Shown here: one piece after another, positions 1 to 34,014 of the stretch
How the letters are laid out: every line of letters begins with the position of its first letter
Numbering within the stretch: the first letter of the stretch is position 1
Notes under the pieces: model-generated
Seen by the model: only the letters and a program-made list of their open reading frames with translations
Databases searched by the model: none
Told to the model about the DNA's origin: nothing
Source of the DNA: Desulfobacteraceae bacterium
GTDB lineage: Bacteria > Desulfobacterota > Desulfobacteria > Desulfobacterales > Desulfosalsimonadaceae
NCBI GenBank assembly: GCA_003599885.1
Contig: QZKW01000084.1
Location: 1-34,014 of the forward strand
Length of the DNA: 34,014 bases
Reading direction: 5' to 3'
Program-made: the position numbers and the translations under genes

Positions 1-107
1 AATACTGGCTTAACCTGCAAATGGATTATGATCTCAAGGTCACCGGGCGAACGGTTAAGCGAAAATTAAAGGATATAAGGTCAATGGCGGGCATAAACGC
101 CTGCTGA
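1..107 (+). CDS. HigA-like antitoxin, C-terminal fragment (cut by window edge)
   Basis: Reading from base 3, an open frame runs to a TGA at 105-107 and encodes 34 residues beginning YWLNLQMDYDL. That W-L-N-L-Q-x-x-Y-D-L block is typical of the C-terminal part of HigA-family (XRE-type helix-turn-helix) antitoxins. These bind a HigB RelE-like toxin and repress their own promoter. The DNA-binding domain and any higB partner would lie upstream, outside the window. A rho-independent terminator follows about 30 bases after the stop, so this looks like the last gene of its transcript. The call rests on a short match recognised by eye. Confidence 0.6.
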   Translation, partial: YWLNLQMDYDLKVTGRTVKRKLKDIRSMAGINAC

Positions 108-130
108 TTCAAAAATAAAAAAGTTGGAAC

Positions 131-170
131 AAAAAGGCCGGGCACGTGTGAGCGTTGACCCGGTTTTTTT
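131..170 (+). terminator. Rho-independent terminator after the HigA-like gene
   Basis: CCGGG at 138-142 pairs with CCCGG at 159-163. An inner CACG/CGTTG pairing lengthens the stem, and seven T residues follow at 164-170. A run of A residues precedes the stem. It lies 30 bases downstream of the TGA at 105-107. Confidence 0.75.
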
Positions 171-221
171 GTTGCGTGTTTTAAAAAACCGCGGGGCTAT
201 AGCGGGGCAAACTGCCTTAAA

Positions 222-260
222 AATAAAAAAGGGCTTATCGCCTTTCGGCGTAAACCCTTG
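222..260 (-). terminator. Rho-independent terminator of tRNA-Ala
   Basis: On the minus strand, directly after the tRNA CCA end, AGGGTTTACGCC pairs with GGCGATAAGCCCT around a GAAA tetraloop, with one wobble and one bulge. A T-rich tract (TTTTTTATTTTT) follows. It ends transcription of the tRNA gene. Confidence 0.75.
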
Positions 261-267
261 ATTTTAT

Positions 268-343
268 TGGTGGAGCTGGTCGGGATCGAACCGGCGACCT
301 CATGACTGCCAGTCATGCGCTCTCCCAGCTGAGCTACAGCCCC
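268..343 (-). tRNA. tRNA-Ala (anticodon GGC)
   Basis: The minus strand folds into a complete 76-nt cloverleaf. The acceptor stem GGGGCTG pairs with CAGCTCC, followed by discriminator A and an encoded CCA. The D arm reads AGCTCAGCTGGGAGAGC. The anticodon stem CATGA/TCATG closes the loop CTGGCAG, giving anticodon GGC (reads GCC and GCU alanine codons). The T arm carries GGTTCGATCC. The third acceptor pair is G3:U70, the classic identity element recognised by alanyl-tRNA synthetase, which independently supports alanine. The gene stands alone with its own promoter and terminator. Confidence 0.97.
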
Positions 344-359
344 ATTGAATTTTTTAGAC

Positions 360-388
360 AACCTAATAAAATGAAAAATTCCTGTCAA
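360..388 (-). promoter_or_regulatory. Sigma-70-type promoter for tRNA-Ala
   Basis: On the minus strand a perfect -35 box TTGACA (388-383) is separated by 17 bases from TAGGTT (365-360) as the -10 box. Transcription would start near 353, about ten bases before the mature tRNA 5' end at 343. The -10 box is weak (three of six consensus bases), but the -35 box, spacing and position all fit. Confidence 0.6.
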
Positions 389-667
389 CAGATATTTCAT
401 TAAAATCGCCCCGAACCGTATTATATTTATGCTCTCGCCGGTTCCACTGCCCTTCTGATATAAAGATAAATAGATCATATGGCATGATATTTTATTGACA
501 AGATAACCTCTTAATAATAAAACCATAACACTTACAGTAGCCGTAAGGTTGCCTGAAAATATTAAACTAAAATTACAAAACCGTTTTTTCAACCTGACCA
601 GCAAACTCTGTCGCAGGACGCCTTGCTGTCCATCACAACGCTATCTCAAGTCCAAAAGGAAAATTAC
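389..667. other. Divergent intergenic region between tRNA-Ala and ppiD
   Basis: AT-rich and without a credible gene. An open frame across this stretch on the minus strand also runs through the tRNA and its terminator, so it is not coding. The only signal I see is a candidate plus-strand promoter at 495-523, plus the ppiD ribosome binding site AAGGA at 656-660. Confidence 0.5.
495..523 (+). promoter_or_regulatory. Candidate promoter for ppiD
   Basis: TTGACA at 495-500 and TAAAAC at 518-523 are 17 bases apart. The -35 box is perfect and the -10 box matches four of six positions. It would give a leader of roughly 135 nt before the ppiD ATG at 668. Recognised by pattern only. Confidence 0.45.
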
Positions 668-2557
668 ATGTTAAACACAATGCGGGAAAACGCCGGTTCC
701 TGGATCATCAAAGTGCTTCTGGGGATTATTGTCGTGGCGTTTATCTTTATGGGCGCCGGCTCTTTCAATGCCAGCCGGACGTCAAAAATTGCAACGGTGA
801 ATGGCGAAGCCATTTCTGCAGATCAGTTTCAACGGGCCTATTATAATATTCTTGAAAACCTTCGTTCCCAGTTCGGCAACAGTTTAAATGATGAAATGAT
901 CAAAATGTTAAACGTTAAAAAACAGGCGATGGATTCCGTCATCGACGCCACCCTGCTTCGCCAGGCGGCCCAGAAAAACGGCCTGCGCATCCCGGATGAA
1001 GAACTGGCCATATCCATCACAAGCATCCCCGCATTTCAAAAAAACGGCGCATTTGATAAGGAGCGCTATAAAATTCTGCTGGGCCAAAATCGATTAACGC
1101 CGGAAACTTTTGAAACCATTCAGAAAGAAGCGATGATGATGGACCAGATGCGTTCCCTCATCACCCGCAGCGCAAAAGTTTCGGATAACGAGGCCCGCGC
1201 CTGGTATCAATGGGAAAACACCTCTCTCGATATTAACTATGTGGATTTTAAACCCGAGACCTTTACCGACATTGAAATTACCGACAAAATGATTGCGGAT
1301 TATTTTGCCGCTCATAAAGAAGACTATCGAACAAGCCCCCAAGCCCAGGCCAGATATATCAAATTCGATCCGGCCGCCTATAAAGCCAAAATAACCGTCA
1401 CGCCGGAAGAAATCACCCAATATTATGCCGAATACCCGGATGAGTTCAAATCACCTGAAACCGTCACGGCCCGGCACATTCTTTTCAATCTTCCGGAAAA
1501 AGCAACCGCTGAGGAGGCCGAAGCGGTCCGTCTGAAAGCCGTGGATGTTTTGAAAAAGATAAACGCCGGCGAAGATTTCGCACAATTGGCCAAAACCCAT
1601 TCGGACTGCCCCTCAAAAGAAAAAGGCGGGGATCTCGGCTCGTTCACCAGGGAACAGATGGTGAAACCCTTTTCGGACGCGGCATTCGCTCTTACCGTCG
1701 GCAGCGTCAGCGAACCCGTCCGGACCCAGTTCGGATGGCATATTATCAAATCGGATGCCCATAACCCGGAAGCCACCGCCTCTATAGAAGAAGCCACCCC
1801 CGGGATCTCTGAAAAAATAACCACCCAAAAAGCCAAAACAATAGCTTATAATGCTGCGGAATCCTTGTATAACTCAACTTTTGACGGGGAAGAGTTTGTA
1901 AAGAATGCCAAATCCAATAGCCTGGATCTGGTCACAACGGATTTTTTCGACATCGCCAAAGGACCGAAAGACATCGCAAATGGGAAGGCTTTTGCAGAAA
2001 TTGCGTTTAAACTGCCGTTAATGGAAGTCAGTGATATCGCTGAAATCGACAATGCCTACTATCTGATCCAGGTGATCAAAAATGAACCGGAAAAAATCCC
2101 GGAACTCGATGTCGTCAAAGATCAGGTCCGGGCGGATGTGCTGAGGGAACAACAGAAAAATGCGGCTGAGAAGGCCGCCGGTCAATTTCTGGAAAAAGCC
2201 AAATCCGCCGGCACCCTAGCGGCGGCCGCAGGCGAGAATTCTGGTATAAAAATCAAATCCACAGGCTCTATTAACCGAAACGGAACAATCCCGGGTATTG
2301 GCAACGACCAGACATTGATCGCAGCAGCGTTTAACCTCACCGAAAAAAACAAGCTGCCTGAAAAAGTCGTTCAGGCTGAAACCGGATTATACGTCATTGA
2401 ATTAAAAGAAAGAAAAGCGCCATTGGATCTGGGGTTCAAAATAGCTGAAAAGAACATTATTGATCGTGTATTGCAGCAAAAACGGATGAAACTGTATGAT
2501 TCATGGATAGCAAAATTACGAGACAGCAGTGAGATCAAGGAATCCAGCAATTTTTAA
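668..2557 (+). CDS. ppiD: Peptidyl-prolyl isomerase / periplasmic chaperone PpiD (SurA-like)
   Basis: A 629-residue inner-membrane-anchored folding factor that helps newly exported proteins fold in the periplasm. The N-terminus (MLNTMRENAGSWIIKVLLG) leads into one transmembrane helix at about residues 13-32. A SurA-N-like chaperone region follows, then one parvulin (PpiC) domain at about residues 265-363, marked by ARHILF, the GGDLGSF motif and the closing FGWHIIKSD. Length and architecture match E. coli PpiD (623 aa). I chose ATG 668, not the in-frame start at 623, because AAGGA sits 7 bases upstream of 668 and the membrane anchor then begins at once. The gene appears monocistronic, with a hairpin about 15 bases after the stop. 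Confidence 0.9.
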   Translation: MLNTMRENAGSWIIKVLLGIIVVAFIFMGAGSFNASRTSKIATVNGEAISADQFQRAYYNILENLRSQFGNSLNDEMIKMLNVKKQAMDSVIDATLLRQAAQKNGLRIPDEELAISITSIPAFQKNGAFDKERYKILLGQNRLTPETFETIQKEAMMMDQMRSLITRSAKVSDNEARAWYQWENTSLDINYVDFKPETFTDIEITDKMIADYFAAHKEDYRTSPQAQARYIKFDPAAYKAKITVTPEEITQYYAEYPDEFKSPETVTARHILFNLPEKATAEEAEAVRLKAVDVLKKINAGEDFAQLAKTHSDCPSKEKGGDLGSFTREQMVKPFSDAAFALTVGSVSEPVRTQFGWHIIKSDAHNPEATASIEEATPGISEKITTQKAKTIAYNAAESLYNSTFDGEEFVKNAKSNSLDLVTTDFFDIAKGPKDIANGKAFAEIAFKLPLMEVSDIAEIDNAYYLIQVIKNEPEKIPELDVVKDQVRADVLREQQKNAAEKAAGQFLEKAKSAGTLAAAAGENSGIKIKSTGSINRNGTIPGIGNDQTLIAAAFNLTEKNKLPEKVVQAETGLYVIELKERKAPLDLGFKIAEKNIIDRVLQQKRMKLYDSWIAKLRDSSEIKESSNF

Positions 2558-2572
2558 CGTCATGCCAAACCC

Positions 2573-2614
2573 GGGTTGTCGGGAATCACGCAGGAGCGTG
2601 ATTCCCGGCAATCC
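2573..2614. repeat. Long palindromic intergenic hairpin (REP-like)
   Basis: CGGGAATCACGC (2580-2591) and GCGTGATTCCCG (2596-2607) form a perfect 12-bp stem around an AGGA loop. Flanking bases extend it to about 19 bp with two G-T pairs. No T tract follows, so it is not a classic rho-independent terminator. The GGGAATC-type arms and position just after a stop codon resemble dispersed palindromic repeats common in Desulfobacterota genomes. It may stabilise the ppiD mRNA 3' end. Confidence 0.6.
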
Positions 2615-2630
2615 CATGTGAAAGGTCTCA

Positions 2631-2879
2631 GTGGGGCGCAAAAAAAAAGAAAAAATCGAGGAAAAGGCTGAAAAAATCGATCTTCTGGTCAAACGCTGCC
2701 CGGAATGTTTCGTCAGCCTGCCGCTGGACGCCAAAAGATGCTCCTCATGTAATTCCAGAGTCGGCCGGGCTGACAAACACGGGATGGCCATAAAGCCCAC
2801 CCACTGGATATCCTACATTGTGTGTATCCTTTCCTGGACGATTCTTATTTTATATGTCAATTGGGCCTTCCTGCGGTAG
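2631..2879 (+). CDS. Small zinc-ribbon, single-helix membrane protein (unknown function)
   Basis: An 82-residue protein with GTG start and AAAGG about 5 bases upstream. The N-terminus is strongly charged (GRKKKEKIEEKAEKID). A CPEC...CSSC pair at about residues 23-41 forms a four-cysteine zinc-ribbon knuckle. The C-terminus holds one transmembrane helix at about residues 59-80. This suggests a membrane-tethered protein with the zinc finger in the cytoplasm. I do not recognise a named family. The composition is protein-like and no longer overlapping frame competes, so I think it is real. It is convergent with the DUF47 gene, whose stop lies 22 bases away. Confidence 0.6.
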   Translation: MGRKKKEKIEEKAEKIDLLVKRCPECFVSLPLDAKRCSSCNSRVGRADKHGMAIKPTHWISYIVCILSWTILILYVNWAFLR

Positions 2880-2900
2880 CCTTCCCCAAAACAGCAGAAA

Positions 2901-3569
2901 TCACTTCGCCAGCATCGCCCGCATCATATCCGCAGTGTTTTCTGCATGATCCGCTATATTTCCTATTGTTTGCGCAAGTCTTACCAGGTGCATGACCGCA
3001 ATGGGATCTTTTTCGTTTTTGAAAATATTTTTAATCAGCGCATACTCTCTTTTGTCTGCCTCATGCTCCATTTGCCTTAAATTCGTTATAATTTCCTTTA
3101 CTTTTCGGCGTTGTTTTTCTGAAAAATTCTTAAAATAAACCCTTGCTTCAGAAAGCATAACCGTGAGTTCCTCAATGGGCTCGATCACTGCGTCAATCAG
3201 GAGAAAAAAATCCTTTTCAGCATATCCCGGAATACCTGCGTCCGGACGGAACGACAACCAGTTTGTGGCCGCCTTGACCGAATCCAGGACACTGTCCTGC
3301 TCTCTCAGGTATCTGAACAACTGAAACTTTTCAACGGGCATCATGACGCCCTTGGGCAAGTGCCCCCGGATACGCCGTTTGATGGCGTCCGCCTCATTTT
3401 CAAAACGGGAGACTTCCTGCCGGTGTTCCTCAAATGTATCGCACCTGGCCGATGCATAGCATTCCATGGCCTGTTGAAACGCCCAGGAACATTCCTTCAC
3501 TTTTTCAGCATGTTCCTGCAAATCATCAAACGGTGAAGTGATAAACATTGAAGAAAATGGTATACGCAC
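2901..3569 (-). CDS. DUF47 / PhoU-like phosphate transport accessory protein
   Basis: A 222-residue soluble, largely helical protein with many charged heptad-like stretches, no signal peptide and no membrane helix. It matches the DUF47 (TIGR00153) family, distant PhoU relatives encoded next to Pit transporters. These are thought to modulate phosphate uptake, though the exact mechanism is not settled. The start is a GTG at 3569, supported by AAGGAGA about 8 bases upstream. It lies 16 bases after the stop of the Pit permease gene, so the two form one operon. This pairing is the strongest functional clue. Confidence 0.85.
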   Translation of the reverse strand: MRIPFSSMFITSPFDDLQEHAEKVKECSWAFQQAMECYASARCDTFEEHRQEVSRFENEADAIKRRIRGHLPKGVMMPVEKFQLFRYLREQDSVLDSVKAATNWLSFRPDAGIPGYAEKDFFLLIDAVIEPIEELTVMLSEARVYFKNFSEKQRRKVKEIITNLRQMEHEADKREYALIKNIFKNEKDPIAVMHLVRLAQTIGNIADHAENTADMMRAMLAK

Positions 3570-3585
3570 GTTTCGGTCTCCTTAA

Positions 3586-4812
3586 TTATATAAAAAACGC
3601 CAGTATTTTAAATATCGCCATGCACGTTAACGCAGCCACCGGAAGGGTTAGCAACCAATATAACATAATTTGAAAAATAATACGAAAATTAACCGCTTCA
3701 ATCCCGCCCGCAAGCCCTACGCCCATGACGCCCCCGATGGCCGCATGTGTCGTTGACACCGGCAATCCCATCTTGGATGCAACCAGAACCGTGGTCGCTG
3801 CTGAAAAATCCACCGCAAACCCTCTCGTATTGCTCAAGGTGGTAATCCTTTCACCCACGGTTTTAATGACCCGGGCCCCGCCCATGGCAATACCGCATGC
3901 AATACCGACCCCTCCGAACAGCAGCAGAAAAACCGGCACCGGAACGGTTGCCCCCACCGTTCCGGTCTTAAACAAAAAATAGATAACTGCCAGCGGACCA
4001 ATGGCATTGGCCACGTCATTGGCTCCCTGAGCCAGGGCCACATAACAGGAGGTGCCGATTTGTATGCGCCGGAATATATCTTCGGCATCATTTTCCGATT
4101 TTGACTTGACCAATCTGATGATCGCCTGTTTACCGGCAACTCCAAGCGCCACGGAAATGATCAGTGAAAAGAATAATGCCGCAGAGGTTGTGATTTCAAC
4201 CGTTTTGCCCAGAGGGGTTTTAAATAAAAAAGACATGGCGCAGACAAATACCGCCATACCGATAAAAAAAGGCGACAGCTTCAACGCCATTTGAAACGAC
4301 TCTGAACGGGTCAATATCAACTTCACGATCAGCTTAAACATCAAAAAACTGATCACCAGGCTGAATACCGGGGAAATCACCCAGCTCAGCACAACCGTGC
4401 CAAGACATCCCCAGTTAACGACCGAAAAACCGCCGGCGGTCAGACCGAATCCGGCCATGGCCCCCACGATGGAGTGGGTGGTTGATACCGGCAGGGACTT
4501 CCAGGTCGCAAACGATACCCATAATGCTGCGGAAAGAAGCGTGGCCAGGGCGCCAAGAAGGGCCAGATGCGGATCATTAAGGACCTCTGGTGAAATAATC
4601 CCTTTTCGGATGGTGTCGGTGACATGGGCGCCGATAAATGTGGCGCCGACAATATTTAATATACCGGCAATCAGAATGGCCTGACGGAAGGTTATGGCTT
4701 TTGCACCAACGGCCGAGGCCATGGAATTGGCCACATCATTGGCACCGATGTTCCAGGCCATATAAAAACCAATGATAAAACCAAAAATCAGGATGGGAAG
4801 TTCAGCCGACAT
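3586..4812 (-). CDS. pit: PiT-family inorganic phosphate transporter
   Basis: A 408-residue polytopic inner-membrane permease that imports inorganic phosphate (often as metal phosphate) by proton or sodium symport. The two inverted halves each carry the family signature: NIGANDVANSMASAVGAKAI near residue 22, and AQGANDVANAIGPLAVIYF near residue 260. SLPVSTTHSIVGA and GLPVSTTHAAIGG repeat the second conserved element in each half. About ten to eleven hydrophobic segments are visible. The ATG at 4812 has only a modest AGG upstream. It is first in an operon with the DUF47 gene and diverges from the M16 peptidase gene across 223 bases. Confidence 0.92.
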   Translation of the reverse strand: MSAELPILIFGFIIGFYMAWNIGANDVANSMASAVGAKAITFRQAILIAGILNIVGATFIGAHVTDTIRKGIISPEVLNDPHLALLGALATLLSAALWVSFATWKSLPVSTTHSIVGAMAGFGLTAGGFSVVNWGCLGTVVLSWVISPVFSLVISFLMFKLIVKLILTRSESFQMALKLSPFFIGMAVFVCAMSFLFKTPLGKTVEITTSAALFFSLIISVALGVAGKQAIIRLVKSKSENDAEDIFRRIQIGTSCYVALAQGANDVANAIGPLAVIYFLFKTGTVGATVPVPVFLLLFGGVGIACGIAMGGARVIKTVGERITTLSNTRGFAVDFSAATTVLVASKMGLPVSTTHAAIGGVMGVGLAGGIEAVNFRIIFQIMLYWLLTLPVAALTCMAIFKILAFFI

Positions 4813-5035
4813 TCATGTGCCTATAACCAGAAGTTATCTATACAAATATTTTATTAAAAGGGCGGCATACCCATAAAATCGGACAATTGAGCCGGTCTTA
4901 GCACAGAGGCAACCTAACATCAAGGGTAAATTCCCGCCTAACCGCTCATTGACTTTTCAGCATGGATATATTAATTGAACAAAATCAACCTGTAAATTCA
5001 ATAAATTCGACATTAGGCCAGTCAAAAGGATTTTC

Positions 5036-8005
5036 ATGAGGGACAACCCAGCGATAAAACGCGTACTTTCCAAAAAATTAATCAGTTATTTCATTCTGGC
5101 CCTGGCGCTGTGCAGCGGTTGCGCCCGCCTTCACGAACCGGCCAAGGCTCCTGAAATCATCACCGCCGATCTTTCTTCGATTGCAGCCCAGGATGCCATT
5201 TTTAACCCGACCCGTCAATGGGCCCAGGAAACCAGCGACCTGAAACCGGACGCAAGCGTTATTTATGAAACCCTGCCCAACGGCTTCCGTTATATATTGA
5301 TGAAAAACAGCCGGCCCGAAAGCCGGGTCAGCATGCATCTTTACATCCAGGCCGGCTCCATGCACGAGGCTGAAAATGAACGGGGCATCGCCCATTTTCT
5401 GGAGCATATGCTTTTTAACGGATCAGAGAATTTCAAACCCGGCGAACTGGTGAAATATTTTCAGGGCATCGGCATGAAATTCGGACCGGATGCCAATGCC
5501 CACACCGGTTTTTACAACACCGTGTACGATATTGATCTGCCCCAGGGAGATCGGGACGGTCTGGAAAAAGGGCTCTTTGTTTTAAGGGATTACGCTGCCG
5601 GGGCGCTGCTCCCGGAAGACGAGATTGATCGCGAGCGCGGCATCATTCTGGCGGAAAAAAGGACCCGGGATTCCGCGGATTACCGGACCTTTGAAGCCAG
5701 TTTTAATTTTGAGCTTCCGGACGCCCTGCTCTCAAAAAGACTCCCCATCGGCACGGAAGAAGTGCTCCGGAAGGCCGACCGCCGACTCCTCAAATCATTC
5801 TATGATGCCTGGTACCGGCCGGGAAAAATGGTTCTGATTCTGGTGGGGGATTTTGAAATCCCCATTGCAACCGGGGTTATCAAAGAAACATTTGGGACAT
5901 TATCCGCCCGTGGACCGGCTGTCGCCTATCAGAACCCGGGGGTTATTAATCATCAGGGGATAAAGTCATTTTACCATTTTGAACCTGAAGCAGGAAGCAC
6001 GTCCGTCAGCATTGAAACGATTTCCCCAAAAATCAACCCGCCGGATTCCGCTGAACTTCAGCGTCAGCGCCTGTTGTCCGCCATGTCCAATTATATCCTT
6101 AACAACCGTTTATCGGAACTGCTGGAAAAACCCGATACCCCATTCACATCTGCGGTCACGAATTCGGGAAACTATCTTAACTATCTGGAAGGCGCGGATA
6201 TTTCTGCGGAGTGTTCTCCGGACAACTGGAAGGCCACTCTGACCATCCTTGAACAAACGTTGCGCAAGGCCCTGACATACGGATTTACAAAATCCGAAAT
6301 AGACCGTGCGAAAAAAACCTTTATCTCCGGACTGGACCAGACAGTCAAAACCGCCGCCACCCGCGAAAGCCGGAATCTGGCGAATCAAATCATGCTGAGT
6401 TTAAGCGGAAACCGGGTTTTTCAATCCCCTGCCCAGAAAAAAGAACTGCTGGCTCCGTTTATCGAAACAATCTCTGCGAATGACCTGCACCTGGCATTAA
6501 AAAATGACTGGGCGGCAGATCACCGGCTCATTCTGGTCACCGGAAATACGGATTTAAAAAACCAACCCCAACCCCCTGAAAATTTGATACGTGCCGTTTA
6601 TGACGCAAGCCACCGGATCGCACTTGAAAAGCCTCTTGAAAAAGCACTTATAGGCTTTCCTTACCTGCCGACGCCGGCTCAAAAAGGCAAAATTGTCCAT
6701 CAGGAAACCATATCCGATTTGGGCATTGTTTCCGTAAAATTTGAAAACAATGTGCATCTTCTCGTCAAGAAAACAGACTTTAAGGCCAACCAGGTTCAGG
6801 CTGCCCTTGTTTTCGGAAGCGGACAAAGTGGCGAGCCTGAAAAAAGCCCCGGCCTTGCGCTGATAAGTCAACGGGTGGTGAACCTGAGCGGCCTGGGCCA
6901 TCTGACCCGTGATGAGCTCAAACAGGCATTGGCCGGAAAGAATACAGGTGTTATATTTCAAGTGGATGAGGATCATTTTGCGCTGGCAGGAGAATCGGTG
7001 ACCGATGAAATCCCCCTCATGTTTCAACTCTACCATGCATATCTGACTGATCCGGGATTCAGACAAGACGCCATGGATCTGGCCATTGCCCAGTATGCCC
7101 AGGAATATGATGCCCTCTCCCATTCCATTGATGGCGGCATGATGTTTCAAGGCGCACGTTTTCTTGCCGGCGGCGACTCAAGATTCGGGCTTCCTGACAT
7201 TGATACCTTAAAAAAGCATTCGCTTGAGGATATCCGAAGGTGGGTGAAACCTGCTTTGACCACACCGCCCATCGAAATTTCAGTAGTAGGGGATCTGGAT
7301 GTGGAAACAGTCATTGATCTGGCCGCAACCTATATTGGCAGTCTGCCTGCCCGGATCGACATCCAGGCAATGGATAAGGACAGAAAACCCGTATTTCCGA
7401 AAGGCGACGCCATCACGATTCCTGTGCCGACCGTTATTCCCAAAGGCATCGTGGATGTTGCGTTTCTGACCGGGGACTTCCGCGATAACCACCGGAACAG
7501 GCGACTGTCGGCATTGTCGGAAGTCATCTCCGATCGGATGCGGGTGAAGATCAGAGAAGAAATGGGAGCTGCGTATTCGTCTTATGCCTATAATGACCCG
7601 AGCCGCGCATACCCCGGCTATGGCCTGCTGCATAACGTCGTTCAAACCGATCCGGACCAGTCCGATACCATCATAAACGCCATTAAATCCATTCTCACCG
7701 ATATTGCAAATAACGGGGTGTTCGAGGATGAACTGCAGCGGGCTATCAGGCCGATCCTCACCTCCATTCGAGAACGGATCAAAACTAACCCTTACTGGCT
7801 GGGCAGCGTCATGAAGGGTTCCAGCCGTTTCCCCGCTCAACTGGACTGGTGCCGGTCATTTGAAACGGATTACGCAACCATCACCGCGCAGGAACTTACT
7901 GCACTGACAAAACAATACCTGAAAGAAACGGACGCCGCCACAGTGATTATTGTTCCTGTGCCCAAGCCCCAAAAAGAGTCAATACCTGAAAAAGACAAGG
8001 GGTGA
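5036..8005 (+). CDS. M16 family zinc metallopeptidase, predicted lipoprotein (PqqL-like)
   Basis: A 989-residue protein with a lipoprotein signal (ISYFILALALCSGC; the cysteine after SG would be acylated), so it is probably anchored in a membrane facing the periplasm. The N-terminal M16 half has the inverted zinc motif HFLEH at residues 120-124. The third metal ligand is Glu200, 76 residues after His124, in the DRERGIILAEKR helix, as expected for HxxEHx(75)E. A second M16-like half lacking the motif follows, with the R/Y-type substrate region REEMGAAYSSYAY near residue 842. The size matches the fused two-half pitrilysin/PqqL group that degrades peptides. ATG 5036 is preceded by AAAAGGA. The physiological substrate is unknown. 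Confidence 0.88.
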   Translation: MRDNPAIKRVLSKKLISYFILALALCSGCARLHEPAKAPEIITADLSSIAAQDAIFNPTRQWAQETSDLKPDASVIYETLPNGFRYILMKNSRPESRVSMHLYIQAGSMHEAENERGIAHFLEHMLFNGSENFKPGELVKYFQGIGMKFGPDANAHTGFYNTVYDIDLPQGDRDGLEKGLFVLRDYAAGALLPEDEIDRERGIILAEKRTRDSADYRTFEASFNFELPDALLSKRLPIGTEEVLRKADRRLLKSFYDAWYRPGKMVLILVGDFEIPIATGVIKETFGTLSARGPAVAYQNPGVINHQGIKSFYHFEPEAGSTSVSIETISPKINPPDSAELQRQRLLSAMSNYILNNRLSELLEKPDTPFTSAVTNSGNYLNYLEGADISAECSPDNWKATLTILEQTLRKALTYGFTKSEIDRAKKTFISGLDQTVKTAATRESRNLANQIMLSLSGNRVFQSPAQKKELLAPFIETISANDLHLALKNDWAADHRLILVTGNTDLKNQPQPPENLIRAVYDASHRIALEKPLEKALIGFPYLPTPAQKGKIVHQETISDLGIVSVKFENNVHLLVKKTDFKANQVQAALVFGSGQSGEPEKSPGLALISQRVVNLSGLGHLTRDELKQALAGKNTGVIFQVDEDHFALAGESVTDEIPLMFQLYHAYLTDPGFRQDAMDLAIAQYAQEYDALSHSIDGGMMFQGARFLAGGDSRFGLPDIDTLKKHSLEDIRRWVKPALTTPPIEISVVGDLDVETVIDLAATYIGSLPARIDIQAMDKDRKPVFPKGDAITIPVPTVIPKGIVDVAFLTGDFRDNHRNRRLSALSEVISDRMRVKIREEMGAAYSSYAYNDPSRAYPGYGLLHNVVQTDPDQSDTIINAIKSILTDIANNGVFEDELQRAIRPILTSIRERIKTNPYWLGSVMKGSSRFPAQLDWCRSFETDYATITAQELTALTKQYLKETDAATVIIVPVPKPQKESIPEKDKG

Positions 8006-8044
8006 AAACCGAAGCCATCGATCATGTTGTCATTGCGCATACAC

Positions 8045-9370
8045 TCACGGTGAAGTGGATTCTGAATTGGAACCAGATATCACTTTAACCGTTTCGTCCC
8101 CTGACAGCGGTGGACTTGTTTTACGGAAGCTTCCGTTCCGGATGGACTGGTAATAATATCGGGAATGTTCAGGGGTGACGACGATTTCCGGAATCAGTTG
8201 CCCGCCACCCTGGTTCAGATCAATTCGATTGTTCCCCTTCCGGAGAGGTATGCGCACCAGCGTTAAATACGCCGGCAGTGTTTCCCAGGCCCGGGTGTCG
8301 GGTTCCTCAAGAAGAAAAAATACAATGCGCACCAGCACTTCTACATTCGAGTCATCTATCTGCTGCGCGATGACCTCTTTGGCCGCCGCACGGGCGGTTT
8401 CTTTGGCGATAATCTGGACCAGCCGTTCATTTAAAGACGCCTTTAATACCTGGCCCATATCCGTAGTGACCATATTTACCGGTCCGGCTTCCGGCGATGA
8501 TTGGACCACCAACGGGTAAAAAGAATCGGTGACATCCTCGTACGTGGCGAAAGAGAACCGGATAGAAGGGGGCAGCACAATATTGCGAGGCACTTTCACC
8601 GGCGCCCGCCCCTGAGCAGCAAACACAATCAACTCGGCGGCATCTTCCGCTCCCAGTGGCTTTAACGCTGATTCAGGCAGGTACTCCCGGTAGATTTCGA
8701 CCTCATCGTCAAAACCCAATTGTCCCGCCAAAGCGCATAATTTTCCCGCGACCGGTTCCGGGGTCGGCAGCAATTCAGCCAGTTTTTTGTATTCAATATA
8801 CGCACTATTGATTTCCCCCAAAGCTTCAAAACAATGGGCGATCAGGGCACGGGTGAACAAATCCCCGGAACATGCCGGATAGCGTTCATACGCCTCCAGA
8901 TATTGCTTTCCTTCCACCAGTGCATCCTCTACCTCGCCAATCATCAGATAATTCATCATCAGGTAGGTATGGACAAACAGCCGTTCCGCATATTCTCCTT
9001 TATAATCAGTCAGCCATTCGGTGGTGACCAGTGAAGCCGCCTGTTCGGATGCGCTGATGCGGTCCTGCTCTTTAATCAGGCCGGCGGCTGCCCGGAGGGC
9101 AATAATACTTTCCGGATACTGGCCGGCATAATGAAGGATCACTCCCTTTTCCATGAGAAAGAGAAGCCGTTCCCGGCTGGAAACATCTTCCGGATCGGAC
9201 AACGCTGCAGATGCCTGATCCAGGTTGCCGCTGTAGAATTCACTTCTCGCCTGCTGCAACTGGGCGGATACGCATCCGGACATGAGCAGAACAGACAGAT
9301 ATAACAGCAGCAGACACCGGCACCTGACGTTTCGGCCAGCGCAAGAGACTTCTTTTATGATGCGACCCAT
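8045..9370 (-). CDS. TPR-containing lipoprotein, COG3014-like, partner of LpoB
   Basis: A 441-residue predicted lipoprotein. A hydrophobic signal (CLLLLYLSVLLMSGC) ends in a lipobox cysteine. An alpha-helical region with TPR-like repeats follows over about residues 35-220 (for example FYSGNLDQASAAL and ILHYAGQYPESIIALRAA), then a C-terminal beta-rich domain. It resembles the uncharacterised COG3014 family, which is often encoded with LpoB, and here lpoB lies immediately upstream. Start ATG 9370 has no good ribosome binding site. It overlaps the TGA of a short open frame filling the gap (TGATG), so translation may be coupled. A TTG three bases upstream is also possible. A role in envelope or peptidoglycan synthesis is inferred from the neighbour only. 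Confidence 0.75.
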   Translation of the reverse strand: MGRIIKEVSCAGRNVRCRCLLLLYLSVLLMSGCVSAQLQQARSEFYSGNLDQASAALSDPEDVSSRERLLFLMEKGVILHYAGQYPESIIALRAAAGLIKEQDRISASEQAASLVTTEWLTDYKGEYAERLFVHTYLMMNYLMIGEVEDALVEGKQYLEAYERYPACSGDLFTRALIAHCFEALGEINSAYIEYKKLAELLPTPEPVAGKLCALAGQLGFDDEVEIYREYLPESALKPLGAEDAAELIVFAAQGRAPVKVPRNIVLPPSIRFSFATYEDVTDSFYPLVVQSSPEAGPVNMVTTDMGQVLKASLNERLVQIIAKETARAAAKEVIAQQIDDSNVEVLVRIVFFLLEEPDTRAWETLPAYLTLVRIPLRKGNNRIDLNQGGGQLIPEIVVTPEHSRYYYQSIRNGSFRKTSPPLSGDETVKVISGSNSESTSP

Positions 9371-9421
9371 CAATATATATGAACCCGATATTTGAGTCCG
9401 GTGACGTTATCCATAGTGCCA

Positions 9422-9452
9422 TCCGCCCGGCCTTTGACAGGCTCCGGGCGGA
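9422..9452. repeat. Dispersed-repeat hairpin between lpoB and the COG3014-like gene
   Basis: TCCGCCCGG (9422-9430) pairs perfectly with CCGGGCGGA (9444-9452). CCTTTGACAGG forms a small inner stem-loop. On the minus strand one frame reads AVRPEPVKGRAD, the peptide signature of a widespread family of bacterial intergenic palindromes (VRPEPVEG / FDKL type) that frequently intrude into annotations. It has no T tract. I infer a mobile or dispersed palindrome lodged in the operon gap. Confidence 0.6.
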
Positions 9453-9494
9453 CAGCTTGGTATGATTGCACAACCGGATTGATCACCTGTTTGG

Positions 9495-10115
9495 CTACCA
9501 TCCGATAATCGGCGTTGAGGATTCCCTGACGATTTCCACACTATCCGTCCACTCGATCAGGCCGGTCTGCAAATCCGTCAGCTCAAGAACCAGGCTGTAA
9601 TAACGAAGGGTTTTCTTTTTCAGGCGCACCTGTTTGGGCTCTTCTTTGTTTATCGAACGCAACGTTCCGGATATCATATATTCGGCCCCCACCTGCTTGG
9701 CCCTCTGGATGCGGGTCTCAGGCGTAACGTTGCCGCCGTATTGATAGTCAGATTCCTTCTGAATGGTCCCCCTCTGGACTTCATTGACGAAGCGGGCTTT
9801 TCCGGATTGCAGAATTTCCTGGCGGATATCATCTGTAATGGCGGAGGTTTCAATATGCTCGGATGTCCGGTTCGCCACATTATATACAATCAGCACCGGC
9901 CGGTCGTTTCTTGCCACCAGGGGCGGCTTGTTCATCAGCGAACTCACCAGACTGCTCACGATGGCCTTCTTGTCGGAAAAATCATAACCAACATCATAAT
10001 GAATCACTTCATCCGGTGAAATATCCCGGTTGGTGGCACTGCAACCGATGATCATCGACAGGGCCATCACCATAACTCCCGATACCATACTTTTCGTCCA
10101 TGTGTTCCCAAACAT
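9495..10115 (-). CDS. lpoB: LpoB-family penicillin-binding protein activator, lipoprotein
   Basis: A 206-residue predicted outer-membrane lipoprotein. The signal MVMALSMIIGC ends in a lipobox cysteine at about residue 25. The mature domain has the LpoB pattern: conserved RPVLIVYNVANRTSEHIET, DDIRQEILQSGKARFV, then AKQVGAEYMISGTL and YSLVLELTDLQTGLIEWTDS. In E. coli LpoB activates the synthase PBP1B from the outer membrane. Which PBP it serves here cannot be read from the window. ATG 10115 has an excellent AAGGAGA 6 bases upstream. It is the first gene of a two-gene minus-strand operon with the TPR lipoprotein. Up to 277 bases of shared upstream DNA separate it from divergent resB. Confidence 0.85.
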   Translation of the reverse strand: MFGNTWTKSMVSGVMVMALSMIIGCSATNRDISPDEVIHYDVGYDFSDKKAIVSSLVSSLMNKPPLVARNDRPVLIVYNVANRTSEHIETSAITDDIRQEILQSGKARFVNEVQRGTIQKESDYQYGGNVTPETRIQRAKQVGAEYMISGTLRSINKEEPKQVRLKKKTLRYYSLVLELTDLQTGLIEWTDSVEIVRESSTPIIGW

Positions 10116-10321
10116 TTAACCGTCTCCTTACTTAAACCAATAAATTTATACCCACATAACGCCATAAAGTGCCTGCGCATAAAAAGAGCTTACAACCTCT
10201 CCGCCGCCCTTTTTCAGAACTGATTTTTCAGTAATATGAAAAAAAACGATGATTCGCAAGACATTCAATTTCATTTCCAACAAAAAAGCAACCTCCACTC
10301 ATTGAGATTCCTATTAAATGT

Positions 10322-10350
10322 TTGCCTGAATGAGAATTATTTGTTATGGA
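10322..10350 (+). promoter_or_regulatory. Candidate promoter for the resB-ccsA(-qrc) block
   Basis: TTGCCT at 10322-10327 and TATGGA at 10345-10350 are exactly 17 bases apart, 43 bases before the resB ATG. Both boxes are imperfect. The rest of 10116-10321 shows only a small ACTGA/TCAGT hairpin and AT-rich sequence. Confidence 0.4.
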
Positions 10351-10392
10351 TTAACACCATTCGATAAAAAATAATTTTAACAGGCTGATATA

Positions 10393-11769
10393 ATGACAAA
10401 ATCATCAAATACAGAAGGTTTTACGCGTAAAATATGGAAATTTTTTGCTTCCGTAAAACTGTCTGTGGCGATTCTTCTATCCCTTGCGGCAACATCCATC
10501 ATCGGCACCGTCATTCCCCAGAACGGAAGTGCGGAAGTCTATATTCACCAATATGGAGAGGTTTTTTTTAAATTATTCAATACCCTTGATTTTTTTGACA
10601 TGTACCATTCCTGGTGGTTTCGGGTGCTCCTGTGCCTCCTGACGATCAATCTTATCGTCTGCTCCATCCACCGGCTGACTTCCACCTGGAAAATTATTTT
10701 CCCCGACCACCCTTCTTTTGATGCAAACCGCTTTCAAAATGCGAAAAACCGCCAGGAGTGGACATCCACCAGTTCTCCTGAAACTTTAAAGGCAATGTAT
10801 GATCCTTATATCGGGAAACGGTTCTCAATCTCCCTGACAGAAAAAACCAAAGACGGTTATCTCATCTTTGGGGAAAAAGGCCGATGGACCCGTCTGGGTG
10901 TCTATGCAGTGCATTTGAGCATCATTTTCATGATAACCGGCGGGCTCATTGGATCTATTTTCGGATTTGACGGATCCGTGAATATCCCGGAAGGCCAGTC
11001 AACAGACACGATTTTCCTGCAAAACGACCCGACGGGGAAAAAGCTGGATTTCCAGATACGATGCGAGGATTTTGACTTAAGCTTTTATGATTCAGGTATG
11101 CCAAAAGAATACCGGTCAAGCCTGTCCATTATAAAAAATGGCCGGACAATGGCACAGAAAGATATTATCGTGAATGACCCGCTGAGATTTGAAGGCATCA
11201 ATATTTTTCAATCCAGTTATGGCGAAATGCCATCCGACCGTTTGACTGTTACGTTTACCGAAAGGGAATCCGGCCTTCTGTATGACGTTGAGGCAATGAT
11301 TAAAAAACCCATTGATATGCCAGGCAATTCAGGCAAACTGATCATTGAGGATTTCAGGACCAATTTCTCGTATAGCGGATTCAATCTCGGAAAGACCTTT
11401 ATCTGCACCATGGTCCCCACAGGTGGAGAACCGGAAACGCTGCTGATTTCAGTAGACCACCCCCGTTTTGACATGATGCGACAGGGTGATTTTATTATTA
11501 CCATTTCCAATATTGATTTTAAATACTATACCGGCCTCCAGGTCACCAAAGATCCCGGCGTTCCTGCTGTATACGCAGGGTTTTTATTCATGATCATAGG
11601 ATGTTACATCACATTTTTTATGTTTCATCAAGCCGTATGCATTAAATTATCGACCACCGGCTCCGGCGCTCAAATTGAACTTTCAGGAATATCCGGAAAA
11701 AACCGGCCGGGAATGAACGCCATTATTCTCCGGATGTCCAATCATCTGAAACGGCTCAGCGCGGCTTAA
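10393..11769 (+). CDS. resB: Cytochrome c biogenesis protein ResB (CcsB), System II
   Basis: A 458-residue inner-membrane protein that, with CcsA, forms the System II haem exporter and ligase attaching haem covalently to CXXCH motifs in the periplasm. Three N-terminal transmembrane helices are visible (about residues 19-41, 75-95 and 164-190). A large periplasmic domain follows at about residues 195-385, then a final helix near 390-415 (YAGFLFMIIGCYITFFMF). The opening SVKLSVAILLSLAATSIIGTVIPQ is typical of ResB. ATG 10393 has an ACAGG sequence 8 bases upstream. ccsA starts 14 bases after its stop. Confidence 0.93.
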   Translation: MTKSSNTEGFTRKIWKFFASVKLSVAILLSLAATSIIGTVIPQNGSAEVYIHQYGEVFFKLFNTLDFFDMYHSWWFRVLLCLLTINLIVCSIHRLTSTWKIIFPDHPSFDANRFQNAKNRQEWTSTSSPETLKAMYDPYIGKRFSISLTEKTKDGYLIFGEKGRWTRLGVYAVHLSIIFMITGGLIGSIFGFDGSVNIPEGQSTDTIFLQNDPTGKKLDFQIRCEDFDLSFYDSGMPKEYRSSLSIIKNGRTMAQKDIIVNDPLRFEGINIFQSSYGEMPSDRLTVTFTERESGLLYDVEAMIKKPIDMPGNSGKLIIEDFRTNFSYSGFNLGKTFICTMVPTGGEPETLLISVDHPRFDMMRQGDFIITISNIDFKYYTGLQVTKDPGVPAVYAGFLFMIIGCYITFFMFHQAVCIKLSTTGSGAQIELSGISGKNRPGMNAIILRMSNHLKRLSAA

Positions 11770-11783
11770 AAAAGGACTAACGA

Positions 11784-12629
11784 ATGACCAGTTCTGAAAT
11801 ATTTTCGATTATTACATTTGTATACGGAGCGGCAGCCATACTGTACATGGTTGCATGGGTTTTTAAAAAACCGCTGCCCGGCACTCTGGCCACCGCCACA
11901 CTGGCTGCTGCTGCTTTAGGCAATCTGGCCGGGATTCTTCTCCGGTGGGTGGAATCCCACCAAATGGGAATTGGGCGTCCGCCATTAACCAACCTTTACG
12001 AATCCCTGATCTTTTTCGCCCTGACCATCGCGGTTATTTACCTGTTTGTGGAATTCAAATACAAAATTCGGATTCTTGGAGCGATTGCAGGACCCATGCC
12101 GTTTCTGGCCATGGCCTATGCCTCGCTGCCCAAAGTCAATACCGCCATTCAGCCGCTGATCCCCGCTTTAAAAAGCAACTGGCTGATCGCCCATGTCATG
12201 ACCTGTTTTATCGGATATGCCGCATTTACCATCGCATTTGGCATCAGCATCATGTTTCTCGTCAAGTCTTCGGGAGATGCTCCGTCATCCGGCGCGCAGC
12301 CACTTAGAATGGCCGGCCGGATTCCGGCTTTCGACATTCTGGATGATCTGACACACCAGATGGTGACATTCGGGTTCCTGTTCCTCTCCATCGGCATCAT
12401 TACCGGCGCGGTGTGGGCGAACCAGGCTTGGGGCCGCTACTGGGGCTGGGATCCCAAAGAAACCTGGTCTCTTGTCACCTGGCTGATTTATGCGACCTTG
12501 CTTCACGCGCGTCTGATGCGGGGATGGAGGGGGAAAAATATTGCGGTGCTGTCATGCGTCGGGTTTGTCGCCATGCTGTTTACCTATTTCGGCGTAAACC
12601 TGCTGCCGGGGCTGCACAGCTATCAGTAA
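11784..12629 (+). CDS. ccsA: Cytochrome c biogenesis protein CcsA (ResC), System II haem handling
   Basis: A 281-residue polytopic membrane protein with about eight hydrophobic segments. It has the tryptophan-rich haem-binding WWD motif WGRYWGWDPKETWSL starting at Trp216. Conserved histidines flank it (LIAHVMTC and TLLHARLM), fitting external haem ligation. It partners ResB to hold and deliver haem to apocytochromes. ATG 11784 follows AAAGGA. The position directly upstream of qrcA, a multihaem cytochrome gene, makes functional sense because QrcA needs several covalent haems. Confidence 0.94.
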   Translation: MTSSEIFSIITFVYGAAAILYMVAWVFKKPLPGTLATATLAAAALGNLAGILLRWVESHQMGIGRPPLTNLYESLIFFALTIAVIYLFVEFKYKIRILGAIAGPMPFLAMAYASLPKVNTAIQPLIPALKSNWLIAHVMTCFIGYAAFTIAFGISIMFLVKSSGDAPSSGAQPLRMAGRIPAFDILDDLTHQMVTFGFLFLSIGIITGAVWANQAWGRYWGWDPKETWSLVTWLIYATLLHARLMRGWRGKNIAVLSCVGFVAMLFTYFGVNLLPGLHSYQ

Positions 12630-12739
12630 CAGATATTCCTATTGACAACTGATGCTGAAATCGGTAATCCAATTTTTTTCCAACAAACAAATATTGCAAT
12701 AATTGAAGCAACTAATCCTTGATAAGGATCACAAATCGA

Positions 12740-12763
12740 CCCGTTTAATACGGTCTAAACGGG
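12740..12763. promoter_or_regulatory. Perfect dyad upstream of qrcA (operator or leader hairpin)
   Basis: CCCGTTTA (12740-12747) and TAAACGGG (12756-12763) form a perfect 8-bp inverted repeat around an 8-base centre, 40 bases before the qrcA ATG. It lies in the 174-base ccsA-qrcA gap. It could be a regulator half-site pair or an mRNA 5' hairpin. A weak TTGACA (12643-12648) with TAATCC 16 bases later lies further upstream. No T tract follows, so it is not a standard terminator. Confidence 0.45.
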
Positions 12764-12803
12764 CGCGCCACCACAAACCTCTATAGCTTTGACGGAGTTT
12801 TAC

Positions 12804-13499
12804 ATGAGTAGCACAGACCATCATCATACACATTCAGCAAAGGCAGCGCCAGACCCGGATCATCACGAATCCGGTGCCAGCGGCTCCCAGCCTGCCAAAT
12901 CATCCGGATGGGGCGTTTTTCTATTTTTCATGATCGGCTTTGTGGGAAGTTTGATTTCCGGATGGATCCTGTTTCCGGAGTTGCTCTATTCTAAAAAAAG
13001 CCAGCCCATTGACTTTAACCATTCCGTTCATTTGGACCTGGTCGATGACGGATGCAACTCCTGTCATTTTTTTGAAGAAGACGGCAGCTTTACCGGCATG
13101 CCGGACTTAAGCAAATGTGTCGACTGCCATGAATCCGCCCAGACCGACGACCCGGAAGAAATCAAATTCGTGGATGAATATGTGACACCGGGCATCGAAG
13201 TTCCCTGGCTGAATCATTCCAAACAACCCGATTGCGTCTTCTTCTCCCATTCCGCCCATGTGATGGGTGCAGGCATGTCCTGCGAAAGCTGTCATGGAGA
13301 TATCGGCACGTCCGAGCATACGCGGGTTTACGAGGAGAACAGGCTCACCGGCTACAGCCGCGACATCTGGGGGCATAGCATATCGAGACTCGGCAAGCCC
13401 GAACCCGGGGACCCCCTGCCCATGAAAATGAACGATTGCGCCAAATGCCATGAGGAAGAAACCGGACACAAGGGGGCATGTTTTCAATGTCACAAATAA
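12804..13499 (+). CDS. qrcA: Qrc complex multihaem cytochrome c subunit QrcA
   Basis: A 231-residue membrane-anchored periplasmic cytochrome. It is the entry point for electrons from type I cytochrome c3 into the menaquinone reductase. A His-rich N-terminal tail precedes one signal-anchor helix (about residues 39-58). Five CXXCH haem sites are visible: Cys84-His88, Cys105-His109, Cys160-His164, Cys212-His216 and Cys226-His230. FNHSVH and FFSHSAH look like distal haem ligands of class III cytochromes. The D. vulgaris protein is described as hexahaem; here a lone Cys144 in CVFFSH is the only other cysteine I can see. The chosen ATG has GGAG 6 bases upstream; an earlier in-frame start at 12789 lacks one. 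First of qrcABCD. Confidence 0.92.
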   Translation: MSSTDHHHTHSAKAAPDPDHHESGASGSQPAKSSGWGVFLFFMIGFVGSLISGWILFPELLYSKKSQPIDFNHSVHLDLVDDGCNSCHFFEEDGSFTGMPDLSKCVDCHESAQTDDPEEIKFVDEYVTPGIEVPWLNHSKQPDCVFFSHSAHVMGAGMSCESCHGDIGTSEHTRVYEENRLTGYSRDIWGHSISRLGKPEPGDPLPMKMNDCAKCHEEETGHKGACFQCHK

Positions 13500-13562
13500 T
13501 GGCGTACAAAAACAACCAACCAAAAATTTTCAATCGTTTTTGAAGCATACGAGGATGATTCC

Positions 13563-15854
13563 ATGAAAATTGACCGAAGAAATTTTCTGACATACACGAC
13601 AGCAGCGGTACTCGGCGGCGCGGCAGGTTCCATGCTGACGCCGGCGCCCTGGAAATTGATGGACGATGTGTCCATCTGGACCCAGAATTGGCCGTGGACA
13701 CCGGTTCCGGAAGCCGGACCGGTAACACACAAGCAATCTGCCTGCACCCTTTGCCCCGGCGGGTGCGGAATTAATGTCCGGTTTGTCGGCACCCGTCCGG
13801 TAAAAATTGAGGGATTGAAAGACCACCCGGTGAACAAAGGTTCGCTCTGCCCAATGGGTCTTTCCGGCCTGCAATATGTATACGGACCGGATCGCGTCGG
13901 GTCGCCCCTGAAGCGGGAAGGAAAGCGCGGTGAAGGGAAATGGAAAAAAATCACCTGGAATGAAGCGCTGACGGCTGTTACGGACAAACTTGCCAGTCTG
14001 CGGAAATCGGAAAATCCGCAATCCTTGGCATGCATCACAGGGTCAAGCCGTGGGACTCTTCCCAGCTTGATCGGCCGCTTCCTGACCGTCTACGGTTCCC
14101 CGAATCTGCTTCGTCCGGCCACCGTTCAGGATGCTAACGAACAGGCCCTTTTTCTGACTCAGGGGAAGCAGGGGACACTGGGTTTTGACATTGAAAATGC
14201 TGATTTTATTTTGAGTTTCGGCAGCGGGATTTTAGATGGCTGGGGTTCGCCGGGACGCATGTTCCGTCTTTTTGGAACACGTAAATCCGAGCAACGGATC
14301 ATTCAAATAGAACCGCGCCTGTCCAATACGGCGGCCAAAGCAAGCCGCTGGATCGGCATCAATCCCGGAACAGAAGGTGCTCTGGCCTTAGGTCTTGCCC
14401 ATGTGATCATCAAAGAATCATTATACAATAAAAATTTCATTGAAAAATTTACCTTTGGTTTTAATGACTGGACGGATGATGCCGGTATCACCCATACCGG
14501 ATTTGCGACCCTGGTGGAAGCGTATTCGCCTGAGAAAGTATCTCAAATCACCGGTATACCGAAGCCGTTAATCGAGTCTCTGGCACGGGAATTTGCCGCT
14601 TCACCCAGACCCCTTGCCATAAACGGACGAGGGCAAGGGACATTGCCCGGAAGCATCGATGAAAGCCTTGCCATGCAATCCCTGAACGCGCTGACAGGAA
14701 ATATTAATCAAATTGGTGGGATATATATTGTCCCGGAACAGACTTATGCGAAATGGCCGGATTTGGGCATGGATGCCACGGCATCCAAAGGCATGCAGCA
14801 GCCGCGTATCGATGGCGCCGGCAGCGATCAGTTCCCCAACACCCGTTCCCTTTTAAACCGATTGCCGGGGCTCATCAATTCAGTAAAAGGCGATTCGCCG
14901 GTTCAGGCACTGCTGGTTGTTGACGCCAATCCCATGTACACCCTTCCGGACACGGCTGCTACCCGGAAAGCATTTGACAAGATTCCGTTTATTGTGAGTT
15001 TTTCCTCTTATATGGACGAAACGGCTGCCTATGCCGACTACATTCTGCCGGATCACGCAAATCTTGAACGATATCAGGACATCCCAACCCCGGCAGGTAT
15101 GGCGCATCAGACCATCACCCTGGCCACACCGGTCATAGAGCCGTTGTATGACACCAAACACACCGGTGATGCACTGATCCATATTGCCAAATCGCTGGGT
15201 GGGTTTGTCGAAGAGGCGTTTCCCTGGGACGACTATGAAACCTTCCTGGCTGACACCTTGCAAGACCATTGGAGCGACCTGAAGGAAAAAGGAGTCATTG
15301 AAATCTCCCCAGATTCGAAAGATTCGGCGGTTTTGTCATTTAATACAGCATCTGCAAAATATGAATTTTGTCCTGCTGCTGCCACCCGGCAGGGCAGCAA
15401 AGACAGCAATGCGCCCTCTGCTTATACACCTGCAGCCATAGAAGGGGATGAAAAGCGTTTTAGCCTGTTGCTGGTTCCCTATGATTCCATACGACTGTCC
15501 GGTGAACAAATCGCCAACTCTCCGTTTATGACCAAAACAGTGGAGGCTACGGTACTTAAAAAACAGATGACGCTTGTGGAAATTAACCCGAAAACCGCCA
15601 AAACGCTCGCCTTAAAAGAAGGGAGCAAAGCCGTGTTGACGACTCCAAAAGGCAAGGCATCGGTGATCGTTCATCTGTATGAAGGAATTATGCCCGGTCT
15701 TATCGCGCTTCCCAGAGGACTCGGCCACACCGCATACAGTGAATTCCTGGCGGGTAAAGGGACAAACACCAACGACCTGATCGGTTCCGTTGAAGATCCG
15801 GCCTCTGGATTCGATATGGCATGGGGGATTCGGGCCCAGCTGTCCAAAGCCTAA
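13563..15854 (+). CDS. qrcB: Qrc complex molybdopterin-oxidoreductase-like subunit QrcB
   Basis: A 763-residue periplasmic subunit exported by the Tat route: the N-terminus MKIDRRNFLTYTTAAVLGG has the twin arginine. A [4Fe-4S] motif is formed by Cys61, Cys64, Cys68 and Cys96 (CX2CX3CX27C). The molybdopterin-oxidoreductase fold and the C-terminal dinucleotide-binding domain (about residues 630-760) follow. At the place where Mo enzymes carry a Cys, Sec or Ser ligand, after YGSPN (residues 177-181), I read TVQDANE. No such ligand is evident, consistent with the known absence of Mo in Qrc. ATG 13563 follows GAGG. It is 63 bases after qrcA. Confidence 0.93.
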   Translation: MKIDRRNFLTYTTAAVLGGAAGSMLTPAPWKLMDDVSIWTQNWPWTPVPEAGPVTHKQSACTLCPGGCGINVRFVGTRPVKIEGLKDHPVNKGSLCPMGLSGLQYVYGPDRVGSPLKREGKRGEGKWKKITWNEALTAVTDKLASLRKSENPQSLACITGSSRGTLPSLIGRFLTVYGSPNLLRPATVQDANEQALFLTQGKQGTLGFDIENADFILSFGSGILDGWGSPGRMFRLFGTRKSEQRIIQIEPRLSNTAAKASRWIGINPGTEGALALGLAHVIIKESLYNKNFIEKFTFGFNDWTDDAGITHTGFATLVEAYSPEKVSQITGIPKPLIESLAREFAASPRPLAINGRGQGTLPGSIDESLAMQSLNALTGNINQIGGIYIVPEQTYAKWPDLGMDATASKGMQQPRIDGAGSDQFPNTRSLLNRLPGLINSVKGDSPVQALLVVDANPMYTLPDTAATRKAFDKIPFIVSFSSYMDETAAYADYILPDHANLERYQDIPTPAGMAHQTITLATPVIEPLYDTKHTGDALIHIAKSLGGFVEEAFPWDDYETFLADTLQDHWSDLKEKGVIEISPDSKDSAVLSFNTASAKYEFCPAAATRQGSKDSNAPSAYTPAAIEGDEKRFSLLLVPYDSIRLSGEQIANSPFMTKTVEATVLKKQMTLVEINPKTAKTLALKEGSKAVLTTPKGKASVIVHLYEGIMPGLIALPRGLGHTAYSEFLAGKGTNTNDLIGSVEDPASGFDMAWGIRAQLSKA

Positions 15855-15932
15855 ACCCGGACAAATATGTCTATTAAAACGCTTCTTTAAAGTCGTGTTG
15901 CATAATGATCTAAATTCAACGACGAGGTTTTC

Positions 15933-16751
15933 ATGAAAGAAAAAAACGATTACGAACACTCAAAAAGATACGGCATGGTCATAGACCTGGACAAATGCAC
16001 CGGCTGCGGCTCCTGCATGATCGGCTGTTATACGGAAAACAATGTGCCGTTCAAAGCAGATGAGACCAATAAGCTTGACAGCATCAACTGGATTCAGGTC
16101 TATAAACTGACAAACGGGAAGCCCTATCCGGAGACTGAAATCAGCTATCTTCCCATGCCGTGCATGCAGTGCGACGGCGAGGGCAAGCTTGGCCACTCAC
16201 CATGTGTTTCCGTATGCCCGGCAGTTGCCACCGACTATGACTACAGCACCGGCATCGTCAGCCAGATCTATACCCGATGCTTCGGTTGTCGTTACTGCAT
16301 GGCCGCCTGTCCTTATCACGCAAGAAAGTTCAACTGGTGGGATCCGGTATGGCCGGCAGACATGGAAAAATATCTGAGTCCGGATGTTTCACCCAGAATG
16401 CGCGGTGTGGTTGAAAAATGTTCCTTTTGCTTCCACCGCTACCAGTTGGCCAGAAATAAAGCCTATTATGAAAATCGGCAGACAGAAGAACTGGGCGAGG
16501 ACGAATATCAAACCGCCTGTGCCGAAGCCTGCCCGACTGGCGCGATTACATTTGGCGATTTGAATAATAAGAGCCATGCCGTCTACCAGCTAAAAAACAG
16601 TCCCAATGCATTTCGTCTGCTTGAACGACTGGAAACAAACCCAAAGGTGTATTATCTGTCATCCAAAAAATGGGTGCGCCGTCAGGGGGATAATTATCTC
16701 GCGAATGAAGAACCCGGTTTAATTAAAAAAATAGATAAACAACACCACTAA
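15933..16751 (+). CDS. qrcC: Qrc complex iron-sulfur subunit QrcC
   Basis: A 272-residue ferredoxin-like subunit that relays electrons between the QrcB side and the membrane subunit. Four cysteine groups are visible: CTGCGSCMIGC (Cys22, 25, 28, 32), CMQC...CVSVCP, CFGCRYCMAACP, and CSFC...ACAEACP in the C-terminal third. That is the NrfC/PsrB-type four-cluster pattern. There is no signal peptide; it probably travels with the Tat-exported QrcB. ATG 15933 has GAGG 6 bases upstream. The 78-base gap after qrcB holds only a weak imperfect inverted repeat (GTCGTGTTG/CAACGAC). Confidence 0.93.
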   Translation: MKEKNDYEHSKRYGMVIDLDKCTGCGSCMIGCYTENNVPFKADETNKLDSINWIQVYKLTNGKPYPETEISYLPMPCMQCDGEGKLGHSPCVSVCPAVATDYDYSTGIVSQIYTRCFGCRYCMAACPYHARKFNWWDPVWPADMEKYLSPDVSPRMRGVVEKCSFCFHRYQLARNKAYYENRQTEELGEDEYQTACAEACPTGAITFGDLNNKSHAVYQLKNSPNAFRLLERLETNPKVYYLSSKKWVRRQGDNYLANEEPGLIKKIDKQHH

Positions 16752-16777
16752 ACTGAAATATAGCAAGGAGCAATTCG

Positions 16778-18016
16778 ATGAACGAGACACCATTGATTCC
16801 TGCGGGTGTTAAACGCTGTTCAAAATGGCAGTTTTCTCTCTGGATGGGAGCGGTTACGGCCGTCTTAATCTGGGGTATTTATGCCATGTTTCTCATCTGG
16901 TACAAAGGGCTCAACCAGACCAATATGAATGACGCCTATGGATTCGCCCTATGGATCTGGGCGGACCTGGCCGTGATCGCCTTAGGCGGCGGCGCGTTTT
17001 TTTCCGGGTTTTTAACCTATATTATCGGCAAGGATGACTTAAAAAACATTATCAACTTTGCCGTTATTATCGGGTTTATCTGTTATAGTTCCGCATTGCT
17101 GATTCTGGCCATCGACATAGGCCAGCCGCTTCGGGGATGGTTTATTTTCTGGCACGCCAACGTCCATTCCATGCTAACGGAAGTGGCGTTTTGCCTGTCC
17201 TGCTATTTCGCAGTGCTGACCATTGAATTTATCCCTCTGATTCTTGAAAATCCCAGACTGGCCAAAAAACCATTTCTTCATCATTTGAGCCATAACATGC
17301 ACGGTGTGATGGCTGTTTTTGCAGCTACCGGTGTGTTTTTATCCTTTTTCCACCAGGGCTCCCTCGGGGGAGTAGCCGGGGTTTTGTATGGCCGTCCGTT
17401 TGCCTATCGGGAACATGTTTTTATCTGGCCTTGGACGTTTTTCCTGTTTACCTGGTCAGCAGCCGCCTGCGGCCCTTGCTTCACTATTCTGGTTACCTGG
17501 ATGACTGAAAAGATTACCCGAAAAAAACTCGTTAAACAGGAAGTCATCTGGCTTTTCGCTAAAATTTCCGGTTGGATGATTATTACCTATATCACTGCAA
17601 AAACCATTGATACACTTTACTGGGCCCTTGTCACAGCGCCTTCTAAAGGCTTCACGTTAATGGATTTCTATTCCAGCCCCACGTATAATATCGGGCTCCT
17701 GTTTATCGAAATCGTGCTCTGCGGCTTCGTTCCAGGGCTTATTTTGATCACCCGCCGTGGACGAGAGAATTCATTTTTTCTAATGTCGGCAGTGATTCTG
17801 GCTGTTATCGGCGTTTCTCTCAATCGATGGGTGATGGTGCTTCAGGTCATGGCGGTTCCGTTATTTTCCTTTAATGACTGGTACACCTATATGCCAAGTT
17901 GGCAGGAAGTGGCGACCACTGTCCTTCCCGTGGCTTACGGACTGATTGTGATCTCTCTGGCCTATCGTTACTTACCGGTATTCCCACAGGAACAAGAACT
18001 GAATCCCATCGATTAA
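16778..18016 (+). CDS. qrcD: Qrc complex NrfD-type membrane quinone-binding subunit QrcD
   Basis: A 412-residue integral membrane protein with about ten transmembrane helices, the NrfD/PsrC/ActC architecture in which menaquinone is reduced at the periplasmic side. Typical elements include the LRGWFIFWHANVHSMLTEVAFCLS stretch (residues about 115-138) and HHLSHNMHGVMAVFAATGVFLSFFHQGSLG (about 168-197). ATG 16778 follows AAGGAG, 26 bases after the qrcC stop. A small membrane-protein gene follows 29 bases later and is probably cotranscribed. Electrons from H2 and formate oxidation would enter the quinone pool here during sulfate respiration. Confidence 0.93.
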   Translation: MNETPLIPAGVKRCSKWQFSLWMGAVTAVLIWGIYAMFLIWYKGLNQTNMNDAYGFALWIWADLAVIALGGGAFFSGFLTYIIGKDDLKNIINFAVIIGFICYSSALLILAIDIGQPLRGWFIFWHANVHSMLTEVAFCLSCYFAVLTIEFIPLILENPRLAKKPFLHHLSHNMHGVMAVFAATGVFLSFFHQGSLGGVAGVLYGRPFAYREHVFIWPWTFFLFTWSAAACGPCFTILVTWMTEKITRKKLVKQEVIWLFAKISGWMIITYITAKTIDTLYWALVTAPSKGFTLMDFYSSPTYNIGLLFIEIVLCGFVPGLILITRRGRENSFFLMSAVILAVIGVSLNRWVMVLQVMAVPLFSFNDWYTYMPSWQEVATTVLPVAYGLIVISLAYRYLPVFPQEQELNPID

Positions 18017-18045
18017 CATAAAGGGATATTTAGGAGGGCAACAAA

Positions 18046-18210
18046 ATGTTTCCATTTTGCTTTGAATGGGCTTGGGATATGTCCCATATGGTTTTCATGG
18101 GAGGTTTATGGTACGCACTGTCTATTATCGGCGCGGGATTGACCTTTGCGATTGTCAAATCCATCATGGATATGAAAAGTCATGATGAAAAGGATCACGG
18201 ACATCACTAA
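18046..18210 (+). CDS. 54-aa single-helix membrane protein at the end of the qrc cluster (unnamed)
   Basis: A short frame of 54 codons starts at ATG 18046, preceded by TAGGAGGGC with 6 bases of spacing, one of the best ribosome binding sites in the window. The protein opens with MFPFCFEWAWDMSHMVF, has one hydrophobic helix at about residues 15-37 rich in glycine (MGGLWYALSIIGAGL), and ends in a charged, His-rich tail (SHDEKDHGHH). It begins 29 bases after qrcD and 30 bases before a strong terminator, so it is the last gene of that transcript. I do not recognise a named family. An accessory subunit or assembly factor of Qrc is inferred from position only. Confidence 0.8.
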   Translation: MFPFCFEWAWDMSHMVFMGGLWYALSIIGAGLTFAIVKSIMDMKSHDEKDHGHH

Positions 18211-18240
18211 TAAGTCTGTATTTCAATATTTGTAAACCAT

Positions 18241-18284
18241 AAAAAGCGTTGCCTTGTGCTATTCTGGGGCAACGCTTTTTTTAT
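18241..18284 (+). terminator. Strong rho-independent terminator of the qrc operon
   Basis: AAAAAGCGTTGCC (18241-18253) pairs perfectly over 13 bases with GGCAACGCTTTTT (18268-18280), followed by TTATTT. The A-rich 5' arm would also let it work on the minus strand. It separates the qrc transcript from murA. Confidence 0.9.
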
Positions 18285-18319
18285 TTAAATTTAACCCCTT
18301 AAAAAGAAAAGAATCAAAA

Positions 18320-19585
18320 GTGGACGAAATTATCATAAAAGGCGGGAGATCTCTGAAAGGAGAGGTGATTGTCGGGGGCGCAAAAAATGCGGCGCTTCCC
18401 ATCCTTGCTGCATCACTGCTTGTTGGCGGCAGGTTTACCTTTCATAATGTTCCTGTTTTAAAAGATATTGACAGCATCAAGGAGCTTCTTTCAAACATGG
18501 GGGCGAGTGTGGAAACAGACGGCCATACGGTTTATATTGATACGGCCAACCTGAACTGTTTTGAAGCGCCCTATGAACAGGTTCGAAAAATGCGGGCATC
18601 CATCCTGGTGCTTGGCCCCCTTCTTTCACGAATGAAAAAAGCCAGAGTTTCTCTTCCCGGCGGATGCGCCATCGGAGCGAGGCCCATTGATCTGCACTTA
18701 AACGGGCTGGCTCTTCTCGGGGCGGACATCCGTCTGGAACACGGATATGTTGAAGCAGCCTGCAAGAAGATGAAGGGCGCAGAAATTTATTTTGATGTTC
18801 CGACAGTCACCGGCACGGAAAATCTGATGATGGCAGCGGTTCTGGCTGAAGGAACAACTGTTTTGCGGAATGCGGCCCGCGAACCTGAGATTATCGCTCT
18901 AGCAGATACATTAAACTTGATGGGTGCGGATATTTCCGGAATCGGAACAGCGGTGATCACCATCAACGGTGTCACAAAACTAAGCCCTGTGACGGTCAGC
19001 ATTATTCCGGACAGAATCGAGGCCGGAACGCTGATGGTCGCTGCAGCGCTGACAAAAGGGGATGTCCGGATAAAAAACTGCGATCCGAATCACCTGCAAT
19101 CGATTATTCATAAACTGGAAAAAACAGGTGCTGCCATCGAGGTGTTTGAAGATGCGGTTCGGGTGAAAGGGAGCCATCCTATTCACAGCATTGACATTAA
19201 AACCATGCCCTACCCTGGATTTCCCACGGATATGCAGGCCCAGTTTATGGTGCTGCTGTCCGTAGCTAACGGATTCAGTGTAATCGCTGAAAATATTTTT
19301 GAAAACCGGTTCATCCACGTCAGCGAGCTCTGCCGCATGGGGGCAGACATCACGATTTCAGGAAATCATGCAATGATCAAAGGCGTTTCCAAGCTTTCAG
19401 GTGCCCCGGTAATGGCTACCGATCTTCGGGCAAGCGCTTCATTGATCCTTGCAGGGCTTGTCGCCACGGGAACAACCATTGTCAGTCGGGTGTACCATCT
19501 GGATCGCGGCTATGAGAGTCTTGAAAAAAAACTTGCCTCTCTGGGTGCGACAATTAAACGCGTTAAAGCCCAAAAAAGCTCATAA
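18320..19585 (+). CDS. murA: UDP-N-acetylglucosamine 1-carboxyvinyltransferase MurA
   Basis: A 421-residue cytoplasmic enzyme catalysing the first committed step of peptidoglycan synthesis: transfer of enolpyruvate from PEP to UDP-GlcNAc. The start is GTG 18320, giving MDEIIIKGGRSLKGEV, the canonical MurA N-terminus. An upstream extension in the same frame would run into the terminator hairpin, so it is rejected. Lys-Asn of GGAKNAALPILAASLL (the KN pair that binds substrate) is near residue 22. The PEP-reactive, fosfomycin-target cysteine is Cys116 in GGCAIGARPIDLHL. It is convergent with the ribosomal operon. Its own promoter is not obvious in the 35 bases after the terminator. Confidence 0.96.
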   Translation: MDEIIIKGGRSLKGEVIVGGAKNAALPILAASLLVGGRFTFHNVPVLKDIDSIKELLSNMGASVETDGHTVYIDTANLNCFEAPYEQVRKMRASILVLGPLLSRMKKARVSLPGGCAIGARPIDLHLNGLALLGADIRLEHGYVEAACKKMKGAEIYFDVPTVTGTENLMMAAVLAEGTTVLRNAAREPEIIALADTLNLMGADISGIGTAVITINGVTKLSPVTVSIIPDRIEAGTLMVAAALTKGDVRIKNCDPNHLQSIIHKLEKTGAAIEVFEDAVRVKGSHPIHSIDIKTMPYPGFPTDMQAQFMVLLSVANGFSVIAENIFENRFIHVSELCRMGADITISGNHAMIKGVSKLSGAPVMATDLRASASLILAGLVATGTTIVSRVYHLDRGYESLEKKLASLGATIKRVKAQKSS

Positions 19586-19706
19586 TTGATGTTTGGGGTG
19601 GGGTATTGTGCGATCACAGCATTCATTCCTCGCCTGCCCTGCATTGAGATTTACACTGATTAGCCGGGCAGCCTCGATTGCACAGATCACATAATCTTTA
19701 AAATAA

Positions 19707-19752
19707 GAAAGCCTTGACCACTTTATTCATATAAAAAGTGCCCAAGGCTTTC
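19707..19752. terminator. Long hairpin terminator between rplQ and murA
   Basis: GAAAGCCTTG (19707-19716) pairs with CAAGGCTTTC (19743-19752). Inside this, CACTTT pairs with AAAGTG across a 2x2 internal loop. On the minus strand the stem is followed by TTATTTT, so it best serves the ribosomal operon 20 bases after the rplQ stop. On the plus strand it lies 122 bases after murA with a poorer tail and may act for both. Confidence 0.75.
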
Positions 19753-19772
19753 ATGTATTAAGGATGGATCTT

Positions 19773-20222
19773 TTATTCCTGAGCTTTTTTGGCCTTTTTG
19801 ACCGCTTTTTCAGGTTTCGAGGCTTTATCCGTACTTTTTTTGGCCGGTTCTTTGGTATCCTCAAAAGGCTTCCCGGTCAATTCAACCAGACACAAAACAG
19901 CAGCATCTCCTTTACGAATGCCGACTTTCACCAACCGGGTATACCCTCCGGCCTGATCACCGAATCGTTCTGGGGCATATCCAAACAATTGATGCACCAC
20001 ATTCTTTTCCTGAATGATTGCCATTGCCTGCCTTCTGGCGTGAAGGTCCCCCCGCTTTGCAAGAGTAACCAGTTGATCCGCCCAACGTCTCAATTCTTTT
20101 GCTTTGGGATCTGTTGTCTGGATCCGGCCAAATTTAAATAGTGACGTGACCATATTGCGAAACATGGCACTACGATGACTGCTTGTTCTGTTTAATTTAA
20201 CTCCGCTCTTTCGATGTCTCAT
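19773..20222 (-). CDS. rplQ: 50S ribosomal protein L17
   Basis: A 149-residue large-subunit protein near the exit tunnel. The N-terminus MRHRKSGVKLNRTSSHRSAMFRNM is the canonical L17 opening, and the core runs to about residue 118 (GIRKGDAAVLCLVEL). The C-terminal 30 residues are a Lys/Ala-rich tail (KKSTDKASKPEKAVKKAKK), an extension beyond the minimal fold and common in this phylum. It starts 6 bases after the rpoA stop and is the last gene before the terminator. Confidence 0.96.
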   Translation of the reverse strand: MRHRKSGVKLNRTSSHRSAMFRNMVTSLFKFGRIQTTDPKAKELRRWADQLVTLAKRGDLHARRQAMAIIQEKNVVHQLFGYAPERFGDQAGGYTRLVKVGIRKGDAAVLCLVELTGKPFEDTKEPAKKSTDKASKPEKAVKKAKKAQE

Positions 20223-20228
20223 AAAGCG

Positions 20229-21257
20229 TTATTCCCCTTGATCCATATTATCATCTTCATCAGGCGGTTGAAAGCCTTCAATGTTCATACCGAGCGCCAG
20301 CCCTAATTCGGCCAGCAGTTCCTTAATCTCATTTAACGATTTTCTACCAAAGTTTTTGGTTTTCAGCATTTCAGTTTCAGATCTTTTAACCAACTGGTAG
20401 ATTTTTGTGATGTTTGCATTACGCAAACAATTGGCGCTTCGAACAGAAAGCTCAAGTTCATCCACATCAAGATATAAATTTTCATTATGATTGGGTTTTG
20501 AATCTTCTGATGGCTTATCCGTTAAAGCAGGTTCGATTTCTTCATCAAAATTGATAAAAACATTCATCTGCTCTTTTAAAATCTTTGCGGCAAAAGCAAT
20601 CGTATCTTCAGGTCTTACTGAGCCGTCTGTCCAGACTTCCATGGTGAGTTTGTCGTAATCCGTTCTCTGCCCCACACGGGCGTTGCTGATACGGTAATTC
20701 ACACGATTGATCGGCGAAAAAACAGAGTCTATAGGAAGTGTGCCCACAGACGCATCATCATCCTTGTTGGATTCAGCCAAAGCGTATCCTTTTCCTGCTT
20801 TGACCATCATTTCAACCCTGAATTTGGCATCCGCTGACAAAGTCGCTATGTGTTGATCCGGGTTCATAATTTCAACCTTACCGTCTTTGCTGACAATATC
20901 ACGGGCAGTTATTACGGATTCACCGGTCTTATTAATTTCAATAACTCGTGGCGTTGCATCATTCATTTTAACACGAACATTTTTCAGATTGAGGATAATA
21001 TCTGAAACATCTTCTAAAACACCCGGGATGGTAGAAAACTCGTGCATAACACCATCAAACTTTACAGATACGATGGCAGAGCCGCAGAGAGAAGAAAGAA
21101 TAATCCGTCGTAATGAATTACCAATCGTGATGCCAAAGCCTCGCTCAAGCGGTTCCCAGACAAACTTTCCGTAAGTTGAGGTCTGACTGACGACCTGAAC
21201 TTTTTCCGGAATAATTCTATCCCGCCAGTTCATAAACGTAATTTCACTCAATGACAT
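20229..21257 (-). CDS. rpoA: RNA polymerase alpha subunit
   Basis: A 342-residue subunit that dimerises to nucleate RNA polymerase assembly. The N-terminal domain (about residues 10-240) has the SLRRIILSSLCGSAI dimer helix. The C-terminal domain (about 265-325) has ELSVRSANCLRNANI and the NFGRKSLNEIKELL helix-hairpin-helix that contacts UP elements and activators. An acidic tail (PPDEDDNMDQGE) ends the protein. ATG 21257 has GGAG 7 bases upstream; Met9 is a weaker alternative. A 119-base AT-rich gap separates it from rpsD, long enough for an internal promoter, but I see no convincing box pair. Confidence 0.97.
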   Translation of the reverse strand: MSLSEITFMNWRDRIIPEKVQVVSQTSTYGKFVWEPLERGFGITIGNSLRRIILSSLCGSAIVSVKFDGVMHEFSTIPGVLEDVSDIILNLKNVRVKMNDATPRVIEINKTGESVITARDIVSKDGKVEIMNPDQHIATLSADAKFRVEMMVKAGKGYALAESNKDDDASVGTLPIDSVFSPINRVNYRISNARVGQRTDYDKLTMEVWTDGSVRPEDTIAFAAKILKEQMNVFINFDEEIEPALTDKPSEDSKPNHNENLYLDVDELELSVRSANCLRNANITKIYQLVKRSETEMLKTKNFGRKSLNEIKELLAELGLALGMNIEGFQPPDEDDNMDQGE

Positions 21258-21376
21258 CTCTTGTCTCCAAAAATGTTAATATGCCCATTTTGTTTCTTTA
21301 TAGACATGAAATACAGGAGAGAATGCAATGATCAAATAAATTGAGAACCAAATAGGTAATTCGGACAAAAATTACA

Positions 21377-22006
21377 TTACCTGGAATACAATTCTACAAT
21401 CTGATTCTCCTGAATCGGCATTGTGATATCTTCTCGAGCAGGAACACTTCTGATGGTACCTTTAAATTTGTCCTTTTCAAGATCTAACCACTGAGGCATA
21501 CTTCTCCGAACAACGGCTTCAAGAGAATCGGTAAATACCTGCATACTCCTGCTCTTTTCGCGTAGTTCAATAACATCTCCCGCCTTGACCTGATATGATG
21601 GTATATCAACTTTTTTACCGTTAACCAAAAAATGGCCATGTCTGACGAGTTGGCGCGCCTGAGGACGAGAGTTGGAAAACCCTAAGCGAAAAACGGCGTT
21701 ATCAAGGCGTTGTTCGAGCGAGAGCAATAGATTGATACCAGTGATGCCCTTTTTTCGATCAGCTTTTTCAAAGGTCAGCTTAAACTGGCTTTCTGAAAGA
21801 CAATAACTACGCTTTACCTTCTGTTTTTCTCGAAGTTGAAGACCATAATCCGAAATTTTACCACTTCTCCGCTGGCCATGCTGTCCCGGCGGATAGCTCC
21901 GTCGGTCGAAGGCGCACTTATCTGAATAGCACCGATCACCTTTCAGATATAATTTTAAATTTTCCCGTCGGCAAAACCGACAAACAGAACCTGTATAGCG
22001 TGACAA
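21377..22006 (-). CDS. rpsD: 30S ribosomal protein S4
   Basis: A 209-residue primary 16S rRNA-binding protein of the small-subunit body, and in many bacteria the translational repressor of this operon. The N-terminus contains four cysteines (Cys9, Cys12, Cys26, Cys31), the zinc-binding C+ form. The S4 RNA-binding domain lies at about residues 98-160 ([28 protein letters not shown]). The start codon is TTG at 22006, supported by GGGAGG 5-6 bases upstream; no ATG fits the family N-terminus. A 126-base gap precedes it. Confidence 0.96.
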
Positions 22007-22101
22007 ATTATCCTCCCTTAAACCCTATATCCTATATGATTTGAATCTAAAATATCAGGTTAGGTTTATAAAACGATGTTTAATATTCTTATAACATATA
22101 T

Positions 22102-22117
22102 TAATCAGAATTGATTA
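22102..22117. promoter_or_regulatory. Small dyad in the rpsK-rpsD gap
   Basis: TAATCA (22102-22107) and TGATTA (22112-22117) form a 6-bp inverted repeat around GAAT. On the minus strand it falls just after TTGCGC and just before an AT-rich TATATG, so it would sit in the spacer of a possible weak internal promoter for rpsD-rpoA-rplQ. Evidence is only pattern and position. Confidence 0.25.
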
Positions 22118-22132
22118 GGCGCAATAAATCAT

Positions 22133-22519
22133 TTAAACACGTCGACGTTTTTTTGGCTTACATCCATTATGAGGAATGGGTGTGACATCCTTAATCATCG
22201 TAACGGTAAGCCCGGTAGCCTGCAATGATTTCAAAGCAGACTCGCGACCGGGACCTGGGCCTTTAACATAAACTTCAACATTTCTCAACCCATGTTCCAT
22301 AGCTTTTTTAGCAGCGTCTTGAGAGGCTAGCTGAGCGGCAAAAGGGGTACTCTTCCTTGAGCCTTTGAAACCATTCATCCCGGCAGTAGACCAGGAGATC
22401 ACATTTCCGTTCGGGTCTGTTATGCTGATGATGGTGTTATTAAACGTTGACTGAATGTGTACAACGCCATTTAAGATATTCTTTTTATCTTTTTTCTTTG
22501 TTTTAATTCTTTTTGCCAT
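22133..22519 (-). CDS. rpsK: 30S ribosomal protein S11
   Basis: A 128-residue platform protein near the mRNA exit (Shine-Dalgarno helix) site. The conserved [18 protein letters not shown], the [21 protein letters not shown] core and the C-terminal [12 protein letters not shown] are all present. It starts 23 bases after the rpsM stop. Confidence 0.97.
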
Positions 22520-22542
22520 TGACTCAGCCTTTATCCTTTATA

Positions 22543-22926
22543 TTACTTTTTAGTCACTGCGCCTTTTTTCTTTACTGCGGTTCGCTTTGGACCCTTTCGA
22601 GTGCGTGCGTTGGTTTTTGTTCGCTGTCCTTGGCAAGGCAGCGATTTTCGATGGCGCAAACCTCGATAACATCCCAAATCCATGAGTCGTTTAATGTTGA
22701 TTGATATTTGAGACCGGAGTTCGCCTTCCACAGCCATTTCATCATCAATGACTTTACGGATCATATTGACTTCATTGTCTGAAAGGTCATCAGTTTTTAA
22801 ATTATGATCAATGCCCAGCTTTGTAAGTATAGTTTGAGATGTGGATAGTCCGACACCGTAAATATAAGTTAAGCCAATAACGATACGCTTACCTTTCGGT
22901 AAATCTACGCCTGCGATTCTTGCCAA
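22543..22926 (-). CDS. rpsM: 30S ribosomal protein S13
   Basis: A 127-residue small-subunit head protein that contacts the P-site tRNA and forms bridges to the large subunit. [26 protein letters not shown] is canonical. The helix-two-turn-helix region and the basic C-terminal tail ([15 protein letters not shown]) are present. It lies 25 bases after rpmJ, the usual start of the alpha operon. Confidence 0.97.
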
Positions 22927-22951
22927 AGTCTTCCTCCTTGTATGCTGAAAT

Positions 22952-23065
22952 CTATCCCTGACGTTGTTTATGTCTCTTGTTTACGCAAATAATGCGTACA
23001 ACGCCTTTGCGCTTGACTACCTTGCAATTTCGACATCTTTTTTTAACTGACGCATTCACTTTCAT
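22952..23065 (-). CDS. rpmJ: 50S ribosomal protein L36 (zinc form)
   Basis: A 37-residue gene easy to overlook because of its size. It begins [17 protein letters not shown] and ends HKQRQG, the canonical L36 termini. Zinc ligands Cys11, Cys14, Cys27 and His32 are all present, so it is the C+ version. It sits between infA and rpsM, as in most bacteria, 53 bases after infA. Confidence 0.95.
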
Positions 23066-23118
23066 ATCACACCCCAAATCTTAATAACAGGCTATAATTA
23101 TATTAAATGTTAATCAAT

Positions 23119-23337
23119 TTACTTGGATCTATAAGTAATTCTTCCACGGGTAAGGTCATACGGAGACAATTCCACAGTAACCGTATCCCCCGGCAAAATT
23201 TTAATAAAATGCATCCGCATTTTTCCAGATATGTGAGCCAAAACCTGGTGATGATTTTCGAGTTCGACCTTAAACATTGCATTCGGCAAGGTCTCAAGAA
23301 CCGTACCCTGAACCTTAATCGGTTCTTCTTTTGCCAT
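23119..23337 (-). CDS. infA: Translation initiation factor IF-1
   Basis: A 72-residue single OB-fold protein that occupies the ribosomal A site during initiation. The sequence [19 protein letters not shown] through [14 protein letters not shown] spans the family end to end. I use ATG 23337, which has GGAG 7 bases upstream and gives the standard 72-aa product; a start two codons earlier is possible but lacks support. It follows secY after 75 bases with no adk or map between. Confidence 0.96.
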
Positions 23338-23412
23338 TAACAAACTCCAATTCCGTTAATCTGAAACAATAAACAAATAAAGCCGTCGATCTAAGAAGCA
23401 ACGACTTAAATA

Positions 23413-24726
23413 TTATCTTTTCATTTTACCAGTAGTTAAAAAACCTTCGTAATTTCTAGTAATTAAATGTGACTCGACCTGCCCCACCGTATCGATCGCC
23501 ACACCGACAACAATCAAAAGTGACGTCCCACCAAAATAAAAAGGAACATTCAGCTGTGTCATTAGGATGGATGGCAAGACACAAACAAGCGAAATGTAAG
23601 CAGCTCCGCCGAGGGTTATTCGGGTCAATACCCTATCAATGTAATCCGCCGTTCTTTTTCCCGGCCGTATGCCTGGAATGAATCCGCCATGCTTTTTCAT
23701 ATTTTCTGCAACATCAGCAGGGTTAAATACTATTGCGGTGTAAAAAAAGCAAAAGAAAAATATAAATCCCACAAAGATCAATTCATAGATCAATTTTCCA
23801 GGTGTAAGGGCCGATGAGATATACTGCATGACGGTTATTTCTTTGAAAAAGCTGGCCAGTGTAGCCGGAAACATGATCAAAGAAGATGCGAAAATGGGTG
23901 GAATTACGCCGGATGTATTTAGCTTTAAGGGCAAATGGGTGGTTTGTCCGCCATACATTTTCCGTCCCACCACACGTTTGGCATATTGGACAGGAATACG
24001 GCGTTGTCCCTGTTCCATAAAATTAATAAATGCAATCACGCCGACCATGAGAATAATCAGAAGAACACACGCAAAAATGCCCATTTCACCTGTTGACAGC
24101 ATGCTGAAGGTGTTGCCAATGGCCTGGGGCATGCGGGCGACAATACCGGCAAAAATAATCAATGAGATACCATTCCCAATGCCGCGTTCACTGATCTGTT
24201 CACCCAGCCACATAATGAAAGCCGTACCTGCTGTCAGGGTGATCACAGTCATTATTCGAAAAGACCAGCCAGGGACAAACACGATGGCAAGCCCGCCAGG
24301 GGCACTCATATTCTCAAGGCCGACACTGATTCCAAAGCCCTGAATGATACTTAACACAATGGTTCCATACCGTGTATATTGCGTAATTTTTTTTCGCCCC
24401 TGCTCACCCTCTTTGGAAAGTCTTTCCAGATGGGGGAATACGACCGTCAAAAGCTGAAGGATGATGGAGGCGCTTATATAAGGCATTATGCCTAGCGCAA
24501 AAACTGAAAGCCTTTCAAGGGCACCGCCGGAAAACATGTTGAAAATACCGAAAAGAGTATCCTGATACTGAGCAAAGAAAGTGGCGAGGGCATCTCCGTC
24601 GATTCCAGGCGTTGGGATATGAACACCGACTCGATAGACACCAAGAAATGCCAGAGAAAAAAGGATGCGTTTTTTCAGCTCAGGAATTTTGAATACATTC
24701 TGTACGCTGGATCCGGAAACTGCCAT
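23413..24726 (-). CDS. secY: Protein translocase subunit SecY
   Basis: A 437-residue central channel of the Sec translocon in the inner membrane, with ten transmembrane helices. The plug region ([11 protein letters not shown] near residue 38), the [16 protein letters not shown] helix, [15 protein letters not shown] and the cytoplasmic loop [17 protein letters not shown] are typical. The start codon overlaps the rplO stop by one base (TAATG), implying coupled translation. Confidence 0.97.
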
Positions 24727-25169
24727 TATGATAGAACCTCAATTTTACCACCCGCAGCCTCGATTTTAGAAATGGCACTTTTGCTTGCGGCGTTAAGTTT
24801 AACTGTTAATGGGAAATTGATCTCTCCTGAACCCAGCAACTTGATCACATCGCATTTTCCCTTGAGCAATCCGGAACTGTAGAGCAAGGCCTCATCTACG
24901 ACTGATCCGCTTTCAAAGCGCTCAAGGTCTTTAATATTAATTGTAGATACAACCAATTTAAAAATATTGGTAAATCCTCTCTTGGGCAAGCGTCTGTGAA
25001 TGGGCATTTGTCCGCCTTCAAACCCAGGGCGTACGCCACCGCCTGAACGCGCCCGATGTCCTTTGTGCCCTTTTCCGGATGTTTTTCCTAAACCGGATCC
25101 AGGACCTTTACCGAGTCTTTTGCGTGAAGTTTTGGCACCTTTTGCAGGTGATAAATCACTTAATTTCAT
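24726..25169 (-). CDS. rplO: 50S ribosomal protein L15
   Basis: A 147-residue protein with the Gly/Arg-rich extended N-terminus ([20 protein letters not shown], then GFEGGQMP) that threads into 23S rRNA, and a globular C-terminal domain. It starts 2 bases after the rpmD stop, using the GAGG inside the end of rpmD as its ribosome binding site, and overlaps secY. Confidence 0.97.
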
Positions 25170-25171
25170 GG

Positions 25172-25351
25172 TTAATCCTCCACTTTCACAAGATGAGTGA
25201 CTTTTTTGACCATTCCGCGAACAGAAGGGCTGTCTTTAAGCTCCACGGTCTTGTTGAGTTTTGTAAGGCCCATGCCACGCAAAACCTTGCGTTGTTTTTC
25301 GGGTTTACCATTCATGCTTTTAATAAGCGTAATTTTTATAACTCCAGTCAT
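25172..25351 (-). CDS. rpmD: 50S ribosomal protein L30
   Basis: A 59-residue protein beginning MTGVIKITLIKSMNG, with the family core QRKVLRGMGLTKLNKTVEL and SPSVRGMVKKVTHLV. The short L30 fold is complete. It lies between rpsE (17 bases upstream) and rplO, its normal place in the spc operon. Confidence 0.95.
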   Translation of the reverse strand: MTGVIKITLIKSMNGKPEKQRKVLRGMGLTKLNKTVELKDSPSVRGMVKKVTHLVKVED

Positions 25352-25368
25352 TTGGATAACTGCCCCTT

Positions 25369-25863
25369 TTATAATTGCTCAACTTTTAATCCGCGTTTTG
25401 CCGCTGCTTTTTCACGACTCTGCAATGTCGCCAATCCTTTTATCGTTGCTTTTACAACATTGTGCGGATTATTTGAGCCCATGCATTTGGTCAGAATATT
25501 TTCAACGCCAACAGCTTCAAGAACGGCTCGTACAGCACCGCCGGCGATAACGCCAGTTCCCTGAGATGCAGGTTTTAAAAAAACACGTCCGGCACCATAT
25601 TTGCCAGTTACTTCATAAGGAATGGTTCCGTCAACAAGTGCTATCGCCACCATATTTTTTTTGGCATTTTCAACCCCTTTCTTTATTGCTTCAGGGACTT
25701 CCTTTGCCTTGCCTAGTCCGTATCCGACACTGCCTTGACCATCGCCAACGACGACAATAGCACTAAAACTGAAACTTCTGCCGCCCTTATGTACTTTTGA
25801 GACCCGGTTAATATGAACGACTTTATCGATCAGTAAATTATCGTCTGTTTCTTTCCTGAACAA
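25369..25863 (-). CDS. rpsE: 30S ribosomal protein S5
   Basis: A 164-residue protein affecting decoding fidelity and mRNA unwinding at the entry site. The double-stranded RNA-binding-like N-terminal domain ([28 protein letters not shown]) and C-terminal domain ([23 protein letters not shown]) are complete. The start codon is TTG at 25863 with a strong AGGAGG 7 bases upstream. No ATG lies nearby in frame. Confidence 0.96.
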
Positions 25864-25885
25864 GGGAATGCCTCCTAATAATTAT

Positions 25886-26254
25886 TTAAAAATCCAGCCC
25901 TGCTTTACGCGCTCCATCGGAAACGGCCTTTACCCGGCCGTGATACAGAAACCCATTCCGATCGAAAACAACAGATTTAATTCCTTTTTGGACTGCACGT
26001 TCAGCAAGCAGTTGTCCAATAAAAGCGGCAGCAGCAATCTTGTTTTCAAATTTCTGCTGTTCCCGGACTTCTTTTTCCATCGTTGATGCGGTTACGAGCG
26101 TAATACCCTGTGCATCATCGATAATCTGGGAATAGATATGTTTTGCGCTACGAAAGACGGACATTCTCGGTCTCTCCATCGTTCCGCTCATTTTTTTTCG
26201 AATTCTTTTTTTTCGTTTCAGCCTAAGCACTTTACGTTTGTTCAGGGAACCCAT
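25886..26254 (-). CDS. rplR: 50S ribosomal protein L18
   Basis: A 122-residue 5S rRNA-binding protein. The basic N-terminus ([20 protein letters not shown]) precedes the conserved [19 protein letters not shown] and a C-terminal [21 protein letters not shown] place the start at ATG 26254 (MGSLNKRK), which has AAAGG 8 bases upstream, not at the GTG three codons earlier. Confidence 0.95.
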
Positions 26255-26287
26255 GATTAACACCTTTACGTTTTGTCTTCGAATTAA

Positions 26288-26821
26288 TTATTTGGCTGTT
26301 TTCCCGGCTTTTCGCTGGATATGTTCTTCGGCGTATTTTACGCCTTTACCTTTGTATGGCTCAGGAGGCCTTAAAGCTCTGATGGTAGAGGCGGTAAAGC
26401 CGAGAAGTTCTTTATCGAAACTGCTCAGTTTTATGACATTTTTATCAATTTTGGCAGAAATCCCTTCAGGTAAAGGGAAATCAATAGGATGCGAATAACC
26501 GAGGTTAAACTCAATGCTGTTTCCTTTTAACTCAGCCCGGTAACCAATCCCGTTGATTTCAAGATCACGCTCGAATCCTTTAGAAACTCCGGTTACCATA
26601 TTTGAAATAACCGCACGTGTCATCCCCCAAAGAGATCTCGTTTTTTTATCCATCAAATCAATAGAAACAGTCAGTAATGTTTTTTCAATATTGAGCTGAA
26701 CGTCTGGATGAATGGTTCTTGTCAGGATTCCTTTTTCACCTTGGACACTCAAGACATTATTCTCATAAGTAATTTTAACTTTTTCAGGAATCCCAATTGG
26801 TTTCTTGCCCACACGAGACAT
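26288..26821 (-). CDS. rplF: 50S ribosomal protein L6
   Basis: A 177-residue protein with two tandem L6 domains, near the factor-binding site. MSRVGKKPIGIPEKV and the C-terminal signature RPPEPYKGKGVKYAEEHI with an ending KAGKTAK are canonical. Position between rpsH (14 bases upstream) and rplR is standard. Confidence 0.97.
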   Translation of the reverse strand: MSRVGKKPIGIPEKVKITYENNVLSVQGEKGILTRTIHPDVQLNIEKTLLTVSIDLMDKKTRSLWGMTRAVISNMVTGVSKGFERDLEINGIGYRAELKGNSIEFNLGYSHPIDFPLPEGISAKIDKNVIKLSSFDKELLGFTASTIRALRPPEPYKGKGVKYAEEHIQRKAGKTAK

Positions 26822-26835
26822 TTTTTTCTCCTTAA

Positions 26836-27234
26836 CTACCAGATAGCGCAGAGCACTTCACCGCCGATATTTTCGTTTCGGGCTTGTTTGTCAGTTAACA
26901 GCCCCTTGGAAGTTGACAGCACGGAAATACCTAATCCATTTAAAACCGGTTTTATATCCTTGCTTCCGACATAAACACGGCGGCTAGGTTTACTGACGCG
27001 TTTAACTCCATATATAACATGACGGTCATTCTGCTCATATTTCAAATAGACCCTGAGAATGCCCTGCTTGTTATCCTTAATAAATTTAAAATTGCGTATG
27101 AACCCTTCTTCTTTCAATACGCCTGCAAGAGCTGTTTTCATCTGAGAACCAGGGATATCCACACTTTTGTGTTTTGCTCGTCCGGCATTTCGGATGCGGG
27201 TTAGCATGTCCGCAAATGGATCACTCATCGACAT
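26836..27234 (-). CDS. rpsH: 30S ribosomal protein S8
   Basis: A 132-residue protein binding helix 21 of 16S rRNA; in E. coli it also represses the spc operon by binding the rplE leader. DPFADMLTRIRNAGRAKH at the N-terminus and STSKGLLTDKQAR...GGEVLCAIW at the C-terminus are diagnostic. I take ATG 27234 (MSMSDPF), with GGAG 6 bases upstream, over a GTG five codons earlier that overlaps that site. Confidence 0.95.
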   Translation of the reverse strand: MSMSDPFADMLTRIRNAGRAKHKSVDIPGSQMKTALAGVLKEEGFIRNFKFIKDNKQGILRVYLKYEQNDRHVIYGVKRVSKPSRRVYVGSKDIKPVLNGLGISVLSTSKGLLTDKQARNENIGGEVLCAIW

Positions 27235-27294
27235 TGTAGACTCCGTCACTTACTGTGTTATATAAAAATAAATCAATTAATCGTAACTTTAAAA

Positions 27295-27480
27295 CTACCA
27301 GCTGGATTTCGTTACTCCAGGAAGAAGCCCATCAGATGCCATGTTGCGAAAACAAATTCGGCAAATTCCAAATTTACGTATAAATGCCCTTGGACGGCCG
27401 CATATGGGACAGCGGTTATATTGCCTGACAGCAAATTTAGGTTCTCGAATTGCCTTGATCTTCAGTGATTTTTTAGCCAA
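27295..27480 (-). CDS. rpsN: 30S ribosomal protein S14, zinc-binding short form (type Z)
   Basis: A 61-residue protein of the small-subunit head. The short length and the CPIC...CRIC cysteine pairs (about residues 24-43) identify the zinc-dependent form rather than the ~100-residue zinc-free form. [31 protein letters not shown] closes the fold with the usual KSSW end. It is followed by a 60-base gap before rpsH. Confidence 0.96.
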
Positions 27481-27504
27481 AACCCACTCCTTTAATTACT
27501 AAAA

Positions 27505-28041
27505 TTAATTTCTGAAAGGCATCCCCATCAATTTTAATAACTCTTTACCTTCTTCGTTATTTTTAGCCGTAGTGACAACCGTAATATTCATGCCTTTGAT
27601 GACGTCAATTTTATCATAATCAATTTCAGGAAAAATAATCTGTTCTTTAATCCCAAGAGTATAGTTTCCTTTTCCATCAAAGGCCTTTCCGGAAATGCCT
27701 CTGAAATCCCGGACACGTGGAAGGGCTATATTTACCAGTTTTTCAAAAAAATCGAACATTTGCTTTCTGCGCAATGTCACCATACACCCAATGGGCATAC
27801 CTTCTCTAAGCTTAAAAGCAGCAATAGACTTTCTTGCACGTGTAATCACCGGCGCCTGTCCTGCAATTAGTTTCAATTCTTCCTTGGCGGCATCCAGCAT
27901 TTTGATGTTATGTATTGCTTCGCCAAGTCCGATATTTAAAACAATTTTTTCCAGCTTGGGGACTTCAAAAACATTTTTATATTTAAAAGTCTCTATCAGC
28001 TTGGGGACTACTTCTTTTTCATAAAACTCTTTTAATGGCAT
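27505..28041 (-). CDS. rplE: 50S ribosomal protein L5
   Basis: A 178-residue protein that binds 5S rRNA and contacts the P-site tRNA T-loop. Conserved [33 protein letters not shown] and [19 protein letters not shown] are all seen. ATG 28041 has GGAGGA 3-4 bases upstream; the longer in-frame start would include this ribosome binding site, so I reject it. Confidence 0.96.
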
Positions 28042-28061
28042 GATTCCTCCGGCATGCAATA

Positions 28062-28391
28062 TTATGCATCAATTATTTCGTTACATTTTCTGCACACCCG
28101 CACATTTTTTCCGTCTTCAAGACGTTGTATCTTGATTCGCACAGGAGACAAGCATTTATTACACATCAGCATGACGTTTGACCAATGAATCGGGGCTTCA
28201 CCTTCAACGATTCCACCTTGTTTATTGGCTGCACTTGGCCGTGTATGGCGCTTAACCAGATTGACATTCTCGATAAGCACTCTGCTCTTTTTCTGTAACA
28301 CATTAATTACTTTGCCAATTTTACCAGCGTTCTTGCCGGTAATGACTTTAACCTTATCATCTTTTTTGATACGGCATTTGCTTTTTTCCAT
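28062..28391 (-). CDS. rplX: 50S ribosomal protein L24 with C-terminal zinc-ribbon cysteines
   Basis: A 109-residue assembly-initiating large-subunit protein. The KOW motif ([19 protein letters not shown]) is at the N-terminus, followed by [21 protein letters not shown]. The C-terminal part has two CXXC pairs (CNKC and CRKC, about 25 residues apart), a zinc-ribbon-like form found in some bacterial L24 proteins and absent from E. coli L24. ATG 28391 has AGGAG 9 bases upstream; a GTG two codons earlier is too close to it. Confidence 0.95.
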
Positions 28392-28418
28392 AACCACACT
28401 CTCCTGGAATCACTAACT

Positions 28419-28787
28419 TCAAATAACCTCGGGGGCCAGAGAAATAATTTTCATGAACCGATGGGCACGAAGCTCTCTTGCCACCGGACCGAAAATTCGC
28501 GTTCCGATTGGTTCCCGCTGAGCATTAATCAAAACAGCAGAATTATCATCAAACCGTATTAATGTCCCATCCACTCGACGAACTGCTTGTTTTGTTCGCA
28601 CCACGACAGCTTTAACCACGTCGCCTTTTTTCACCTTGGAATTGGGAATCGCTTCTTTGACCGACACCACAATAATATCTCCAACGCTGGCATATCGGCG
28701 TTTGGAACCACCAAGCACTTTAATGCAGTATACTTGTTTTGCGCCTGAATTATCAGCAACAGACAACCTTGTTTCCGTCTGAATCAT
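28419..28787 (-). CDS. rplN: 50S ribosomal protein L14
   Basis: A 122-residue protein at the subunit interface contacting 16S r[30 protein letters not shown] and the C-terminal [24 protein letters not shown] match the family along its whole 122-residue length. It lies 18 bases after rpsQ. Confidence 0.97.
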
Positions 28788-28805
28788 TTTCTATAATCCT
28801 CTGTA

Positions 28806-29069
28806 TCAAACTGCCTTTTCAATAATCTGGCTAACTCGCCACCGTTTCATTTTACTGATGGGTTTGGATGCAATAATCATCACCCGGTCTCCGATTGAGC
28901 AAGCATTTAGCTCATCATGAGCTGCATATTTAGAACGCCGTTTGATATATTTTTTATAAATTGGATGAATTACGGTGCGTTCAATACCGACAGTGACAGT
29001 TTTATCCATTTTATTGCTTAAAACTGTACCGACCAGTTGTCTTTTCATTCCTCTTTTCTTATTCATCAT
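28806..29069 (-). CDS. rpsQ: 30S ribosomal protein S17
   Basis: A 87-residue OB-fold protein binding 16S rRNA helices 7 and 11. QLVGTVLSNKMDKTVTVGIERTVIHPIYKKYIKR and the KPISKMKRWRVSQIIEKA ending are canonical. The start is not well fixed: two adjacent ATG codons (29069 and 29066) have weak ribosome binding sites. It starts 13 bases after the rpmC stop. Confidence 0.95.
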   Translation of the reverse strand: MMNKKRGMKRQLVGTVLSNKMDKTVTVGIERTVIHPIYKKYIKRRSKYAAHDELNACSIGDRVMIIASKPISKMKRWRVSQIIEKAV

Positions 29070-29082
29070 GACAGCAACCCGT

Positions 29083-29274
29083 TTACCCTATATGTCTTTG
29101 ACGTTTAATTGTTTGAACCCGGGCGATATCACGCCTGACCTGCTTCAATCGGTTCGGATTTTCAAGCTGGGCTGTTTTATGCTGGAATCTGAGGTTAAAC
29201 AAAGTCTCAACCAAATTTTGCAATTTGTCATTGAGTTCCTGTTCACCCAAGTCTCTAATTTCACTTGCTTCCAT
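29083..29274 (-). CDS. rpmC: 50S ribosomal protein L29
   Basis: A 63-residue helical hairpin protein at the tunnel exit, a docking site for exported-chain factors. [27 protein letters not shown] and the [14 protein letters not shown] core are typical. Its ATG follows the rplP TAA with no base between, so translation is likely coupled. Confidence 0.96.
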
Positions 29275-29688
29275 TTACAGGCTGCTCCTTTCAATAAATT
29301 TGGTTTTGATCGGAAGCTTATGTGACGCAAGCCGTAAGGCTTCAAATGCCAATTCCCGGGGAACGCCCTCCATTTCATACAGTATCTTTCCTGGCCTGAT
29401 GACTGCCACCCAACCTTCAGGAGCGCCTTTCCCTTTACCCATCCTAACTTCCGCAGGTTTTTTCGTAACTGGTTTATCCGGAAAAAGTCGTATCCACATC
29501 TTTCCACCGCGTTTGACACTACGGGTCATTGCGATACGGGCTGCTTCAATTTGTCTTGCTGTAATATAACCGCATTCAGTGGCTTGCAGTCCGAAATCCC
29601 CGAAATTCAAGGTTGAGCCGCGAAAGGCTTTTCCTTTCATTCGACCGGTCTGTTGTTTTCTGAATTTGACTTTTTTAGGACTCAACAT
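29275..29688 (-). CDS. rplP: 50S ribosomal protein L16
   Basis: A 137-residue protein near the A-site tRNA elbow. [19 protein letters not shown], the [25 protein letters not shown] core and [23 protein letters not shown] are fully conserved. Length equals the family norm. It is 21 bases after rpsC and directly abuts rpmC. Confidence 0.97.
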
Positions 29689-29709
29689 TTGAACTATCTC
29701 CTAATATTT

Positions 29710-30363
29710 CTACTTGCCTTCACTTGATAAGTGATCATTTTTAAGAATTTCACCCTTAAATATGTATACTTTGATACCGATCGCACCATATGTTGTATGG
29801 GCAGTGGTAACCCCGTAATCAATGTCCGCTCTGAGGGTATGTAGCGGCACGCGACCTTCTTTATACCACTCAGCCCTGGCAATTTCAGCTCCGCCAAGCC
29901 GTCCTGAACAAATAATTTTAACGCCCTGTGCGCCAAATCGCATGGCGGAGGTAACGCTACGCTTCATCGCTCGTCTAAAGGCAACCCGCCGAATCAGCTG
30001 GTTGGAAACATTCTCAGCGACAAGTTGGGCATCGATTTCAGGTTTTCTCAATTCCTGAATATCAACCTGGATTTCACCTGAAACCAATTTTTCAAGCTTC
30101 TTTTTTAACGCCTCTATTTCCGACCCTTTTTTACCGATAATAATACCTGGGCGGGCGGCATAAATTCTCAGCTTAATTCGCTTTGATGATCTTTCAATAT
30201 CAATTCTGGATAGTCCTGCATGATAAAGTTCTTTTTTGACGAACTTACGTAATGTATGATCTTCAAATACGTACTTTGCATAATCACGCCCGGCATACCA
30301 CCTGGAATCCCATGTTTTGATGACCCCCAACCGCATACTCTTTGGATTGACTTTCTGACCCAA
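29710..30363 (-). CDS. rpsC: 30S ribosomal protein S3
   Basis: A 217-residue protein at the mRNA entry channel with helicase function. [29 protein letters not shown] is canonical. The type II KH domain has the [14 protein letters not shown] loop (about residues 74-87), and the C-terminal domain contains [31 protein letters not shown]. It follows rplV after 27 bases. Confidence 0.97.
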
Positions 30364-30390
30364 GCTCTTTCTCCTTCTTATTGACGACGG

Positions 30391-30732
30391 CTATTTTTCA
30401 GAGACAATAACTGTAATATGGCTTGTCCGCTTCAAAATTCGAGAGGCCCTGCCCCGCGCCCTCGCTCGAAAACGCTTTAATGTTGGACCTTCATCGACAA
30501 TAATATTTTTAATCATCAACGAATCAACATCCATTTTTGCATTTTGATCAGCATTAGCTATCGCTGATCTTAGTATTTTCTCGACCAATCCCGCAGATTT
30601 CTGCGGCATGAATTTAAGCGCATTGATACCTGCTTCGGCTGGCTTTCCCTTGATTGAACCAACAATCTTTCGAACCTTTTGAGCCGAAATCCGCATGTAT
30701 TTAGCTGTTGCCTTGACCTCCATCGCCGACAT
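30391..30732 (-). CDS. rplV: 50S ribosomal protein L22
   Basis: A 113-residue protein whose beta hairpin lines the exit tunnel constriction. [25 protein letters not shown] and [31 protein letters not shown] are diagnostic. ATG 30732 has AAAGG 6 bases upstream; Met4 is a possible but less supported start. Confidence 0.96.
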
Positions 30733-30760
30733 TCCTAACCTTTATTGTATTGTGATTTCA

Positions 30761-31033
30761 TTATTTTGTTTTCTTAGAACCAGCATGTCCATAAAAAATT
30801 CGGGTAGGTGAAAACTCTCCCAGTTTATGGCCGACCATGTGTTCAGTCACAAAAACCGGGATAAACTTTTTACCATTATGAACCGCCAGTGTTAAGCCAA
30901 CCATTTCCGGAATAATCGTAGATCGCCTTGACCATGTTTTAATCACCTTATTGCTGCGCGTTTCCTGAGCAACTTCAACTTTTTTACTAATTTTAGGATC
31001 CACATAAGGTCCTTTTTTTAACGATCGAGGCAT
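30761..31033 (-). CDS. rpsS: 30S ribosomal protein S19
   Basis: A 90-residue small-subunit head protein bound to S13. [68 protein letters not shown]-type core (read in segments) and the GHAGSKK ending are conserved. An 81-base gap separates it from rplB, larger than most in this operon. Confidence 0.97.
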
Positions 31034-31114
31034 AAACGCTCCTAAAAAATATATATTATTTCAACAAATTATATTGCTACAGCTGATCTTCTGAAAAATA
31101 TGTTTTCTAAAAGA

Positions 31115-31939
31115 TTATTTTTTCCGCCGTTTTACAATCATTTGATCGCTTGGCTTCCGCTTTCTGGTTCGATACCCCTTGCTGGGCATTCCCCATGGAG
31201 AACATGGATGTCTTCCGCCAGAGGATCTTCCTTCACCACCGCCCATCGGATGGTCAACCGGATTCATGACAACGCCCCGGACACTTGGTCGTCTTCCCAA
31301 CATTCGGGTTCGCCCGGCCTTGCCTAATGAAATATTTTCGTGATCCGTGTTGCCGACTTGGCCGATGGTGGCTTTGCAGGTCAGCAGAACAAGCCGAACT
31401 TCACCGGAAGGCAATTTGACGGTAGCGTAACGTCCTTCCTTGGCCATCAACTGAGCGAACCCGCCGGCGCTTTTTACCAGTTGTCCGCCTTTACCAATCT
31501 GAAGTTCAATATTATGAATTTGGGTCCCAAGCGGAATTTGACTTAAAGGGAGCGCATTTCCGGATCTGATCTCAGCTTCCATACCAGACATAACAGTATC
31601 ACCCACGGCCAGCTTGGTCGGCAGCAGAATATACCGTTTTTCACCATCAGCATAATTCAACAATGCAATTCGTGCTGACCGGCCGGGATCATATTCGATT
31701 GCGGCCACCCGAGCCGGAATATTATCTTTGTCCCTTTTAAAGTCAACCATCCGATAGAATTGTTTATGTCCACCGCCTCGGTGCCGACATGTAATCCTGC
31801 CGTTGACATTCCGTCCGCCGGTTTTTTTTAATATTTTGATCAGACTTTTTTCAGGTTTACTTTTGGTTATTTCCTCAAAAGTTGAAAATTCCTGAGCACG
31901 TCTTCCTTGAGATGTGGGTTTAACCCTCTTTATCGCCAT
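31115..31939 (-). CDS. rplB: 50S ribosomal protein L2
   Basis: A 274-residue protein close to the peptidyl transferase centre and required for subunit association. The [18 protein letters not shown] motif, the [16 protein letters not shown] region and the C-terminal [20 protein letters not shown] (containing the universally conserved histidine) are all intact. Full family length. It is 21 bases after rplW. Confidence 0.97.
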
Positions 31940-31960
31940 TTACATAACTCCCAGCTTTAA

Positions 31961-32248
31961 TTAAACTCCATCAAAAAAGTTGATCCGGTGTCCGGGCATT
32001 AATGAAATGTGGGCTTTTTTCCAGTCTTTACGTTTGCCGACAATGCGGCCTCGTTGCTTTATTTTACCCTTGACATTAACCGTATTGACCGATTTCACCT
32101 TAACATTAAATATTTGTTCCACCGCTTTTTTTATCTCAACTCGATTGGCAGATGGATCAACTTCAAATGACATCTGGTTTAACAATTCTTTTTGAAGATT
32201 GGTTTTTTCAGTATCAATCGGATATTTTAGCACCTGATATATGTTCAT
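31961..32248 (-). CDS. rplW: 50S ribosomal protein L23
   Basis: A 95-residue tunnel-exit protein, docking site for trigger factor and [46 protein letters not shown] and the [17 protein letters not shown] motif identify it. Its ATG overlaps the rplD stop by four bases (ATGA), showing translational coupling. Confidence 0.96.
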
Positions 32249-32868
32249 GCCGCCAACCTCCCTTCTATATGCTTAATTGACGCCTCCACCAGGACTAAAT
32301 TTTTGTGTTTTAAAATATCATACACATTCAATCCTTCTGCCCTCAGAACTTTCACTCCGGGAATATTTCTGGCGGAAAGCTCTAACTCATCATTTTTAGC
32401 ATCAATTACAATCAATGGATTTTCCAGTTTCAAAGTTTCAAGTATCGAAACGACAGCCTTTGTCTTTACCTGATCCAATGCAAATCCGTCAAGAACAATG
32501 ATTTTGTTATCCAGCAGTTTACTGCTTAAGGCCATTTTTAATGCCAGACGTTTAACTTTTTTGGGAACTTTGATTTCATAAGATCGGGGATTCGGTCCAA
32601 ATACGACTCCGCCGCCACGCATCAACGGGTTTTTGATGTCTCCCTGGCGGGCACGCCCTGTTCCTTTTTGTTTAAACGGCTTAGCATTGGTTCCATTGAC
32701 ATCCGAACGCCGTTTAACGGCTGCTGTACCGCTCCGTTTCCCCGCAAGCTGCATACAAACGACTTCATGTAAAACGCTTTTTTTAGGCGTTACATTAAAT
32801 ACGCTGTCAGGTATCTCAACCTCAGAAACTCTTTCACCCTTGATATTTATAACTTCTATGACAGCCAT
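32245..32868 (-). CDS. rplD: 50S ribosomal protein L4
   Basis: A 207-residue protein with an extended loop lining the exit tunnel; in E. coli L4 also represses the S10 operon. The loop segments [25 protein letters not shown] and [26 protein letters not shown] are conserved. It follows rplC after 51 bases and overlaps rplW. Confidence 0.96.
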
Positions 32869-32919
32869 AACATCCTCTTTTCAGATCAATCAGCAATTGC
32901 CTGTTTACGGCATTTCAGA

Positions 32920-33555
32920 TTATTTATTGGAAAATTTGACTTTTTTGATTTCGATGGTTCCGCTTGCCGCTCCAGGAATCGCACCTTTTACAAGGATGAC
33001 ATTATCCTGCGGACGAATATCCACGATCTCAAGATTTCGGACGCTTGCACGAGTATTTCCATGTTGCCCAGGCATTTTCTTGCCTTTAATAACCTTGGAA
33101 GGCCATGCGCTATTTCCGACAGAGCCCGGTGCCCGATAATTTCTGCTACCATGTGATTTAGGCCCGCGATGGAATCCGTGACGCTTAATGGTTCCGGAAA
33201 ATCCGTGACCTTTTGTCATTCCGGAAACTTCAATTTTTTCCCCTACATTAAACATGCCCAAGGTTATTTCTTGACCGACTTGATATTCATCGGGATTATC
33301 GATGGGGAATTCGCGCAAAACTGCGAATTGCTTATCACCACTCTTAAGAAAATGTCCTTGAAGGGGTTTTGTAACTCGCGTTTTTTTCTTAGCGCCAAAA
33401 CCAAGTTGCAAGGCACTGTATCCATCATTTGCTAACGTCTTTATCTGGACAACCGTACAGGGTCCAGCCTGAATTACAGTTACCGGTAAGTATTGACCAT
33501 TGTGAGAAAAAAATCCGGTCATACCCAGTTTTTTACCTAAAATCCCATTGCTCAT
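32920..33555 (-). CDS. rplC: 50S ribosomal protein L3
   Basis: A 211-residue early-assembly protein. MSNGILGKKLGMTGFFSHNGQYLPVTVIQAGP is the family N-terminus. The central loop reaching the peptidyl transferase centre (KGHGFSGTIKRHGFHRGPKSHG, then GSVGNSAWPSKVIKGKKMPGQHG) is present. It lies 23 bases after rpsJ. Confidence 0.97.
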   Translation of the reverse strand: MSNGILGKKLGMTGFFSHNGQYLPVTVIQAGPCTVVQIKTLANDGYSALQLGFGAKKKTRVTKPLQGHFLKSGDKQFAVLREFPIDNPDEYQVGQEITLGMFNVGEKIEVSGMTKGHGFSGTIKRHGFHRGPKSHGSRNYRAPGSVGNSAWPSKVIKGKKMPGQHGNTRASVRNLEIVDIRPQDNVILVKGAIPGAASGTIEIKKVKFSNK

Positions 33556-33578
33556 TTACGCCACCACATTATTATATG

Positions 33579-33890
33579 CTACAATTTAATATCCACATCA
33601 ACACCCGGAGACAGATCCAGCTTCATTAATGCATCCACTGTTTGTTGCGTCGGGTCCTGAATGTCCAATACCCGCTTGTGCGTTCGAATTTCAAATTGCT
33701 CTCTGGATTTAATGTTCACATGCGGAGAGCGCAGAACGCAATATTTGTTTACCCGTGTCGGCAAGGGGATGGGTCCGACAATTTTGGCCCCGGTTTTTCT
33801 GGCGGTGTCGACAATATCGCTTGCAGACTGATCCAGCAACTTATAATCATAGGCTCTAAGCCTGATTCTTATTTTCGTATTTGTTTGCAT
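33579..33890 (-). CDS. rpsJ: 30S ribosomal protein S10
   Basis: A 103-residue protein of the small-subunit head, also the NusE partner of NusB in antitermination. [39 protein letters not shown] and the [19 protein letters not shown] segment are fully conserved. It starts 16 bases after the tuf stop; in this lineage tuf and the S10 operon are thus contiguous. Confidence 0.97.
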
Positions 33891-33906
33891 AATGGCTACT
33901 TATCAC

Positions 33907-34014
33907 CTATTCTAAAATTTCGCTTACCACACCGGCGCCGACGGTGCGACCGCCTTCTCTGACCGCAAACCGCAATTCCTTCTCCATTGCGATGGGGGTT
34001 ATCAATTCCGCTGA
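33907..34014 (-). CDS. tuf: Elongation factor Tu, C-terminal end (cut by window edge)
   Basis: The last 35 codons plus TAG stop (33909-33907) of a minus-strand gene read [21 protein letters not shown] followed by [14 protein letters not shown]. This is the highly conserved end of EF-Tu domain 3, which delivers aminoacyl-tRNA to the ribosome. The start lies beyond the window. Placement just before rpsJ matches the usual str-S10 junction. Confidence 0.96.

Follow-up and report, generated by a model that had tools for sequence, protein, structure and literature searches.

A gene of 54 codons closes the qrc operon of a Desulfobacteraceae bacterium (contig QZKW01000084.1; the window is the whole stretch of 34,014 nucleotides that was analysed), and its product almost certainly works with Qrc, the menaquinone reductase encoded by that operon. 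Across 524 Desulfobacterota genomes the small gene is present in 256 of the 261 with QrcD and in 1 of the 263 without it. Since it nearly always accompanies Qrc and almost never occurs in its absence, Qrc probably has an unrecognised fifth part, and we propose the name qrcE for the gene. A sequence-only reading of the locus had suggested a fifth subunit or an assembly factor, a suggestion now supported by synteny, dN/dS and co-occurrence with QrcD.

The operon and its signals are arranged as follows.

12789–13499, + strand: qrcA, multihaem cytochrome c subunit (NF041781, 251 bits, cut-off 180)
13563–15854, + strand: qrcB, molybdopterin-binding-like subunit (NF041783, 500 bits, cut-off 440)
15933–16751, + strand: qrcC, iron-sulfur subunit (NF041782, 438 bits, cut-off 400)
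16778–18016, + strand: qrcD, NrfD-type integral membrane subunit (NF041784, 669 bits, cut-off 570)
18031–18039, + strand: ribosome binding site TAGGAGGGC, six bases 5′ of the ATG (from the sequence)
18046–18210, + strand: the small gene (qrcE proposed), 54 codons and TAA (from relatives, dN/dS and QrcD co-occurrence)
18241–18280, + strand: terminator-like hairpin closing the transcript, 16 pairs and a T run (hairpin search)

QrcA, QrcB, QrcC and QrcD each exceed the cut-off of their own NCBIfam equivalog model. The qrcD stop codon (TAA, 18014–18016) is followed after a 29-base gap by the ATG of the small gene, whose translation is MFPFCFEWAWDMSHMVFMGGLWYALSIIGAGLTFAIVKSIMDMKSHDEKDHGHH (54 residues, then the TAA stop). 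The frame, its ribosome binding site, the spacing from qrcD and the position before a terminator had all been described from the letters of the window and are confirmed in the sequence. Terminator-like hairpins number 8 in 12000–19500 against a mean of 8.6 in shuffles, and the one at 18241–18280 has the longest stem. The gene 3′ of the hairpin encodes an EPSP-synthase-family enzyme (PF00275), by our own reading of the MurA type. Directly 5′ of qrcA (10393–12629) are ResB-like and cytochrome c assembly genes; a similar neighbourhood (ccsAB) is reported for Desulfococcus multivorans in the text available of PMC5109826. A search of 17900–18420 against Rfam gave no match, and an RNA element at the site of the small gene was rejected.

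Open frames as long as this one arise readily by chance (positions 11000–22000 of the window are overlapped by 61 mechanical ORFs of 45 residues or more), so the case for a gene rests on conservation. Scanning GTDB genome contigs with the window protein finds 123 relatives, the best 80 of which were kept for locus analysis. Within these best 80 of 123, qrcD is upstream of the small gene in 78, and the contigs of the other two (L026 and L079) start 71 and 88 bases before it; conserved synteny was one of the checks set by the sequence-only reading. The gap to qrcD has a median of 25 bases and lies between 10 and 50 bases in 64 of the 78 loci, with extremes of −1 and 510. All 80 kept loci have an ATG start at the same place, and in 76 of them GGAG, AGGA or GAGG is found no more than 20 bases before it. 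The alignment of the window sequence with 50 of the 80 relatives (A1, 51 sequences) has the consensus MFPFxFEWxWDMSHxVFMGGLWYALSIIGxGMTYCIIKAxxDT...HH. Purifying selection, the other check that had been set, is evident from dN/dS (Nei-Gojobori), with a median of 0.11 and a maximum of 0.31 over 95 close pairs (synonymous difference 0.05–0.65; the pairs share sequences and are hence not independent); the window and its nearest relative, L004, give 0.109. A chance frame without a product is common enough at this length, yet 123 relatives, a dN/dS of 0.11, a shared ATG position in 80 of 80 kept loci and the co-occurrence with QrcD make it vanishingly improbable here, and it was rejected on conservation and dN/dS. 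The small frame is a real, conserved gene under purifying selection. As read, the QrcC frame of L035 (5888-6682) and the QrcD frame of L069 (6581-7927) each contain one in-frame stop, which may be a sequencing error, a broken gene or a coordinate error.

The protein divides into three parts.

18046–18087, + strand: N-terminal segment MFPFCFEWAWDMSH, residues 1–14, predicted periplasmic; P3, E7, W8, W10, D11 and H14 conserved
18088–18156, + strand: single transmembrane helix, residues 15–37 in our delimitation; F17, G19, G29 and G31 conserved
18157–18207, + strand: C-terminal tail, residues 38–54, predicted cytoplasmic; K38, D42 and the terminal His conserved

Conservation was counted over 129 distinct proteins, left from 148 entries once duplicates and entries with undetermined residues were dropped. 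P3 and F17 are invariant (100%), followed by H14 (94%), G29 and G31 (93%), G19 (92%), W10 (90%), W8 (89%), D11 and K38 (86%) and D42 (82%); the W, D and H residues that had looked conserved in the single sequence are indeed so. The tail noted there as His-rich keeps a His among its final three positions in 121 of the 129 proteins and ends in HH in 92; the stretch preceding these histidines is variable, both in length and in composition. Lysine and arginine are more numerous after the helix than before it in 119 proteins, equal in 10 and fewer in none, and by the positive-inside rule this bias predicts that the N terminus is in the periplasm and the C terminus in the cytoplasm. In three families (f45, f75 and f91; L152-L159) the unlinked relatives are longer at the N terminus; the added part includes a few basic residues in a row (for example LKRSVSSMLPWDIPWYDPSH) and is possibly a second amphipathic helix.

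Co-occurrence with QrcD was examined in three draws of genomes. The first consists of 297 genomes drawn evenly from the phylum, 61 of which match the QrcD model at E ≤ 1e-60. Profile A1 matches 57 of the 297 at E ≤ 0.01, and 56 of these have QrcD; the 57th (G206), without QrcD, matches at E 0.0065 in a 252-residue frame and is not reported with the second profile, A2. For A2 (49 rows) the window was aligned with what A1 had found in other families and with further members; this profile matches 60 genomes at E ≤ 2.6e-14, and its next match (1.2e-4) lies in a long frame. With A2 the small gene is present in 60 of 61 QrcD genomes and in none of the 236 without QrcD, a count that is partly circular, as A2 holds sequences from some first-draw genomes, the A1 result being much less so. 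The sole exception, G002, is 66% complete and has qrcD at a contig end. Fisher's test on the first draw gives p = 1e-62 and ignores shared ancestry, so agreement within families (f2, f45 and f48) is the better argument: in f2, G036 has both genes and G275 neither, in f45, G037 and G233 stand against G073 and G106, and in f48 presence and absence agree in 95 of 99 genomes.

DsrA, a marker of sulfite reductase, separates Qrc from sulfate reduction at large. It is found in 144 of the 297 genomes, and the small gene is carried by all 54 that also have QrcD and by none of the 90 that do not; 6 of the 7 QrcD genomes without DsrA have it. Because no DsrA-positive genome lacking QrcD carries it, the small gene tracks Qrc and not sulfate reduction, and a general sulfate-reduction gene was rejected by this control.

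Two further draws, largely held out and adding 227 new genomes, cover family f48 (99 genomes, QrcD in 79 and the small gene in 77) and the window's order (146 genomes, QrcD in 134 and the small gene in 133). Together they give the small gene in 196 of 200 QrcD genomes and in 1 of 27 without QrcD. Summed over the three draws, both genes occur in 256 genomes, QrcD alone in 5, the small gene alone in 1 and neither in 262. Two of the five QrcD-only genomes (G002 and G496) are incomplete, two (G330 and G357) have QrcD-like matches of 383 and 357 bits, under the cut-off of 570, and the last (G389), at 97% completeness and with QrcD at full score, either truly lacks the gene or has a gap in its assembly. 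Searched loosely for the small gene, these five gave nothing better than E 0.24. The one genome with the small gene and without QrcD, G328, is 72% complete. The presence of the small gene thus follows QrcD even when a long chromosomal distance separates them, a stricter test than that proposed in the sequence-only reading.

QrcD and the small gene are both present twice in two genomes, G443 and G483, each small gene lying no more than about 310 bases downstream of a QrcD gene. Contamination is 8% in G443 and completeness 64% in G483, and the double pairs may reflect duplication or mixed bins. QrcD-like proteins scoring 357–451 bits, below the cut-off of 570, occur in three f48 genomes (G330:C14:12157-13305, G357:C284:13501-14643 and G356:C45:20796-22004), with the small gene present in G356 and absent in the other two. 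They possibly belong to a separate NrfD-type complex or to a diverged Qrc.

The small gene is linked to qrcD in some families and unlinked in others. Of the 60 first-draw genomes, 29 from 13 families have it after qrcD and 31 from 10 families have it unlinked, and none of these 23 families mixes the two forms. For 29 of the 31 unlinked genomes the copy is on another contig than qrcD or far away from it, among other genes, some of the contigs being short. The two forms are homologous: A1 aligned with A5, an alignment of 20 unlinked sequences, gives an hhalign probability of 99.0% (E 7e-18). In f48 a small gene beside qrcD was not found in tables read by eye, and the unlinked copy lies among genes of the rRNA dimethylase and MutS2 types (Pfam RrnaAD for L146), with an rRNA-dimethylase-type N terminus no more than 1.5 kb away in 18 of the 20 f48 loci inspected. 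Other unlinked contexts are phosphomannomutase with sugar-nucleotide genes, TatC with PhoH, and a short-chain dehydrogenase with a methyltransferase. A replacement small gene beside qrcD in the unlinked families was rejected: the ORFs starting no more than 450 bases from qrcD were listed, up to four per locus, at 18 loci (several being the same genome twice, L127 having only 70 bases left, and L117, from the window's order, lying outside the set) and no related protein was seen by eye.

The most telling unlinked context is that of family f18, which has a class III cytochrome c gene divergently adjoining the small gene in four of its five genomes (G009, G113, G142 and G083), with 21 to 278 bases between the frames.

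L160:4357-4797, L161:4282-4821, L204:433-864 and L205:3197-3637: class III cytochrome c genes of f18 (Pfam)

The encoded cytochromes have four CxxCH motifs and are class III by Pfam; two were also run against NCBIfam and do not reach the TmcA cut-off. Qrc receives its electrons from TpIc3, itself a class III cytochrome c (PMC13059093, in the text available), and class is the feature that the f18 proteins are seen to share with it. In f76 (L167) a class III cytochrome c gene is about 2 kb from the small gene. Adjacency cannot be judged in the fifth f18 genome, G047, because its contig begins about 200 bases upstream of the small gene. The G047 copy (L206:171-362) has no ATG, GTG or TTG near its AGGAGG site, so that it has either an unusual start codon or a sequence error.

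No family model in Pfam, NCBIfam or PHROGs matches the protein convincingly. Searches of 49 members against Pfam and NCBIfam gave no match better than E 0.02, the weak ones being scattered over unrelated families, and with PHROGs included the best values remain between E 0.02 and 0.05; a phage-type family was rejected, none being found in PHROGs. Profile A2 against all PDB chains gave a best E of 0.35, to unrelated proteins. Mirror-tree analysis of the 38 loci holding all genes gave partial correlations, given MurA, of 0.51 with QrcA and 0.28 with QrcD, which fell to about 0.20 for both once nine loci close to the window were dropped, and for this reason it was set aside as evidence. An AlphaFold2 model was made of relative L021, where QrcD, a linker and the small protein form a natural read-through (92 rows). 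The fused model (pTM 0.81) has one helix at 470–503, with mean pLDDT in ten-residue blocks from 471 of 67, 83 and 90, then 73 with the tail. The model of QrcC, QrcD and the small protein is poor (pTM 0.60). By Foldseek the nearest PDB entries to the fused model are chains C and F of alternative complex III (ACIII), a fold match indicating that modelled QrcD is ActC-like and nothing more.

The published composition of Qrc has four parts. In the text available, it is given as four subunits, four genes or QrcABCD (PMC13059093, PMC6303296, PMC5109826, PMC11887813, PMC10553843), and as four genes in strain G20 (PMC4215793), which matches the QrcABCD composition assumed in the sequence-only reading; the portions consulted of PMC8076601, PMC10102598 and PMC5928083 do not state its make-up. 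No fifth component appears in these portions, and the founding paper (Venceslau et al., 2010) may hold a remark on one. A whole-word literature search for 'qrcE' returned, among the matches listed, papers on electrochemistry by title. Native and recombinant Qrc purified from N. vulgaris show four subunits on gels, and the term mass spectrometry is absent from the main text of that paper (PMC13059093). As described there in the sections seen, deletion of qrcABCD abolishes growth of N. vulgaris on H2 or formate with sulfate, and qrcABCD alone in trans restores it. In Desulfococcus multivorans all four Qrc proteins are abundant, and the text consulted names no fifth (PMC5109826).

We think it likely that the small protein is a stable accessory subunit, QrcE, of the Qrc menaquinone reductase, and predict that the two associate physically. 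It would cross the membrane once, N terminus periplasmic and C terminus cytoplasmic, and pack beside the ten-helix QrcD. The conserved periplasmic segment (P, W-x-WD, H) would face QrcC, QrcA and the side of the menaquinone site, and the terminal histidines of the tail would lie on the proton-uptake side of Qrc. Its job is likely to be structural, clamping the membrane module and its neighbours as single-helix subunits do in other respiratory complexes. A more active part in the energy-conserving machinery, with the tail collecting or gating cytoplasmic protons towards the periplasmic menaquinone site, is distinctly unlikely; were it true, the electrogenic unit would be QrcCD with the small protein and not QrcCD alone.

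A place in the operon between a ribosome binding site of its own and a terminator-like hairpin, the synteny with qrcD, the low dN/dS, the co-occurrence and its agreement within families, the paired copies in G443 and G483, the homology of linked and unlinked forms, the f18 cytochrome and the charge bias (119:10:0) all favour a subunit. Against it are the five QrcD-only genomes, G328, the start of the G047 copy, the fallen mirror-tree signal, the poor model of QrcC, QrcD and the small protein, and the four gel bands of the purified enzyme (PMC13059093, as far as its text was seen), on which a protein of about 6 kDa is easily missed. Rescue by qrcABCD in trans would not conflict with a subunit if N. 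vulgaris keeps the small gene elsewhere, as f48 does. The same co-occurrence and linkage would be expected of a dedicated assembly or stability factor, present in biogenesis and absent from the finished enzyme, acting for example in QrcD insertion or in joining QrcA and QrcBC to QrcD. Such a factor would account for purified Qrc with four visible subunits (PMC13059093, same sections), and unlinked copies in 10 of 23 families would suit a protein free of strict stoichiometry. However, the position in the operon behind the final subunit gene, seen in 13 families, and the matched copy number in G443 and G483 suit a stoichiometric part slightly better, and four bands are compatible with a subunit of about 6 kDa; we regard an assembly factor as rather unlikely.

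The f18 cytochromes also raise the idea that the small protein acts in docking or in a supercomplex, recruiting cytochrome c3, hydrogenase or formate dehydrogenase for Qrc, as a class III cytochrome c gene adjoins in 4 of 5 genomes there and the conserved W/D/H segment is predicted to be periplasmic. Yet the close cytochrome context is confined to one family, that of f76 being about 2 kb away, and the stretch predicted to lie in the periplasm is short (about 14 residues in the protein of the window), and docking seems improbable. More improbable still is a protein that acts elsewhere and is merely co-inherited with Qrc. The unrelated neighbours in unlinked families (rRNA dimethylase/MutS2, phosphomannomutase/sugar, TatC/PhoH, dehydrogenase/methyltransferase) would allow for it, but these neighbours vary by family and the association with QrcD does not, none of the 90 DsrA-positive genomes without QrcD has the gene, and it is a member of the qrc operon in 13 families.

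The small protein represents a new family of a known kind, the small accessory proteins found in respiratory complexes, and in the genomes sampled it is close to universal where Qrc occurs. It is absent from the portions examined of published Qrc accounts and is unlinked in many families. That it escaped notice could be explained by this, because deletion and complementation of qrcABCD leave an unlinked copy intact. The mechanistic work of 2018 and 2026 and its mutants rest, in the text available, on a four-part composition, and a fifth component would belong in Qrc structures, reconstitutions and heterologous expression. For annotators the gene offers a small diagnostic family, which no Pfam or NCBIfam model matches convincingly.

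The small protein shares an operon with QrcABCD, the cytochrome c3:menaquinone oxidoreductase, in 13 families and shares genomes with it with few exceptions; it is not among the four parts of the complex as described in the accounts available. CydX of cytochrome bd and CcoQ of cbb3 oxidase are single-helix subunits of respiratory enzymes. The small protein resembles them in size, in its single helix and in a gene at the operon end in many genomes, but none of the weak Pfam and NCBIfam matches of the 49 members is a subunit of that kind. The closest structural relative of Qrc is ACIII, which likewise has small parts beyond its redox core (ActD, ActG and ActH). One helix is predicted for ActG, and it took cryo-EM and mass spectrometry to reveal ActH, according to the text seen of PMC5928083. 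In sequence the small protein has no significant match to PDB chains, those of ActD and ActH included (best E 0.35); for ActG that structure shows no density. ActH lies in the periplasm, and only R. marinus and its close relatives are reported to have it; the small protein is nearly as widespread as Qrc. By analogy, ActH is a precedent for an overlooked part of such a complex.
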